Below, one piece after another: positions 1 through 64,000 of a stretch of DNA of 64,000 nt. Source of the stretch: Gammaproteobacteria bacterium (GTDB lineage Bacteria; Pseudomonadota; Gammaproteobacteria; Ga0077554; Ga007554). The notes beneath the pieces are model-generated. The model worked only from the letters and a program-made list of their open reading frames with translations. It was not told the origin of the DNA and made no database searches. The position numbers and the translations under genes were made by a program. The number at the start of each line of letters is the position of its first letter. The stretch's first letter is position 1. The stretch spans positions 124,001 to 188,000 of the forward strand of contig JAKFXX010000006.1 of assembly GCA_021731145.1 (NCBI GenBank), read 5' to 3'.

Positions 1-768
1 GGGCTCGATGTGGGCGGCCCGGCGATCAATCCAGTACCACGGCGCAACATCGAAGAGAATGTGCGAGCCGTTGCCGCTTCATTACTGGGGCAGCAGGGGC
101 TGGAAGTAACCATCTCCGTCCCCGGTGGTGAGGCGATGGCCAAAAAGACATTGAACGCCCGGCTCGGCATCATCGGCGGCATCTCCATCCTCGGCACCAC
201 CGGTATCGTGCGCCCCTACTCCACCGCCGCTTTTCGCGCCAGTGTCATTCAGGGAATAGAGGTCGCCGCTGCACAGGGTCAAGACACCGTTGTGCTCACC
301 ACCGGTGGGCGCACCGAAAAATTTGTGATGAGGGAGTTGCCGCAACTGGCCACCGCCTGTTTTGTACAGATGGGCGACTTCCTCCGTTACGCACTGGATA
401 CCGTGGTCAAAGAGAAGATCCCCCACGTCATCATCGGCGGCATGGTCGGCAAGCTCACCAAGATGGCGCAGGGCGAGACCATTACCCACGCCGGACGCGC
501 CGAAGTCGATACCGCCCTGCTGGCCGATATCGCTGCCGATCTGGGTGTGGATGAAGATACCTGCAACGACATCCGCAATAACGAAACGGCGCGTTATGCC
601 AGTGAACGGCTGGAGGCGCTGGGCTTGAGCAGCGCCTTCCACTACGCATTGGCGCAGCGTGTTGTCGCCACCATTGCAGCGCGTTACCCGCGCCAGTTCA
701 GTTTAAAAGTGCTGGTCTGCGATTTTGATGGCAACAAGATCGCCGAAGCTGAAGGAAATTTAGTATGA
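1..768 (+). CDS. cbiD: Cobalt-precorrin-5B C1-methyltransferase CbiD, 3' part
   Basis: This is the C-terminal part (about 255 residues) of CbiD, which methylates C1 of the corrin ring from S-adenosylmethionine in the cobalt-early route. The frame is open at base 1, so the N-terminal third lies outside the window. Visible family features are the segment GGPAINPVPRRNI, the glycine-rich GIIGGISILGTTGIVRP and VIIGGMVGKLTKMAQG. Its stop overlaps the ATG of the next gene (ATGA), which indicates translational coupling in a cobalamin operon whose promoter lies upstream. The first ATG in frame, at base 10, is internal and is not a start. Confidence 0.93.
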   Translation, partial: GLDVGGPAINPVPRRNIEENVRAVAASLLGQQGLEVTISVPGGEAMAKKTLNARLGIIGGISILGTTGIVRPYSTAAFRASVIQGIEVAAAQGQDTVVLTTGGRTEKFVMRELPQLATACFVQMGDFLRYALDTVVKEKIPHVIIGGMVGKLTKMAQGETITHAGRAEVDTALLADIAADLGVDEDTCNDIRNNETARYASERLEALGLSSAFHYALAQRVVATIAARYPRQFSLKVLVCDFDGNKIAEAEGNLV

Positions 769-2108
769 GCAAAGATGAATTTATGGCCTCTGGCGATCAT
801 CTCGCGCAGCCCTGCCGCATCATCGGCGTACTCGATGATGGCAGCGCCAGCCTCACGCCACGCGCGCTGGCATATATCGCAGAGGCCGATCTTGTCATCG
901 GTGGTACACGCACCCTGCAACTCTTTGAGAACCATTTTGCTGCCCATGCCGAGCAGTGCGATCTGACCGGCCAGCTAACACAAGTGCCAGAGTGGATACG
1001 CGCTGCGCTGGCAGAGGATAAACGTGTGGTGGTGCTGGCGACAGGTGATCCGCTCTGCCACGGCATCGCCCCATTTCTGCAATCACGGCTCTGTATCGAA
1101 GCGTGTGAAGTGCTGCCCAATGTTTCGACGATACAGCTGGCCTGCGCCCGCCTCGGTATCCCCTGGCAGGAGATGAAGATCTGTTCGGTGCACAGCCGCG
1201 ATGCGGGTGAGTGGCAACAAGGGGCTGGTCGCGAACATGGGCTCTACCCCGTGCTGCATGCCGTACAACAGCACGACCGGCTGGCGATCCTCACCAGCCC
1301 CGCCAATACACCTGACCGTATCGCCCGCATGTTGCTGGCCGAAGGTCTGGATGGTGATTTCCGCATGGCAGTGGCCGAACATCTGTTGCAGGCCGATGAG
1401 CGCATAGTCGCCGATTGCGCCATAGCCGATGCCGCTGTCATGCGTTTTGCAGAACCCAACGTCGTGGTGTTGTGGCGTGCTACAGTGGCAAAAAACGATG
1501 TGCTGTTTGGCCTGGCCGATGAGCGTTTCCGCCAGCGCTACCCCGACAAGGGGCTGATCACCAAACGTGAAGTGCGCGCCGTATCACTGGCGCGCATGCA
1601 GCTACACGCTGACAGCATCGTCTGGGATATTGGCGCCGGTTCTGGCTCTGTGGGACTGGAGACGGCCAGGTTGTGTGCCGATGGTTATGTCTACGCCATC
1701 GAAAAAAACAGCGACGACTTTGCCATCGCCACCGAGAACTGCCGCAACCTCGGCATACACAACTACTCACTCACCCATGGCAAGGCACCGCAGGGGATGG
1801 AGCGGTGGCCCGATCCCGATGCTGTTTTCATCGGTGGTTCCGGTGGTGAATTGCAGCAGCTGATAGAGCTCTGCCTCTCGCGCCTCAAACCCAACGGCTG
1901 GCTGGTGATGAACTTCGTCACCTTCGAGAATGTCGCCATCGCCATGGTCACACTGAAAGCGCTGGATGCAGAGTGGGATATCACCCAACTCCAGGCATCA
2001 CGCAGCCGCCCCATACTCGACATGCACCGTCTGGCTGCAGAGAACCCGGTCTGGATTCTCTGCGCCACACGCGGCGACGTCACTGCAAGAGATCAAGACA
2101 ATGGTTAA
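765..2108 (+). CDS. cbiET: CbiE-CbiT fusion (precorrin-6Y C5,15-methyltransferase, CobL type)
   Basis: The 447-residue protein joins CbiE (about residues 1-215) to CbiT (about 235-435). CbiE is the C5 methyltransferase, with ATGDPLCHGI in the tetrapyrrole-methylase fold. CbiT is the C15 methyltransferase/decarboxylase, with the SAM-binding loop DIGAGSGSVGLE. Together they convert precorrin-6B-type intermediates to precorrin-8. The same fused layout is known as CobL in the aerobic route and as CbiET in many anaerobic-type clusters. The start overlaps cbiD by 4 nt and the end overlaps cbiL by 8 nt. The surrounding CbiD and CbiG genes favour the cobalt-early name. Confidence 0.93.
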   Translation: MSKDEFMASGDHLAQPCRIIGVLDDGSASLTPRALAYIAEADLVIGGTRTLQLFENHFAAHAEQCDLTGQLTQVPEWIRAALAEDKRVVVLATGDPLCHGIAPFLQSRLCIEACEVLPNVSTIQLACARLGIPWQEMKICSVHSRDAGEWQQGAGREHGLYPVLHAVQQHDRLAILTSPANTPDRIARMLLAEGLDGDFRMAVAEHLLQADERIVADCAIADAAVMRFAEPNVVVLWRATVAKNDVLFGLADERFRQRYPDKGLITKREVRAVSLARMQLHADSIVWDIGAGSGSVGLETARLCADGYVYAIEKNSDDFAIATENCRNLGIHNYSLTHGKAPQGMERWPDPDAVFIGGSGGELQQLIELCLSRLKPNGWLVMNFVTFENVAIAMVTLKALDAEWDITQLQASRSRPILDMHRLAAENPVWILCATRGDVTARDQDNG

Positions 2109-2886
2109 CAAAGGGACGCTCTATGGCCTCTCGCTCGGCCCCGGTGATCCGGGACTCATCACCCGCCGCGCCTGGGAGCTGCTGCACGGCGATGCACTCT
2201 GGAGCTATCCCGTGCGCAAAAAAAGGGGCGAGAGCTACGCCCTTGCCATTGCCCAGCGTGCAGAGCTGACTATACCTGAATCAGCCACGCCGCTGCACTT
2301 CCCGATGACACACGATGCCGGGATCCTCGCCAAATACTGGCTTGCGGCGGCACAAACGGTATTGGATGTTCTGGAGAGCGGGCGTGATGTCGCCTTTCTG
2401 GTGGAGGGTGATGCCTCGACCTACTCCACCTTTGGCCATCTGGCGCGTACTGTTGCCGCGCTGGATGCAAGTGTGCGCATTGAAACCATTCCCGGCGTCG
2501 CCGCCTATCACGCTGCGGCAGCCCACCTTGGCATGCCACTGGCCGATACCGATGACGCCGTCGCCATTATTCCCGCCGCCTACGGCATCGACACCATAGA
2601 AACACTGCTGAACGAGTTCGACACGCTGGTGCTGCTCAAGGTCAAACCGCTGCTTGATGATGTGATTGCACTACTGGAGCGCAAAGGCCTGTTGGAACAT
2701 GCCCGTTTCATTGAAAAGGTCGGCGCGCCCGAAGAGCGCACCGTTACCGATGTGGCCACACTGCGCAATACCAAGGTGAACTACCTCTCGCTGATGCTGG
2801 TGCGCAATCCCAATCGTCCACGTGGCGAACTAATACGCGGCTGCCGCAAAAAAACGCAGCATGAATCCGACGAGATAGAGGTGTGA
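2101..2886 (+). CDS. cbiL: Cobalt-precorrin-2 C20-methyltransferase
   Basis: This 261-residue tetrapyrrole methylase adds the C20 methyl group. The N-terminal GLSLGPGDPGLITRRAW, the VEGDASTYSTFGHL segment and ETIPGVAAYHAAAA are characteristic of the CbiL/CobI family. The open frame extends back to 1966, but MVNKGTLYGLSLGPGDP beginning at 2101 is the natural start because the fold begins a few residues later; it overlaps cbiET by 8 nt. Sequence alone does not separate CbiL from CobI. CbiD and CbiG next to it argue for CbiL. Confidence 0.92.
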   Translation: MVNKGTLYGLSLGPGDPGLITRRAWELLHGDALWSYPVRKKRGESYALAIAQRAELTIPESATPLHFPMTHDAGILAKYWLAAAQTVLDVLESGRDVAFLVEGDASTYSTFGHLARTVAALDASVRIETIPGVAAYHAAAAHLGMPLADTDDAVAIIPAAYGIDTIETLLNEFDTLVLLKVKPLLDDVIALLERKGLLEHARFIEKVGAPEERTVTDVATLRNTKVNYLSLMLVRNPNRPRGELIRGCRKKTQHESDEIEV

Positions 2887-2920
2887 CCACAATCATTAAA
2901 TTGTGCAATGCCCTATCCGA

Positions 2921-3020
2921 TGTAGTGTGGGCACAGCCCACCAGTCGTGCCGCGAGGCACTCATTTAAAAAACAGGTTGTGTGCTGCGCAGCACGCTTGG
3001 TGGGCTGTGCCCACCCTACA
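2921..3020. repeat. 100-bp palindromic repeat with about 30-bp inverted ends
   Basis: The left end (2921-2950) begins TGTAGTGTGGGCACAGCC. The right end (2991-3020) is its near-exact reverse complement and ends GGGCTGTGCCCACCCTACA; about 27 of 30 positions match. The element fills most of the 173-nt gap between cbiL and cbiG and could fold into one long hairpin. A shortened relative with the same CCACCCTACATTTTATA right border lies at 5518-5552. No gene or riboswitch motif is visible in this gap. Confidence 0.85.
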
Positions 3021-3059
3021 TTTTATAGGTCAGCGGTTTAACTCAAGGGAATAGGAAAT

Positions 3060-3803
3060 ATGATAATTCAACAACCCCGTGTCGCGCTGATAGCCATCAC
3101 CAAACATGGTGCGGCGCAGGTAGCAGGGATCGCCGCACAACTGCCGGAGGCCGATATTGTGGTCTCGGAAAAATTCGCTGAGACCATGCGTGACCTGCCC
3201 AACAAGGTGGAGCCTTATAGCGGCGCACTGAGCGCACAGATCGCCCCGCTCTTTGGCCGTTACGATCAGATCGTCTTTTTTGTTTCGCTCGGTGCAGTGG
3301 TGCGCCTAATCGCACAGCATCTCAAATCGAAGGATGAAGATCCCGGTGTGCTGGTAGTGGACGACGCGGCACAGTTTGTCATCCCGGTACTCTCCGGTCA
3401 CGTCGGCGGCGCCAACGCCTATGCCGAACAGCTGGCTGCGCTGATCGGCGCCACAGCGGTAGTCACAACCGCCTCCGATGTCGGCAAGACCATCCCTGTC
3501 GATATTCTGGGGCGTGAATTGGGCTGGAAGGTGGAAGCGCCAAAGATCAATATCACCCGTGTTTCGGCCCATGTAGTGAATGAGGAGTCCATCGCTGTGG
3601 TGCAGGAGAGCGGCGCCAGAAACTGGTGGACACGCCCAACGCCGCTGCCAAAAAACATTCACCTCTTCGATAGCTTCGACGCCGTTGATCTGGATAAACA
3701 CAAGGCGGTGCTCTGGATCACCGAACGTGACATCCCTGAAACACTCTGGCAACAGCTGGATGAGCGGCTGGTAGTCTATCGGCCGCCACAGGGTCAGGCC
3801 TGA
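3060..3803 (+). CDS. cbiG: CbiG N-terminal and central domains (cobalt-precorrin-5A hydrolase)
   Basis: CbiG opens the delta-lactone of cobalt-precorrin-5A and releases acetaldehyde, the ring-contraction step of the anaerobic route. The 247-residue product covers the N-terminal and central domains: VALIAITKHGA at the start, FFVSLGAVVRLIAQHL, and VIPVLSGHVGGANAYAEQL followed by VVTTASDVGKT. The C-terminal domain is absent here and is encoded by the next gene, which overlaps by one base (TGATG). The split keeps all parts, so this is not a decay product. Confidence 0.9.
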   Translation: MIIQQPRVALIAITKHGAAQVAGIAAQLPEADIVVSEKFAETMRDLPNKVEPYSGALSAQIAPLFGRYDQIVFFVSLGAVVRLIAQHLKSKDEDPGVLVVDDAAQFVIPVLSGHVGGANAYAEQLAALIGATAVVTTASDVGKTIPVDILGRELGWKVEAPKINITRVSAHVVNEESIAVVQESGARNWWTRPTPLPKNIHLFDSFDAVDLDKHKAVLWITERDIPETLWQQLDERLVVYRPPQGQA

Positions 3804-4201
3804 TGAAGATTGTTCTCGGTATGGGGTGTGATCGTGGCGCCTCGCTCCAGACACTGGAGACCGCCATTGATCAGGCGCTGGCCATCATCGGCGAGTCACG
3901 CCGTGCAGTAACAGCGCTAGCGACCATCGACAAAAAAAATGATGAAGCTGCGCTGCTGGCGCTCTCTGCACAATATGGCTGGCCCATGCACTTCTACTCT
4001 GCCATGCAACTGGCGAAGGTGGAGGTGCCAAACCCATCGGAAGTGGTGCGCAGACATATGGGCACCCCCGCAGTTGCCGAAGCGGCTGCAATGCTAACGG
4101 CCAACTGTGGCATCGAACATCTGATTCTGGAAAAACATAAATACCGTGGTGATGACGGCAAAAACGCCACGGTCTCCATCGTGAGGTTAGACAATGAGTA
4201 A
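3803..4201 (+). CDS. cobE: CobE/CbiG C-terminal domain protein
   Basis: This 132-residue protein corresponds to the C-terminal domain of CbiG, known as stand-alone CobE in some aerobic-pathway bacteria. The typical start GMGCDRGASLQTLETAI and the end IEHLILEKHKYRG are visible. It is translationally coupled to the upstream cbiG part (TGATG) and overlaps the following cobJ by 8 nt. It probably works with that protein as a two-chain CbiG. Symbol choice (cobE versus cbiG C-terminal) is conventional only. Confidence 0.85.
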   Translation: MKIVLGMGCDRGASLQTLETAIDQALAIIGESRRAVTALATIDKKNDEAALLALSAQYGWPMHFYSAMQLAKVEVPNPSEVVRRHMGTPAVAEAAAMLTANCGIEHLILEKHKYRGDDGKNATVSIVRLDNE

Positions 4202-5522
4202 GGGTAAGATTTTATTGGTCGGCTTCGGCCCCGGCGCCGAGCAGCACATGAGCTACCGCGCCCGCGAGGCGATTGCCGAGGCCGATGTGGTAATCGGCTA
4301 CTCCACCTATATCAAACTGGTTGAAGATCTTCTGGGTGGCAAAGAGGTGATCCGTAAAGGGATGACCGAAGAGATCGACCGCTGTATCGAAGCCTATGAT
4401 CAGGCCAAGCTCGGCAAGGTCGTTGCGTTGATCTCCTCCGGTGATATCGGCGTCTACGGCATGGCCGGCCCCACCTACGAAGTGCTGTTGCAGTCAGGCT
4501 GGAGTCCCGCCAGCGACATCACCGTTGAAGTGATTCCCGGCAGCACTGCGCTCTCTGCCTGCGCCTCGCTGGTGGGTGCGCCGCTGACACACGACTTCTG
4601 CTCGATATCGCTCTCCGACCTGCTCACCCCGTGGCCCACCATCGCCAGGCGTATTGATGCCGCAGGCCGTAGCGATTTTGTCATCGCACTCTACAACCCC
4701 AAGAGTGGCCGCCGCACCCAGCAGATCGTCGAGGCGCAGCGCATCCTGTTGCAATATCGCAAGGCGGATACGCCTGTGGCCATCGTCAAGTCGGCCTACC
4801 GTGAGATGCAGGAGATCCAGTTAGTCACGCTGGACAAAATGGCCGACTGCAAGATCGGCATGCTCACCACGGTGCTGATCGGCAACAGCAGCACCTACGT
4901 GCAGGAGGGGTTGATGATCACCCCGCGTGGTTATGCCAACAAATACAACGCCATCACTGGCGATGTGAAGGATGGCGAAAGAGCAGGACGCTCCCTGACC
5001 ATGGGGCTGGAGGGGTGGAAGGCGTGTGTGCGCAAGTATATGCGCGACAGCGATGCCCACTCACTGCGTGATGTCGCCCGCCACTTCGATGTGCCCATGG
5101 GTGAGATCCTCTCCGCCATCGGCGCGGCGAGTAACGATGATGGCGCCAGTGAATATAGCAGCGCCAGAGTGAATCATGAAAATCTCGCCGCACTTCTCGA
5201 TGCTACTCGCCAGTGGGGCCGGTTACGCGCAGTGGTACGCAGCAGCGCCGGTGCCGTCAGCGAACTAATGATCAATGGCGATGAGTTCCAGCGACGCGGT
5301 GACTGGCTGGCGATTGAAAACGATCACTTCCATCTGCATATCGAGTGGTCGCGTGTTGCAGCGGCGTGGTTCGTGCGCCGTGGTGAGACGCTGCGTGGCG
5401 TTCACTTTGTTGATGCGGCGTGTGAGACGGTTTTCAACCTATCCCTGCTGCGTAAGGATGGCGCGTTCGACAAAATCGCCGAGCAGCAATTCGAACAGAG
5501 CTGGCGTGAATTATCAATGTAG
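4194..5522 (+). CDS. cobJ: Precorrin-3B C17-methyltransferase with ChuX/HutX-like C-terminal domain
   Basis: Residues 1 to about 245 form the CbiH/CobJ tetrapyrrole methylase that adds the C17 methyl and contracts the ring (GKILLVGFGPGAEQHMSYRA, ISSGDIGVYGMAG, LYNPKSGRR, MITPRGY). The protein is 442 residues, while the catalytic domain needs only about 240. The extra part (about 285-440) reads like a ChuX/HutX heme-binding domain: SLRDVARHFDVPMGEILSAI matches its helical start, followed by QWGRLRAVVRSS and AAAWFVRRGETLRGVHFVD. It has a single cysteine, so it is not the iron-sulfur tail known from CbiH60. The fusion is inferred from motif order. Confidence 0.88.
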   Translation: MSKGKILLVGFGPGAEQHMSYRAREAIAEADVVIGYSTYIKLVEDLLGGKEVIRKGMTEEIDRCIEAYDQAKLGKVVALISSGDIGVYGMAGPTYEVLLQSGWSPASDITVEVIPGSTALSACASLVGAPLTHDFCSISLSDLLTPWPTIARRIDAAGRSDFVIALYNPKSGRRTQQIVEAQRILLQYRKADTPVAIVKSAYREMQEIQLVTLDKMADCKIGMLTTVLIGNSSTYVQEGLMITPRGYANKYNAITGDVKDGERAGRSLTMGLEGWKACVRKYMRDSDAHSLRDVARHFDVPMGEILSAIGAASNDDGASEYSSARVNHENLAALLDATRQWGRLRAVVRSSAGAVSELMINGDEFQRRGDWLAIENDHFHLHIEWSRVAAAWFVRRGETLRGVHFVDAACETVFNLSLLRKDGAFDKIAEQQFEQSWRELSM

Positions 5523-5552
5523 GGTGAGCACAAACAGCGTGTCCACCCTACA
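5518..5552. repeat. Short palindromic repeat overlapping the cobJ stop
   Basis: TGTAGGGTGAGCAC at 5518 and its partial complement GTCCACCCTACA ending at 5552 form a miniature version of the 100-bp repeat at 2921-3020. The right border continues as CATTTTATA in both places. The TAG stop codon of cobJ lies inside the left arm. Confidence 0.7.
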
Positions 5553-5604
5553 TTTTATAAAGCGGCTACCACCACCGTTCACACGATTTTACCCGGAGTT
5601 CTAA

Positions 5605-5967
5605 ATGAGCGATAACAAAACAGTCCCTTTGGAAAAACCAAAAATGGGCGACTACAAGCGCCATCTGCTGGTCTGCGTCGGGCCGCGTTGCACGCAAGAA
5701 GGAGAAGCACAGGAGCTGTTCGACAAGCTGGGTGAGAAGTTCAAGGCCGCAGGTATCGACAGCGGCGATCTGCGCGTCAAACGGACCCGCACCCACTGTT
5801 TTGCCACCTGCAAATCTGGCCCCATCATGTGTGTGCAACCCGACGGGGTCTGGTACTACAACGCCACGGAGGCGAATCTCGACCGCATCATCAAGGAGCA
5901 TCTCGTTGAAGGCAACCCGGTCGAAGAGCTGATCTACCATCGTGGTCCCGAGCATGCCGAAGCTTAA
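5605..5967 (+). CDS. Thioredoxin-like [2Fe-2S] ferredoxin-domain protein (CbiW-like)
   Basis: This 120-residue soluble protein has the thioredoxin-like 2Fe-2S fold. Its likely cluster ligands are Cys24 and Cys29 (CVGPRC) and Cys65 and Cys69 (CFATC), and it ends with the usual PDGVWY segment. Its place between cobJ and cysG-bluB suggests that it carries electrons for a corrin-ring step or cobalt reduction, as proposed for the CbiW ferredoxins; that role is inference. It starts 52 nt after the repeat at 5518-5552. A paralogue sits at 25655-25963. Confidence 0.85.
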   Translation: MSDNKTVPLEKPKMGDYKRHLLVCVGPRCTQEGEAQELFDKLGEKFKAAGIDSGDLRVKRTRTHCFATCKSGPIMCVQPDGVWYYNATEANLDRIIKEHLVEGNPVEELIYHRGPEHAEA

Positions 5968-8044
5968 CCAGCGTCACTGGCTGCCGCTGTTTGTCGACTT
6001 TGAGGGTAAGCCCTGCCTCATCGTTGGCGGCGGTGTCATCGCTGCACGCAAGGCGCAGCGCCTCCTCCTGGCGGGGGCGCGGCTGACTGTCGTTGCCCCG
6101 GAGTTGGGGGCAACGATGGCGGCGCTCGTCGCCGATAGCAAGATCATCCACCACTGCCGCAGATATCAGGGCAGTGATCTCGAAGGCCATATGCTCATCG
6201 TCGCCGCCACTGACGATGAGTCACTCAATGCCGCCATTGCCGCAGCCGCCCATGCACGCGATATTCCTGTCAACGTCGCGGCTCCCGGTCATTTAAGCAC
6301 GGCTACCCTGCCCAAAGTGATTGACCGCGCGCCCGTGCAGATCGCCATCTCCAGTGGCGGCGCATCACCGGCGCTGATGCGACAACTCAATCGTCATGTC
6401 GCAGCGCTGATTCCACAAGCCTACGGTGATCTGGCAGCACTGCTGGCCGAGTTCAGAGATGAAATCATTGCACGATTTGACGATGCCGAAGAGCGCCGTC
6501 ACTTTCATGATTCGATTATCGCAGGCCCCATTGCCGAGCAGATATTCACCGGCCAACAGGCACTCGCGCGCCAAACGTTACAGGAGGCCATCAGACAAGG
6601 CATGTCGCCGGCATCGGGCGAAGTCTATATTGTTGGCGCCGGACCTGGTGACCCAGAGCTGTTAACGCTGCGCGCCCTGCGTCTGATGCAGAAGGCCGAT
6701 GTGGTGGTCTACGACCGTTTGATCGGACCAAAGGTGCTCGAACTGTTGCGCTCAGATGCCGAGCGCTATTACGTCGGCAAGGCCCGCGACAACCACGCCC
6801 GCACCCAGGATGAGATCAACCAGCTGCTGGTGGTACATGCACGTGCAGGCAAGCGCGTGCTACGCCTGAAGGGCGGCGACCCGTTCATGTTTGGTCGCGG
6901 TGGTGAAGAGGTCGGAACATTGATGGCGGCGAAGATCCCCTTTCACGTCGTGCCCGGCATCACTGCCGCCACCGGCTGCGCCGCCTATGCCGGAATTCCG
7001 CTCACACATCGCGAGATGGCGCACGCCTGCATCTTTCTGACAGGCCATTTCTCTGATGGCGAAACTCATGTTGACTGGCGCTCACTGGCGCAGCCCCACC
7101 AGACTCTTGTCTTCTACATGGGTGTCTACAATCTGAAAAAGATTTGCGATCGTCTGCTGGAATATGGCATCGCCCCAACAACGCCTGCCGCTGTTGTGCA
7201 GAACGGCACTCTGCCAAATCAACACGTCATTACCGCCACCGTCGGCACACTCAGCAGTCAGCCGGCTATTGATCACTCAATACCGGGGCTGGTGATCGTT
7301 AGCGAGACAGTAAAACTGAGCCCCCATTATCTGCCGCCAACCGAGCGCAGTGAACCTGCCACCGCTACAGCGCCACACTTCACTGCTGCCGACAGAGAGA
7401 GCCTCTACCGCATCATCAGCGCCCGTCGTGACATGCGTCACTTCACGCCCAACACAAAGGTCGATGATGAGGTCTTCGCCCGCATACTGCGCGCCGCGCA
7501 TCAATCCCCCTCTGTTGGTCTGATGCAACCCTGGCGCTTCATGCGCATTCGCGATGAAAGCCTGCGCGCGCGTATCGCTGAACGGGTATCTTCCGAACGA
7601 GACGCGACGGCCGGCGCCCTGGGCGAACACGGATCGGAGTTCCTGAGGCTCAAGGTGGAAGGCATACGTGAGTGCGCTGAACTATTGGTGGCCGCACTTG
7701 CCCCCGACGACGGTACCGTGTTCGGCCGCCGCACCATGCCGGAAGAGATGGCGCTGTGTTCTGTGGCCTGCGCCATCCAAAACCTGTGGCTCGCCGCCCG
7801 TGCCGAGAACCTGGGCATGGGTTGGGTCTCGATGTTCGACCCTGCGGCACTGGCCCAGCTACTGAAGATGCCGCCGGGCAGCAAGCCCGTGGCGATTCTC
7901 TGTCTGGGACCGGTGGATACGTTTTATCCGGCACCGATGTTGGAACAGGAAGGTTGGCGGCAAGGGCGGCCCTTGCACGAGCTGGTGTTTCGTGACAACT
8001 GGGGTAATACGCTCACCGGGCAGAGATCGGAAGAGCAGCCATGA
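5954..8044 (+). CDS. CysG-BluB fusion: siroheme synthase plus 5,6-dimethylbenzimidazole synthase
   Basis: This 696-residue protein has three parts. Residues 1-210 are precorrin-2 dehydrogenase/ferrochelatase (CLIVGGGVIAARKAQRLL, VAATDDESLN, SSGGASPALMRQL). Residues about 215-460 are uroporphyrinogen-III C-methyltransferase (VGAGPGDPELLTLRALRL, RLKGGDPFMFGRGGEE, VPGITAATGCAAYAGIPL). After a 20-residue linker, residues about 480-690 are a BluB flavin domain (RRDMRHF, AAHQSPSVGLMQPWRF, AIQNLWLAARAENLGMGW). BluB cleaves reduced FMN with oxygen to make the lower ligand of B12. A GTG at 5942 is possible, but the ATG at 5954 puts WLPLFVDFEGKP where CysG normally begins. The gene overlaps its neighbours by 14 and 4 nt. 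Confidence 0.92.
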   Translation: MPKLNQRHWLPLFVDFEGKPCLIVGGGVIAARKAQRLLLAGARLTVVAPELGATMAALVADSKIIHHCRRYQGSDLEGHMLIVAATDDESLNAAIAAAAHARDIPVNVAAPGHLSTATLPKVIDRAPVQIAISSGGASPALMRQLNRHVAALIPQAYGDLAALLAEFRDEIIARFDDAEERRHFHDSIIAGPIAEQIFTGQQALARQTLQEAIRQGMSPASGEVYIVGAGPGDPELLTLRALRLMQKADVVVYDRLIGPKVLELLRSDAERYYVGKARDNHARTQDEINQLLVVHARAGKRVLRLKGGDPFMFGRGGEEVGTLMAAKIPFHVVPGITAATGCAAYAGIPLTHREMAHACIFLTGHFSDGETHVDWRSLAQPHQTLVFYMGVYNLKKICDRLLEYGIAPTTPAAVVQNGTLPNQHVITATVGTLSSQPAIDHSIPGLVIVSETVKLSPHYLPPTERSEPATATAPHFTAADRESLYRIISARRDMRHFTPNTKVDDEVFARILRAAHQSPSVGLMQPWRFMRIRDESLRARIAERVSSERDATAGALGEHGSEFLRLKVEGIRECAELLVAALAPDDGTVFGRRTMPEEMALCSVACAIQNLWLAARAENLGMGWVSMFDPAALAQLLKMPPGSKPVAILCLGPVDTFYPAPMLEQEGWRQGRPLHELVFRDNWGNTLTGQRSEEQP

Positions 8045-8952
8045 CGACGGCGCTGATCGTGTTCGCGGCACTCGTTCTCGATGCCTGTCTCGGTGAGCCG
8101 CGCCGTTTTCATCCGCTGGTCGGCTTCGGGCGCCTTGCGCAAGTGTTCGAGCGACGCATCTATATTGACTCGCGCGCACGCGGTGTAGCAGCGGTACTGC
8201 TGCTGCTCGCGCCGTTTACCCTGTTCGCCATGCTGACGCAATGGTTGCACTGGGGTGCCGTGCTCGATGCGCTGCTGCTCTATCTCGCCATCGGTTGGAA
8301 CAGCCTCGGTGAACATGCCGGGCGTGTGCGCAATGCCTTGGCAGCGGATGATCTGCCCGCGGCGCGGCAACGGGTCGGCTTCATGGTCAGCCGCGATACG
8401 ACTGTACTCGACCATGAGGGTGCGGCCAAAGCGACGGTCGAATCCGTGCTGGAAAACGGCAACGATGCCATCTTCGGCGCTATCTTCTGGTTCGTGGTGG
8501 CGGGCGCACCGGGTGTGGTGCTTTATCGCCTTGCCAACACGCTGGACGCCATGTGGGGCTATCGCAATGAACGCTACCTGCGCTTTGGCTGGGCTGCGGC
8601 GCGGCTGGATGATGTGTTGAACTTCGTGCCGGCGCGGCTGACGGCGCTGGGCTATGCCGTGGTCGGCCATTTTACGCGCGCGCTGCGGTGCTGGCGTACC
8701 CAGGGCACCACCTGGAAGAGTCCGAACGCCGGGCCGGTGATGGCAGCGGGTGCCGGCAGTCTCGGCGTGTTGATCGGCGGGCCAGCGATTTATCACGGTG
8801 TGACGCAGACGCGTTCACCGCTCGGTGAAGGACGGGCACCTGATGCCCGCGACATTGACCGCGCGCTGCGCCTGATAAATCGCTCACTGGTGATCTGGTT
8901 GCTGGTTTTGTTTGTGGGAGGATGGTTGGTCGACTATGTCACGTCACGCTGA
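8041..8952 (+). CDS. cbiB: Adenosylcobinamide-phosphate synthase CbiB
   Basis: CbiB amidates adenosylcobyric acid with aminopropanol phosphate at the membrane. The 303-residue protein opens with the family start FAALVLDACLGEPRRFHPLVGFG and has the conserved VSRDTTVLD, ESVLENGNDAIFGAIFWF and KSPNAGPVMAAGAGSLGV segments, plus several hydrophobic stretches including a C-terminal helix. It overlaps cysG-bluB by 4 nt (ATGA) and the cobD start lies inside its last 17 nt, so the genes are co-transcribed and coupled. Confidence 0.94.
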   Translation: MTTALIVFAALVLDACLGEPRRFHPLVGFGRLAQVFERRIYIDSRARGVAAVLLLLAPFTLFAMLTQWLHWGAVLDALLLYLAIGWNSLGEHAGRVRNALAADDLPAARQRVGFMVSRDTTVLDHEGAAKATVESVLENGNDAIFGAIFWFVVAGAPGVVLYRLANTLDAMWGYRNERYLRFGWAAARLDDVLNFVPARLTALGYAVVGHFTRALRCWRTQGTTWKSPNAGPVMAAGAGSLGVLIGGPAIYHGVTQTRSPLGEGRAPDARDIDRALRLINRSLVIWLLVLFVGGWLVDYVTSR

Positions 8953-9970
8953 ACAGCAGGGCCTATTGCACCACGGCGGCCGCTTGCGCCTGGCAGCTAC
9001 GCGCTACGATATTCCTCTCGCAGAGTGGCTTGATCTCTCCACCGGCATCAATCCCAACGGCTGGCCCGTGACGATGGCCCCGGCCTCGGTCTGGTCACGC
9101 CTTCCCGAAGACGATGACGGGCTCGAACAGGCTGCGCGAGCGTATTACGGCGCCGAACATCTCTTGCCGGTCGCCGGTTCACAGGCGGCGATCCAGGCGC
9201 TGCCACAACTGCGCGCGCACTCTCGTGTCAGCGTGCTTGACCCAGGCTACGCCGAGCATGCGGCAGCCTGGCGGCGCGCTGGCCATACGGTAATACCCGT
9301 CACCGCTGAACAAGTGAATGATGCCGTGCCGTCATCGGATGCGCTGGTGCTCATTCATCCCAACAATCCCACCGGCGCGCGCTTCGCGGTGGATCAATTG
9401 CTCGACTGGCACGCGCAGCTCGCCGCCCGTGGCGGCTGGCTGGTGGTAGATGAGGCGTTCATGGATATCACGCCTGAGCACAGCCTTTGCAATCACAGCG
9501 CGCGGCCCGGCCTGATCGTGTTGCGTTCGCTGGGCAAATTTTTCGGCCTGGCGGGCGCGCGTGTGGGTTTTGTGTGCGCGCAACCTGAATTGCTGGCGCG
9601 ACTCCACACCCTCCTTGGTCCCTGGACTGTCACCGCGCCTGCGCGTTGGGTGGCTACGGCGGCGCTTGGAGATCGCGCGTGGCAGAGCAGGGCGCGCCAA
9701 CGACTTCTCGACGACAGCGCACGCCTACGCGCGTTACTTACGCAACACGGGCTCGCGCCCGACGGCGGCTGTGCCCTGTTCCAGTGGCTGCACACGCCGC
9801 AGGCGGCCTATCTGCATGACAGTCTCGCGCGCGCGGGCATCCTGACGCGTCTGTTTACCGAGCCATGCAGTCTGCGCTTCGGTCTGCCGGGATGCGAGTC
9901 TGACTGGCAGCGACTGAACACTGCGCTGGTCCACATGACTGCGATGAATCTTACCCAGGCCAGCACATGA
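8936..9970 (+). CDS. cobD: L-threonine-O-3-phosphate decarboxylase
   Basis: This 344-residue PLP enzyme of aminotransferase class I/II makes aminopropanol phosphate for Cbi[21 protein letters not shown] at the start, [12 protein letters not shown] and the PLP-lysine region [17 protein letters not shown] identify it. The ATG at 8936 gives the usual N-terminus; an upstream in-frame start at 8912 would lie inside cbiB. Histidinol-phosphate aminotransferase is related, but the cobalamin context and HHGG start favour CobD. Confidence 0.9.
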
Positions 9971-11511
9971 CCACCCGCACCTTGATGATCCAGGGCACCA
10001 CCTCCGATGCCGGCAAGAGCACGCTGGTCACGGCCCTGTGCCGCTGGCTGGCGCGGAAGGGTGTGCGCGTGGCGCCGTTCAAGCCGCAGAACATGGCGCT
10101 GAACAGTGCCGTAACCGCAGACGGCGGCGAAATCGGCCGCGCTCAGGCGGTGCAGGCACAGGCGTGTGGCTTACCACCCCACACCGACTTCAACCCGGTG
10201 CTGCTCAAGCCCAACAGTGATGTGGGCGCGCAAGTCATCATTCACGGGCGTGCCATTGGCAATATGGATGCCCGCGCCTACCACGACTACAAGCGCGTGG
10301 CGCGCGACGCCGTGCTGACATCCCATGCACGGTTGCTGGCCGAATACGAGGCAATTGTGGTGGAGGGCGCGGGCAGCCCGGCGGAGATCAATCTGCGCGC
10401 GGGCGACATCGCCAATATGGGCTTTGCCGAAGCGGTGGACTGCCCCGTCATCCTGATTGCCGACATCGACCGTGGCGGTGTCTTCGCCCACCTCGTCGGT
10501 ACGCTGGCGCTGCTTTCCGAAAGCGAGCAGGCACGCGTGGCCGGTTTTGTCATCAACCGCTTCCGTGGTGATCTGACCTTGCTCCAGCCGGGGCTGGACT
10601 GGCTGGAAGATAAAACGAAAAAACCGGTGCTTGGTGTATTGCCTTATCTGCATGGGCTGCATCTTGAGGCGGAGGATGCGCTGCCGCGTGATGTGACTTT
10701 GCCTGATGTGCAGACTGAACATTTGCGCGTCGTCGCTCCCGCCATCCATAGCTCCCGCGACATTAGTGCATCCCTGCGCGTCTGTGTCCCAGCACTTCCC
10801 CGCATCAGCAACCACACTGACTTCGATCCGCTGCGTCTGCATCCCCAAATCGCGTTTCGCTATGTAGGGCCGGACGAAACGCCCCCGCCCGCCGATCTCA
10901 TCATCCTGCCCGGCAGCAAGAGCGTGCGTGCCGACTTGGCCTGGTTGCGCGAACACGGCTGGGAACAGGCCATCCAGCGCCATCTGCGTTACGGCGGCAA
11001 GCTGATCGGCATTTGCGGTGGTTTTCAAATGCTCGGGCATGAGATTCACGACCCCCACGGCCTTGAAGGCGAGCCGGGCGCAAGCCGGGGGTTAGGATTG
11101 CTCGATATACGCACGACGCTGGAGCCAGAAAAACAGTTGCGCACGGTGCGTGGCACACTCCTACCCTCCGGGGCAGAGGTCGCGGGATACGAAATCCACG
11201 CGGGCGTCACTACCGGGCCTGCACTCGAAAATCCTGTTGTGCTGTTCGACGCCGGCGGTACCGATGGCGCCGTGTCCGCCGATGGGCAAATCCTCGGCAC
11301 ATACCTGCATGGCGTGTTTGAATCCAGCGATGCGTGTCTGGAGTTGCTGCGCTGGGCAGGGCTTGCAGGGGCGCAACTCGTGGACTACGCTGCCCTGCGT
11401 GAGAGCGCTATCGAGCGTCTGGCGGACACGGTGGATGCGCATCTCGACATGGTCGCCCTGACCCGGCTTTTGGGCCTAACCCTTGCCACGCAGGAGAACA
11501 CACCGCCATGA
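9967..11511 (+). CDS. cobQ: Adenosylcobyric acid synthase CobQ with internal 17-residue insertion
   Basis: CobQ amidates four side chains of the corrin using glutamine and ATP. The 514-residue product has the N-terminal nucleotide loop [21 protein letters not shown], and the C-terminal glutaminase with nucleophile Cys in [12 protein letters not shown]. Between LRVV (about residue 255) and [20 protein letters not shown] the family normally runs straight through. Here an extra [13 protein letters not shown] plus a second LRV are present (nt 10732-10782), flanked by duplicated TGCGCGTC. The frame is kept, so the enzyme is probably active. Confidence 0.93.
10732..10782 (+). repeat. 51-nt in-frame repeat element inside cobQ
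   Basis: TGCGCGTC occurs at 10724-10731 and again at 10775-10782, exactly 51 nt apart. Removing one unit restores [13 protein letters not shown], the expected family sequence. The inserted DNA (core 10734-10782) aligns with 32823-32870 inside rep: both start CGCTCCCG, share CATCC and end TCCCTGCGCGTC, about 80% identical by eye over 49 positions. Confidence 0.75.
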
Positions 11512-12053
11512 AAGAATTGATCCTGGGTGGCGTGCGCTCCGGCAAGAGCCGCCTGGCCGAACAGCGCGCCCTGGCCAGCGGCCTGCACGTCACCTACATC
11601 GCCACGGCGACAACGGGCGACGAAGAAATGCGCCAGCGCATTCTGGTGCATCAGCTCAGGCGACCGTCCGACTGGAAACTGATCGAGGAGCCGCACGCCC
11701 TGGCTGCGGTATTGGAGGCACATGCCCATCCCGACCACTGTCTGGTGGTGGACTGCCTGACCTTATGGTTAACCAACCTACTGATTAAGCGCGCAGCCTG
11801 CCCTCCGGGGCAAAACAATGGCGCGGATTACGCCACGCAACGCGAGGCGCTGCTCGCCGCGCTGCCCCACCTGCCGGGTCACATTATCCTGGTCAGCAAC
11901 GAAACCAGCTTGGGCGTGGTGCCGCTGGGCGAATTGACCCGCCGCTTCTGCGACGAAGCCGGGTGGCTGCATCAAGCACTGGCAGGCCTGTGCGAACGCG
12001 TGACACTCACCGTTGCAGGCCTGCCCCTAACACTAAAAGGAGAGTCTTTGTGA
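11508..12053 (+). CDS. cobU: Adenosylcobinamide kinase/guanylyltransferase
   Basis: The bifunctional CobU/CobP enzyme phosphorylates adenosylcobinamide and then transfers GMP, giving adenosylcobinamide-GDP. The 181-residue protein has the P-loop [45 protein letters not shown] and [13 protein letters not shown], all family signatures. It overlaps cobQ by 4 nt and cobT by 4 nt. Confidence 0.95.
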
Positions 12054-13102
12054 ATATCGAATGGTTATACACCCCTTGTCAGACCCTGGATACGGTGGCG
12101 CACAGCGCCGCGCAAGCGCGGCAAATGCAACTGACCAAGCCGCCCGGCGCGCTGGGCGAACTTGAAAGCCTGGCGATACACCTCGCAGCCATGCAAGGCA
12201 CGGAACGGCCCGCCATTGACGCAGTATGGATCACCGTATTTGCAGGTGACCATGGCGTTGCTGCCGAGGGCGTCTCCGCCTTCCCCCAGGCCGTCACTGG
12301 CGAGATGGTGCGTAATTTCGCGCGCGGCGGCGCGGCCATCAGCGTGCTGGCGCGGGCACTGGGTGCCGATCTGGAAGTCATCAATCTGGGCACGGTGAAT
12401 GATCCTTACGATGCAGTAAACGTCATACACCTGCGCCTCGGGCTGGGCACGGCCAATTTCACCGTAGAAGCGGCCATGAACCCAGCGCAGTGCGCCGTCG
12501 CACTGCGCGCCGGTCGAGACAGCGCCGAGCGCGCCAAACGTGCCGGGGCGCAACTCTATGTTGGCGGTGAAATGGGCATCGGCAACACCACCGCTGCCGC
12601 CGCGCTGGCGTGCGCGCTGCTCAATGAAACACCACAGAATCTGGCAGGACCAGGAACCGGCCTCGACCGCGCCGGGATAGATCGTAAAATTGAAGTCATT
12701 CAGCGTGCGCTGGCCTTGCATGCCGATCATCTTGCCGATCCCAGTGAGGCCTTGCGCCGTCTGGGAGGCTTCGAGATTGCCGCCCTCGCGGGCGCCTACC
12801 TCGCCTGCGCAAAAATAGGCCTGCCAATACTGGTGGATGGTTTCATCAGCTCGGCGGCGGCGCTGGCCGCCGAACGGTTGTGCCCCGGCACCGCGCAATG
12901 GTTCATGTACGCCCACAGTTCCGCCGAACCCGGCCACATCCGCATCCTCACCGCCCTTGACGCCAAACCCCTGCTCAATCTCGGTATGCGCCTGGGCGAA
13001 GGCAGCGGCGCGGCAATGGCCGTGCCACTGTTGCGGCTTGCCTGCGCGCTCCATAACGGCATGGCCACCTTCGCCGAAGCCGCCGTATCCACGAAGTGCT
13101 GA
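12050..13102 (+). CDS. cobT: Nicotinate-nucleotide-dimethylbenzimidazole phosphoribosyltransferase
   Basis: CobT activates 5,6-dimethylbenzimidazole to alpha-ribazole phosphate, so it directly uses the BluB product made upstream. Key segments are [50 protein letters not shown] and [18 protein letters not shown]. The start is a GTG at 12050 that overlaps the cobU stop (GTGA) and follows AAAAGGAGA. The 350-residue length is normal. An ATG-less extension to 11963 is inside cobU and is not used. Confidence 0.95.
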
Positions 13103-13106
13103 TAGA

Positions 13107-13700
13107 ATGAACGCCGCTGTCACCATCGACCTCTTGCGCCACGGCGAAACAGGGCAGGGCGGCTTTCGCGGCAGCCTCGACGATGCCCTCACCCCCAACG
13201 GCTGTGAGCAGATGCGCGCAGCAGTGCAGGGCGCCGGGCCGTGGGGTGCCATCATCAGTTCGCCGATGGTGCGTTGCGCGGTATTTGCCGCTGATATCGC
13301 CCAAGGCAACGCCATTCCGCTGCACATCGACGAACGCCTGCGTGAACTGCATTTCGGCCAGTGGGAAGGGCTCACCGCAAGTGAATTGATGCACACGCAA
13401 CCCGACGCCTTGACGCAATTCTGGAGCGACCCTTACGCCCATCCACCGCCCGATGCGGAATCCCTGGCGGTATTCGAAACGCGCGTCCTCAACGCATGGG
13501 AAGATATTGCGCGACACCATGCAGGGCGCCGTGTATTGCTCGTTACCCACGGTGGCGTCATCCGCATGATCCTGCGCCATGCGCGCGGCCTGCCACGCGC
13601 CAGCCTGCTGCAACTCGACGTGCCCCACGCCTCGCTACACCGGGTTGGCGCGCCGGATTCACCGGGGGAAACGCAGGATGAGGGCGAAAGCCCAGCATGA
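13107..13700 (+). CDS. cobC: Alpha-ribazole phosphatase, histidine phosphatase family
   Basis: This 197-residue phosphoglycerate-mutase-like phosphatase carries the catalytic histidine motif LLRHGETGQGGFRGSLD and the second histidine in VLLVTHGGVIRMIL. It is expected to remove the phosphate from alpha-ribazole phosphate or adenosylcobalamin phosphate. The ATG at 13107 begins four bases after the cobT stop. The longer open frame from 12837 lies within cobT. Other histidine phosphatases are possible, but the position between cobT and cobS supports CobC. Confidence 0.88.
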   Translation: MNAAVTIDLLRHGETGQGGFRGSLDDALTPNGCEQMRAAVQGAGPWGAIISSPMVRCAVFAADIAQGNAIPLHIDERLRELHFGQWEGLTASELMHTQPDALTQFWSDPYAHPPPDAESLAVFETRVLNAWEDIARHHAGRRVLLVTHGGVIRMILRHARGLPRASLLQLDVPHASLHRVGAPDSPGETQDEGESPA

Positions 13701-14446
13701 ATATCCTGCAACCCCTGCTCATCGCCCTGCAATTTCTCACCCGCCTGCCAATCCGGCTGCGTGACATACCCAGCCAGCAAATGCTCGGTTACTCCATGCT
13801 CTACTATCCTCTGGTAGGCCTGCTCATCGGTCTGCTGCTCGCCGGACTGAACGCCTTGTTGCACAATGCCGACGTGTTATTACGCGCCGCACTCCTGCTC
13901 GCCGCCTGGGTGCTGATCACTGGCGCATTACACCTCGACGGCCTCGCCGACAGCGCCGACGCCTGGCTTGGCGGTCACGGCGACCGCGAACGCACGCTAG
14001 CCATCATGAAAGATCCCTACTGCGGCCCCGCTGGCGTGGTTGCACTGGTGGTTGTGCTGCTCATCAAATTCGCCGCTCTTGCGGCTGTCATATCGGCGGA
14101 AAACACCTTTGCCCTGATCGCAGCCCCCATCATTGGCCGCACCGCACTACCCCTGCTGTTCCTGACCACCACCTATGTGCGCGCCAATGGCCTGGGATCA
14201 GCCATGGCCGCACACCTGCCCAGAAAATCCGGCATCATCGTAATCAGCGCCACAGCCATAGCCCTCATCAGCGCCGCTGGTGCGCAAGGGCTCTGGCTTT
14301 TGCTGGCCTGTGCCGGCGTATTTATCTCATTGCGCCTGTTGATGATAAAGCGCATTGGCGGCGCAACAGGTGACACCGCCGGAGCATTGGTCGAAATTGC
14401 CGAAGCAACCGCCCTCGCGACGCTTGCGCTGCTTGGTGCGGGTTAA
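13697..14446 (+). CDS. cobS: Adenosylcobinamide-GDP ribazoletransferase (cobalamin synthase)
   Basis: CobS joins adenosylcobinamide-GDP and alpha-ribazole (phosphate), the last assembly step, at the inner membrane. The 249-residue, highly hydrophobic protein starts with LLIALQFLTRLPI and contains the metal-binding GALHLDGLADSADAWLGG followed by RERTLAIMKDPYCGPAGV. It overlaps cobC by 4 nt and ends the cobalamin operon in this window. cbiF, cbiJ, cbiC, cbiA and the cobalt chelatase are not seen and may lie upstream. Confidence 0.94.
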   Translation: MNILQPLLIALQFLTRLPIRLRDIPSQQMLGYSMLYYPLVGLLIGLLLAGLNALLHNADVLLRAALLLAAWVLITGALHLDGLADSADAWLGGHGDRERTLAIMKDPYCGPAGVVALVVVLLIKFAALAAVISAENTFALIAAPIIGRTALPLLFLTTTYVRANGLGSAMAAHLPRKSGIIVISATAIALISAAGAQGLWLLLACAGVFISLRLLMIKRIGGATGDTAGALVEIAEATALATLALLGAG

Positions 14447-14552
14447 AAAGTGACACGTACCCCACGCAGGTTCTGGTATTCATCCAGCCGTCAGTCTTGT
14501 CAGTGAGGCGATTCGTCGGCATAATCGCTTCATTAAATGGAGCGAATAAGTC

Positions 14553-15674
14553 ATGCAAACGCCCCTCACCTGGATCTGGCAGCAACCCGACTGGCCCCGC
14601 TTCGGCTGGGATACGGCGCATCTTGCGCCTTTACTTTCCCGCGCTCGGCTGGCCCAGGGCAAGGTGCTCGGAGCCGTTCGGATGCTCGATCCGACCCTGA
14701 CGCTGGAGGCGGTAGCCGCAATCCTGGTGGAAGATGGCCTGACCACCAGCGCCATTGAAGGTGAGCGGCTCGATCCGGAGGCGGTTCGCTCCTCGGTAGC
14801 CCGTCACCTGGGGTTGCCAGCCGCAGGACTCAGCAAACCACTGCGTGCTGTGGACGGGCTGATCGATGTTCTCTTGGATGCGACACGTCAACACGATCAA
14901 CCCTTGACCGCTAAACGCCTGTTCGGCTGGCAGGCGGCACTCTTCCCCGCCGGCTATTCCGGGCTGCATGCCATCCGGGTGGGGGAATTGCGCGGCATTG
15001 ATCCAATGCAGGTGGTCTCGGGTGGTATCGGCAGGGAAAAGGTGCACTTCATCGCGCCGCCACGCGAAAAGCTGGATGCGGAGCTTGAGCGTTTTCTCTC
15101 TTGGTTCAACACGTCGCCCGTCGACCTCGATGGCCTCGTCCGCGCCGGGTTGGCCCATCTCTGGTTCGTCACCTTGCATCCCTTCGAGGATGGCAACGGC
15201 CGGTTGGCGCGCGCCATCACCGACATGGCGCTTTCCCAGGACGAACGCCAACCGATGCGCCTCTTCAGCCTTTCCGCGCAGATCCTGTGCGAACGGGAAA
15301 GCTACTACGACATCCTTGAGCGTACCCAGCGCGGCGGCCTGGATGTAACCGCATGGCTCGTCTGGTTTCTGACGCAGGTCGAGGCGGCCGCGACCGCAGC
15401 AGACCAGGGAGTCGCCAACACACTGGCCAAGGCCCGGTTCTGGCTCAAGCACCAGAGCACCGGCCTCAACGAGCGTCAGCGCAAAGCGCTCAATTGCCTG
15501 CTGGATGCCGGTCCGGGCGGCTTCGAAGGCGGCATAAATACCCGTAAGTACATGAGCCTGACCAAAACCAGCCGCGCAACGGCGTACCGGGAACTGGCCG
15601 ATCTGGTGGAAAAAAACTGCCTTGCTCCGACCGGCAAGGGGGGACGGAGTAGCGGATACGAGGTCGTGTGGTAG
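14553..15674 (+). CDS. Fic family protein with N-terminal DUF4172 and C-terminal winged-helix region
   Basis: Fic proteins transfer AMP or related groups from nucleotides to hydroxyls of target proteins. This 373-residue protein has the full catalytic motif HPFEDGNGRLAR starting at His209. It also has an N-terminal autoinhibitory motif of the (S/T)xxxE(G/N) type, TSAIEG at residues 65-70, which places it with the class II (intramolecularly inhibited) Fic proteins. The N-terminus (TPLTWIWQQPDWPRFGW) is DUF4172-like. The C-terminus after residue 290 resembles a winged helix (TKTSRATAYRELADLVEK). No separate antitoxin gene is adjacent. AATGGAGCGAA provides a ribosome site. Confidence 0.9.
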   Translation: MQTPLTWIWQQPDWPRFGWDTAHLAPLLSRARLAQGKVLGAVRMLDPTLTLEAVAAILVEDGLTTSAIEGERLDPEAVRSSVARHLGLPAAGLSKPLRAVDGLIDVLLDATRQHDQPLTAKRLFGWQAALFPAGYSGLHAIRVGELRGIDPMQVVSGGIGREKVHFIAPPREKLDAELERFLSWFNTSPVDLDGLVRAGLAHLWFVTLHPFEDGNGRLARAITDMALSQDERQPMRLFSLSAQILCERESYYDILERTQRGGLDVTAWLVWFLTQVEAAATAADQGVANTLAKARFWLKHQSTGLNERQRKALNCLLDAGPGGFEGGINTRKYMSLTKTSRATAYRELADLVEKNCLAPTGKGGRSSGYEVVW

Positions 15675-15774
15675 CACCGACACCGTTCCAACAAAAACGG
15701 CAAGCACGTCCGCTGGGTTTGCCGGGATCTCCGCCGCCAAGTTCAGAATCGCCGGGGTGACGGTGTGGGCGGTT

Positions 15775-15852
15775 GGTAGGGTGTATTCATACCTTCCATG
15801 CCTCCGTCGCATATTCAGGTGATTGCTCACCTGCAGATGGGGCACCCCTACG
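15775..15852. repeat. Palindromic intergenic repeat of the TAGGGTG type
   Basis: GGTAGGGTGTATTCATACC at the left and GGGGCACCCCTACG at the right form inverted borders around a central GGTGATTGCTCACC dyad. The TAGGGTG...CACCCCTA layout matches the repeats near cbiG and cobJ, although the interior differs. Confidence 0.5.
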
Positions 15853-15854
15853 AA

Positions 15855-15985
15855 TAATTTATCCAATTCCCATTTTGCCGGATTGTCCTGGATACATTCG
15901 CGGATGCGATTCAACTCCGATTCATTGCGGATGATGTGTTCCCAATAATTACGCTGCCATAATTTGCCCATATGATTTTTGGAGG
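15855..15985 (-). pseudogene. Remnant of a REP-associated tyrosine transposase (RAYT/Y1 type)
   Basis: On the minus strand a short stretch encodes KLWQRNYWEHIIRNESEL followed by NRIRECIQDNPAKWELDKLF. This is the typical C-terminal signature of RAYT transposases. The catalytic HUH and tyrosine regions are missing, and the adjoining frame runs through unrelated repeat DNA, so only a fragment of about 43 codons remains. The rest of the gap 15675-16286 shows no recognisable gene. Confidence 0.75.
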
Positions 15986-16286
15986 ATGCGAGGGGGGGGG
16001 TCGGAATGCTCAATGACAGGAATTTCTTCATTGAGATGTTTAACATCGAATCATGTCCACCACTGGCTTTCTTTCGAACTTGATTGCGAAAGCTCTTAAC
16101 TCTTCAGCAAGAAGTTGAAATATTGTGGCTCGATAAACTCTGCAAAAGACAGCAGCCAAAGCTTATCTGGGATAAGCAGATTTGGAAAATCGTCATCCTG
16201 GGTGTGAGTATGTCCACGCCGGGCGTGGGGCTGGTGTGTCAATTCATTCTGAAATATAACATTTGCTATATTTTCTGCAAGACCAA

Positions 16287-16319
<33 letters not shown>

Positions 16320-16364
16320 CAGGTTTGCAGGGCGGGTTTGTGTCCCGCTTCTGCGGACCGGGGC

Positions 16365-18014
<1,650 letters not shown>

Positions 18015-18068
18015 TTATTCCCTCTGAATTCGTTGATCAAATAATGAAAGGATCGTGAGAACTATGAT

Positions 18069-18359
18069 TTACTCTTCGATAACGCCGATGACGTCTTCTT
18101 CGCGCATCACCAGAAGGTCTTCGCCTTCGACCTTGATCTCGGTGCCGGAATATTTTCCAAACAGCACTCTGTCGCCTGGCTTGACGGCCAGGGTGCGCAC
18201 ATCGCCATTTTCAAGGATCTTGCCCTTGCCCACGGCGACTACTTCGCCGCGCACGGGTTTCTCGGCTGCGGAATCGGGAATCACGATGCCACCAGCGGAT
18301 TTGCGCTCTTCTTCCATGCGACGGATGATGACGCGATCATGCAAAGGACGGATTTTCAT
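18069..18359 (-). CDS. groS: Co-chaperonin GroES, 10-kDa subunit
   Basis: The 96-residue GroES caps the GroEL ring. [20 protein letters not shown], the mobile loop [15 protein letters not shown] and the end [10 protein letters not shown] are typical. AAGGAGAT precedes the ATG. It is the first gene of the groESL operon. The promoter and a perfect CIRCE inverted repeat lie 70-130 nt upstream. Confidence 0.99.
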
Positions 18360-18429
18360 GTGTAATCTCCTTAATAATTAAATACTTAACGCATTTATGT
18401 TGCGGTTTCAGCATCGCAGTCAGCGCCAA

Positions 18430-18456
18430 TTAGCACTCACCATCGACGAGTGCTAA
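18430..18456 (-). promoter_or_regulatory. CIRCE operator (HrcA binding site) of groESL
   Basis: TTAGCACTC, a 9-nt spacer and GAGTGCTAA form the exact CIRCE consensus. It sits immediately downstream of the -10 box of the groES promoter, where the HrcA repressor would block transcription until heat shock. Confidence 0.96.
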
Positions 18457-18458
18457 CA

Positions 18459-18486
18459 ATGATATCCGCCAAATTCCCTACGTCAA
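18459..18486 (-). promoter_or_regulatory. Sigma-70-type promoter of groESL
   Basis: On the minus strand TTGACG (18486-18481) and TATCAT (18464-18459) are separated by 16 nt and lie directly before the CIRCE operator. This suggests vegetative sigma plus HrcA control instead of a sigma-32 promoter. Confidence 0.75.
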
Positions 18487-18539
18487 GGGGTTTCGTACAA
18501 AGATTCATGGATTAACGAGTTTTTGCTCGGGCGGCACGG

Positions 18540-18890
18540 ATGCGGTATCTTTCCGGGATGAATGGCAAATATCACATCGTTCTCACCACCTGCCCGGACC
18601 CCGAAATGGCCGACACCCTTGCAGGCGCCCTGGTGGATCAGGGGTTGGCCACCTGTGTGAATATCCTGCCGGCCATGCGCTCGGTGTATTACTGGAAAGG
18701 GGGGCGCCAAACCGGGGAAGAGCATTTGCTGCTTATTAAATCGCGGGCGGCGGATTATGCCGCAATTGAGGAGGCTATTCTGGCGATGCACCCCTATGAA
18801 CTTCCAGAAATTATCGCTGTCTCCATTGACACGGGTCTGGCAGCCTACCTTGCCTGGATTGATTCCTCAGAAGAGATACATAAAGCGTGA
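18540..18890 (+). CDS. cutA: Divalent-cation tolerance protein CutA
   Basis: The 116-residue protein is a CutA1 trimer subunit (YHIVLTTCPDPEMADTLAGA, ATCVNILPAMRSVYYWKG, HPYELPEIIAV). Its role in metal tolerance is debated even in model species. An ATG at 18558 gives a start closer to most relatives (MNGKYHIVLTT); neither start has a strong ribosome site. It overlaps dsbD by 4 nt, a pairing common in proteobacteria. Confidence 0.93.
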   Translation: MRYLSGMNGKYHIVLTTCPDPEMADTLAGALVDQGLATCVNILPAMRSVYYWKGGRQTGEEHLLLIKSRAADYAAIEEAILAMHPYELPEIIAVSIDTGLAAYLAWIDSSEEIHKA

Positions 18891-20779
18891 AGCGGTTTTT
18901 GATGGTGCTGTGGTTATTTTCCGCCGGTGTCGCTATGCCGGTGACGGTGGTGGCGGACGCTTCCTCGCAAGGGTTTTTAGGGGCGATTTCTTCTTTCGGC
19001 GAGCGTCTGGGCGTGAAAAAGCCGGATGAAAAGTTTCTGGAGGCGGATCGGGCCTTCGTCCTGTCGGTGAATGCAGTCAATGCCACCACCGTGAGCGCGC
19101 GGTGGGACGTTGCCGAGGGTTATTATCTCTATAAAAATAAATTCTCGTTTGTGCTGAAAGACGGTGCGGGTGTCAGTCTCGGCACGTTTACCGCTCCCCC
19201 CGGTGAATTCAAGGCCGACCCCAACTTCGGCCAGGTTGAGGTCTATCACAAGCCGCTGACCATCACTTTGCCTGTAACACGCACCTCCACCTCGCCCGCC
19301 GACATCAATCTGGAGCTGCATTATCAGGGCTGCGCCGACGCCGGTTTTTGTTACCCACCAATCACCAAGGTTATCGCGTTAACGTTGCCGGGCGGTAGCG
19401 CGCCGTTTGCCGCTGCGCCACTTGCCGCAGCCAATGATGATGTCCCGGAGCAAGACCGCTACGCCCAGTCCCTGGCGAGCGGCAACACGGCGCTCACCCT
19501 GCTCAGCTTCTTCGGTATTGGTCTGCTGCTGGCCTTCACCCCGTGCATGTTCCCCATGATCCCTATCCTGTCCAGCATCATCGTAGGGCAGGGCAGGGCG
19601 CTCACTACACGCCGTGCCTTCACGTTGTCGTTGTCTTACGTGCTTGCCATGGCGATGACCTACACGGCTGTGGGTGTTATTACCGGCTTGTTCGGCGGGA
19701 ATCTCCAGGCGGTGTTTCAGAATCCCTGGATACTCGGCGGCTTTGCTGCCGTGTTTGTACTTCTGTCGCTGTCCATGTTCGGCTTCTATGAGCTGCAACT
19801 CCCCAGCCGCTTGCAAAGCAAACTGACCGAGATGAGCAACAAGCAGCGTGGCGGCAGCCATACGGGAGTGGCCGTGATGGGCTTTTTGTCTGCGCTGATT
19901 GTCGGCCCCTGCATCGCCGCACCGCTGGCGGGCGCCCTGATTTATATCGGCCAGAGCGGCGACGCCGTGCTGGGCGGGTCCGCCTTGTTTGCCCTGAGTC
20001 TCGGCATGGGTGGGCCGCTGCTGGTCATCGGTGCTTCTGCGGGCAAGTTGTTGCCCAAAGCCGGGGACTGGATGAACGCCATCAAGGCGGTGTTTGGCGT
20101 GCTGTTGCTGGCAGTGGCCGTGTCGATGCTGGAACGCATTCTGCCGCCGCAGATCACCATGGCGCTGTGGGCGGTGCTGCTCATTATTTCGGCGGTGTAC
20201 ATGGGCGCCCTGGAGCGGCAGTCCCCGGAGGCCGGCGGCTGGAGCAAGCTGTGGAAGGGCGTGGGGCTGGTGTTGCTGATCTGTGGCGGTCTGGTCATGC
20301 TCGGTGCGGCGAGCGGTGGCAAGGATGTATTCCAGCCGTTGCGCGGTGTGCAATTCGCCTCTGGGGGGCTGTCCGCCGCCGAAGCGCCCTCGATGCCGTT
20401 CAAAACCATCAAAGGGCTGGCCGGACTGAACCGGGAAATTGATCTGGCGCGTGCCTCCGGCAAGCCCGTCATGCTCGATTTTTATGCGGACTGGTGTGTC
20501 TCCTGCAAGGAAATGGAGAAATACACCTTCTCTGACGCGGGTGTTCAGCAGGCGCTGGTCGGTGTGGTGTTGTTGCAGGCCGATGTCACCGCTAATGACG
20601 CCGAAGATCAGGCATTGCTCAAGCACTTTGGCATCTTCGGTCCGCCGTCCATCATGTTTTTTAATTTCGGTGGCACAGAGCAGCGCGACCGCCGCGTAGT
20701 GGGTTTTTTAAAGGCCGAAAATTTTCAGGCGCATGTGACAGCGACGCTTGGAAAGAAACAAGGGACGCGTGAATTATGA
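18887..20779 (+). CDS. dsbD: Thiol:disulfide interchange protein DsbD
   Basis: DsbD carries electrons from cytosolic thioredoxin across the inner membrane to periplasmic reductases. The 630-residue protein has a signal peptide, a periplasmic alpha domain (cysteines in CADAGFCYPP, about residue 150), eight hydrophobic segments with the redox cysteines in FTPCMFPMIP and GPCIAAPLAG, and a C-terminal thioredoxin-like domain with WCVSCKEME. All three cysteine pairs are present. The next gene, a TlpA-like reductase, overlaps by 4 nt and is a likely electron acceptor. Confidence 0.95.
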   Translation: MKRFLMVLWLFSAGVAMPVTVVADASSQGFLGAISSFGERLGVKKPDEKFLEADRAFVLSVNAVNATTVSARWDVAEGYYLYKNKFSFVLKDGAGVSLGTFTAPPGEFKADPNFGQVEVYHKPLTITLPVTRTSTSPADINLELHYQGCADAGFCYPPITKVIALTLPGGSAPFAAAPLAAANDDVPEQDRYAQSLASGNTALTLLSFFGIGLLLAFTPCMFPMIPILSSIIVGQGRALTTRRAFTLSLSYVLAMAMTYTAVGVITGLFGGNLQAVFQNPWILGGFAAVFVLLSLSMFGFYELQLPSRLQSKLTEMSNKQRGGSHTGVAVMGFLSALIVGPCIAAPLAGALIYIGQSGDAVLGGSALFALSLGMGGPLLVIGASAGKLLPKAGDWMNAIKAVFGVLLLAVAVSMLERILPPQITMALWAVLLIISAVYMGALERQSPEAGGWSKLWKGVGLVLLICGGLVMLGAASGGKDVFQPLRGVQFASGGLSAAEAPSMPFKTIKGLAGLNREIDLARASGKPVMLDFYADWCVSCKEMEKYTFSDAGVQQALVGVVLLQADVTANDAEDQALLKHFGIFGPPSIMFFNFGGTEQRDRRVVGFLKAENFQAHVTATLGKKQGTREL

Positions 20780-21357
20780 AAAAATCCGGGCTGATACTGG
20801 CCGTGCTGTTGTTTTTTGGGTTTGGCGCTGTAGCCAGCAAGTATTTTTTCGCCGGGTTGCAGGAAGTGGCGCCTGCCAATGCGGCGGAAAAGCGTGTCGC
20901 GCCTGCGCCTATGGCCGCGCCTGTACAGGAAGCAGGCCCGATGCGCCCGGCGTTTGCTCTGCCGGACATGGAGGGCATATCGCGCAATATCAGCGCCTGG
21001 GACGGCAAGGTGCTGGTGGTCAACTTCTGGGCCACCTGGTGTGGGCCGTGCCGCCGCGAGATGCCTGCTTTTATTGAGTTGCAGAAGAAGTATGGCCCGC
21101 AGGGCCTGCAATTTGTGGGTGTGGCCTTTGACGACGTTGAGACGATCCAGGCGTTCATGAAAACGTCCAGGATGAAGATCAATTACCCCGTGCTGGTGGG
21201 AGAGGATGACGCAATGCTCATCGCCGAACGCTACGGGAATACGATGGGGGCGTTGCCCTATACCGTCGTCATTGACCGTAAGGGCAGAGTCATTTATGGT
21301 CAGATCGGTGAGATGTCCCGCCAGCTTGCCGAGGAGACTATCAAGCCTCTGCTATGA
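20776..21357 (+). CDS. TlpA/ResA-family periplasmic thiol-disulfide oxidoreductase
   Basis: The 193-residue protein has an N-terminal membrane anchor (SGLILAVLLFFGFGAVASKY) and a thioredoxin domain with NFWATWCGPCRREMPAF. Such proteins keep cysteines reduced, for example in apocytochrome c, and receive electrons from DsbD, which is encoded immediately upstream. The window also encodes c-type cytochromes (53.9-56 kb). The precise substrate cannot be read from the sequence. Confidence 0.9.
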   Translation: MKKSGLILAVLLFFGFGAVASKYFFAGLQEVAPANAAEKRVAPAPMAAPVQEAGPMRPAFALPDMEGISRNISAWDGKVLVVNFWATWCGPCRREMPAFIELQKKYGPQGLQFVGVAFDDVETIQAFMKTSRMKINYPVLVGEDDAMLIAERYGNTMGALPYTVVIDRKGRVIYGQIGEMSRQLAEETIKPLL

Positions 21358-21521
21358 GCATTTAGTGCCGATCTGCGTCGAAATACAGTCTATTTCATTT
21401 GATCTGGACAAAATGCTCACCGCCATGCACAATTCACCTCTCAGGATAATATAAATAAAGCTTAAAAAACATGCGCAAATAAACGAGCGTGTGTTGCTTG
21501 CTGTTTTTGGAGGGGGCGAAG

Positions 21522-21971
21522 ATGGCGGTGGTACTGGTTCTGCATGGACCGAACCTCAATCTGTTGGGCGCTCGTGAGCCTGAACATTATGGACAGGTAA
21601 CGCTGGGCGCGATCAACGCGCGCCTGCAAGAGCTTGCCCAGGCGGCAGGGCACACCCTGGTCTGTTTTCAGAGTAACGCCGAGCACATGCTGGTGGAGCG
21701 AATACACGCGGCCCAGCAAGAGTCCGTAGCGTTCATTATCATCAATCCTGCTGCTTTCACGCATACCAGTGTTGCGCTGCGCGACGCATTGAGCGCGGTG
21801 CACATCCCGTTTATTGAGGTGCATTTGTCCAATGTACACGCGCGGGAGGCGTTTCGTCATCACTCTTACTTCTCGGATCTTGCTGCCGGGGTGATCTGCG
21901 GTTTCGGGCCGCAAAGCTATGAGCTGGCGCTGCAGGCCGCCTTGGCGCGTCTTGACACACATACACATTAA
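21522..21971 (+). CDS. aroQ: Type II 3-dehydroquinate dehydratase
   Basis: AroQ catalyses the third step of the shikimate pathway. The 149-residue protein has [19 protein letters not shown], the histidine-containing [18 protein letters not shown] and [17 protein letters not shown]. The ATG at 21522 follows a strong GGAGGGGG ribosome site; the longer open frame from 21489 lacks support. It precedes accB by 13 nt, the usual aroQ-accB-accC order. Confidence 0.96.
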
Positions 21972-21984
21972 ATTTGGGTAAATT

Positions 21985-22431
21985 ATGGATATACGCAAAG
22001 TCAAAAAATTAATTGAATTGCTTGAAGAGTCCGGCATTGCGGAGCTTGAGATCCGGGAGGGAGAGGAGTCGGTGCGCATCAGCCGTTATGGCCAATCGCC
22101 CGCGCCGGTGATGATGCAGGCCCACGCAGCCCCTGCCGTGGCTGCCCTGTCCGCCGCCGCCCCAATCCCAGCGCCAGAGGCCGCGGCCACCGCGCCAGGC
22201 CATGCCGTAACATCACCCATGGTGGGCACCTTTTACCGATCCCCCTCTCCCGGCAGCAAAGTCTTCGTCGAAGTGGGCCAGCGTGTCAATGTTGGCGATA
22301 TCCTGTGCATCATTGAGGCGATGAAGATGCTCAACCAGATCGAGTCCGACAAGGCCGGCGTGGTGACCGCCATCCTGGTGGAAAATGGCGAACCTGTCGA
22401 ATACGGCGAACCGCTGTTTGTCATTGAGTAG
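21985..22431 (+). CDS. accB: Biotin carboxyl carrier protein of acetyl-CoA carboxylase
   Basis: The 148-residue carrier has an N-terminal helical region ([20 protein letters not shown]), an alanine/proline-rich linker (about 45-75), and a C-terminal lipoyl-like domain whose biotin site is [12 protein letters not shown]. It works with AccC, encoded 57 nt downstream, in the first step of fatty acid synthesis. Confidence 0.98.
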
Positions 22432-22488
22432 GGGCGGATTTAAAGCCCGCCTGATCTGACTCCCTTCATCCTACAGTGAGCCTGATGA

Positions 22489-23829
22489 ATGCTTGAAAAA
22501 ATCGTTATTGCCAATCGCGGTGAAATCGCCTTGCGCATCCTGCGCGCGTGCCGTGAACTGGGCATCAAAACCGTGGCGGTGCATTCCTCGGCGGACCGTG
22601 ACCTGAAGCATGTGCTGCTGGCCGACGAATCAGTGTGCATTGGTCCGGCACCCGTCGCCCAGAGCTACTTGAACATTCCTGCGCTGATCAGTGCGGCGGA
22701 AGTCACCGATGCGGTGGCCATCCATCCCGGTTATGGTTTCCTCTCCGAAAATGCCGATTTTGCCGAGCGCGTGGAACAGAGCGGTTTTATCTTCATCGGT
22801 CCGCGGCCGGAGACGATACGCCTGATGGGCGACAAAATCTCCGCCATCACCACCATGAAAAAGGCCGGTGTGCCGTGTGTGCCTGGCTCCGGAGGGCCGC
22901 TTGAGGAGGATGAGCAGGAGATCCGCGTGATGGCGCGTGACATCGGCTATCCCGTCATCATCAAGGCGGCGGGCGGCGGCGGTGGGCGCGGCATGCGCGT
23001 GGTGCATAGCGAGGCTGCGCTGTTGCAGGCCGTTTCCCTGACGCGAACCGAGGCCGCCAATGCCTTTGGAAATGCCACTGTGTATATGGAAAAGTTCCTG
23101 GAAAACCCGCGCCATATCGAGTTTCAGGTGTTGGCCGACCAGCACGGTAACGTAATTCATCTTGGCGAGCGCGATTGCTCCACGCAGCGCCGCCACCAGA
23201 AGGTGATCGAAGAGGCTCCGGCGCCTGGTCTTTCCGACAAGCTGCGCAAGAACATGGGCGAGATCTGCGTCAAGGCCTGCAAGAAAATCGGTTATCGCGG
23301 TGCGGGCACGTTCGAGTTTTTGTATGAGAATGAACGCTTTTACTTCATCGAGATGAATACCCGCGTCCAGGTGGAGCACCCGATCACGGAGATGGTCACC
23401 GGCGTGGATATCGTCAAGGAACAGTTGCGCATTGCTGCCGGCGAGCCGTTGCCATATCAGCAAAAAGACATTGTTTTGCGCGGCCACGCCATAGAGTGCC
23501 GCATCAATGCCGAAGACCCGGCCACCTTCATGCCGTCGCCAGGCATGATCACCCGCTACCATGCGCCGGGTGGCCCTGGCGTGCGTGTCGACTCGCACAT
23601 CTATTCCGGTTACAAGGTGCCGCCCAATTATGATTCGATGATCGGCAAGCTGATCGCGCATGGCGATACCCGCGAATCCGCCCTGGCGCGCATGCGCACC
23701 GCGCTCAGCGAGATCATTGTGGAAGGCATCAACACCAACATTCCACTGCACCGCGACATTCTCAAAGATGCGGCCTTCATTGCAGGCGGTACGAACATCC
23801 ATTACCTGGAAAAGAAGCTGGGCTTGTAA
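22489..23829 (+). CDS. accC: Biotin carboxylase subunit of acetyl-CoA carboxylase
   Basis: The 446-residue AccC carboxylates biotin on AccB with ATP and bicarbonate. Typical parts are [20 protein letters not shown], the glycine-rich [34 protein letters not shown] and [20 protein letters not shown]. Length and motifs are normal. prmA follows after 58 nt. Confidence 0.98.
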
Positions 23830-23887
23830 ATGCAGGTACAAACAGATACAAATTTCTTGCCCCTCGTGTCTTGCTGCTGTCTTTGAC

Positions 23888-24787
23888 ATGCCCTGGCTAC
23901 AACTCAAGCTCAACGCCGCTCCCGATACTGCCCAGCACCTCGCCGATCTGCTGAGCGAGGCGGGCGCCAGTGCCGTAACCCTGCAGGATGGCGCGGATCA
24001 ACCGCTTTATGAGCCGCCGCCGGGAGTTACCCCATTATGGACGCAAACCAGTGTGACCGGCCTGTTCGAGGCAGATGCCGATCTTGACGCTGTGCTTGAG
24101 TATCTGCGTGCCGCGCTGGGTCAGGACGAGCCGCCCTTACACCGCATCTCCCCGCTGGAAGACAAAGACTGGGAGCGCGAATGGATGGACAACTTTCACC
24201 CGATGCGCTTTGGTGACCGGTTGTGGATCTGCCCAAGCTGGCGCTCGCCCCCCGAGCCAGATGCAGTGAACGTGCTGCTCGATCCGGGGCTGGCGTTTGG
24301 CACCGGCACGCATCCTACTACTGCGTTGTGCCTGGAATGGCTGGATCAGCACGATATTGCGGGCAAGGATGTTATCGACTACGGTTGCGGTTCGGGCATC
24401 CTCGCCGTTGCTGCGGCAAAGCTCGGTGCTCGCCGGGTGTGGGCGGTCGACTATGATCCCCAGGCGCTGTTGGCCACCACCCTCAACGCCGAAAAGAATG
24501 CCGTAGACGCAGTTATCACTACGGTACTCCCCAAGGATTTGGCCGCGAATTTGCCCGGTGAGCCGATTGACCTGCTCATCGCCAACATCCTGGCCAAACC
24601 CCTGATTGACCTTGCGCCCCTCTTCGCAGAGCTGGTGCGGCCTGGAGGTAGTATTGTGCTGTCTGGTATCCTCGATAGCCAGTCGGATGACGTGGCCGGG
24701 CATTACCAGCCCTGGTTTGATATGGCCCCGAGGGTTGAGCGTGAGGAGTGGATACGGCTGTCTGGTATAAGGATCTGCCGGACTTAG
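23888..24787 (+). CDS. prmA: Ribosomal protein L11 methyltransferase
   Basis: PrmA trimethylates ribosomal protein L11 using S-adenosylmethionine. The 299-residue protein begins MPWLQLKLNAAPDTAQHL and has the SAM loop VIDYGCGSGILAVAAAKLG, GLAFGTGTHPTTALCL and NILAKPLIDLAPLFA. The frame is open upstream to 23660 inside accC, but 23888 gives the family start. It is a regular neighbour of accC. Confidence 0.95.
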   Translation: MPWLQLKLNAAPDTAQHLADLLSEAGASAVTLQDGADQPLYEPPPGVTPLWTQTSVTGLFEADADLDAVLEYLRAALGQDEPPLHRISPLEDKDWEREWMDNFHPMRFGDRLWICPSWRSPPEPDAVNVLLDPGLAFGTGTHPTTALCLEWLDQHDIAGKDVIDYGCGSGILAVAAAKLGARRVWAVDYDPQALLATTLNAEKNAVDAVITTVLPKDLAANLPGEPIDLLIANILAKPLIDLAPLFAELVRPGGSIVLSGILDSQSDDVAGHYQPWFDMAPRVEREEWIRLSGIRICRT

Positions 24788-24807
24788 GATGAAAGGATGC
24801 CGCCGCC

Positions 24808-25602
24808 ATGTATGCACGCTGTCCCCACTGTAGCACCATCTTCAGGGTAACCGCCCCGCAACTTTCCGCCGCGCAAGGGTGGGTGCGGTGCGGGCAGTGC
24901 CGTAGCGCATTTGATGCGTTGGGCAGCCTTGCCGATCAGGCGGAAGGGTTCGCGCCCGTGGCTGTCCCAGCGCCGGATACTCCTGTTGGTAGCACAATCT
25001 CCGCTGCCCCCATGGAAATAGAATGCGGGGCAGATGTGGCGCCGCCCGCCGAAGAGGTTTTTGATCTCGTCAACGCGCCGCCCATTAACATGTATGAGCA
25101 TGCCGTGGAGCCGGAAACCGTCCGGCACGGCTGGGCAGGCACGCTGGCCTGGACGGCGGTAAATCTGTTCCTGATCATTCTGTTGGTGGCGCAGTATGTC
25201 TATTTCACCCGTGACGATCTCGTCCGTTATCCCGAGCTGCGGCCAAGTCTGGAGACGATGTGCGGGGTGATGGGCTGCGAAATTCCCCTGATGCGCGATG
25301 TCAAGCGTATCAGTCTGGTGAACCGCGAGCTGCGCAGCCATCCGGGCGTGACAAATGCGCTCCTGGTGAAGGCGACACTGATCAATAATGCCCCCTTCCC
25401 GCAGCCTTATCCGGTGCTGCAATTGAGCCTCTCCAATGCTACCGGTCAGATTGTGGCGGCGCGCCGTTTTCAGCCGGTCGACTATCTTGGAAAAGCCGTT
25501 AATCTCAAAGAGGGCATGGCGCCGCAACAGCCTGTTGAAGTGGTGCTGGAGCTCGTCGATCCCGGCCAAAACGCGATCAGTTTTGAATTTGAATTTCTAT
25601 AG
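24808..25602 (+). CDS. Zinc-ribbon and DUF3426 membrane protein
   Basis: The 264-residue protein starts with an MJ0042-type zinc ribbon, CPHCSTIFRVTAPQL followed by RCGQCRSAFDAL. It then has a low-complexity region, a single membrane helix (about 112-132, WTAVNLFLIILLVAQYVYF) and a DUF3426 domain with LLVKATLINNAPFPQPYPVL. Genes of this family commonly follow prmA in beta- and gammaproteobacteria. The function is unknown. Confidence 0.88.
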   Translation: MYARCPHCSTIFRVTAPQLSAAQGWVRCGQCRSAFDALGSLADQAEGFAPVAVPAPDTPVGSTISAAPMEIECGADVAPPAEEVFDLVNAPPINMYEHAVEPETVRHGWAGTLAWTAVNLFLIILLVAQYVYFTRDDLVRYPELRPSLETMCGVMGCEIPLMRDVKRISLVNRELRSHPGVTNALLVKATLINNAPFPQPYPVLQLSLSNATGQIVAARRFQPVDYLGKAVNLKEGMAPQQPVEVVLELVDPGQNAISFEFEFL

Positions 25603-25654
25603 GCTCATCAGCAAAATCCGTGGATCAACCACATACAACGTGAAACTTAACGCC

Positions 25655-25963
25655 ATGTCCTATTACCGTCACCATGTCTTTTTCTGTACCAACAAACGCG
25701 AAGACGGCAGCGCCTGCTGCCAGGATTTCGATGCCCAGGCCATGCGCGATCATGCCAAGGCGCGCGTCAAGGCGCTGGGCCTCAACGGCGAGGGCGCGGT
25801 GCGCATCAACAACGCCGGCTGTCTGGACCGCTGCTCCGAGGGGCCGGTGATGGTCGTCTACCCGGAAGGCGTGTGGTACACCTATGTGGATCAGGCCGAC
25901 ATTGACGAGATCGTCGAAGAACACCTGCGTCATGGCCGCGTGGTTGAGCGCTTGAAAATCTAG
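25655..25963 (+). CDS. Thioredoxin-like [2Fe-2S] ferredoxin-domain protein
   Basis: This 102-residue protein is a paralogue of the one at 5605-5967. Likely cluster cysteines are Cys11 and Cys21 or Cys22 in the N-terminal loop (CTNKREDGSACC) and Cys56 and Cys60 (CLDRC), with the shared YPEGVWYTYV and EEHLRHGRVVERL endings. The ATG at 25655 follows CTTAACGCC, a weak ribosome site. It is one base before an ABC transporter gene and likely co-transcribed with it. Its partner is unknown. Confidence 0.88.
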   Translation: MSYYRHHVFFCTNKREDGSACCQDFDAQAMRDHAKARVKALGLNGEGAVRINNAGCLDRCSEGPVMVVYPEGVWYTYVDQADIDEIVEEHLRHGRVVERLKI

Positions 25964-25964
25964 A

Positions 25965-26888
25965 ATGACATCGGATTTGGTCGTAGAGGCGCGTGGCCTG
26001 ATCAAATACTACGGCGCGCAACCCGCCGTCGATGGTATCGACATCGAAGTCCATCGCGGTGAGTGCTTTGGCCTGCTTGGACCCAATGGCGCGGGTAAGA
26101 CCACTACCTTGCGTATGCTGATGGGCGCCACGCCGCCCAGCGCGGGCAGCCTTGACGTGCTGGGCTATCCCATACCACAGCAGGCGCGCAGGATGCGCGA
26201 GCGGCTCGGCGTAGTGCCGCAGCAGGACAATCTCGACCCCGATTTCACCGTACTGGAAAATCTCATCACCTACGCCAGCTACTTTGGCTTGCGTGGCCCC
26301 GAACTTGACAGGCGCATCGCCGGTTTGCTGGCTTTTGCGTCGCTGGAGACCAAGGCCGGTGCCGGCATCGCCACCTTGTCCGGCGGGATGAAGCGGCGCC
26401 TCACCCTGGCGCGGGCGCTCATCAACGACCCTGAGCTGCTGATTCTCGACGAGCCGACCACCGGCCTCGACCCGCAGGCCCGCCAGCTCATCTGGCAGCG
26501 CCTGCGCGCCCTGCTTGGGCAGGGCAAGACCCTGATCCTCACCACGCATTACATGGAAGAGGCCGAGCGCCTCTGCGACCGCCTGATGATCATTGATAAC
26601 GGCCATGTCCTGGTCACCGGCAGCCCCGCCGAGCTGGTCAGGCAGCATATCGAGCCGCATGTGGTGGAGATCCATGGCCGTGGCGTGGAGGAGTGGTATG
26701 ACACGATAGGCGGCCCCCTCGTCCAGCGTGGCGAGCGCTCCGGTGAGACAGTGTTTTGCTATGTCAATGACGAACGTCCCTTGCTGTATGCCCTCGGTCA
26801 GCGGCCCGATCTGCACTTCATGCACCGCCGCGCCAATCTGGAGGATGTGTTCATCAAGCTGACCGGCAAGGAGTTGCGCGAAGGATGA
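25965..26888 (+). CDS. ABC transporter ATP-binding protein, NodI/DrrA type
   Basis: The 307-residue ATPase has Walker A GLLGPNGAGKTTTLRML, signature TLSGGMKRRLTLARALINDP, Walker B LLILDEPTTGLDP and switch histidine LTTHYMEEAE. The C-terminal extension after residue 225 is usual in NodI-type exporters. It pairs with the permease that overlaps its end by 4 nt. Substrates for this class include lipids, polysaccharides and drugs; nothing here decides between them, and NodI is used only as a family label. Confidence 0.92.
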   Translation: MTSDLVVEARGLIKYYGAQPAVDGIDIEVHRGECFGLLGPNGAGKTTTLRMLMGATPPSAGSLDVLGYPIPQQARRMRERLGVVPQQDNLDPDFTVLENLITYASYFGLRGPELDRRIAGLLAFASLETKAGAGIATLSGGMKRRLTLARALINDPELLILDEPTTGLDPQARQLIWQRLRALLGQGKTLILTTHYMEEAERLCDRLMIIDNGHVLVTGSPAELVRQHIEPHVVEIHGRGVEEWYDTIGGPLVQRGERSGETVFCYVNDERPLLYALGQRPDLHFMHRRANLEDVFIKLTGKELREG

Positions 26889-27661
26889 ACTTTTCCTTGC
26901 CGATTATCAGTCTGCGCTGGCTCCCCGTCTGGCGCCGCAACCTGCGCGTCTGGCGCAAGCTCTCCGGCCCCGCCCTGATCGGCAACTTCGGCGAGCCGCT
27001 GCTGTATTTGCTCGCGCTGGGCTATGGTCTGGGCGGTTTCGTTGGCGAGGTGAAGGGCTTGTCCTACATCGTATTTCTCGCATCCGGCATCATCTGTGCC
27101 AGCGCCATGAACACCGCCACCTTCGAGGGGCTATATTCCGCCTATACCCGCATGACTGTGCAGAATACCTGGGGCGGCATGCTGGCCGCCCCGCTGGACA
27201 TTGATGACATCGTGCTGGGTGAAGTTGTCTGGACGGCCACCAAGAGCCTCATCAGCGCAATCCCGATCCTGATCGTGGCGGCGGTGCTGGGAGCAGTGCA
27301 TGGCTGGGGCGCACTGTGGGTGCTGCCGGTAGTGTTCGTCACCGGCCTGTGTTTTGGCGCCATGGCGCTGGTGGTCACCGCGCTGGCCAAGAGCTATGAC
27401 TTTTTTATCTACTATTTTACGCTGGTCATCACCCCCCTGTTTCTGGTGAGCGGCGTATTTTTTCCGCTGGAGGGCGTGCCGCAGGCCGTGCAAATAGGCG
27501 CGCAACTGCTGCCGTTGTTCCATGCGGTGGAGATCGTGCGCCCCCTGATGACTGGGCAACCGCTGCATGACCCGGTGTTTCACCTGCTGGTGCCGCTACT
27601 CTATGCGGGCGCGGCATTCTGGCTCGCCACGGTGTTGCTGCGGCGCAGACTGCTATCGTGA
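26885..27661 (+). CDS. ABC transporter permease, NodJ/ABC-2 type
   Basis: The 258-residue membrane protein has about six hydrophobic segments and the ABC-2 features RNLRVWRKLSGPALIGNFGE and LFLVSGVFFPLEGVPQAVQ. It completes the exporter with the ATPase encoded immediately upstream (overlap ATGA). NodJ is a family label only; no nodulation genes are nearby. Confidence 0.9.
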   Translation: MNFSLPIISLRWLPVWRRNLRVWRKLSGPALIGNFGEPLLYLLALGYGLGGFVGEVKGLSYIVFLASGIICASAMNTATFEGLYSAYTRMTVQNTWGGMLAAPLDIDDIVLGEVVWTATKSLISAIPILIVAAVLGAVHGWGALWVLPVVFVTGLCFGAMALVVTALAKSYDFFIYYFTLVITPLFLVSGVFFPLEGVPQAVQIGAQLLPLFHAVEIVRPLMTGQPLHDPVFHLLVPLLYAGAAFWLATVLLRRRLLS

Positions 27662-27709
27662 AGTTACTGTTGCGGTGCAGCCGGATCTGCGTGATGATTA
27701 AATCACCCT

Positions 27710-27737
27710 TGTATCTTTTCGCTCCCTCATGTAACAT
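27710..27737 (+). promoter_or_regulatory. Candidate promoter of rplM-rpsI
   Basis: TTGTAT and TAACAT are spaced by 16 nt and end 36 nt before the rplM start. The -35 box is weak, and this is a by-eye call. Confidence 0.4.
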
Positions 27738-27773
27738 TCTCGCCCTTTACGCAGTTTTTTGGAGCGAAGCACA

Positions 27774-28202
27774 ATGAAAACCTTTAGCGCAAACCCAACG
27801 ACCGTCCGGCGCGACTGGTATGTTGTGGACGCCTCCGGCAAAACCCTGGGCCGTCTTGCCACCGAAATCGCGCGCCGCCTGCGCGGCAAGCACAAACCTG
27901 AGTACACACCGCACGTCGACACCGGCGATTACATCGTGGTGGTAAACGCCGCCAAGCTGCACTTCACCGGCAACAAGCTCGCGGACAAGATGTACCACAA
28001 GCACACCGGCTTCATCGGCAACCTGAAGACCATCTCCCTCGGCAAGCTGATGGCCAAAGCGCCGGAGCGTGTCATCGAGACCGCCGTAAAGGGTATGCTG
28101 CCCAAGAATCCGCTGGGCCGCGCCATGTACCGCAAGCTCAAGGTATACGGTGGCGCCGAGCATCAGCACGCTGCGCAGCAGCCCAAGCCTTTGGATATCT
28201 GA
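27774..28202 (+). CDS. rplM: 50S ribosomal protein L13
   Basis: The 142-residue L13 begins [20 protein letters not shown] and has [40 protein letters not shown] and [30 protein letters not shown] upstream contains the ribosome site. A start at 27759 is less likely. It forms the conserved rplM-rpsI operon. Confidence 0.98.
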
Positions 28203-28230
28203 TAGCAATTACTTTTAGCAGGAACTGCAT

Positions 28231-28623
28231 ATGGCACAAACACAGCATTATGGAACAGGTCGCCGCAAAAGCTCCGCAGCACGGGTTTACGTCCGGTCCG
28301 GCACAGGCAAGATCACCATCAACAGCCGCACGATCGAAGACTACTTCGGCCGTGAAACCGCACGCATGCTGGTGCGTCAGCCGCTAGAGAGCGTCAAGCT
28401 GGTCGACGCCGTTGATGTCAACGTCACCGTCTCCGGCGGCGGCAACACCGGCCAAGCCGGCGCCATCAGCCATGGTATCGCCCGCGCACTGCTGGGTTTT
28501 GATGAAACCTTGCGCCCCACGCTGCGTAAAGGCGGCTTCCTTACCCGTGATGCGCGTGAGGTCGAGCGTAAGAAGATTGGTCTGCGCAAAGCCCGTAAGC
28601 GTCCTCAGTTCTCCAAGCGCTAA
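28231..28623 (+). CDS. rpsI: 30S ribosomal protein S9
   Basis: The 130-residue S9 starts [20 protein letters not shown], contains [20 protein letters not shown] and ends with the conserved [11 protein letters not shown] tail that reaches the P-site tRNA. It follows rplM by 28 nt. Confidence 0.98.
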
Positions 28624-28642
28624 TATTTACCCCGTTCGCTTT

Positions 28643-28683
28643 CACCCATTGCTTCTCTGCCCATGCGGCAGAGGAGGTGGGTG
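28643..28683 (+). terminator. Hairpin after rpsI (possible terminator)
   Basis: CACCCA/TGGGTG outer arms and CTTCTCTGCC/GGCAGAGGAG inner arms form a long stem with loop CATGC 20 nt after the rpsI stop. No run of T follows, so Rho-independent termination is uncertain. Confidence 0.45.
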
Positions 28684-28724
28684 GGGGCGATGCGGTGTTT
28701 CCTCAAGTTTTCTCCTGTCTGAAT

Positions 28725-28798
28725 TGGGGGATCGTCTAGCGGTAGGACGGCGGACTCTGACTCCGTCAACCTAGGTTCGAATCCTAGTCCCCCAGCCA
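28725..28798 (+). tRNA. tRNA-Gln, anticodon CUG
   Basis: The sequence folds with acceptor TGGGGGA/TCCCCCA, D arm TCGTCTAGCGGTAGGA, anticodon arm GCGGA-CTCTGAC-TCCGT (anticodon CTG, reading CAG) and T arm CCTAGGTTCGAATCCTAG. The discriminator is G at 28795 and CCA is encoded at 28796-28798. Confidence 0.97.
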
Positions 28799-28850
28799 TT
28801 TCTATGTTTTTTCCTGTTGTCCACTGTAGGGTGCGCCATGCCCATGAAGG

Positions 28851-28889
28851 GCACATTGTCCCCTTGTATGCTTCACGGGGACAATGTGC
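28851..28889. repeat. Intergenic hairpin in a TGTAGGGTG-type repeat
   Basis: TGTAGGGTGCGCC (28825-28837) leads into GCACATTGTCCCC (28851-28863) and its exact complement GGGGACAATGTGC (28877-28889). This 13-bp perfect stem resembles the other TAGGGTG palindromes in the window. Confidence 0.6.
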
Positions 28890-29177
28890 GCACCATTGCC
28901 CTGAAAACCGCAGTTACGCCGTGCTAACACCTCGATTTTCGATCAGTTGATACGTTTTTGGCGGCCCGATACCCGCAAGAGTTTGTTTTAGGTGATCACA
29001 AACATTGTTCCAAGCGGCCACGGGACTGAACTGCTCCGCAGCGCTTTTTTCCCGTGCCTGAAGCTGCGCCGAGACCCGCGATCTTTAGCCTGTTTACACG
29101 GCGTCTGTTATTTTTAATTTAAAATCAATTTGTTATACTGATGTCTTCCGTTAGGAAGTAGCTCTAATGGAAAATCT

Positions 29178-29763
29178 CGGCTGAAGAGCGAGTTGGGTCT
29201 GCGTCCGGTGTTTCACTCGAAGGAGGCGCGTTCGGACGGGCATCTGTTCATCACCGTGCTGGCGTATCAGTGTGTGCAGGTGGTGCGGAAGACATTGAAC
29301 CTAAAAACGGCAGTTGACCGCTTCTTTGGACGGATAGCAATATATTTTCAATAGGCTTTATCGTGCCCTGCGAATTCACCTGTTTGGTGAGCCCGCTACG
29401 GGGTGGATTGCACGATTTTCAGTGCGCATGGCGGCGTTGCAACTCCTTGGAATGGAACAACCATTCCGCGTCGTTGCGCCTCATTGTGCCCTTTACGGGC
29501 ATGCCCTGCACCCCGAAAACCGCACACTCCACCCCGTCCAACTGCCGTTTCTAGGCTGAAGGAGGCCGGGGTCAACGACTCCTGGGCGCGCTTGAGGGCA
29601 GACGCTGCCGGTTCAGTGTCGCGTGACCGCCAGCCTGCGACGCAAGGACGGGCGGATAATCCATTTCCGCAAGAGCACGCCGACAGAGCCGGCGTTTATG
29701 GCGATCTATAAGGCTCTGGCCATCAATCCGGCACCGGGAGGAACCAAGAAACTGATTGGCTGA
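29178..29763 (+). pseudogene. IS1634-type transposase C-terminal remnant, interrupted and frameshifted
   Basis: 29178-29291 encodes RLKSELGLRPVFHSKEARSD followed by GHLFITVLAYQCVQVVRK, and 29556-29763 resumes with LKEAGVNDSWARLR. After a one-base shift near 29597 it continues as CRVTASLRRKDGRIIHFRK and ends NPAPGGTKKLIG before a TGA. Together these match the C-terminal end of IS1634/IS4-type DDE transposases. The upstream catalytic part is missing. About 264 nt of foreign DNA with inverted ends separates the two pieces. The gap 28799-29177 shows no intact gene. Confidence 0.75.
29300..29555. mobile_element. Roughly 256-bp MITE-like insertion with 17-bp inverted ends
   Basis: CCTAAAAACGGCAGTTG at 29300-29316 and its complement CAACTGCCGTTTCTAGG at 29539-29555 match at 16 of 17 positions and bracket the DNA that interrupts the transposase remnant. 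The interior holds a second dyad (GGAATGGAACAACCATTCC) and no gene. Exact ends may include up to about 8 more bases on the left. Related half-sites occur at 28900 and 55989. Confidence 0.65.
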
Positions 29764-29892
29764 TGGCAGAATAACGAGCAAATAGGCGACTCAAGGTATC
29801 AGTGCGCGATAATTGACCGATTTGTAAGGATGTTTTTTGGTGGCTGTTAAACATGGGATAACCCCCTTATTTTTGACTGGAGGTATCACGCG

Positions 29893-30183
29893 ATGACAGA
29901 GAAACTCAGCATCACCCACATCGAACAGCGAATGAGTACTGTGAGCGGCTGGACACTTGCAGGAAATACGATCCATCGTATCATCCGGTTCCGGTCGTTC
30001 CCGGCGGCAATCGCTTTTATCACCGAAGTAGGATTTCTCGCGGAGGCCGTCAATCATCACCCGGACATCGACATCCGCTGGCGGAATGTCACTCTGACGC
30101 TGACCACCCACGAAGCGGGCGGCCTGACACAGAAGGATTTCGACCTTGCCGGCCAGATCAACGCCTTGATCAGCAGCAATTAG
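29893..30183 (+). CDS. phhB: 4a-hydroxytetrahydrobiopterin dehydratase
   Basis: The 96-residue pterin-4a-carbinolamine dehydratase has the family block EAVNHHPDIDIRWRNVTLTL, whose paired histidines form the active site, and ends with DFDLAGQINALI. It recycles the pterin cofactor of aromatic hydroxylases and has other reported roles in pterin metabolism. No phenylalanine hydroxylase is visible in this window. CTGGAGGTAT is the ribosome site. The gene is isolated after a decayed mobile region. Confidence 0.93.
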   Translation: MTEKLSITHIEQRMSTVSGWTLAGNTIHRIIRFRSFPAAIAFITEVGFLAEAVNHHPDIDIRWRNVTLTLTTHEAGGLTQKDFDLAGQINALISSN

Positions 30184-30209
30184 GGGGCGCCGAATTACTC
30201 GGCACCCCC
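30183..30209. terminator. Hairpin between phhB and the PEP-CTERM gene
   Basis: GGGGGCGCCGA and TCGGCACCCCC pair with one mismatch around ATTAC directly after the phhB stop. It may stop transcription from either side; no T run follows. Confidence 0.55.
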
Positions 30210-30277
30210 GGAATGAGCGAACTTGTTCAAGCGCATACGCATTTGAAATTGGGACGCATAGATAACGCGCCAGTAAC

Positions 30278-30934
30278 TTATGCGGCGGAAGGAAGCCGGG
30301 AGCGTTGCGCGCCAACCTTGTTACGACGCGCCAATACCAGGCCTACCACACCCAGACCAGCCAGCATGGATATCCAGGCACTCGCCTCCGGCACGGGCGG
30401 AGTCACGCCGTCCAGTGTAGCAACATACTTGAAGGAGTTACCCCCCGTCGCACCCTGTACATGCACCATACCCAGGGCATCGGGACCACTTCCGGGAATG
30501 GCTGTTAGAAAGCTGCTCACGCTGGCATTGGTGAGCGTCCATGAGGCCACGTCACCATCCAAGAACCTGTCCGAATTGTTGCCATTGGATGGCGGAAATT
30601 TCACTTGGATGGCAAAATCGTAGCCGGCATCCTTCCCCGATGGATCGAACGTAAACTTATCGGTGGCTTGGCTACCGGTATTGGTAAACGATCCCGATTG
30701 CGAACCTGTATACGACAACAACAACTGGGTAATGAAGGAGCTGCCGCCCAGCCCAGCCACCCCCAGCTTGGTGAGCCTGAAGTCCACATTAGTGCCATTC
30801 TGGGTCAGGTCGAGCATAGCCACGGTAGCGGCAGGCCCTCCATTCAAAGGAGCGTTAAAATTCAACGTTTCCGCATACGCGCCACTGGCGGCAAACATCA
30901 ACCCCAGGCCCATCCACATTCTTTTTGTCAGCAT
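30278..30934 (-). CDS. PEP-CTERM sorting-domain secreted protein
   Basis: The 218-residue protein has an N-terminal signal peptide (MWMGLGLMFAASGAYA) and a C-terminal sorting tail: PVPEASAWISMLAGLGVVGL, a hydrophobic helix, and the basic ARRNK. This tripartite end is what exosortase EpsH/XrtA recognises. The middle is rich in Ser, Thr, Gly and Asn and has no cysteines. Such proteins are usually linked to exopolysaccharide; no exosortase or polysaccharide cluster is in the window. AAGGAGGATGC precedes the ATG. Confidence 0.88.
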   Translation of the reverse strand: MLTKRMWMGLGLMFAASGAYAETLNFNAPLNGGPAATVAMLDLTQNGTNVDFRLTKLGVAGLGGSSFITQLLLSYTGSQSGSFTNTGSQATDKFTFDPSGKDAGYDFAIQVKFPPSNGNNSDRFLDGDVASWTLTNASVSSFLTAIPGSGPDALGMVHVQGATGGNSFKYVATLDGVTPPVPEASAWISMLAGLGVVGLVLARRNKVGAQRSRLPSAA

Positions 30935-31166
30935 TGCATCCTCCTTCCGCGATCATGTTGTGATAAACCCAATGTACGAGCCAATCCCGGATAGCTTTGG
31001 AATATCCTGATATTCCTCTATGGACAGCATACAAGAGGCTCGAAAACAGGACTTGCTCGTTACGGCATATTGTAGCGTACAAATGTGACAAAAATGCGTC
31101 TGCTTAATTACCTTTGCGGTTTTGACTGTCGTTCGGCCATGACGGGGGCGGCGCCATTCCAGGACC

Positions 31167-33251
31167 TTATGCACCCCCCAGCATATTGCGCAAATTCGCC
31201 AGATGCGCCTGGCCGCGTTCCTGGCGCTGTTGTGGATCAACCTCGGCCCCCACGCCCTCCCACACCAGATCCTCCTCCGGCAACTCCTTCAAAAACCGGC
31301 TGGGCTCGCAGGCGATCGTCTCGCCGTAGCGTTTGCGCTGTCCGGCAAGGGTGAAGGTGAGGGTCTCACGGGCGCGGGTAATACCAACATAAGCCAGCCG
31401 CCGTTCCTCTTCTACATTGCCTTCCTCGATGCTGGTGCGGTGCGGCAGCAGTTCCTCCTCCATGCCTATCAGAAAAACATGCGGAAACTCCAGTCCCTTG
31501 GCGGCATGCAGCGTCATCAGATGTACACAATCACTGGTGTTTTCATCCTCGCCGCGATCCAGAATGTCCATCAACGTCATATGCGAAACCAGATCGGCCA
31601 GGCTTTTTTCCTGCTGATTTTCGCCAAAGCCTTCAGACGGCTCACACAGGCGCTGCAACCAGGCGATCAGTTCGTTGACGTTTTCCATACGCCGCTCGGC
31701 GGTCTTGAGGTCCTTGCAGGTGTCCTTGAGCCAGGTTTCGTAATCCATGGTGCGGATCATATCTTTTACTGCGGCGATGGGGTCACCACGCTTGGCGCGA
31801 TCCCCCAGATCCACCAGCCACTCAGAGAAATAGCGGATCCTGGTGACGGCGCGTTCGGATAGATGTTGCTCCAGTCCCAGCTCGAAGCTTGCAGTCAACA
31901 GACTGGTGCCGCGCGCAGTGGCATAGTCGGCGAGTTTTTCCAGCGTGGTGGGGCCGATCTCACGGCGCGGCGTGTTCACCACGCGCAGAAACGCGCTATC
32001 GTCATCCGGATTCACCAGCAGGCGCAAATAGGCCATAACATCTTTGACTTCGGTGTGCGCGAAAAACGAGGTGCCGCCGCTCAGAAAATAAGGGATGCGC
32101 TGCTCGCGCAACATGCGCTCAAAGAGGCGCGATTGGTGATTACCGCGATAGAGAATCGCATAATCGCGAAATTCGGTGCGGTGCTTGAACTTGTGACTGA
32201 CCAGTTCTGACACCACCCGCTCCGCCTCATGCTCATCGTTGCGCGCCTGAATCACGCGGATCTGCGCACCAAAGCCCTTGTCGCTCCACAGCGCCTTCTC
32301 GAAGACGTGGGGGTTGTTGGCGATCAGGCGGTTGGCAGCCTTGAGGATGCAGCCGGTGGAGCGGTAATTCTGCTCCAGCTTGATCACCGTCAAGCGCGGA
32401 AAATCATCCTGCAACAGGGCGAGGTTCTCCGGCTGCGCGCCACGCCAGGCATAGACGGACTGGTCATCATCGCCCACCACGGTGAGCGCCCCGCGCGGGC
32501 CGACCAGCAGCCGTACCATGCGGTACTGGCTGGCGTTGGTGTCCTGATACTCATCCACCAGCAGATAGCGGATACGGTTCTGCCAGGCATCAAGGATTTC
32601 CGGGTGGTTTGCGAACAGTGTCACCGGCTTCAAGATCAGGTCGTCGAAATCCATGGCATTGTATGCCTTGAGGTGACGCTCGTACTCGCCATAGACTGCC
32701 GAGGCGGCGGTCAAGATGGCATCACCACCCGCCAGTTCCAACGCCTGCTCTGGATTGACCACCATGCTTTTCCAGCGCGAGATTTGCCATTGAACTTTTT
32801 CTATTTGTTCACCGTCACCGACCGCTCCCGGCATCCTGCCTCCTGCGGCACTAGCGCGTCCCTGCGCGTCGGAAAATCCTTTATGCATCAAATCACGCAG
32901 CAGGGTGGCGGAGTCCTGCGCATCAAAAATCGAGAATCCTGGCCGGTATCCCAACGCCTTGAGCTCGCGGCGGATGATGTTCAGCCCCAAGGTGTGAAAG
33001 GTGGACACCATCAGGCCACGGCTATCCTTGCCGCCCAGCAGCTTGGCCGCGCGCTCCTTCATCTCGCGGGCCGCCTTGTTGGTAAATGTCACGGCAGCGA
33101 TATGGCGCGGCGCAATGCCACACTCCTGGATCAGATAGGCGATCTTTTGCGTAATGACGCGCGTCTTGCCGCTGCCCGCGCCGGCAAGCACCAGCAATGG
33201 GGTATCCAGATGCCGCACGGCGGCACGTTGGCGGGGATTCAATTCGGACAT
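31167..33251 (-). CDS. rep: ATP-dependent DNA helicase Rep with internal repeat insertion
   Basis: Rep is a superfamily 1 3'-5' helicase that helps replication forks past bound proteins. The 694-residue protein starts SELNPRQRAAVRHLDTPLLV and has Walker A LAGAGSGKTRVITQKI, the DEYQDTN box, QNYRSTG and VHLMTLHAAKGLEFPHVFL. Between MHKGFSD and GEQIEKVQWQ (residues about 128-147) it carries an extra alanine/glycine-rich stretch encoded by a repeat related to that in cobQ. This partly explains the greater length compared with the roughly 670 residues usual for Rep. Confidence 0.94.
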   Translation of the reverse strand: MSELNPRQRAAVRHLDTPLLVLAGAGSGKTRVITQKIAYLIQECGIAPRHIAAVTFTNKAAREMKERAAKLLGGKDSRGLMVSTFHTLGLNIIRRELKALGYRPGFSIFDAQDSATLLRDLMHKGFSDAQGRASAAGGRMPGAVGDGEQIEKVQWQISRWKSMVVNPEQALELAGGDAILTAASAVYGEYERHLKAYNAMDFDDLILKPVTLFANHPEILDAWQNRIRYLLVDEYQDTNASQYRMVRLLVGPRGALTVVGDDDQSVYAWRGAQPENLALLQDDFPRLTVIKLEQNYRSTGCILKAANRLIANNPHVFEKALWSDKGFGAQIRVIQARNDEHEAERVVSELVSHKFKHRTEFRDYAILYRGNHQSRLFERMLREQRIPYFLSGGTSFFAHTEVKDVMAYLRLLVNPDDDSAFLRVVNTPRREIGPTTLEKLADYATARGTSLLTASFELGLEQHLSERAVTRIRYFSEWLVDLGDRAKRGDPIAAVKDMIRTMDYETWLKDTCKDLKTAERRMENVNELIAWLQRLCEPSEGFGENQQEKSLADLVSHMTLMDILDRGEDENTSDCVHLMTLHAAKGLEFPHVFLIGMEEELLPHRTSIEEGNVEEERRLAYVGITRARETLTFTLAGQRKRYGETIACEPSRFLKELPEEDLVWEGVGAEVDPQQRQERGQAHLANLRNMLGGA
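32814..32870 (-). repeat. In-frame repeat element inside rep
   Basis: The core 32823-32870 reads (plus strand) CGCTCCCGGCATCC...CACTAGCGCGTCCCTGCGCGTC and aligns with cobQ 10734-10782. It adds about 18 codons (AQGRASAAGGRMPGAVGD) to rep without breaking the frame. It lies in the opposite orientation relative to the gene than in cobQ. Confidence 0.7.
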
Positions 33252-33316
33252 TAAGGGGCCACAGCGGCTTGGGAAAGAGGGTTATTGTAGCTGAACCAGG
33301 GGTACAATGCGCTTCG

Positions 33317-34165
33317 TTATCGCACTCTACGTGCAGGCCTGAAATATCCGGCATCGTCGTAATACGTTTCCTGCTCATTGCCAGGATCGAGACCGGGCAA
33401 GCCTAATATAGGCAGTGGAAACAGATCCTTGGGCTGTCTCAGCGCCTCGCCAGTGGCAAATATCTGCGCCAATTGGGCATCAAGCCAGGCTAATTGTTCA
33501 GCCAACTCCTTGAAGAAGAAATCGTCGTCAACCGGCAGCAGTATGCAATTGGCCGTCATGCCGACATAAGGCGCCAAGGCCTTTTCATACAGCGCATGAC
33601 CAAAGGTGATGCACCGCAGCTTTGCTGCAAGCTCGTCGCGCCGCTCCCAGAACAACGTTTTCCAGCGAAAGTCACGGATTAATTGCAGTAAGGATTCATC
33701 CGAAGAAACAACAATGGCACCACCTTCATCGAACAGTGAAAGCATATTTTCTATCGCGGAGCGACGCCCCGGCTCGGCCCCGCCACAAAGACGCTGCTTG
33801 GCTGCGGGAATATGAATGGCGTTAATCGCTGCCTTGGTACTTGGAAATATAAGCCACGTGAGAAATTGAAAAAAATCATGCCAATTTTCGGTCCGGGTTT
33901 GTATCTCGCCCGTGAAATAGATTCTCGGCGCATAATGCTCTTCAAAGCAGCCAGGAGTTGCATCCTGCTCGACGATTTTTATCGGCTGGCCCGTCGCGGT
34001 GAGAATCGGTTCGCCATAACCCTCCAGCACACGCTGATAGTCATCCAGACCAGGCCATGCGTCTCTAAACGCCGAGAATGCATCCGCCCATCGACGCAAG
34101 GGCTCATGGAGGGGTGAGCGGGACGGAAACTCCGGATCCCATTGTAGCTGCGGGCTTTTGTTCAT
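33317..34165 (-). CDS. DUF3025 domain-containing protein
   Basis: The 282-residue protein matches the DUF3025 family of proteobacteria, recognised by NWHDFFQFLTWLIFPSTKAA and the FGHALYEKALAPYVGMTANC region. It has no signal peptide or membrane helix and no catalytic motif I recognise. It lies in a minus-strand run downstream of the truncated hemoglobin gene. Function unknown. Confidence 0.8.
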   Translation of the reverse strand: MNKSPQLQWDPEFPSRSPLHEPLRRWADAFSAFRDAWPGLDDYQRVLEGYGEPILTATGQPIKIVEQDATPGCFEEHYAPRIYFTGEIQTRTENWHDFFQFLTWLIFPSTKAAINAIHIPAAKQRLCGGAEPGRRSAIENMLSLFDEGGAIVVSSDESLLQLIRDFRWKTLFWERRDELAAKLRCITFGHALYEKALAPYVGMTANCILLPVDDDFFFKELAEQLAWLDAQLAQIFATGEALRQPKDLFPLPILGLPGLDPGNEQETYYDDAGYFRPARRVR

Positions 34166-34207
34166 GATGATGTATTCAGGCGGGGTACTGAATACACGAA
34201 GGAAGTA

Positions 34208-34612
34208 TCATTGGGGCGACTCTTCCCTGTTGCGCATGAAGTCCGCCGTATTGCGCAATGATTGAAAAAGATGTTCGCGCAGCAACTCATTCATATCCAT
34301 CTCAGACAGCGCCTGACGCATACACAGCAACCACGCATCACGCTCTGCGGCACCGATGGAAAACGGCAGATGCCGCGCCCGCAGGCGCGGGTGGCCGTAT
34401 TCTTCCACATACAGCGGCGGCCCGCCCAGCCAACCGGACAGAAACTTGAACAATTTCTCCCGCGAAGACGACAAATCCACCGGGTGCATGGCCCTGATCC
34501 CACGGGCTTCGGGCAGCGTGTCCATCAACCCGTAAAAACGATCCACCAAGCGGCGCACCGCCTGTTCACCGCCCAAACGGGCATAAGGTGACAACGTCTG
34601 ATCAACCATCAT
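34208..34612 (-). CDS. Group II truncated hemoglobin
   Basis: The 134-residue protein belongs to the TrHbO (group II) globins: YARLGGEQAVRRLVDRFYG with the distal Tyr, then FLSGWLGGPPLYVEEYGHPR, where the histidine in GHPRLRARH is the proximal heme ligand, and the conserved Trp in AWLLCMRQAL. These globins bind oxygen or act on NO and peroxide; the role here is not determined. Confidence 0.92.
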   Translation of the reverse strand: MMVDQTLSPYARLGGEQAVRRLVDRFYGLMDTLPEARGIRAMHPVDLSSSREKLFKFLSGWLGGPPLYVEEYGHPRLRARHLPFSIGAAERDAWLLCMRQALSEMDMNELLREHLFQSLRNTADFMRNREESPQ

Positions 34613-34650
34613 TACTCACCCAGCCACCAATTACCTAACATACCCTGCGG

Positions 34651-35037
34651 CTACCTGACATCACCATCCACATAAAACCACTGCCCACCCTCCTTGACGA
34701 AGCGGCTGCGCTCATGGAGCCGATAAGCCTTCCCATTTACTTTGTAGCGGGCGACGAACTCCACTGTACCCTGGGCATCGCCATCTCCACCCGCCTCAGT
34801 CATCAGGATTTCCAGGCCAAGCCATTTCACGGCCCGCTCCGCGTCCATTGCCTGGGGCCGGGCGGAGGCATGCCAAGTGTGTGATAAGTATTTCGCATCA
34901 CCGCACACATACGCGCTATAACGCGAGCGCATCAATGCCTCCGCCGTGGGCGCGACCGCCGCACGGCCGATATAACGCCCGCAACAGGCCGCATAGGCCT
35001 GTCCCAAACCGCAGGGACATAGTTGATCAACTTGCAT
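34651..35037 (-). CDS. YchJ-family SEC-C motif protein
   Basis: The 128-residue protein starts with a SEC-C zinc motif, CPCGLGQAYAACCGRYI, and contains the YchJ block TAEALMRSRYSAYVCGDAKY and FVARYKVNGKAYRLHERSRF. The fold is NTF2-like. The function is not established. Confidence 0.9.
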   Translation of the reverse strand: MQVDQLCPCGLGQAYAACCGRYIGRAAVAPTAEALMRSRYSAYVCGDAKYLSHTWHASARPQAMDAERAVKWLGLEILMTEAGGDGDAQGTVEFVARYKVNGKAYRLHERSRFVKEGGQWFYVDGDVR

Positions 35038-35171
35038 TCTGCCTTAACTCCGGTAAGTTGGCGTTAGACGCCATTTCCCAGCTACCGCCCAGGGCAACCA
35101 CGGAGTCCATTTCATTTCCCCTATTTTCCCACATTCATCTATCTGCAACAAAACCTCTTTAACATGCTTTG

Positions 35172-35954
35172 ATGCAAAGCGTTCGCTCCATTTTCATTTC
35201 TGATCTCCATCTGGGTACGCGTTCCTGCCAGGCTGAGCAATTGGTTGATTTTCTGCGTGAACATAGCGCCGAAAACCTGTTTCTGATTGGCGATATCCTG
35301 GATTTTTGGGCCATGAATCGCAGTATCCACTGGAGCAGCGCCCAGAATACCGTCATCCAGAAAGTCCTGCGCCGTGGCCGCCATGGCGAGTGTGTGCGGT
35401 TTATTCCCGGCAATCACGACGAGGCACTTCGCGAATATGTTGGTGTCGTCTTTGGCGACATCGAGGTGGTTTCCGAATACGTGCATGAGCTGGCTGATGG
35501 CCGTCAATTTATTCTCATGCACGGGGACGAATTCGATCAGGTCACAAAGCATCATCGCTGGGTCGCCGTGCTGGGTGACATGGCCTACAACGAGCTGGTT
35601 CGTATCAATTCGTGGATTTCCTGGTGGCGGCGTTTTCTGGGAATTCCCGGATACTGGTCGCTGGCGGGTTACGCCAAGGGTCGCGTAAAAAAAGCGCTGC
35701 AGTTTATTTTCGAGTTCGAGGAGGCGGCAATCCACTACGCCCGCCAGAAAGGGCTGCACGGCATTATTTGTGGCCATATCCACAGTGCGTCAATTCGTGA
35801 TGTTGATGGACTGGTATATGTCAATTGCGGTGACTGGGTCGACAGTTGCACCGCCATTGTTGAGCATTTCGACGGTCGATTGGAGCTTGTTCACTGGGGC
35901 CCTCAATCCAATAGAAAGAAAGAGCTACAGAAGGAAAGTGAATGCGTGTATTGA
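35172..35954 (+). CDS. LpxH-like UDP-2,3-diacylglucosamine diphosphatase family phosphoesterase
   Basis: The 260-residue calcineurin-like phosphoesterase carries all metal-binding motifs: ISDLHLGT, GDILDFW, GNHDE, MHGDEFD and CGHIHSA. The family includes lipid A UDP-2,3-diacylglucosamine diphosphatase, but this longer branch is often found next to lipid glycosyltransferases and may act on another pyrophosphate lipid. The ATG at 35172 is preferred over an adjoining TTG. It overlaps the glycosyltransferase gene by 13 nt, so the two are coupled. Confidence 0.85.
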   Translation: MQSVRSIFISDLHLGTRSCQAEQLVDFLREHSAENLFLIGDILDFWAMNRSIHWSSAQNTVIQKVLRRGRHGECVRFIPGNHDEALREYVGVVFGDIEVVSEYVHELADGRQFILMHGDEFDQVTKHHRWVAVLGDMAYNELVRINSWISWWRRFLGIPGYWSLAGYAKGRVKKALQFIFEFEEAAIHYARQKGLHGIICGHIHSASIRDVDGLVYVNCGDWVDSCTAIVEHFDGRLELVHWGPQSNRKKELQKESECVY

Positions 35955-37099
35955 TGGTGTCTGATGTCTATTTCCCACGTATAAATGGGGTTTCAACCGC
36001 GATTCAGACCTATCATCATGCACTGGCTGCTTGTGGTGTCGAGGTCAGGGTTATCGCCCCTGACTATGGCGCTCCCTGCGATAGCGATTGGGTTGTGAGG
36101 GTGCCGTCACGCGCAGTGCCGCGCGACCCGGAGGATCGGCTGGTCAACTGGCGCCTGATGCAAGCGTCGGTTGCTGAGGCCGTCCAGCAAGGTTGCGACC
36201 TGATCCATATCCAAACCCCCTTTGTTGCCCACTATACTGGCCATTCCGTCGCGCGTCGCCTCAAGATACCGGTCATTGCCACCTACCATACCTTGTTCGA
36301 GGATTACCTTCAGTACTACGCACCTTTTCTTCCCGCCTCATGGATGCGAGGTATGGCGCGGCGTTTTTCACGCGCTCAGTGTAATGCACTGGATTCGGTA
36401 ATCGTGCCGTCCCGCGCCATTCATGATCGTCTCGCGAACTATGGGGTAACGACGCCGATGGAAATATTGCCCACGGGTATACCCCTGGCGAACTTTCGCC
36501 ACGGTGAGCGCGAGCGGTTTCGCGCCGATCACGGCATTGCCAGTGAGCGCCCGATGGCACTGTATGTTGGGCGGGTAGCTCATGAAAAGAATATCACTTT
36601 CCTGATTGATGTTGCCGCCCGGGCGCGACGCGAGATGCCGGAATTTCTGCTGCTGGTGGCTGGTGAAGGGCCAGCGTTGAGCTCGCTGAAACAGAGGGTC
36701 GAGGAACAGGGGTTGGCGCATAATGTTATGTTTGTTGGCTACCTTGACCGTGCCCGCGAACTTCTGGACTGCTACGCCGCCGCCGATGTGTTTGTCTTCG
36801 CTTCACGAACCGAAACCCAGGGACTGGTATTGCTCGAAGCCATGGCAATGGGGTTGCCGGTAGTTGCGCTGGCCGTTATGGGGACGGTCGACATCCTGTC
36901 CTCGGCCCGCGGCGCCTGCGTTCCCGAGGACGCTCCTGGCGCCTTTGCTGATGCCATGACAAGCCTGCTGAACGACCCGCCGCGACGTATGCAGATGTCG
37001 CAACAGGCACGCGAGTATGCCGCTCAATGGTCAGATACCGCACTGGCGGGCCGGATGGCCGGACTATATCAACAGGTCATTGCCGCCAAAAAAGGATGA
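35942..37099 (+). CDS. GT4 family glycosyltransferase
   Basis: The 385-residue GT-B enzyme starts MRVLMVSDVYFPRINGVSTA and has the acceptor-side THYTGHSVARRLKIPVIATYHT region, the donor-site LYVGRVAHEKNITFLIDVA, and the E-x7-E motif ETQGLVLLEAMAMGLPVV. The NGVSTAI start is shared with glycolipid and mannosyl transferases, and the neighbours (LpxH-like phosphatase, DgkA) point to a membrane lipid acceptor. Sugar and acceptor cannot be assigned. Confidence 0.88.
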   Translation: MRVLMVSDVYFPRINGVSTAIQTYHHALAACGVEVRVIAPDYGAPCDSDWVVRVPSRAVPRDPEDRLVNWRLMQASVAEAVQQGCDLIHIQTPFVAHYTGHSVARRLKIPVIATYHTLFEDYLQYYAPFLPASWMRGMARRFSRAQCNALDSVIVPSRAIHDRLANYGVTTPMEILPTGIPLANFRHGERERFRADHGIASERPMALYVGRVAHEKNITFLIDVAARARREMPEFLLLVAGEGPALSSLKQRVEEQGLAHNVMFVGYLDRARELLDCYAAADVFVFASRTETQGLVLLEAMAMGLPVVALAVMGTVDILSSARGACVPEDAPGAFADAMTSLLNDPPRRMQMSQQAREYAAQWSDTALAGRMAGLYQQVIAAKKG

Positions 37100-37103
37100 T
37101 GTG

Positions 37104-37475
37104 ATGCAGGAAAGCCCGTACAAGGGTAAAACCGGCCTGCGACGGATGTGGAACGCACTGCATTACTCGCTTGCCGGTCTGAAAGCAGCCTATGTCTGTG
37201 AGGATGCCTTCCGCCAGGAGGCGCTGCTTGCCGCAGGCCTGATACCGTTAACCTGGTTCCTGCCGGTGACGGGCACCGAACGGGCCATTATGATTGCCAG
37301 CGTCTTGCTGGTGCTGATCGTGGAATTGCTCAACTCCGCCGTCGAGGCGGCCGTTGACCGTATCTCACTGGAAAACCACCGCCTTGCCAAGCGCGCCAAG
37401 GATATCGGCAGTGCATCGGTATTGATTGCCTTGATCAATGTGCTGATGGTCTGGGGCTGCATCCTGGTGAAATAG
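37104..37475 (+). CDS. dgkA: Diacylglycerol kinase
   Basis: The 123-residue membrane enzyme phosphorylates diacylglycerol to phosphatidic acid. It has three hydrophobic helices and the active-site segments YVCEDAFRQEALLA, VELLNSAVEAAVDRI and HRLAKRAKDIGSASVLIA. The ATG at 37104 lies 4 nt after the glycosyltransferase stop, so it probably belongs to the same operon and recycles diacylglycerol released there. Confidence 0.94.
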   Translation: MQESPYKGKTGLRRMWNALHYSLAGLKAAYVCEDAFRQEALLAAGLIPLTWFLPVTGTERAIMIASVLLVLIVELLNSAVEAAVDRISLENHRLAKRAKDIGSASVLIALINVLMVWGCILVK

Positions 37476-37535
37476 CCATGAAAGCGCTGCGATAGGTCTT
37501 TGGAAGATGACCGGCGAACAATTTGCCGACAGAAC

Positions 37536-39770
37536 CTAGGCCTGCGTAATCTTCCAGCAGTTATGAATGCGCGGGTTGCGTTCAAAATCCTTGGGTAGGG
37601 TGGCGCGTGAGATGTCTTCGATCTGTAGGCCGGGGAGTGCCTCACGATCCATCTTGAAGCGCTGGTTGTTGTTGGAAAACAGCAGCACGCCATCGCGTTC
37701 GAGCAACCTGACGGCGGCCTTGATCAACATCACATGATCCCGCTGCACATCCAGCGTGTTGTCCATGCGCTTGGAGTTTGAAAAGGTCGGTGGATCGAGG
37801 AAGATGAGGCCGTAGCGCTGCTTCTCGTTTTCCATCCATTCCAGACAGTCCGCCTGGATGAATTCGTGCTTGCGGTCACTAAATCCGTTGAGCGCAAGAT
37901 TGCGCCGCGCCCAGGCAAGATAGGTGTTGGACATGTCGACCGTGACCGTGGCGTTTGCGCCACCCACGGCGGCATGCACCGTTGCCGCGCCGGTGTAGCC
38001 GAACAGATTGAGAAAGCGCTTCCCCTTCGCCAGCGATTGAATCAGGGCGCGTGTCGGGCGGTGATCGAGAAACAGGCCGGTGTCGAGGTAGTCCGTGAAG
38101 TTCACCAGGAATTTACAGTTGCCCTCATGCACCTCATAAAAATTGCCTGCCGCATCCTGTTTCACATATTGAGACTTGCCCTTTTGCTGACGGCGCACCT
38201 TGAGAAAAATGTTTGCGGCGGGGACGCCCAGCACGTCCGGCATTACCGCCAGGGCTACACTTAGGCGTTCGGCGGCCTTCGCCGGGTCTATCGTTTTGGG
38301 GGCTTCGTATTCCTGCACGTGTACCCATTTTTCATAGACATCCACCGCCAGCGCATATTCAGGCAGATCGGCATCATACAGGCGAAAGCAATGCACACCC
38401 TCGCGCTGTGCCCAGCGCCCGATGTTTTTCAGGTTCTTGCGCAGGCGGTTGGCGAACATTTCTGCGCCTGTCGAGTCCATGGATGGACGAGTTAGAGCAA
38501 CGCATGGAGCAGTTGCCGAATTTAGAGGCTCAGAGTGTGGTTCGGAAGAGGATGCAATGGACGACCCGGTGGCGGCAGCTTCAACGCTCCTGGCGTGATA
38601 GCCCATGTACCATTCGGGGATGACATCAAAGCTCAGCAGCTTGCACTCGATGGCGCCGTTATAGAGGGTGTGAATGCGCCGCGCCCGCAACCCCATGTGC
38701 TTACCCAGATCGGGGTTGCCGGTAAGCACCACGGCTTTCCAGCCCTCGAAGTGCGCCTTGAGCTTGTCGCCCAGAGCCTTGTACAGATGCCGCAGCTCGT
38801 CTACCTGTCCCAAACGCTCGCCGTAAGGCGGGTTGACGACCACCAGACCGGGTTGATGTGAACGTGGAGCATCCATGTTGGCGAGTTCACGCCGCTCGAT
38901 ATGCACCTTGCCTTGCAAGCCCGCATGTTCCACATTGACAAGCGCAATCCGCACCGCGCCCGGATCAGCGTCATAGCCGGAGATCGGCGGCAGGTGCTTT
39001 ATCCCCTGCGCCCGGCGCGCCTGCGCTTCTGCAATCAGACTGGCCCAGACCCCGGCATCATGACCCTTCCAGCGCAGAAAACCGTAATACGGCCGCAGTA
39101 AACCGGGAGCGATATCAGCGGCGATCATGGCAGCCTCGATAGGGAGCGTGCCGGAGCCGCACATCGGATCAAGCAGCGCCCCGCCCGCCCGGGCGATTTC
39201 CGGCCAGCCGGCACGCAACAGAATTGCCGCAGCGAGATTCTCCTTGAGCGGCGCCTCCACACCCTCCTGGCGGTAACCGCGCCGGTGCAGGCTTTCGCCC
39301 GCCAGGTCCAGGCTGACGGTGGCCTCGTCGCGGCGCAGATAGACGTTGATGCGCACATCGGGCCGCTCCCGTGCCACTGACGGGCGTATCCCCGTCGCTT
39401 CGCGGAACTGGTCGACGATGGCGTCCTTCACTTTGAGCGCACCGAAATGGGTGTGCGTAATCTGTGACTGTAATGCGCTGAAATCCACCGCCAGTGTACC
39501 CTCTGCGGACAAATGTTCGGCCCAGCGGATTGAACGCACGCCTGCATAGAGCGCCTCGGGCGAGGGCGCAGGAAAGGTCGCCAGCGGCAACAACACCCGG
39601 TTGGCGATGCGCGACCACAGGCATACCCGGTAGGCCTGCTCCAGTGATGCTTCAAACGCCACGCCAGCACGGGTCTCGGCCACACTGGAAATACCCAGTT
39701 CGCGCAATTCATCGGCCAGCAGCGGTTCCATGCCTTTTGGGGCAGTGGCAAAAAAATCGGATTTTTTCAT
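37536..39770 (-). CDS. rlmL: Bifunctional 23S rRNA methyltransferase RlmKL
   Basis: The 744-residue protein joins RlmL (m2G2445; THUMP domain at about 45-155, then VVNPPYGERLG) to RlmK (m7G2069; FLNLFGYTGAATVHAAVGG and LDPPTFSNSKRMD). Between the two halves, around residues 400-436, the linker is unusually rich in Ser, Ala and Pro. It includes DNA with a GTCCAT/ATGGAC dyad (38475-38510) that looks inserted. Otherwise length and motifs are normal. Confidence 0.95.
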   Translation of the reverse strand: MKKSDFFATAPKGMEPLLADELRELGISSVAETRAGVAFEASLEQAYRVCLWSRIANRVLLPLATFPAPSPEALYAGVRSIRWAEHLSAEGTLAVDFSALQSQITHTHFGALKVKDAIVDQFREATGIRPSVARERPDVRINVYLRRDEATVSLDLAGESLHRRGYRQEGVEAPLKENLAAAILLRAGWPEIARAGGALLDPMCGSGTLPIEAAMIAADIAPGLLRPYYGFLRWKGHDAGVWASLIAEAQARRAQGIKHLPPISGYDADPGAVRIALVNVEHAGLQGKVHIERRELANMDAPRSHQPGLVVVNPPYGERLGQVDELRHLYKALGDKLKAHFEGWKAVVLTGNPDLGKHMGLRARRIHTLYNGAIECKLLSFDVIPEWYMGYHARSVEAAATGSSIASSSEPHSEPLNSATAPCVALTRPSMDSTGAEMFANRLRKNLKNIGRWAQREGVHCFRLYDADLPEYALAVDVYEKWVHVQEYEAPKTIDPAKAAERLSVALAVMPDVLGVPAANIFLKVRRQQKGKSQYVKQDAAGNFYEVHEGNCKFLVNFTDYLDTGLFLDHRPTRALIQSLAKGKRFLNLFGYTGAATVHAAVGGANATVTVDMSNTYLAWARRNLALNGFSDRKHEFIQADCLEWMENEKQRYGLIFLDPPTFSNSKRMDNTLDVQRDHVMLIKAAVRLLERDGVLLFSNNNQRFKMDREALPGLQIEDISRATLPKDFERNPRIHNCWKITQA

Positions 39771-39863
39771 GGCAATAATTCAAGAAAATAGGGTGGGACT
39801 GGAAAAAAATTCGGAGGGGTATCTCACCGCAGCCACCGTATAGGCGGTTGTGGTGGCAATGCG

Positions 39864-40814
39864 TCAGAACACTACTCGATTCCGCCCCTGCGCCTTGGCC
39901 TGATACAACTTGATGTCGGCGCAGTTGATCAACGCCTCGGGGGTCGGCAATGCTCCGCCACTAACATAGTCACATACCCCGGCCGAGGCGGTCAGAAAAA
40001 TATCACCCGCTGTGGTTTTGATGGGATGCTGGCCTATATCGTGCAAAATACGTTCAAAGGCTTCGGTATGGCATCGGTTCATTTTCGGGTAGTGCATGAT
40101 CACGGCAAACTCCTCCCCACCTATCCGTGCGACTATATCGGTTGGCCGTGCAGCGCGATGCAGGCGCCTGGCAGCCGCGACTAAAACCTCATCACCTACG
40201 CCATGCCCATGGGTGTCGTTGATTACTTTAAAATGGTCGAGGTCGATCAGTGCAAGGCAGGCGACGCCGCCACGCGCCATGGTCTCTGCGAGGATGGCAT
40301 CCAGATGGGTTTGCAGGTAGCGACGGTTACCCAGGCCGGTAAGTGGATCGGTCGTCGCCAGCTCCTGCAATTGTTTGTTGTGGGCATCCAGGGTCTGGGC
40401 GGTATCGATCAATCGGTTCTGCAGACCGGCAATGCGCCCCGCAGCATGAAGGCGGGCGGCCAGCTCCTGTTTGCGCAGGGGCTTGGTCATGTAATCGTCG
40501 ATGCCATGCTGAAAGGCCAGCAACATGCTTTCCAGGTTATCGGTCGCTGTAACCATGATTATCGAGGTGTAGTGATTGGCATCCTCATCCACCTGCCGGA
40601 TGCGGCGCGTGAGTTCCAGCCCATCCATCTCCGGCATATTCCAGTCGGTGAGTACTACATCGGCCGGACGCTCAATGAGCAACGCCAAGGCTTGGCTAGC
40701 GCTATATGCAGTGCGCACGTTCAGATAGTCTATGCTTTCAAGCAACAGACAGGTCGCCTCGCACGCCAGAGGCATGTCGTCAACCACGACTATCGCTAAG
40801 TCATTTCTGCTCAT
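39864..40814 (-). CDS. Response regulator with GGDEF output (REC-GGDEF diguanylate cyclase)
   Basis: The 316-residue protein has a receiver domain (1-125; acidic VVVDDMP, phospho-Asp in VVLTDWNMPEMDG, KPLRK) and a GGDEF domain (about 150-316) with ATTDPLTGLGNRRYL and active-site RIGGEEFAV. An I-site RPTD lies five residues before GGEEF, indicating product inhibition by c-di-GMP. It is thus a probable active PleD/WspR-like cyclase. No cognate kinase is adjacent. Confidence 0.93.
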   Translation of the reverse strand: MSRNDLAIVVVDDMPLACEATCLLLESIDYLNVRTAYSASQALALLIERPADVVLTDWNMPEMDGLELTRRIRQVDEDANHYTSIIMVTATDNLESMLLAFQHGIDDYMTKPLRKQELAARLHAAGRIAGLQNRLIDTAQTLDAHNKQLQELATTDPLTGLGNRRYLQTHLDAILAETMARGGVACLALIDLDHFKVINDTHGHGVGDEVLVAAARRLHRAARPTDIVARIGGEEFAVIMHYPKMNRCHTEAFERILHDIGQHPIKTTAGDIFLTASAGVCDYVSGGALPTPEALINCADIKLYQAKAQGRNRVVF

Positions 40815-40910
40815 GGCTCATGGGGTTTGTGTGCTGGCGGGTCAGCAGCCTTTAGCAAAAATCCCGCAAAACACCAAATATGCCGTAAACCCCAAAGAAT
40901 ACGCGGCATT

Positions 40911-41570
40911 TTAACCCGCGTCTATCATTTTCAAAGCTTCGGATCGTTGCAGCATCCCCCAGCGGTTGACCACCGCGCAGAATAGCTCGGCGGTTTTTTG
41001 GGCGTCGTAAATGGCCGAATGTGCCTCGCGGCTATCCCACTCCAGTCCTGCCGCATGCGCCGCGCGCGCCAGCACGGTTTGGCCGTAGGCCAGGCCACCC
41101 AGGGTGGCGGTATCGAACGTGCTGAAAGGATGAAAGGGATTGCGCTTGATTTTGGCGCGCGCCACAGTGGCATTGAGAAAGCCGAGATCAAAGAAGGGAT
41201 TATGCCCCACCAGGATGGCGCGGGTGCAACCGCTGTCTTTGATCGCCTTGCGCACTGCATTAAAGATGACGTGCAGGGCCTCGGCCTCAGGTTTAGCGAA
41301 CCGGAACGGGTGATAGGGGTCGATGCCGTTGAAGGCCAGCGCCGAGGGTTCCAGGTTCGCGCCCGCAAACGGCTCCACATGGCAGGCGTGAGTCTCGTGC
41401 GGGTATATGACACCCCCCTCATCTATGCGCAGCGTGACGGCGGCGATTTCCAGCAGCGCATCGGTCTGTGCGTTAAAACCTGCGGTCTCCACATCCACTA
41501 CCACCGGCAGAAAACCGCGGAAGCGGGAGGCCATGGGAGACTTGGCCGGAGTACTCACGGGATTATTCAT
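40911..41570 (-). CDS. rnt: Ribonuclease T
   Basis: The 219-residue DEDDh exonuclease trims the 3' ends of tRNA and other stable RNAs. Catalytic motifs are [25 protein letters not shown] and [13 protein letters not shown]. The ATG at 41570 overlaps the pyrC stop by 8 nt (ATGAATAA). The open frame to 41603 lies within pyrC and is less likely. Confidence 0.94.
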
Positions 41571-42600
41571 CGGCAACGCCCCAGGCGACAGTTTCCCCGG
41601 CACGAAATGGGATCAGCGCGTCCTCGCCCAAGCCGAATGACTCCGGCACGCGCCATGTGTGCCGCCGCAGAGTGATGTGCCCACTGTTGCGCGGCAGACG
41701 GTAAAAATCCGGGCCGTGGAAGCTGGCGAAAGCTTCCAGCTTGTCCAGGGCGCCCGCCTGTTCAAAGGCCTCGGCATACAGCTCAATCGCGGCATGGGCG
41801 GTGTAAATGCCCGCGCAGCCGCAGGCAGCCTCCTTGGTATGCCTGGCGTGCGGCGCACTGTCGGTGCCAAGGAAAAATTTCGGGCTGCCGCTGGTCGCCG
41901 CCGCCACTAATGCCTGGCGATGTGTCTCGCGCTTGAGTACTGGCAGACAGTAGTAATGGGGGCGGATGCCGCCTGCCAGCATGGCGTTGCGATTGAGCAG
42001 CAAATGATGGGCGGTGATGGTGGCGGCGATGTTATCCGCTGCACCAGCCACGTAATCGGCGGCCTCTTTGGTGGTGATGTGTTCCAGCGCGATGCGCAGG
42101 CCGGGGAAGCGCGCGGCAAGCGGGATCAAATGGCGCTCAATAAACACCCGCTCGCGGTCGAAGATGTCGATATCACTATCGGTAACCTCGCCATGAATCA
42201 GCAGCGGCAATCCATGTTCCTGCATCGCCTCCAGCGCCGGATACGTCTTTTCCAGCTTTGTCACGCCCGCGTCGGAATGCGTCGTCGCCCCTGCCGGGTA
42301 GAGCTTCACCGCCGCCACATGGCCGCTGTGTTTGGCGCGTGCGATCTCCTGCGATGGGGTATTGTCGGTGAGGTACAAGGTCATCAGCGGATCAAAATCC
42401 ACACCCTCCGGCAACGCTGCGAGAATGCGCGCCCGGTAGGCCAGTGCCGCCTCCGTGGTAGTGACCGGCGGCTTGAGATTGGGCATGATAATGGCGCGCG
42501 CAAAGTAACGTGCCGTATGCGCGACGGTGGTGGCCAGCGCCGCGCCATCGCGCAGGTGCAAATGCCAGTCATCGGGGCGGGTGAGGGTAATCTGGTTCAC
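41563..42600 (-). CDS. pyrC: Dihydroorotase
   Basis: The 345-residue zinc enzyme closes the dihydroorotate ring in pyrimidine synthesis. [13 protein letters not shown] carries metal histidines, [42 protein letters not shown] and [15 protein letters not shown] are typical of the class II (E. coli PyrC) type. It is followed and overlapped by rnt. Confidence 0.96.
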
Positions 42601-42767
42601 GAGGGGAATTCCGCTTGGAGTTGAATACTGCCAATTATGCCATAGCTGCGCCGCCGGTAACCCGATAGATGACGCTGCCCGCTGTTACCTCTACAATGGA
42701 GCACCTTCACAAATGTGGCAAAGCGCGGTGATCAACCCTATGTGCAGGACACCTTTCCATTAACGCC

Positions 42768-43640
42768 TTGACCTCGCTATTGCCAGGCCAAGTCACCGCC
42801 AGTTTTGGCCGGCAACTGGCCGTAGAGTTGGCGGACGGCAGAATCATTGCGTGCGTTACGCGCGGCAAAAAAACTGGCGTGGCGTGTGGTGACCGCGTGC
42901 AGATCAAGCTCACCGAATCGAATCATGGCGTCATTGAGTCCGTGGAGTCACGCACCTCGCTGCTGTATCGCTCCGATGCCTTCCGCGAAAAAATCATTGC
43001 GGCCAATGTCACGCAAATCATTATCGTGGTCGCGGCGGTGCCGAACTTTCACGAGGAATTACTCAACCGTTATCTGGTGGCTGCCGAAGTGGCGGGCATC
43101 AAGGCGCTCATCGTGCTCAATAAAAGCGACATGGTTGATGAAACGCAACATGCCTTGGGCATACTGCAACTCTATCGTGACCTGGGTTATCCGCTATTGA
43201 CCTTGTGCGCAAAACAAGATGTAGCCCCATTACGCCCTGTTCTCGCCGGTCATACCAGCGTGCTGGTGGGGCAGTCCGGCATGGGGAAATCCAGCATTAT
43301 CAATGCACTGCTGCCTGATGTGCGGGCGCGCACCGGCGATCTCTCGGCGACGCTGGACTCCGGGCGCCACACCACCACCCACGCCGCGCTTTTCCATCTG
43401 GATGCAACCAGCCATTTGATCGATTCGCCCGGCTTGCAAGAGTTCGGCCTGCACCATATCGACGCCACGCAACTCGATCATGCCTTCATTGAATTCCGCC
43501 CGTTTCTTGGCCAGTGTAAATTCAACGATTGCAAACATATCCATGAACCCGGCTGCAGCATACTTCAGGCGGTAGCCGCAGGAAAAATTTCCGCGCGCCG
43601 CCTGGCAACGTACCACACATTCATGAAACAGGCTTCTTAG
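42768..43640 (+). CDS. rsgA: Ribosome small-subunit GTPase RsgA
   Basis: RsgA checks late 30S assembly. The circularly permuted GTPase has NKSDM (G4) before GQSGMGKSSIIN (G1) and DSPGLQEFGL (G3), an N-terminal OB domain, and a C-terminal zinc site CKFNDCKHIHEPGC. The 290-residue length is normal. The start appears to be TTG at 42768, since no ATG or GTG is available between the upstream stop and the OB fold (LPGQVTASFGRQLAVEL). This is an unusual but acceptable start. Confidence 0.93.
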   Translation: MTSLLPGQVTASFGRQLAVELADGRIIACVTRGKKTGVACGDRVQIKLTESNHGVIESVESRTSLLYRSDAFREKIIAANVTQIIIVVAAVPNFHEELLNRYLVAAEVAGIKALIVLNKSDMVDETQHALGILQLYRDLGYPLLTLCAKQDVAPLRPVLAGHTSVLVGQSGMGKSSIINALLPDVRARTGDLSATLDSGRHTTTHAALFHLDATSHLIDSPGLQEFGLHHIDATQLDHAFIEFRPFLGQCKFNDCKHIHEPGCSILQAVAAGKISARRLATYHTFMKQAS

Positions 43641-43854
43641 CCAAAAAAAGGCCGTAGCACACGGAGACGGTGGTGGAAACACAAGGTATTCAGCGCATTT
43701 CCCGGTTTATACTGCCAGAGAAAGCCCATTGGGGTATGCAGGCTTTTGTTGTAAGCTTGTACCCTGAATAAATAAAGGCACGTCTTTATCCCCAGCGCAG
43801 CTATCGGCAGGACACTGCGTGCCGTGGCATCCAACAGACAAAAAGGACCATAAC

Positions 43855-44427
43855 ATGAATGTGAACGCACCGCTTACTGACGAGGATCTCACGCGCCTCG
43901 ACGACTTTTTGTCTTCGGACGCCAGTGGCGAGGAGAGCCTCTATCCGGATGAAATCCACGGTCTGATGACCGCCATGATCTGCGGGCCGGAAATGATCGT
44001 GCCCAGCGAATGGATGCCTCTGGTTTTCGCGGGTGACCCGGATTTCGCCGATGCGCGGCAGGCAGAAGATATCATGGGCTTGCTGATGCGCATGCACAAC
44101 AGCATCGCCTCCACCCTCCAGGCCGGAACAGAATACCAACCGCTGCTGCCGCAGAGCGAGGATATTGAAGACGCGGACTCCGTCGCCGAGGGCTGGTGCC
44201 GTGGCTTCATGATGGGCATGAGCCTGCGCGGAGAGCAATGGATGGAACACCTTGAGGGTGACCTGGGCAATATGCTGTTTCCCATCATCGCACTGGCGGG
44301 CGAGCCACCCGATTTTTCCAGCGAGGAAGATCCTATCGAACCTATAAGCGCCGAGGAGATGACGGACCTTTGCGATATGTTGCCAGACAGCGTAGCGGCG
44401 GTTTATGCCTTTTGGCGCGCACACTAA
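43855..44427 (+). CDS. UPF0149/YgfB-family protein
   Basis: The 190-residue acidic protein matches UPF0149 (YgfB/YecA-like): LTRLDDFLSSDASGEESLYP, LYPDEIHGLMTAMICGP and DSVAEGWCRGFMMGMSL. It lacks the C-terminal SEC-C zinc motif of YecA. ATG at 43855 follows AAAAAGGACC. The preceding gap 43641-43854 holds nothing I can identify; 6S RNA, sometimes found near ygfB-type genes, was not recognised there. Confidence 0.87.
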   Translation: MNVNAPLTDEDLTRLDDFLSSDASGEESLYPDEIHGLMTAMICGPEMIVPSEWMPLVFAGDPDFADARQAEDIMGLLMRMHNSIASTLQAGTEYQPLLPQSEDIEDADSVAEGWCRGFMMGMSLRGEQWMEHLEGDLGNMLFPIIALAGEPPDFSSEEDPIEPISAEEMTDLCDMLPDSVAAVYAFWRAH

Positions 44428-44476
44428 AATACAACAGTCGACAAGAACCTGATTCAACCCGGACCGGACCCTAACC

Positions 44477-45712
44477 ATGACCCAAGACCTCAAACAAGCC
44501 GCCCTCGACTATCACGAATATCCCAAGCCGGGCAAGCTCGGCATCGCCATCACCAAGCCCTGCGATACCCAGCGCGAGCTGGCCCTGGCCTATACGCCCG
44601 GCGTGGCCGAGCCGGTGCGCGAAATCGCCAAGGACCCCGAGGCCGCCTACCGCTACACGGCAAAGGGCAATCTGGTGGCGGTGATTACCGATGGCACGGC
44701 GGTGCTGGGGTTGGGCGATGTGGGCGCGCTGGCGGGCAAACCGGTGATGGAAGGCAAGGCGGTGCTGTTTAAAAAATTTGCCAATATCGACGTTTTCGAT
44801 ATTGAAGTCACCGCCGGATCCACCCAGGCCTTCATCGACACCGTGGCGCACATCTCGCCAACCTTCGGCGGCATCAACCTGGAAGATATCGCCGCACCGC
44901 ATTGCTTCGAAATAGAAGAGGCACTCATCGAGCGCCTCAACATCCCGGTGTTTCATGACGACCAGCATGGCACCGCCATCATCGTCGCCGCTGGCCTGCT
45001 CAACGCCCTGGAACTGCAAGGCAAGTCCATCGGCGAGGCGCGCATCGTATGCCTGGGCGCGGGCGCCGCAGGCATCGCCTCGATGCGCTTGCTGGTGGCG
45101 CTGGGCGCGAAAAAGCACAATATTTTCCTGACCGATCGTCAAGGTGTGATACACAGCGGACGCACCGACCTCAACATCTACAAGCGCGAGTTCGCCATCG
45201 ACACCGACAAGCGTACCCTGGCCGACGCCATGCAGGATGCGGACGTGCTGATCGGCGTATCCGGCCCCGACCTGGTGACACCCGAGATGCTGGAAGTCAT
45301 GGCGCCCCGCCCCATCGTCTTCGCCCTGTCCAACCCCGACCCCGAAATCCGCCCTGCCGTGGCTCACGCGGTGCGCAGCGACCTGATCATGGCCACCGGG
45401 CGCAGCGACTACCCCAACCAGGTCAACAACGTGCTGGGTTTCCCGTTCATCTTCCGTGGCGCCCTGGACGTGCGTGCCACGCGCATCAACCAGGCCATGC
45501 AAATCGCCGCCGTGCATGCCCTGCAGGCGCTGGCCCACGAACCGGTGCCCCGCGATGTACTCGATGCCTACAAGCTGGACCACCTGGAATTTGGCCCCGA
45601 TTACATCATCCCCAAACCGTTCGACCTGCGGCTGATCGACCGCATACCTGTGGCCGTGGCACGGGCCGCAGTGGAGTCGGGGGTGGCGCGGCAGAAATAT
45701 CCTAATTTTTAG
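44477..45712 (+). CDS. Malic enzyme, short form without phosphotransacetylase domain
   Basis: The 411-residue oxidative decarboxylase converts malate to pyruvate with NAD(P). [20 protein letters not shown], the metal and malate site [20 protein letters not shown] and [16 protein letters not shown] are visible. It stops where MaeB-type enzymes continue into a phosphotransacetylase-like domain, so it is the short type. Cofactor preference cannot be settled by eye. Confidence 0.94.
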
Positions 45713-45727
45713 TTGAATGGCGGAACT

Positions 45728-45760
45728 CAAGCTCGCAGGGTGAAAAGCCTGCGAGCCTTG
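45728..45760 (+). terminator. Hairpin after the malic enzyme gene
   Basis: CAAGCTCGCAGG and CCTGCGAGCCTTG pair with one bulge around GTGAAAAG, 16 nt after the stop. No T run follows. Confidence 0.5.
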
Positions 45761-45801
45761 AACACTACGCCCTCTGATGGGGGCAGGTCTTCGTAGAAAA
45801 A

Positions 45802-45960
45802 ATGGGGATTGTTAGAGCTTGTTTTCTATTAGCTTGGTCTTCAAATCTGGCGGGGAGACAAAATAACCTGCATCTCTCTGAGGTCGAGCAGGCCATAATG
45901 AATGGGGTGTTGCGCCGCATACTGGATGCGGCAAGAGGTAGTGCTCCCGAAGGGATCTAA
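45802..45960 (+). CDS. Small open reading frame of 52 codons, function unknown
   Basis: An ATG-started frame in the 462-nt gap between the malic enzyme and malate dehydrogenase genes encodes a hydrophobic start (GIVRACFLLAWSSNLAG) and an amphipathic end (HLSEVEQAIMNGVLRRILD) before TAA. No clear ribosome site precedes it. It may be a genuine small protein, the tail of a lost gene, or chance. The remainder of the gap (45961-46174) shows no gene. Confidence 0.3.
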   Translation: MGIVRACFLLAWSSNLAGRQNNLHLSEVEQAIMNGVLRRILDAARGSAPEGI

Positions 45961-46174
45961 GGCTCTGAAGCCGCGCCTTTACAATCCCACGTTCCGCCCT
46001 CATGATTAGGGGCCGTTAAGGAATAACCAGTGCTTTTCTGGTTAAGCCTCATTGTCACACCCGTGAAGGGCGCAATGCCTTACGGTGATTACGGCCCCTT
46101 ATGCCGTTCCCACCATTCTAAATGTACAGATGACGGCTTAAGGTCATACAGGCCCATCCTCAGGGGAAAGGGAT

Positions 46175-47098
46175 ATGGAAAAAATCACCGTCGTTGGCCC
46201 CGGCCGGGTAGGCGAATCGACCGCGCAGATCCTCGCCAAGGAGGAGTTGTGCCGGGAACTGGTGTTACTGGGCCGTCAGGAAGGTGTGGCGCGAGGCATC
46301 GCTCTGGACATCCAGGAATCCGCGCCGCTGTTCGGCTTCGATACCCGCGTGACAGGCGGGGCCGATCCGGCCCTGATGGCGGGTTCGGATCTGGTGATCA
46401 TCACCGCCGGCGCCCCCCGCAAGCCGGGCATGTCGCGCGCCGATCTGCGCGATGCCAACCTGCCCGTCATCACCACGATACTCGATCAAGTTATGCACTA
46501 TGCCCCCCAAGCCATGGTGCTGATCGTGAGCAATCCGGTGGATGTGCTCACCTATCACGCCTGGCGCCATACCGGCTGGGCACGGCAGCGGGTGTTCGGC
46601 CTGTCGGGCGTGCTCGACAGCGCGCGCATGGCGAGCTTTATCGCACTGGAGACCGGATTCTCCGTGAAAGACATCACGGCGCTGGTGATCGGCGGGCATG
46701 GCGACACGATGGTGCCGCTGCCGCGTTATACCTGCATCAACGGTATCCCCGTCACCCACTTCCTGCCTCCCGACATCATCGCGCGCCTTGTCGAGCACAC
46801 CCGTCAGGGCGGCGCCGAAATCCTGGCACTTAAAGAGAACAGCAGTGCCTACGACTCCCCGGCGGCAGCCATCGCCACCATGGTGGATGCGCTGGTTCAT
46901 CGCCGCCGCCGCGTGCTGCCGTGTGTTGCCATGCTGGACGGTGAATATGGTCAGCGTGACATCGCCTTCGGTGTGCCTGCAATCTTGGGCGGAACTGGCG
47001 TGGAAAAGGTGGTGGAATTGCCGCTGACCGAAGAAGAAAAAGAGGCGGTGCGACGCTCGGCGGAGCAGGTGCGGGCAAGTATCGGCGCGACAGGCTAA
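46175..47098 (+). CDS. mdh: Malate dehydrogenase, lactate-dehydrogenase-like type
   Basis: The 307-residue enzyme interconverts malate and oxaloacetate with NAD. It has the Rossmann start ITVVGPGRVGESTAQIL, the substrate loop ITAGAPRKPGMSRADL, VSNPVDVLTYHAWRHTGW and the catalytic histidine in IGGHGDTMVPLPRYT. The arginine in the PRKPGMSR loop favours malate over lactate. AGGGGAAAGGGAT precedes the ATG. The glycine motif reads GPGRVG where most relatives have GAGxVG, a conservative change. Confidence 0.93.
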   Translation: MEKITVVGPGRVGESTAQILAKEELCRELVLLGRQEGVARGIALDIQESAPLFGFDTRVTGGADPALMAGSDLVIITAGAPRKPGMSRADLRDANLPVITTILDQVMHYAPQAMVLIVSNPVDVLTYHAWRHTGWARQRVFGLSGVLDSARMASFIALETGFSVKDITALVIGGHGDTMVPLPRYTCINGIPVTHFLPPDIIARLVEHTRQGGAEILALKENSSAYDSPAAAIATMVDALVHRRRRVLPCVAMLDGEYGQRDIAFGVPAILGGTGVEKVVELPLTEEEKEAVRRSAEQVRASIGATG

Positions 47099-47105
47099 AT
47101 GCAGG

Positions 47106-47360
47106 ATGATTCCTATCCACGAGCTTATTAGCAAAATCCGCTGGGACAAGGAATTCGGCAAGGGCGATTTTGCGATTGGATACTACGACAGGATGCTGAA
47201 CAAGATCCTTATCGTGCCGTTCGATGAGATCAATTTTGATCCCGCGGACCATTTTTCCTTCCAGTTCATAAGCGAAGAGGGCGAGACACGCAGGGTTCCG
47301 CTGCACCGGGTCAAGGAAGTATACAAGGACGGCGCGCTGATCTGGCACAGAGAACATTGA
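47106..47360 (+). CDS. DUF504 (UPF0248) protein
   Basis: This 84-residue protein starts IPIHELISKIRWDKEFGKGD and ends in a VPLHRVKEVYKDGALIWHR block typical of DUF504/UPF0248. It lies 8 nt after mdh and is likely co-transcribed. The family is best known from archaea and is suspected to act in RNA metabolism; that is not established. The beta-CASP gene downstream is consistent with such a role. Confidence 0.85.
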   Translation: MIPIHELISKIRWDKEFGKGDFAIGYYDRMLNKILIVPFDEINFDPADHFSFQFISEEGETRRVPLHRVKEVYKDGALIWHREH

Positions 47361-47444
47361 GTCTCACCGAAATGCATTCGTTCAGCCCAACCTGTCACGC
47401 TGATCGGCGCGAGGATGGGTAAATTAATAAAGCGGGAATAACAA

Positions 47445-48881
47445 ATGGGAAACGCTGAAAAATCGACCATGGAAATTCAATTTCTTGGCGCGGCGCGCGA
47501 GGTCACCGGTTCATGTTATCTGATCCGCGTGGGCCGTCATCGCATCCTGGTGGACTGCGGATTGATCCAAGGATCAAAGAAGGATGAGGCGCGCAACCAA
47601 TTGCCGTTCGAGTTCGATCCGGCAAAAATTGACGCAGTGGTGTTAACGCATGCGCACCTGGATCACTCCGGGCGGCTGCCGCTGCTGGTCAGGAACGGCT
47701 TCCGCGGCACCATCTACACCCACCGCGCCACGCGCGATCTGTGCCGCATCATGCTCAAGGACGCGGCATATCTCAACGAAAAAGATATTGAGTGGCAAAA
47801 CCGCAAGCGGCAGCGCAAGCACCTGCCGCTGGTCGAGCCTTTGTATACCATGGACGACGTGCAGCAAACATTGCGCCATTTCAAGGCGCTGGATTATGGC
47901 GTTACCATCCCGCTGCTCCCCGGCATTTCCATCCGGCTGGCCGATGCCGGCCATATCCTGGGCTCGGCGATAGTGGAGCTGTGGCTGGAGATGGAAGGCG
48001 CGCGCCGCAAGATTGTGTTCAGCGGTGACCTGGGGCATCGCGATGCTCCCATCCTGCAAGACCCTCAACCGGTGCGAGAGGCGGATCTGGTGGTAATGGA
48101 AAGTACCTACGGAAACCGTCTGCATCGCTCCTGGGAGCAAACCTGGGATGAGTTGCGCGATGTGCTCATGCATGCCAAGCACAATCAGGGCAATGTGCTG
48201 ATCCCCGCGTTCGCCGTGGGGCGCACCCAGGAATTGCTCTACGAATTCGGCCGCCATTATGCCGAATGGGGGCTGGATGACTGGTTGATCTTTCTGGACA
48301 GTCCGATGGCTATCGAGACGACCGAGGTCTATGCACGCCACACTGGCCTGTATGACACCGAGGCCGCCGCAGAGCAGCGTGCGCACGGCAATCCCTTCAC
48401 GATGCTGCCCAACCTGCACATCAGCCGCACCGCCAACCAGTCCATGGCCATTAACCGCATCAGCACCGGCGCCATCATCATCGCGGGCAGCGGCATGTGC
48501 GACGGCGGGCGCATCCGCCATCACCTGAAGCACAACCTGTGGCGCAACGGCTGCCATGTGGTAATTGTCGGCTTTCAGGCGAGCGGCACGCCAGGCCGCG
48601 CGCTGGTGGATGGCGCGCAGTATCTGCGCATGGCAGGCGAGACTGTACGGGTGGCGGCACAGGTACACACCATCGGCGGCCTGTCCGCCCATGCCGATGC
48701 CGCCGGCCTGATCGACTGGTACCATCACTTCGAAGGACGCCCCGCCATCGCCCTGGTGCACGGTGAACCGCAGGCGATGGACCCGCTGGCGGGGCGGCTG
48801 CGCAGTGAATCCGCGCGGCATGTCTACACCCCTGAGCGGGGCGCACGGCTAAATCTGCTGGATTGGACAGAACAGATGTAG
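47445..48881 (+). CDS. Beta-CASP metallo-beta-lactamase-fold nuclease
   Basis: The 478-residue protein has the zinc motif LTHAHLDHSGRLPLL, a beta-CASP domain (PAFAVGRTQELLYEFGRHYA) and an RMMBL C-terminus (AQVHTIGGLSAHADAAGLID). Relatives process RNA, such as CPSF73 and bacterial/archaeal homologues. It lacks KH domains. The ATG at 47445 or the one at 47469 (MEIQFLGAAREVTGS) may be used. It sits between DUF504 and citrate synthase. Confidence 0.9.
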   Translation: MGNAEKSTMEIQFLGAAREVTGSCYLIRVGRHRILVDCGLIQGSKKDEARNQLPFEFDPAKIDAVVLTHAHLDHSGRLPLLVRNGFRGTIYTHRATRDLCRIMLKDAAYLNEKDIEWQNRKRQRKHLPLVEPLYTMDDVQQTLRHFKALDYGVTIPLLPGISIRLADAGHILGSAIVELWLEMEGARRKIVFSGDLGHRDAPILQDPQPVREADLVVMESTYGNRLHRSWEQTWDELRDVLMHAKHNQGNVLIPAFAVGRTQELLYEFGRHYAEWGLDDWLIFLDSPMAIETTEVYARHTGLYDTEAAAEQRAHGNPFTMLPNLHISRTANQSMAINRISTGAIIIAGSGMCDGGRIRHHLKHNLWRNGCHVVIVGFQASGTPGRALVDGAQYLRMAGETVRVAAQVHTIGGLSAHADAAGLIDWYHHFEGRPAIALVHGEPQAMDPLAGRLRSESARHVYTPERGARLNLLDWTEQM

Positions 48882-48972
48882 AGCGCGGCCTGCCGGGATC
48901 AAGGCCAGCTCGTTTTGAGCCGATATGATGTTAAAGAGAACCCCCACAACTCATGCCTAGCGGAGGTGTATC

Positions 48973-50265
48973 ATGAAGGACACCGTCACCATCCTGGATA
49001 ATGCCACAGGCAAGAGCGTCGAGCTGCCCATCCGGCGCGGCACGCTCGGCCCTCCCGCCATCGACATCGGCGCGTTACAGCGTGAACTGGGATACGTCAC
49101 TTACGACCCAGGCTTTCTCGCCACGGCCAGTTGCCACAGCGCGATCACCTATATCGACGGCGAGCAGGGCGTGCTGCTCTACCGGGGTTATCCCATCGAA
49201 CAGCTTGCGGAAAAAAGCAATTTTCTCGAAGTCGCCCATTTGCTGATCTATGGCGAATTGCCGAGCCAGGCGCAACTCGGTGAATTCACCAATATCATCC
49301 GCCGTCACACCATGTTCAACGAAAGCCTGAAGAGTTTTTACCACGGTTTTCATCACGATGCCCATCCGATGGCAATCATGGTCGGTGTGGTCGGCTCATT
49401 GTCGGCGTTCTATCACGACTCGACGGACATCCATAACCCCCATCATCGCGACATTGCCGCGCACCGGCTGATCGCCAAGATGCCGACCATCGCCGCCGCC
49501 AGCTATAAGCATTCGATCGGCGAGCCGTTCATGTATCCACGCAACAACCTGAACTATTGCGGCAATCTTTTGCACATGATGTTTTCGGTGCCCGCCGAGG
49601 ACTACCAGGTCGATCCGCTCGCGGAAAAGGCGTTGGATCTGATCTTCATCCTGCATGCGGATCATGAACAGAATGCCAGCACCTCCACCGTGCGCCTGGC
49701 CGGCAGCTCCAGCGCCGATCCGTTCGCCTGCATCTCCGCCGGTATCGCCTCGCTGTGGGGTCCGGCGCACGGCGGCGCCAATGAAGAGGTGCTGCACATG
49801 CTGGCGGAGATCGGCGACAGCAAGAACATTCCCAAGTATATCGCCCGCGCCAAGGACAAGAACGATTCATTCCGCCTGATGGGCTTCGGCCACCGCGTAT
49901 ATAAAAATCATGACCCGCGCGCACGCCTCATCCGTGCCATGTGCCACGAGGTGCTCAACAAACTGGGCAACCAAAACAACCCGCTGTTCGAGCTGGCGCT
50001 AAAGCTTGAAGAAGTGGCCCTGCAGGATGAATACTTCATCGAGCGCAAACTTTATCCGAACGTGGATTTCTATTCGGGGATCATCTATAAAGCACTCGGC
50101 ATCCCCACCAACATGTTCACCGTGATGTTCGCCATTGCACGCACCGTGGGTTGGGTCGCGCAGTGGATGGAAATGATCGCCGACCCGAACCAGCGCATCG
50201 GCAGGCCGAGACAGGTGTATGACGGGGCGACGCGGCGGGATTATGCGGGGATAAAGGACAGGTAG
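48973..50265 (+). CDS. gltA: Citrate synthase
   Basis: The 430-residue type II (hexameric, NADH-regulated type) citrate synthase starts the TCA cycle. The active-site segments are [30 protein letters not shown] and [16 protein letters not shown], where the histidines and the later Asp (VDFYSGI) are catalytic. GCGGAGGTGTATC is the ribosome site. With the malic enzyme and malate dehydrogenase genes upstream it forms a central-carbon neighbourhood. Confidence 0.97.
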
Positions 50266-50361
50266 CGGTAGTCTCACAGACCTTGATAATTTTGGGGCAC
50301 TAGACTAATCTGGCTTAGCTAGGTGACTAAGTCCAATCAATCCCAGAAGAGTAATGATGCC

Positions 50362-50589
50362 ATGCCGACGATAGTGAATGTGCACGATGCTAAAACCCAC
50401 TTCTCGCGTCTTCTTGAAAGGGCACACGCTGGCGAAGAAATCATTCTTGCCAAGTCTGGCAAACCCTACGCCAAACTTGTGCCGCTCGACACCCACAAGG
50501 AACGCACACCCGGCATAGCAAAAGGAAGGGTAACCGATGCGTTTTTTGAGCCATTGCCGCCGGAAGAGCTGGAGGCGTGGGAACAATGA
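50362..50589 (+). CDS. Phd/YefM-type antitoxin
   Basis: The 75-residue protein begins MPTIVNVHDAKTHFSRLLER and has the GEEIILAKSGKPYAKLVPL block of the Phd/YefM family, which binds DNA with its N-terminus and the toxin with its C-terminus. It overlaps the PIN-domain gene by 4 nt. An earlier in-frame start at 50323 is possible but has no clear support. Confidence 0.92.
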   Translation: MPTIVNVHDAKTHFSRLLERAHAGEEIILAKSGKPYAKLVPLDTHKERTPGIAKGRVTDAFFEPLPPEELEAWEQ

Positions 50590-50972
50590 GGGTGCTGCTC
50601 GACACCCACGCACTGCTGTGGTGGCTGTTCAATGATCCCAAGCTTTCGCAACTTGCACGGGATCTGATTAAAGAGCCTGGTAACACCGTCCTGATGAGCA
50701 GTGCCTCAGCCTGGGAGATAGCGACCAAGTACCGCTTAGGAAAATTACCCGAAGCAGGGGAGGTTGCCCAAAATTTGCCAGAGCTGCTGCGCACGGCGCG
50801 GATAGACGTGTTACCCATATCTGTAGAACATGCGCTGGCCGCCGGCCATCTCCCTGGGCCACACCGCGACCCTTTTGACCGCATGCTGATCGCCCAGGCC
50901 CAGCTTGAACGGATACCTATCATCACCACGGATGGCGAATTTTCAAAATACGACGTTCAAATCATGTGGTGA
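50586..50972 (+). CDS. PIN-domain toxin of the VapC type
   Basis: The 128-residue ribonuclease has the four acidic PIN residues in RVLLDTHALLWWL, SASAWEIATKYRLGKL, PFDRMLIAQAQ and PIITTDGEF. Paired with the Phd-type antitoxin upstream it forms a complete type II toxin-antitoxin module. The likely target is RNA, but which RNA is unknown. Confidence 0.93.
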   Translation: MRVLLDTHALLWWLFNDPKLSQLARDLIKEPGNTVLMSSASAWEIATKYRLGKLPEAGEVAQNLPELLRTARIDVLPISVEHALAAGHLPGPHRDPFDRMLIAQAQLERIPIITTDGEFSKYDVQIMW

Positions 50973-50986
50973 GGATTGACCCCGCG

Positions 50987-51048
50987 TAGGGTGGAACAAC
51001 CAAAGCGTATTGCGCCGAATGAAAAAACATCCAGCGCAATACGCTTTG
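50987..51048. repeat. Hairpin repeat between two toxin-antitoxin modules
   Basis: TAGGGTGGAACAAC leads into CAAAGCGTATTGCGC (51001-51015) and its exact complement GCGCAATACGCTTTG (51034-51048), a 15-bp perfect stem. It could also terminate transcription from both convergent genes. The TAGGGTGG entry resembles the other intergenic repeats. Confidence 0.65.
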
Positions 51049-51058
51049 TTATAGCAGC

Positions 51059-51391
51059 CTACCTTGCTGCGCGCCGTTTCGCCTGCCGTGGGATGAGTTC
51101 GATCTTGAGTGTACAGCCCACCGCATCGGCATACTTCTTGAGCGAAGCCACAGACGGCGCATGCTTTCCGGTACTTTCAAGGCGCGAAACCGCGCTCTTC
51201 GTAGTGCCCATACGAACAGCGACAGCTTCTTGAGTAAGGCCCGCGCGAGTGCGTGCGGACAACATTTCGCGCGCAAGCGCGTACTCAGCCTCAAGAGCGC
51301 CATAGGCTTCACAAAAGCCACGGCGTTTCGAGACTTTATCGAGGAAAACTTTTTGATCATGTGCCACAGTGTCGTATTTAAGTTCAGCCAT
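51059..51391 (-). CDS. XRE-type antitoxin (HigA-like)
   Basis: The 110-residue protein has a helix-turn-helix at about residues 45-75 (RAGLTQEAVAVRMGTTKSAV) followed by VASLKKYADAVGCTLKIEL, typical of HigA/XRE antitoxins encoded after their toxin. It overlaps the toxin gene by 8 nt. It probably represses its own operon. Confidence 0.88.
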   Translation of the reverse strand: MAELKYDTVAHDQKVFLDKVSKRRGFCEAYGALEAEYALAREMLSARTRAGLTQEAVAVRMGTTKSAVSRLESTGKHAPSVASLKKYADAVGCTLKIELIPRQAKRRAAR

Positions 51392-51647
51392 TTCGTATCT
51401 CCTTCATTCGCTTGCGCGCAAGCTTGATCTCTTGAGAACAGTAGAACGCTCTTCCAATGCCCGATTTACCACGCGGACGTAATTCGAATAATCCATCCCC
51501 AAAGGCGCGTGGGTGGGGAAGGCGCAAATTCGGACCGAATTCGAGAAGGAGTTCGGCAATTTTTGCGTAATCAGCAACTACATCCACGGGCCAGGATTCG
51601 ATCTCTGCTTGCACCCTTGGATGAAAATATTCGATGGAATAGACCAT
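51384..51647 (-). CDS. RelE/HigB-like toxin with apparent internal deletion
   Basis: The 87-residue product matches the Gp49/HigB toxin family at its start (EAEIESWP-like QAEIESWPVDVVADYAKIAE, LFELRPRGKSGIGRAFYC) and at its end (EIKLARKRMKEI). The segment normally between, a strand with the KKTQKTP-type turn of about 20 residues, is missing. The frame is intact, so the deletion was in frame. The protein is likely inactive or altered. Start ATG at 51647 (MVYSIEYF). Confidence 0.75.
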   Translation of the reverse strand: MVYSIEYFHPRVQAEIESWPVDVVADYAKIAELLLEFGPNLRLPHPRAFGDGLFELRPRGKSGIGRAFYCSQEIKLARKRMKEIRNG

Positions 51648-51854
51648 GCGAAAGGTTAGCAAATACGCTAACATTAATCAAGCTCAGGAATACTCACGCT
51701 TTGACAGCTTGAAAAGCACCTTGGCAAACGCACCAGGCAAACAGTTGCAAGCTCACAAAAGCGATGGCAAATGTCCCGATCTTGAGCCGAAGAGTAAAAC
51801 AAGATCTTTGAGCCGTTCCCGGAATAGCCAGGCCATCTTGGCGCCGTGCGCCCA

Positions 51855-52130
51855 CTGTGCCGTTTGTGCGGCGCTACACGACCGAGGGCATCCGCCTGTT
51901 GGCCGAGATGGATGCACTGCATGGCACACGGTCCGGCACCACCATGCGTAAACTCTGTGAGCGGGCATTCAGGGTGCATGGCGGGGCTCGCTTTGAGCGG
52001 CTGGCGGGCATTTCCAGCGAGCATCTGTACAACCTGCGCCAGCACAAGGCCTATCAAGCCAAACGCGGATCATTCGACTGGACTCGTCCGGCCAGGAAAA
52101 GAAGGGGACGGCAGGGCTATTTTGTGCCGA
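51855..52130 (+). pseudogene. Remnant of an integrase-type transposase
   Basis: About 85 codons (RRYTTEGIRLLAEMDALHGT, LCERAFRVHGGARFERLAGI, EHLYNLRQHKAYQAKRG) match the N-terminal helix-turn-helix part of IS481/ISNCY-like integrase-core transposases. The DDE core is gone; the frame runs on into the leader of the chemoreceptor gene. The rest of 51648-52217 contains no intact gene. Confidence 0.65.
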
Positions 52131-52217
52131 ACATCCTAAAGTCTTTCCCAGGCATTGCCGTTAATCATTTCGTGCGCTGTTTTTCATGCAGGCACGGCAT
52201 GTTTTGGGAGATGGATA

Positions 52218-53840
52218 ATGCTTGAAAAATGGCTGGCCAACATCAGTTGGCGGAAAAAGATTTTGGGGCTTTCTGGCCTGTTTGTTCTGGGCATTACCGG
52301 CGTTGGCCTGTTCGGCGGTTACACCATCTATCACCAAAACCACACCATACAGGCCGCACTCAGCGAATCACAGAAACGCGTGGAGGCGGCCACGAACGCC
52401 CAGGTTGCCATTCTGTCGATGGCCAAGGCCCAGGCACAGATCATTGCAGCGCAGGAACCTGTGGACATCCGCAGAGCAGCCATTTCAGCCATCAAGGGTG
52501 CGGCACTGCTTGACGAAAACATTCAACACCTGGGAACCACCCTGAAGGGGCGGCCGGAGGTTGAAGAGCTTATCAAGCTGCTGACGGAAATGAAGCCCAT
52601 ATCGCTGGAGGTGATTAAGGCGGCGCGCGCAAACGACGACGTACTGGCGATAGGAAAGAGCAAGGAAATGCTCGGTTCCATGAATCGTGTCGAGGAACTA
52701 TCGGGCAATCTCGTAACACACGAGCGCACGACCTTAACTGCTCGCATGGCGGAGCAGATAACGGAAGGAAAGCGCGTTATTGTCATGCTGGGGATTCTTG
52801 TCGGGCTTGGGATTGTGATTGGCATAATAGTCAGCCTGTTTGCCGCCCATATGGTCACAAAACCCTTGTCATCCCTGGAAAGCTCCATGGCCGCTCTGGC
52901 AACCGGCGACTTAAACATAAAACTCGCCAACGCGGGCAAGGATGAAATCGGCAGGACTATCAATGCCATGTCCCGAACCGTGGTCAATCTGCATGACATT
53001 GTCGAAAGAATTCATCAGGGGGCTAGCCAATTAACCATCAAGGCCCAGAATGTCAGCCACACGGCGGACAACATCCGCGGGGTCTCGACAACATTGCATG
53101 GCAACGTCAGAAACATCAAGGATGATGTCACCATCGCACTGGACAAAACCAGCCAGGCTGTAACCCAATTGGAGCAGGCCGCCGATAAGGCACAGAAAAC
53201 CTCGGGAAACGCCCAGCAAAACGCAGCCGAAATCAGGGAAGCTGTAATTAGCTTTGAGCGTTTCCAGGGGAATATGGAGAACACTGCGTCAGGCACGCGC
53301 GACCTTGCAAAAGCCGCAGAAACCATTACCGCCATCACCAAAACCATCCGCGATATCTCGGCTCAAACCAACCTGCTGGCACTGAATGCCGCCATCGAGG
53401 CGGCACGTGCCGGGGAACAGGGCCGGGGCTTTGCTGTGGTGGCCGACGAGGTGCGTGCACTGGCGAAAAGGACGGAGAATGCCACCGGAGAAATTTCCAC
53501 TTCGGTAGATACCATTTCCAATAGCGTAAAACACACTGTCGGATTATTGGAAACCTCCGTTGCAGAGGCCCGCAAAAATATCGCGCGATTGCAAAACGTC
53601 GCGGATGAAACAGCCACCAGCAGCACACAAACCAGCCTCATGAGTAACACCATGATCGAAGTGGTAGATCTGATCAGTGAACAGGAAAAAGCGCTTAATG
53701 GCATCAACGCTTCGATCAGCGGCCTGCTCGAGTTAAGCAGGGAAACCAACGATCAAACCGACATATTGAATAACCTGGCGCATACATTGAATGGTTCGGC
53801 GACCGACTTGAATAACGTGGTCGACAGGTTCAAGTTATAA
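52218..53840 (+). CDS. Methyl-accepting chemotaxis protein
   Basis: The 540-residue chemoreceptor has two membrane helices (about 15-37 and 193-217), a small periplasmic helical sensor between them, a HAMP domain ([20 protein letters not shown]) and the cytoplasmic signalling tip [20 protein letters not shown] then [18 protein letters not shown]. The ligand cannot be predicted. The ATG at 52218 fits the first helix; an earlier start at 52155 is inside the transposon remnant. It ends 106 nt before the peroxidase operon. Confidence 0.92.
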
Positions 53841-53946
53841 CGCAGGACTGGGCGATACAGGGACATATCGCATTACATGAAACAGCAATGAAGCATGTTG
53901 ATTTTCGTCATTCCGTAAAACACAACTTCCATAGGAGGAAGAAACC

Positions 53947-54981
53947 GTGAAGCACAGCAACACCAAGAGCAGGAAACACATTGGGGCCGTCGTTGCGGCT
54001 CTGCTCGGCGTATCCAGTGTCTTTTATTCACCCTTTGGCGGGACTGGAGAGGCGGATCCTTATCTGCGTCCGGATATCGCGCCTGCCCCGGCAGATAACC
54101 AATTGACCCCCGACCGCGCCGAGCTTGGCAAGATACTGTTTTTTGACCCACGTTTGTCAGGGTCCAACTGGATAAGCTGCACCACATGCCATAACCCGGC
54201 GCTCGGTTGGTCGGATGGATTGCCCACGGCAATTGGTGTTGGTATGAAGACACTCCACAGAGCAACCCCCACGATTCTGAACACTGCCTACAACAGGATC
54301 CAGATGTGGGACGGCCGCGCGCCGAGCCTGGAAGAACAGGCGACCGGCCCTATCGTGTCGCCGGATGAAATGAACCAGAATCTGGATGATTTGGTCAAAG
54401 AGTTGTCCGCCATTCCCGGTTACAAGGAGTTGTTTGAAAAGAGCTATCCTGGTGAAGGCATCAGCAAGCAAACCATTTCAAAGGCCATCGCCAGCTTCGA
54501 AAGAACAGTGGTGTCGACGGAATCCCCCTTTGACAAGTGGCGCAAGGGAGACAAGAAGGCGGTGAGTGAACCAGTAAAGCGCGGATTTGTTTTATTCGAA
54601 GGCAAGGCCAATTGCGCCGCTTGTCATCAAGGATTTAATTTTGTTGATAACGGCTTCCATAATATTGGCCTGAAGAAGACAAGTGATGCCGAAGACGAAG
54701 GAAGGTTCGCACACAAGAAAGTTAAAGTGCTGAAAGGCGCATTCAAAACCCCCACACTGCGCGACATTGCCCTCACCGCGCCCTATATGCACAATGGCGT
54801 ATACAAGACATTGGAAGAAGTCGTGGATCATTACAACAGCGGCGGAGAGAATCAGGAAAACCCCGACCCCAACCTGAAGCCGCTTAATTTAACGGATCAG
54901 GAGAAGGCCGACCTGGTGGCCTTCCTGAAAAGTCTCACTGGAAAACACATAACCATGACTGTCCCCCAGTTGCCGAATTAA
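53947..54981 (+). CDS. Diheme cytochrome c peroxidase family protein (CcpA/MauG type)
   Basis: The 344-residue periplasmic protein has a signal peptide, two heme c sites (CTTCH at 78-82 and CAACH at 223-227) and the family segments LGKILFFDPRLSGSN, NRIQMWDGRAPSLEEQA and FKTPTLRDIALTAPYMHNG. Classical members reduce hydrogen peroxide with electrons from cytochrome c or cupredoxin; MauG relatives oxidise proteins. The start is GTG at 53947 after TAGGAGGAAG. It heads a three-gene operon with a cupredoxin and a diheme cytochrome. Confidence 0.92.
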   Translation: MKHSNTKSRKHIGAVVAALLGVSSVFYSPFGGTGEADPYLRPDIAPAPADNQLTPDRAELGKILFFDPRLSGSNWISCTTCHNPALGWSDGLPTAIGVGMKTLHRATPTILNTAYNRIQMWDGRAPSLEEQATGPIVSPDEMNQNLDDLVKELSAIPGYKELFEKSYPGEGISKQTISKAIASFERTVVSTESPFDKWRKGDKKAVSEPVKRGFVLFEGKANCAACHQGFNFVDNGFHNIGLKKTSDAEDEGRFAHKKVKVLKGAFKTPTLRDIALTAPYMHNGVYKTLEEVVDHYNSGGENQENPDPNLKPLNLTDQEKADLVAFLKSLTGKHITMTVPQLPN

Positions 54982-54995
54982 AGGAGATTGATTCA

Positions 54996-55334
54996 ATGTT
55001 TACATTCAACATGAAAAAAGCCGGATTTTTACTGTTCGCCGCCTGGCTGCCGACAACACAGGCCGCAGAGGTTGAGCTAGGACAGCAAAACAAATCCTTC
55101 GTCAATAATGGTCAAAAGGTAGAGCAATTGAAAATAAAGGCTGGAGATACGATTCGTTTCAAGAATTATGACCCTTTTTTTCATAATGTATTTTCACTAT
55201 CAGACCTGAAAACATTCGATCTTGGATCCTTCCCCAAAGGGGATTCACGCACCGTGACCTTTGACAAGAAGGGAGCTGTAGACGTCGAGTGCGCCATCCA
55301 CCCGCAGATGCAATTGAAGCTCGAGGTTGAATAA
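54996..55334 (+). CDS. Small periplasmic cupredoxin (plastocyanin-like)
   Basis: The 112-residue product has a signal peptide (KAGFLLFAAWLPTTQA) and a type 1 copper site: His63 in FFHNVFS and Cys99, His102 and Met105 in VECAIHPQM. Similar proteins are annotated as methylamine-utilisation-type plastocyanins. It starts 14 nt after the peroxidase gene and overlaps the cytochrome gene by one base, suggesting that it shuttles electrons between them. Confidence 0.9.
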   Translation: MFTFNMKKAGFLLFAAWLPTTQAAEVELGQQNKSFVNNGQKVEQLKIKAGDTIRFKNYDPFFHNVFSLSDLKTFDLGSFPKGDSRTVTFDKKGAVDVECAIHPQMQLKLEVE

Positions 55335-55975
55335 TGAGGCGCGTTACCAGGCAGATGCTGACGGGGGTAGTGCTCTCCATGGGTGTCAGTGGCGCGTGGG
55401 CCACTGACACCCTCGAAGACGTAAAAAGCGAGCATACCAGGCCCGCCATCCGCGGCGGCATCGTTTATAAGTCTTATTGTGTGCTTTGTCATGGGGCAGT
55501 GGCGAACGGTGATGCCAAAGCCGCGAAACTGTATGGCGTTGCCACCCTTGCCATTAAACCCATGTCTACGGAGTACTATGAAAAAATCATCCGTGGAGGC
55601 GGGCCAGCCGTTGGTAAAGCGCCCTATATGCCGCCTTGGCAGGAAGAGCTGTCGGATGAGCAAATAAAAGATGTGGTCGCTTATCTGGGTGTGGTAAGTA
55701 ACGCCGTCGGGCGTGGCGAGGTGGTCTTCAAGACCAATTGCGTACTCTGCCACGGCGTAAAAGGAGATGGTAAGGGGCGGGCATCGGTTTTGTTCGATCC
55801 GCCTCCGGCCAATCTGACCAGGAGTGACAAAAACGACGAATACAAAACGATGATCATCACCATGGGCGGGGCGGCGATGGGACGTTCACCGGTGATGCCG
55901 GTGTGGGGAGAGCAATTATCCACACAGGAGATCAATGATGCAGTGGCTTATCTTAGGACGATCCTTGTGAAATAG
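55334..55975 (+). CDS. Periplasmic diheme cytochrome c
   Basis: The 213-residue protein has a signal peptide ending near Ala23 and two class I cytochrome c domains. Each has CVLCH (49-53 and 135-139) and a downstream methionine ligand region (PYMPPWQEELSDEQI and PVMPVWGEQLSTQEI). The domains resemble each other, which suggests internal duplication. It is the last gene of the redox operon and probably links it to the respiratory chain. Confidence 0.93.
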   Translation: MRRVTRQMLTGVVLSMGVSGAWATDTLEDVKSEHTRPAIRGGIVYKSYCVLCHGAVANGDAKAAKLYGVATLAIKPMSTEYYEKIIRGGGPAVGKAPYMPPWQEELSDEQIKDVVAYLGVVSNAVGRGEVVFKTNCVLCHGVKGDGKGRASVLFDPPPANLTRSDKNDEYKTMIITMGGAAMGRSPVMPVWGEQLSTQEINDAVAYLRTILVK

Positions 55976-56010
55976 AGTCTGCCTTCAACCTGAAAACGGC
56001 GATTGAAAGC

Positions 56011-56047
56011 CATAGATCAGGGTGTCTTCGCCACCCTGATCTATATG
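56011..56047. terminator. Hairpin between convergent cytochrome and pilU genes
   Basis: CATAGATCAGGGTG and CACCCTGATCTATATG pair around TCTTCGC, 36 nt after the cytochrome stop and just after the end of pilU. It may act on both strands. Confidence 0.65.
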
Positions 56048-56052
56048 ACCAG

Positions 56053-57222
56053 CTACTCCAGGCTCAGCGTTATACCGGATGATACCGAGGCCACACCCGT
56101 GGCCTTTTCTCCTTCCCCGCTCTCCAGGCTCAATGCGCTTTCCTCGGCTTGCTTGCCCGGACTCTTTTCTTCCAGGCTGATTCGCAGGCGCAGATTATTT
56201 TGCGAATCGGCGTTGCGCAGCGCTTCTTCGAGTGTAATGCGGCCTTCCTTGTAAAGGTGGTATAGCGCGGCATCGAAGGTTCGCATACCGACATTCTCTG
56301 ACTTGGTCATCACCTCCTTGATCTTGTGCATCTCGCCTTTGAGAATCAGGTCGCAGACCAGCGGCGTTCCGAGGAGTATTTCGATGGCGACGGTACGCTT
56401 GCCATCCACGGTGGGGATAAGGCGCTGTGAAATGATGGCGCGGACGTTTAGCGACAAGTCCATCAGCAACTGGTTGCGCCGCTCCTCAGGGAAAAAATTA
56501 ATGATGCGATCCAACGCCTGATTGGCGTTGTTGGCATGAAGGGTTGAAATGGCCAGATGACCTGTCTCGGCGAAGGCGATGGCGTGCTCCATGGTTTCGC
56601 GTTCGCGGATCTCGCCGATGAGAATAACATCAGGTGCCTGGCGTAGCGTATTTTTCAGGGCATCTTCAAAGCTGTCGGTATCCACGCCCACTTCGCGCTG
56701 ATTGACAATGGATTTTTTGTGTTTATGAACGAATTCAATGGGGTCTTCGATGGTGACGATATGCCCGGCGCTGTTGGCGTTCCGGTAATCAATCAAGGAT
56801 GCCAAGGAGGTGGATTTACCTGACCCCGTGCCGCCAACAAAGAGAATCAAACCGCGTTTTTGCATAATCACATTGGTGAGCATGGATGGCAAATTGAGTT
56901 TTGCCATGTCCGGAATATCGACTTTGATATTGCGAACCACCATCGCCACTTGATTGCGCTGCTTGAAGATATTGACGCGGAAACGGCCCACGCCCGGCTC
57001 GGAGATGGCGAGATTCATTTCCGGCTTTTTCTCAAAGGCCATGATCTGTTCCTGATCCATTACCCGGTACGCGATTTCCTTGACCGCATTGGGACGCATC
57101 GTGACAGGCTCAAGAGGGGTAAGTTCGCCCTGGATTTTGGCGCTGGGCGGCGCGCCGGTCGTCAGATAAAGATCCGAAGCGTCTTTCATGACCATGATTT
57201 TCAGGTAATCTTTGAATTCCAT
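56053..57222 (-). CDS. pilU: PilT/PilU-family type IV pilus retraction ATPase
   Basis: The 389-residue ATPase has Walker A VGGTGSGKSTSLASL, the Asp box IVTIEDPIEFVH, Walker B VILIGEIRERETMEHA and HLAISTLHANNANQALDRI. The FMEFKDYLKIMVMKDASDLY start and the long charged C-terminus (SLEEKSPGKQAEESAL) favour PilU over PilT. The frame extends to 57270, but 57222 fits the family start. No other pilus gene is in the window. Confidence 0.9.
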   Translation of the reverse strand: MEFKDYLKIMVMKDASDLYLTTGAPPSAKIQGELTPLEPVTMRPNAVKEIAYRVMDQEQIMAFEKKPEMNLAISEPGVGRFRVNIFKQRNQVAMVVRNIKVDIPDMAKLNLPSMLTNVIMQKRGLILFVGGTGSGKSTSLASLIDYRNANSAGHIVTIEDPIEFVHKHKKSIVNQREVGVDTDSFEDALKNTLRQAPDVILIGEIRERETMEHAIAFAETGHLAISTLHANNANQALDRIINFFPEERRNQLLMDLSLNVRAIISQRLIPTVDGKRTVAIEILLGTPLVCDLILKGEMHKIKEVMTKSENVGMRTFDAALYHLYKEGRITLEEALRNADSQNNLRLRISLEEKSPGKQAEESALSLESGEGEKATGVASVSSGITLSLE

Positions 57223-57384
57223 AAATCCTTCTCCAAAAGCATTCTGCTGGCCTGTTGGGTTATAGTTCAATAAGTATTATCGGCGTGGATGAGGGACAGC
57301 TTAAGCACGGCAAACGAGGTACCCTTGGGGTAAAGTCTCACGTCACCCTGACCTGCATGGCCCATGAAAGAAGCGAGACACACG

Positions 57385-60270
57385 ATGACGGACAACATTA
57401 AACCCCTGCCTGCGGCATTGCAGGCGCGCATTGATGGCTATCTGGAGGCTTTTGCGGAGGCTGCGAACAGCGCGGGCGTCCATATATCCAGCCATGCGGA
57501 GCTGTTGTCGAAGATCCATGAGGCGTGGGCCTACAGCGACTTTGTGGCGCAAAACTGCGTGCGCCATCCGCAAATGCTCGGTGATCTTCTGGACAGCGGC
57601 GACCTGCTCAGGGCCTACCCGCCAGAGGAATACCGGCTCAAGCTCCAGGCTGCCCTTGATGGCGTTCATGATGAAAAGCGTCTCAGTGCTGTGCTGCGCA
57701 TCCTGCGGCGGCGCGAGATGGTGCGTATTGCCTGCCGTGATCTGGCGGGCTGGGCGGAGCTGGAGGAAACGCTACGTGAACAATCGTGGCTGGCGGAGGC
57801 CTGTCTGGATGCTGCCTTGCAACTTCTGCATGACTGGCAGCGCACAGAGTGGGGCAAGCCGCTGGCAGAGGACGGCAGCCCGCAAGCGCTCGTCGTCTTG
57901 GGCATGGGCAAGCTCGGCGGACAGGAGCTGAACTTTTCTTCTGATATTGATCTCATTTTCGCCTACCCCGAAGAAGGCCAGACCGATGGGCCGCGCACCC
58001 TGAGCAATCAGGAATATTTTACGCGTCTTGGCCGGCGCCTGATCAGTGCCATCGGCGATTTCACCGCCGAGGGATTCGTGTTCCGCGTCGATATGCGCCT
58101 GCGCCCTTATGGCGAGAGCGGACCACTCGCCATGAGTTTTGACGCGCTGGAGGAGTATTACCAGACCCATGGGCGCGAATGGGAGCGTTACGCGATGATC
58201 AAGGCGCGCGCCGTGGCCGGTGATATAGCGGCCGGGGAACAGCTTATGCAGCGCCTGCGCCCGTTTGTCTATCGCCGCTACCTGGATTTCGGCACCTTCG
58301 AGGCATTGCGCGAGATGAAGGAAATGATCCGCCGCGAGATCGAGCGCAAAGGGCTACACGGCAACATCAAGCTCGGCTCGGGCGGCATCCGCGAGATCGA
58401 ATTCATCGGCCAGGCCTTCCAGTTGATACGCGGCGGGCGCGAGCCGGAACTGCAGGAGCGGCAGATCCTGCGCGTGCTGACACTACTCGCCAGCCGCAGT
58501 GATTTGCCAGAGTACGTCACGCATGCATTAACTGTAGCCTATGTGTTCTTGCGCCGCACCGAAAACCGTCTGCAGGAATTCGCCGATCAACAGACCCATA
58601 CTCTGCCGACGGACGATGTGGGCCGCCTGCGCCTGGCGGCTTCGATGGGGCATGATGATTGGGCGGCTTTTTCGCGTGCGCTTGAAAAGCATACGCGTGT
58701 GGTCCATGAGCATTTCGAACAAGTCTTCGCCGCGCCTCAAACGGCCGAGACACGCGCCGAAACCGGGACTCCTGATCTCGCCGCCGTCTGGCGCGGTGCC
58801 TTGGATGAATCCCAGGCACGCGCCGCCCTCCAAGCCACGGGATTTGCCGACACCGAAGAGGCACTGCGTCTGTGCGCACGCCTGCGCGAAGGCCATACCT
58901 ACCGCGCCCTGAGCGCCCAGGGCCGCGAGCGCATGGATCGCCTGATGCCGTTGCTGCTCGGCGCGGTAACCATGACCCTTCAGCCCGCCGTTACGCTGCT
59001 GCGCCTGACCAGCCTGTTGGAGGCCGTCGCCCGGCGCACTGCATACCTGGCGCTGCTGGTGGAGAATCCACTGGCGCTATCGCAACTGGTCAAGTTATGC
59101 GCTGCGAGCCCCTGGCTTGCCAGCCTGCTCACCCGCCATCCGCTACTGCTTGATGAATTGCTTGACCCACGCAGCCTTTATACACCGCTGGGCCGGACAG
59201 AGCTGGAACACGATCTGCGTGTGCGCCTGCACGCCATTCCACCTGATGATCTGGAACAACAGATGGAGGCATTGCGCCAGATCAAGCAGGCCGCCGTGCT
59301 GCACGTGGCTGCGGCGGATGTGGCTGGCGCGATGCCGCTGATGGTGGTGAGCGACCATCTCACCGAAATCGCCGAAGTGATGCTGGAGCAGGTGTTGGCA
59401 CTCGCGTGGCACCACCTCACAGAGCGCCATGGCCGCCCTCAGTGCAAAAACGATGGGCAAATCCGCGAGCCTGGCTTTGCCATCGTCGGCTATGGCAAGC
59501 TGGGCGGCATCGAACTGAGCTACGGTTCCGATCTGGACCTGGTGTTCCTGCACGACAGCGCGGGTGAAGAACAATACACGACCGGCCCCAAAGTCATCGA
59601 CAACGCGGTGTTTTTCGCCCGCCTCGGGCAGCGTATCATCCACATCCTCAACACCCAGACACCGGCGGGCGTGCTCTACGAGGTGGATACGCGGCTACGC
59701 CCGAGCGGTGCCGCCGGTCTTCTGGTAAGCGACTTGGAGGCTTATGCTGCTTATCAACGCAGCCAGGCCTGGACCTGGGAGCACCAGGCGCTGGTGCGGG
59801 CGCGGGTAGTGGCCGGGAATGACGAGATTAACGAACTTTTTACCACCTTGCGCCACGAAATTCTGTCGCGCCGCCGCGATGCCACCACGCTGCGCCGCGA
59901 GGTACGCGAGATGCGCGAACGCATGCGCCGCGAACTCGCCAGCCGTAAACCCGGCTGTTTCGACCTCAAACAGCACCCGGGAGGTATCGCGGACATCGAA
60001 TTTATGGTCCAATATGGGGTTTTGGCTTGGGCCTGCGATCACCCCGCGCTACTGCGTTTTACCGACAATATCCGCCAGTTACAGGGTTTTCTTGACGCCG
60101 GATTGATGCCGGAAGCGGATGTGCGGCTACTGAGCGATGCCTACCGCGCCTACCGCGCGGCCATGCACCGCCTCACCTTGCAGGATGAACCGGCAGTGGT
60201 GGCCGACAGCGAGTTTCGGGAGTATCGGGACGGGGTTGAGGGAATCTGGCGCAGGATGATGGAAGGGTGA
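57385..60270 (+). CDS. glnE: Bifunctional glutamine synthetase adenylyltransferase/deadenylase
   Basis: GlnE adds or removes AMP on glutamine synthetase in response to PII. The 961-residue protein has two nucleotidyltransferase domains: LGMGKLGGQELNFSSDIDLI (about 175-195, deadenylase half) and VGYGKLGGIELSYGSDLDLV (about 700-720, adenylylase half). Both retain the GS-D-D motif. A start at 57364 is equally open, but MTDNIKPLPAALQARID looks more natural. It is followed by ilvE after 28 nt. Confidence 0.95.
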   Translation: MTDNIKPLPAALQARIDGYLEAFAEAANSAGVHISSHAELLSKIHEAWAYSDFVAQNCVRHPQMLGDLLDSGDLLRAYPPEEYRLKLQAALDGVHDEKRLSAVLRILRRREMVRIACRDLAGWAELEETLREQSWLAEACLDAALQLLHDWQRTEWGKPLAEDGSPQALVVLGMGKLGGQELNFSSDIDLIFAYPEEGQTDGPRTLSNQEYFTRLGRRLISAIGDFTAEGFVFRVDMRLRPYGESGPLAMSFDALEEYYQTHGREWERYAMIKARAVAGDIAAGEQLMQRLRPFVYRRYLDFGTFEALREMKEMIRREIERKGLHGNIKLGSGGIREIEFIGQAFQLIRGGREPELQERQILRVLTLLASRSDLPEYVTHALTVAYVFLRRTENRLQEFADQQTHTLPTDDVGRLRLAASMGHDDWAAFSRALEKHTRVVHEHFEQVFAAPQTAETRAETGTPDLAAVWRGALDESQARAALQATGFADTEEALRLCARLREGHTYRALSAQGRERMDRLMPLLLGAVTMTLQPAVTLLRLTSLLEAVARRTAYLALLVENPLALSQLVKLCAASPWLASLLTRHPLLLDELLDPRSLYTPLGRTELEHDLRVRLHAIPPDDLEQQMEALRQIKQAAVLHVAAADVAGAMPLMVVSDHLTEIAEVMLEQVLALAWHHLTERHGRPQCKNDGQIREPGFAIVGYGKLGGIELSYGSDLDLVFLHDSAGEEQYTTGPKVIDNAVFFARLGQRIIHILNTQTPAGVLYEVDTRLRPSGAAGLLVSDLEAYAAYQRSQAWTWEHQALVRARVVAGNDEINELFTTLRHEILSRRRDATTLRREVREMRERMRRELASRKPGCFDLKQHPGGIADIEFMVQYGVLAWACDHPALLRFTDNIRQLQGFLDAGLMPEADVRLLSDAYRAYRAAMHRLTLQDEPAVVADSEFREYRDGVEGIWRRMMEG

Positions 60271-60298
60271 TGGTTTATTCTGAAGGAGCGCATTACCG

Positions 60299-61219
60299 AT
60301 GACAATGGATGACCGTGACGGCGTGATCTGGCTGGACGGTGCAATGGTCCCCTGGCGCGAGGCGAAGGTGCATGTGCTTACGCACACCCTGCACTACGGC
60401 ATGGGGGTGTTCGAGGGCGTGCGCGCCTATCAAACCAGCCAGGGCGCGGCGATTTTCCGGCTTGACGCCCACACCAACCGGTTGTTCCGCTCCGCGCATA
60501 TCATGGGCATGGCTATGCCCTACGACAAAGCCGCGCTCAACGAGGCCACCCGCGCGGTGGTGCGTGAGAATGGCCTGGATTCGTGCTACATCCGACCCAT
60601 GTGCTTTTATGGCGCCGAGGGCATGGGGCTGCGTGCAGACAACCTGAAGGTGCATGTCATGATCGCGGCCTGGCCGTGGGGCGCCTATCTGGGCGCGGAA
60701 AACATGGAGAAGGGCCTGCGCGTGAAGACCTCATCTTTCACACGCCATCATGTCAACATCACCATGTGCAAGGCCAAGGCCAACGGCAACTACATCAACT
60801 CGATGCTGGCCTTGCGCGAGGCGCTGTCATGCGGTTGCGACGAAGCCCTGCTGCTCGATGCCGAGGGTTATGTATCCGAAGGCAGCAGCGAAAACATCTT
60901 CATCATACGCGACGGCATGCTCTATACGCCCGAACTGACCTCCGCGCTGGACGGCATCACCCGCGATACCCTCTTTACCCTGGCTGCCGAGATCGGCCTG
61001 CCGGTGCATGAAAAACGCATCACCCGTGATGAAGTGTATATTGCTGATGAGGCGTTCTTCACCGGCACCGCCGCCGAGGTAACACCGATCCGCGAAGTGG
61101 ACGGTCGCGCCATCGGCAGCGGCAGCCGCGGGCCCATCACCGAGCGTTTGCAGACGCTCTATTTCGATCAGGTGCATGGGCGCCGGGAAGATCATCCCGA
61201 ATGGCTAACTTTGGTGTAA
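60299..61219 (+). CDS. ilvE: Branched-chain amino acid aminotransferase
   Basis: The 306-residue fold IV PLP enzyme catalyses the last step of leucine, isoleucine and valine synthesis. Features are HTLHYGMGVFEGVRAYQTSQ, the region with the PLP lysine (TMCKAKANGNYINSMLA), DAEGYVSEGSSENIFIIRDG and FFTGTAAEVTPIREVDGRAI. The glnE-ilvE-zinc finger-waaF order is common in proteobacteria. Confidence 0.96.
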   Translation: MTMDDRDGVIWLDGAMVPWREAKVHVLTHTLHYGMGVFEGVRAYQTSQGAAIFRLDAHTNRLFRSAHIMGMAMPYDKAALNEATRAVVRENGLDSCYIRPMCFYGAEGMGLRADNLKVHVMIAAWPWGAYLGAENMEKGLRVKTSSFTRHHVNITMCKAKANGNYINSMLALREALSCGCDEALLLDAEGYVSEGSSENIFIIRDGMLYTPELTSALDGITRDTLFTLAAEIGLPVHEKRITRDEVYIADEAFFTGTAAEVTPIREVDGRAIGSGSRGPITERLQTLYFDQVHGRREDHPEWLTLV

Positions 61220-61232
61220 CAAGGAGAATCGA

Positions 61233-61448
61233 GTGTCACAGCACAATACCGCCGCTTCCAGTCAGACCAAGCACATCGAACCCAATGCACAGAACCACTA
61301 CGAGGTTACGCGCGCCGACCTGCCCCTGCATTGCCCGATGGACAGCATGAGCCTGTGGAATTCCCACCCGCGCGTATCCCTGCCGATTGAGGCGACGGGC
61401 AAGGCGAAGTGCCCCTATTGCGGGGCGGAATATGCACTCAAGGATTAA
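61233..61448 (+). CDS. Zinc-finger (zf-CHCC) domain protein
   Basis: The 71-residue protein has a C-terminal NDUFS6-like zinc finger: LHCPMDSMSLWNSHPRV with the Cys and His ligands, then KCPYCGAEYAL. The start is GTG at 61233 after AAGGAGAATC, 13 nt behind ilvE. The function is unknown. Confidence 0.9.
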   Translation: MSQHNTAASSQTKHIEPNAQNHYEVTRADLPLHCPMDSMSLWNSHPRVSLPIEATGKAKCPYCGAEYALKD

Positions 61449-61478
61449 ACGGCCAATGCACAGGGAAGAGCTGCCGTG

Positions 61479-61568
61479 TGTAGGTTGGGTCAAGGAGCAA
61501 AAGCTCCGGACCCAACGAATCATAGCCTGGCGTAATGTTGGGTCCGCTTCGCTTGACCCAACCTACGT
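61479..61568. repeat. 90-bp intergenic repeat with two GGTTGGGTC hairpins
   Basis: GTAGGTTGGGTCAAG at the left and CTTGACCCAACCTAC at the right are exact complements. Each arm also pairs with an inner copy (GGACCCAA and TTGGGTCC), so two smaller hairpins are possible. It fills the gap between the zinc-finger gene and waaF. Confidence 0.8.
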
Positions 61569-61621
61569 TAAGTGAACAGTGTTGCACTTAACCCGTATGT
61601 TTCATTTGTGACGCACGCGCG

Positions 61622-62653
61622 ATGTCAGCAATATTAGTCGTCGGCCCGTCCTGGGTGGGCGACATGGTGATGGCGCAGAGTTTATTCAAAACACTGAAGC
61701 AGCGTTCACCGGAGTCGCCCATCGACGTGCTGGCACCGGCCTGGAGCGAGGCCCTGACAACACGCATGCCCGAGGTGCGGCGCTCCATCGTGATGCCGCT
61801 GGGGCATGGTCAGTTGCAACTGCGTGAGCGCTATCGGCTCGGGCGTGACCTGCGAGCGGCGGGCTATGGACAGGCCATTGTATTGCCCAACTCCTGGAAG
61901 TCCGCGTTGATTCCCTTTTTCGCTGGAATCCCGCGCCGCACCGGTTATCTGGGCGAGGCGCGGTGGGGACTGCTCAACGATGTGCGGCGCCTTGATAAAT
62001 CCGCCTTGCCGATGACTGTGCAGCGTTTTGTTGCTTTGGGACTTGAGCCGGGACAACCTCTCACCAAATCGCAACCAACTCCTGCACTGACCGTAACTCA
62101 ATCATCCGTGACTCAGGCTGCTCAGCGCTTGCAACTAGAGATCGACCCGCGACCGATACTTGCCCTCTGCCCAGGCGCCGAATTTGGCGCGGCCAAGCGC
62201 TGGCCACAGGAATATTACGCCGAGGTTGCGAAATCCCTGATAGCACGTGGCTGGCAGGTCTGGCTGTTCGGCTCGGATAAAGATACCTCCATCACCGACG
62301 CGATCAATCGTGAGACAGACGCAGCCTGTATCGATCTGGCGGGCCGCACCACGCTGGCCGAAGCGGTCGATTTGCTATCGCTGGCCACCTTGGTCGTGAG
62401 CAACGACTCCGGCCTGATGCACGTGGCCGCAGCGCTGGGACGCAAGCTGGTCGCGATTTATGGTTCATCCGACCCCGGCTTCACCCCGCCGCTGAGCGAC
62501 ACGGCGCGCATCCTGCGCTTGGACCTGGAATGCAGCCCTTGTTTTCAACGCGAGTGCCCGCTGGGACATCTGAAATGCCTGCGGGAGCTGTCACCCGAGC
62601 GGGTGCTCCAGGTGTCGCAAGAAATTCCTTGGCAAAAGGCATCCCCATGTTAG
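61622..62653 (+). CDS. waaF: ADP-heptose:LPS heptosyltransferase II
   Basis: The 343-residue GT9 enzyme adds the second heptose to the LPS inner core. It starts ILVVGPSWVGDMVMAQSLFK and has LCPGAEFGAAKRWPQEYYAE and VVSNDSGLMHVAAALGRKLV, then the cysteine-rich CSPCFQRECPLGHLKCL typical of WaaF. It overlaps the next glycosyltransferase by 7 nt. Confidence 0.95.
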   Translation: MSAILVVGPSWVGDMVMAQSLFKTLKQRSPESPIDVLAPAWSEALTTRMPEVRRSIVMPLGHGQLQLRERYRLGRDLRAAGYGQAIVLPNSWKSALIPFFAGIPRRTGYLGEARWGLLNDVRRLDKSALPMTVQRFVALGLEPGQPLTKSQPTPALTVTQSSVTQAAQRLQLEIDPRPILALCPGAEFGAAKRWPQEYYAEVAKSLIARGWQVWLFGSDKDTSITDAINRETDAACIDLAGRTTLAEAVDLLSLATLVVSNDSGLMHVAAALGRKLVAIYGSSDPGFTPPLSDTARILRLDLECSPCFQRECPLGHLKCLRELSPERVLQVSQEIPWQKASPC

Positions 62654-63513
62654 TGAGCGGTTTTACCTTTATCCGCAACGGCTCCATGCTCGGCTATCCT
62701 TACGAGGAAAGCATCCGGTCGGCCCTTGCTTTGTGCGATGAGTTTGTAATTGCTGTCGGCAAGAGCGATGACGACACGCTCGAACGCCTGCGCGCCATCG
62801 GCGATCCCAGGCTGCGCATCATAGAAACGACCTGGAATGAAAAGATGGCCGACCGCGGCTATGTATACGCCCAGCAGAAGATGATCGCACAGTTCAATTG
62901 CCGGGGCGACTGGGCCTTCTATCTCGAAGGCGACGAGGTGCTGCATGAAGCCGATATCCCCGCGCTGCGCGAGCGTCTTTTGCAGTTGCGCAACGATCCA
63001 GAGGTAGAGTCCCTGGTATTCGACTATCACCACTTTTACGGCAGCCCGCAGTGGGTGGCTATCGGCCCCGGCTGGTACCGCCGCGCTCCGCGCATCATTC
63101 GCAACAGTGTGCGCAATTATTCCCCCGACGGCCTGTTCTTCGTAGTGATGGACAAAAACAAGCGCGGCCGCTATCCACGCGCCGCGCTTGCCGGCGCAAC
63201 CATCTATCACTACGGCCACGTGCGCCCGCACCAGCGCATGCAGGAAAAATTGCGTCAGGTGAGCCGTTACTGGGGCCATCAGCCGCCCGCGTTTGATGCC
63301 TATGCGATCGACCCCTTGGTCATCCGCCGCTTTGCGGGCAACCATCCGGCGATAATGGCCGACTGGCTGGCCAACGAGGCCGAGCGTGAATTTACGCCGC
63401 CCCTGCAGTACCGGCCGACCCGGCGTGACCGCCGCCACCGTGTACTGATGCGCCTGGAACGCTGGTTTGGACTGGATTTCAGCAAAAAACATTTCCGTCT
63501 GGTGAGAAAATAA
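62647..63513 (+). CDS. GT2-like glycosyltransferase, probable LPS core
   Basis: The 288-residue cytosolic protein begins MLVSGFTFIRNGSMLGYPYE and has a GT-A fold: FVIAVGKSDDDTLERL, then the metal-binding-type WAFYLEGDEVLHEADIP. It has no membrane segment. It overlaps waaF by 7 nt and precedes an O-antigen ligase-like gene, so a role in LPS or surface glycan assembly is likely. The sugar is unknown. The upstream extension to 62530 lies within waaF. Confidence 0.82.
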   Translation: MLVSGFTFIRNGSMLGYPYEESIRSALALCDEFVIAVGKSDDDTLERLRAIGDPRLRIIETTWNEKMADRGYVYAQQKMIAQFNCRGDWAFYLEGDEVLHEADIPALRERLLQLRNDPEVESLVFDYHHFYGSPQWVAIGPGWYRRAPRIIRNSVRNYSPDGLFFVVMDKNKRGRYPRAALAGATIYHYGHVRPHQRMQEKLRQVSRYWGHQPPAFDAYAIDPLVIRRFAGNHPAIMADWLANEAEREFTPPLQYRPTRRDRRHRVLMRLERWFGLDFSKKHFRLVRK

Positions 63514-63518
63514 AGATC

Positions 63519-64000
63519 ATGACGGGACTGACCTTCGCCCGCACTATGGACAACGCCGCCAAGACGATGGCGGTGTTTACCGCCGTGGCACTGCTGCTGC
63601 CAGCCGCCTGGGTCAATATCTCGCTGGCGCTGTTCCTGCTCTTCTGGATGGCGGGCGGGAACTGGCGGGAGAAGCTTGCCCGAGTGCGCGCCAACGCCCT
63701 CACCCCCTGGGTGCTGGCCCTGTTTGCACTCTTTGCCATCGGCCTCACCTACACCAGCGCCAGCCAGGAGCTGGCCCTGGAGATTTTTGGCAAGTACGCC
63801 AAGCTGCTCTACATCCCATTGCTGTTCTCGGTGTTTTACGAGCCCGCCTGGCAACGACGCGCTTATTACACCTTCCTGACAGCCATGATTGTCAGCCTCC
63901 TGCTGTCCTACGGGCAACTCCTCGGCTGGGTGCCGCTCGGGCCGCCGGGACAGGATTACACCCTGTTCAAGGGCCGGATCGCCTTCGGGTTGTTCCTGGC
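63519..64000 (+). CDS. O-antigen ligase family membrane protein, 5' part
   Basis: Only the first 160 codons are in the window; the frame is open at the edge. Visible are several membrane helices (AVFTAVALLLPAAWVNISLA, WVLALFALFAIGLTYTS, FLTAMIVSLLLSYGQLLGW) in the pattern of WaaL/RfaL-type ligases, which attach O-antigen to the lipid A core. The catalytic loop lies outside. It starts 5 nt after the glycosyltransferase stop. Confidence 0.78.
   Translation, partial: MTGLTFARTMDNAAKTMAVFTAVALLLPAAWVNISLALFLLFWMAGGNWREKLARVRANALTPWVLALFALFAIGLTYTSASQELALEIFGKYAKLLYIPLLFSVFYEPAWQRRAYYTFLTAMIVSLLLSYGQLLGWVPLGPPGQDYTLFKGRIAFGLFL

Follow-up and report, generated by a model that had tools for sequence, protein, structure and literature searches.

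A MauG-like diheme enzyme, a cupredoxin and a diheme cytochrome c encoded with a chemoreceptor: a possible periplasmic redox-sensing unit

What a diheme enzyme, a small copper protein and a diheme cytochrome c do when their genes directly follow that of a chemoreceptor is the question raised by a gene cluster in the window, the whole 64,000-nucleotide stretch of gammaproteobacterial DNA analyzed here. To our knowledge, little is understood of how bacteria sense redox state and peroxide on the outer side of the inner membrane, and most tyrosine-ligand CCP_MauG proteins encoded outside mau clusters have no assigned role. A preliminary description had read the three redox genes as one unit of a diheme CcpA/MauG-type enzyme, a cupredoxin and a duplicated cytochrome c, and this proved sound: the three plus-strand reading frames are separated by 14 nt (enzyme to cupredoxin) and -1 nt (cupredoxin to cytochrome), their linkage recurs in relatives, and the Pfam matches, together with the heme and copper motifs, agree with the identities given (Table 1). 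The chemoreceptor that it had placed directly upstream is real by its MCPsignal and HAMP matches, but is not a mere neighbor; it is part of the unit, which thus holds four genes rather than three.

The receptor gene most likely starts at ATG 52218 rather than at TTG 52155, with the N-termini of orthologues lying near that residue, and the enzyme gene starts with a GTG codon that has AGGAGG on its 5′ side. Two CxxCH motifs are found in the enzyme and two in the cytochrome c (residues 49 and 136 of the latter), the type-1 ligand set of the cupredoxin (His, Cys, His, Met) is complete by motif, and the N-terminal stretches of the three redox proteins resemble export signals by eye. No terminator-like site was found on the plus strand between the receptor and enzyme genes; the promoter/terminator scan of the unit likewise found no promoter-like site and was uninformative. 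The window genome gave two flagellin and 12 CheW matches, and a chemotaxis output is therefore credible.

Table 1. Positions of the genes and sites of the four-gene unit within the window
Feature	Position	Strand	Evidence
Chemoreceptor (MCP), 540 aa	52218..53840	+	Pfam MCPsignal 1.8e-32, HAMP 9.6e-8
MCP architecture: TM, periplasmic four-helix sensor, TM, HAMP, signaling domain	52218..53840	+	
MCP membrane and periplasmic sensor part, 204 aa, family A1	52242..52853	+	Sensor alignment, AF2
MauG-like diheme enzyme, 344 aa	53947..54981	+	Pfam CCP_MauG 2.1e-58
Enzyme heme motif 1, CTTCH (His82, aligned with MauG His35)	54178..54192	+	
Enzyme heme motif 2, CAACH (His227, aligned with MauG His205)	54613..54627	+	
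Enzyme Tyr296, at MauG Tyr294 ligand position (Met in peroxidases)	54832..54834	+	Alignment
Small cupredoxin, 112 aa, amicyanin/plastocyanin type	54996..55334	+	Pfam Copper-bind 1.2e-5
Cupredoxin His63, first copper ligand, assigned from motif	55182..55184	+	
Cupredoxin CAIHPQM: copper ligands Cys99, His102, Met105, assigned from motif	55290..55310	+	
Diheme cytochrome c, 213 aa, two tandem CBB3-type domains	55334..55975	+	Cytochrome_CBB3 3.7e-25, two stretches

An alignment with Paracoccus MauG, Methylobacterium MauG and MbnH places His82, Trp121, Gln131, Pro135, Glu141, His227 and Tyr296 of the window enzyme at the positions of MauG His35, Trp93, Gln103, Pro107, Glu113, His205 and Tyr294, respectively; these equivalences are by alignment and not by structure. 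The tyrosine proposed earlier as the mark that separates MauG from peroxidases is therefore present, and the Met ligand of the high-potential heme of bacterial cytochrome c peroxidases is not found in the window enzyme. Across 129 tree rows the ligand column reads Tyr in 107, Met in 21 and Phe in one, and the two further CCP_MauG genes of the window genome (L185 and L186) both have Met there.

The window enzyme scores 341.9 bits against the MauG model TIGR03791, under its cut-off of 443.85, with eight of its relatives at 282.6–368.0 bits and the MauG of Methylobacterium DM1 at 554.1. A search for mauA (PF02975) that was positive in both mau plasmids gave no match in the window genome (G000) or in 21 further genomes. 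True MauG identity is ruled out by this score and by the lack of a mauA match, and because of both the window enzyme is classed, from its sequence, as MauG-like rather than MauG. It is also under the cut-off of the MbnH model (TIGR04039; 235.8 against 362.85 bits), and Pfam and TIGR searches of the four proteins reported no MbnP. The cupredoxin stays under the cut-off for amicyanin (TIGR02657; 27.2 against 110.2 bits) and the cytochrome under that for the cbb3 oxidase subunit CcoP (TIGR00782; 61.4 against 179.95 bits). The predicted enzyme structure (mean pLDDT 79.6) has the ordinary family fold and adds little; chain 6nx0 of BthA matches the window enzyme best over residues 34–99 only.

Relatives of the enzyme were gathered by sequence similarity, from a related-locus search (80 of 89 loci kept) and from whole-genome searches of 56 relatives, 398 genomes of the phylum, 369 of the class and 385 of the class of G164, a genome called alphaproteobacterial from its named relatives only (Sphingomonadales for L043, Rhizobium for L115; 67% DNA match to Ensifer plasmids). 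All 37 rows of the 369-genome search and all 14 of the 385-genome search entered the set; the phylum search gave 53 rows, of which 14, all below 240 bits, were left out, and four clade rows and a choice of lower-scoring rows were taken from the search of the 56 relatives. L114, L115 and L247 were added by hand from plasmid lists, the duplicates L148 and L207 were dropped, and other close relatives were counted separately. Enzyme genes with scores of at least 290 bits were treated as relatives, and a transducer was counted as in the run when it lay within four genes on the same strand, with gaps of at most 350 nt.

A signal transducer lies in the run of 45 of the 60 enzyme genes of at least 290 bits (41 chemoreceptors, two GGDEF/EAL proteins and two histidine kinases); a cupredoxin is present in 50/60 and a cytochrome of this type in 32/60. 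Below 290 bits the transducer is found in the run in 5 of 161 rows, or in 5/54 once the mostly Bacteroidota loci L045–L113 (L056 kept) are removed; the contrast of 45/60 with 5/54 has a Fisher p of 3e-13, uncorrected for shared ancestry. The five low-scoring rows are L056, L164, L169, L243 and L247, of which L056 and L243 are split genes and score low for that reason, whereas L247 falls inside the clade in the tree. When strand is ignored and any transducer at most four genes away is counted, the contrast shrinks to 49/60 versus 17/54, because kinase and GGDEF/EAL genes are common; counted in the same way, chemoreceptors alone give 43/60 versus 2/54 and cupredoxins 50/60 versus 7/54. Since a signal transducer is the most constant extra partner in the survey, the receptor gene is a key gene of the cluster and not background. 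A system of the MauG kind, which the preliminary description had considered, with its substrate gene merely missing, is not supported. The neighborhood survey that this description proposed found the linkage conserved, the lack of which it had named as one half of what would refute it.

Fifteen rows of at least 290 bits have no transducer in the run (L034, L205, L208, L212 (two), L216, L221, L222, L223, L149, L227, L114, L213, L206 and L044). Among them, L114 is true MauG, L034, from the same genus as the window genome, keeps the enzyme and the cupredoxin, and L223 has a divergent receptor gene upstream of the enzyme gene. The run contains no cupredoxin gene in five receptor-linked loci (L115, L154, L155, L232 and L239). 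Apparent ‘conserved MCP’ genes, one upstream in L034 and the second in L035, were recognized by eye after alignment as GroEL and set aside.

The gene order near the window is mostly receptor, enzyme, cupredoxin and one to three cytochromes, and the alphaproteobacterial order is mostly enzyme, cupredoxin, receptor. The partner can also be a NIT-HAMP-GGDEF-EAL protein (L229), a PAS hybrid kinase (L153) or a CHASE3 receptor (L231), and the receptor of L235 carries a PilZ domain. In L240 and L242 enzyme and cupredoxin are fused into a single protein with a complete C-terminal copper motif; in L228 a cytochrome c domain is fused to the N terminus of the enzyme, and L230 has a similar N-terminal domain without a full heme motif. 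A 59-row enzyme tree places most transducer-linked enzymes in two groups: 25 rows with the window enzyme (support 99/98) and a second, mainly alphaproteobacterial group of 18 rows (support 100/99) that includes Methylobacterium MauG. L157, L163 and L167 belong to this second group though they have no transducer in the run, the kinase-linked L153 lies outside both groups, and the position of Paracoccus MauG, whose branch is very long, is unsure.

The sensor of the window receptor belongs to a family, A1, for which 24 related sensors were aligned, 23 of them as 204 gap-free residues. AF2 models it as a four-helix bundle (mean pLDDT 87.0, pTM 0.67), and the window receptor is a four-helix-bundle (4HB) chemoreceptor by this bundle, its HAMP domain and its signaling domain, the Pfam 4HB model itself not being reported. 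In 28 chosen genomes A1 occurs as one copy in 19 and not at all in nine (3–18 first-look candidates per genome, all scored). A scan of 350 genomes of the class, with up to nine candidates scored in each, gave a single match apiece in 22 of them. Twenty of these 22 matches lie on the contig of the enzyme gene at 0.08–2.2 kb, 19 on the same strand; one of the 20 (L216, in G672) is only a 52-residue piece of the sensor beside the enzyme gene. The twenty-first, in G452, adjoins an enzyme gene interrupted by Ns, and the twenty-second, in G682, has a multiheme cytochrome gene just upstream and no enzyme gene on the stretch read. As many of the 22 genomes supplied A1 rows, adjacency in those carries no independent weight; what is telling is that an unlinked second copy was seen in none of the 350 genomes. 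Of 34 enzyme-bearing genomes in the 369-genome search, 14 have no A1 match, and the 369- and 350-genome samples may differ. The A1 sensor family is thus nearly confined to this operon. Its conservation is 2.6–2.8 bits per column in helix 2 and the two tips, 2.5 in helix 3, and 2.1 and 2.0 in helices 1 and 4. The conserved membrane-distal part of the bundle may hint at docking of a partner protein; it was dropped as proof and is suggestive only, since TM1 is equally high at 2.7 bits per column.

Ten receptor sensors, of which eight come from the class of G164, were used to build a second sensor family, A2, which is recognized by a ‘YDxPLMxINxARSA’ stretch. In 289 genomes of that class it was found at 31 places in 29 genomes (at most ten candidates per genome scored). 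The best four matches are enzyme-linked loci already in A2, and those in G058 and G082 lie near known enzyme loci (L169 and L167, respectively), leaving 25 loci. Weak matches mark most of the transducers there as kinase-like; one is an MCP, another a GGDEF-EAL protein, and Pfam identifies that of L249 as a hybrid kinase. No enzyme gene was found among four neighbors on each side at any of the 25, whereas a cupredoxin gene lies within four genes at 19 and next door at 16. At L265 a short opposite reading frame lies between transducer and cupredoxin, and the cupredoxin copy of L255 stops before the copper motif. No cupredoxin was found within four genes at L248 (at a contig edge), L256, L263, L268, L270 or L271. 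Unrelated control transducers had a cupredoxin beside them in 0/8 cases, too few to give a background rate. Because cupredoxin genes adjoin A2 transducers where there is no enzyme gene, these data suggest that the cupredoxin, and not the enzyme, is the direct partner of the A2-type sensor. A1 and A2 are dissimilar, so the A2 evidence reaches the window only by analogy.

The best explanation, held tentatively, is that the products of the four genes act as a single periplasmic unit that senses redox state for chemotaxis, with a redox relay feeding a four-helix-bundle transducer. It is built on observed features, namely the gene linkage, the near confinement of A1, the ligand residues, the fusions and the linkage of A2 to cupredoxins; the oxidant, the direction of electron flow and order of donors, the docking and the behavioral response are what we infer. 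The MauG-like enzyme would react with an oxidant, most likely H2O2 and possibly O2, and would exchange electrons with the cupredoxin and the diheme cytochrome c, which would link it to the respiratory chain. Cupredoxins such as pseudoazurin are known as donors to diheme peroxidases. Use of the oxidant would change the redox state of cupredoxin and cytochrome, and the periplasmic bundle of the receptor would read that of the cupredoxin (or of the cytochrome), probably when the metalloprotein docks to it in the manner known from binding-protein-assisted receptors, of which Tar with maltose-binding protein is a 4HB example; the signal would then pass to CheA/CheW. In relatives, comparable input proteins occur beside kinases or c-di-GMP enzymes. 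The window receptor shares its four-helix periplasmic sensor, HAMP domain and MCP signaling domain with Tar/Tsr-like 4HB chemoreceptors and differs from them in its candidate protein ligand, a redox metalloprotein from the same operon. The linked sensor types vary (4HB, NIT, CHASE3), which speaks against a single docking surface, as one such surface cannot serve them all.

It is also conceivable, though on balance unlikely, that the redox proteins are an ordinary peroxide-reducing chain, running from cytochrome or cupredoxin to a diheme peroxidase, and that the chemoreceptor is merely co-inherited or co-regulated with them and senses something else, as in flight from oxidants. The enzyme retains the distal residues Gln131 and Glu141, a feature of the 22 comparison sequences too; its predicted fold is closest to bacterial peroxidases, and in Rhizobium sp. 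BT03 katG and a gene for a peroxide-inducible regulator lie ∼4.5 kb from the enzyme gene. Excerpts of a Leptospira study list a comparable trio with no mention of a receptor (PMC13066512), so that the trio may function alone. Against such a chain, Met-ligand paralogues in genomes that carry a clade enzyme (L185, L186, L188, L190, L191, L196, L199 and L200) have a transducer in the run in 0/8 cases, including, unlike the window enzyme, both paralogues of the window genome; within four genes on either strand the count is 1/8 (L185, with a GGDEF-EAL gene beyond an opposite gene). The near confinement of A1 to this operon and the cupredoxin genes that adjoin A2 sensors without an enzyme likewise argue against it.

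An improbable alternative is that an enzyme of MauG or MbnH type oxidizes residues of one of its partners (receptor, cupredoxin or cytochrome) and so makes a sensing cofactor. The Tyr ligand and the MauG-like distal residues are consistent with this, as is the grouping of Methylobacterium MauG with the mainly alphaproteobacterial transducer-linked enzymes. However, no Trp, Tyr, Cys or His occurs in at least half of the 24 A1 rows between columns 29 and 177, and Trp/Tyr cross-linking of the window receptor was rejected, as neither residue is common in the periplasmic stretch of these sensors. Oxidation of Met is possible, with Met in more than half of the rows at columns 60 (20/24), 122 (16) and 143 (15), and the A2 sensors, with one Trp kept in 10/10, may offer a target of their own. 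The position of MauG Trp199 is Ala221 in the window enzyme, although Methylobacterium MauG also has Ala there, which makes this residue useless as a discriminator; the missing mauA in the window genome counts against a modifying enzyme as well.

Equally slim is the prospect that the receptor binds a small molecule, as Tar-like receptors do, and that the enzyme and the electron carriers consume or detoxify that molecule. The nearest solved folds of the A1 model include the receptor domains Vc1313, MCP2201, PcaY_PP and Tar, mostly small-ligand domains (TM-scores up to 0.82 by target length, nothing at E ≤ 0.001), and Arg77 is kept in 23/24 A1 sensors. Nevertheless, no dehydrogenase gene was recognized beside the window unit, and outputs and sensor types vary among relatives while the redox proteins persist. 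That the genes cluster by chance is ruled out by the neighbor survey.

The component families of the proposed redox-sensing unit are all known, and the trio of MauG-like protein, cupredoxin and cytochrome is in print for Leptospira, as far as the excerpted literature goes. MauG, the tryptophan tryptophylquinone synthase of Paracoccus and Methylobacterium, shares with the window enzyme the diheme fold, the Tyr ligand and the equivalents of Trp93, Gln103, Pro107 and Glu113, and mau clusters have an amicyanin gene nearby; the window enzyme differs in its TIGR03791 score and in a genome with no mauA match and a receptor gene instead. With the bacterial diheme cytochrome c peroxidases (CcpA/BCCP) it has the fold and the distal residues in common, but carries Tyr for Met on the second heme. 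MbnH and MbnP are likewise a pair of a Tyr-ligand diheme enzyme and a copper protein; the window enzyme is 34% identical to Methylocystis MbnH, and its partner is a small cupredoxin. In the available part of its description, BthA of Burkholderia is a Tyr-ligand diheme enzyme from genomes without a conserved mau operon, and the words ‘chemotaxis’ and ‘copper’ are absent from that text (PMC6405878).

According to the excerpts of PMC13066512, mauG1, petE and a cytochrome c gene of Leptospira interrogans have consecutive locus tags and form a putative ‘mau-like’ operon that is strongly downregulated in a host model; petE is annotated there as ‘methylamine utilisation protein’, and its authors read the operon as serving methylamine utilization. 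Excerpts of a second study describe Leptospira MauG-like proteins with the Tyr (PMC10294975). By its annotation, the gene set resembles that of the window. A diheme cytochrome c–cupredoxin pair of Acidithiobacillus belongs to a respiratory chain, with no receptor mentioned in the excerpts of PMC5982212. In the portion of the open-licence literature covered, with excerpts of PMC8218464, PMC5829616, PMC7726332, PMC2147049, PMC10468136, PMC4853749 and PMC9938260 besides those cited above, no report was met that links a receptor or transducer to a MauG-like gene or to a cupredoxin, or that pairs a cupredoxin with a four-helix-bundle transducer, which leaves absence from print unproven.

With the genes of a dedicated receptor, a copper protein and a diheme enzyme sharing an operon, it becomes a concrete and testable hypothesis that the swimming of some bacteria may be guided by the redox state of small periplasmic metal proteins. 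A more general reading, which is rather doubtful, is of a signaling class across Pseudomonadota, in which a periplasmic blue-copper protein would be the redox-gated ligand of four-helix-bundle transducers (chemoreceptors, histidine kinases and c-di-GMP enzymes), the MauG-like enzyme would be the peroxide- or oxygen-driven input of one branch, and the methylamine MauG and amicyanin of Methylobacterium would have been recruited from this stock; the finding suggests, in this respect, a possible origin of Methylobacterium-type MauG. Two named strains carry enzyme–transducer gene pairs: in Rhizobium sp. BT03 the enzyme gene is followed by an MCP gene, 10 nt apart, and in Ruegeria sp. TM1040 by the gene of a HAMP-GGDEF-EAL protein, 12 nt apart.

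The gene order of the MauG-like diheme enzyme, its cupredoxin and their signal transducer varies among the surveyed loci. Both the enzyme and the cupredoxin are retained in a genome of the same genus (L034), which has no receptor and has lost the greater part of its cytochrome gene, so that only cytochrome-like remnants are matched. Locus L212, also devoid of the receptor, carries the MauG-like gene in two tandem copies together with cupredoxin and cytochrome genes. The sole receptor with the A1-type periplasmic four-helix sensor that has no enzyme alongside (L244) is adjoined by a multiheme cytochrome gene matching Cytochrome_C554, as if the place of the enzyme had been filled by another redox protein. 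At L235, the receptor linked to the enzyme bears a C-terminal PilZ (c-di-GMP binding) domain.

Near three lower-scoring relatives (L167, L180, and L170), the opposite strand carries a cupredoxin gene, which at L167 and L180 adjoins a GGDEF-EAL gene; these are possibly a looser version of the enzyme/cupredoxin-transducer pairing. In Rhizobium sp. BT03, katG and the gene for a hydrogen-peroxide-inducible regulator are found ∼4.5 kb from the enzyme-receptor pair.

Within the window, the overlapping Phd/YefM and PIN-domain genes are likely a type II toxin-antitoxin pair, and the Gp49-like and HTH genes, which we take to resemble HigBA, are probably a second.

Coordinates of features in the window and at surveyed loci
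Location	Positions	Strand	Feature
Window	50323-50972	+	Phd/YefM antitoxin gene, PIN-domain gene
Window	51059-51674	-	Gp49-like gene, then HTH gene
L034	7322-7543		Cytochrome-like matches
L115 (BT03)	1-1440		katG, hydrogen-peroxide-inducible regulator gene
L235	8287-10686		Receptor with PilZ domain
L244	6542-9001	-	A1-type receptor, adjacent multiheme cytochrome gene
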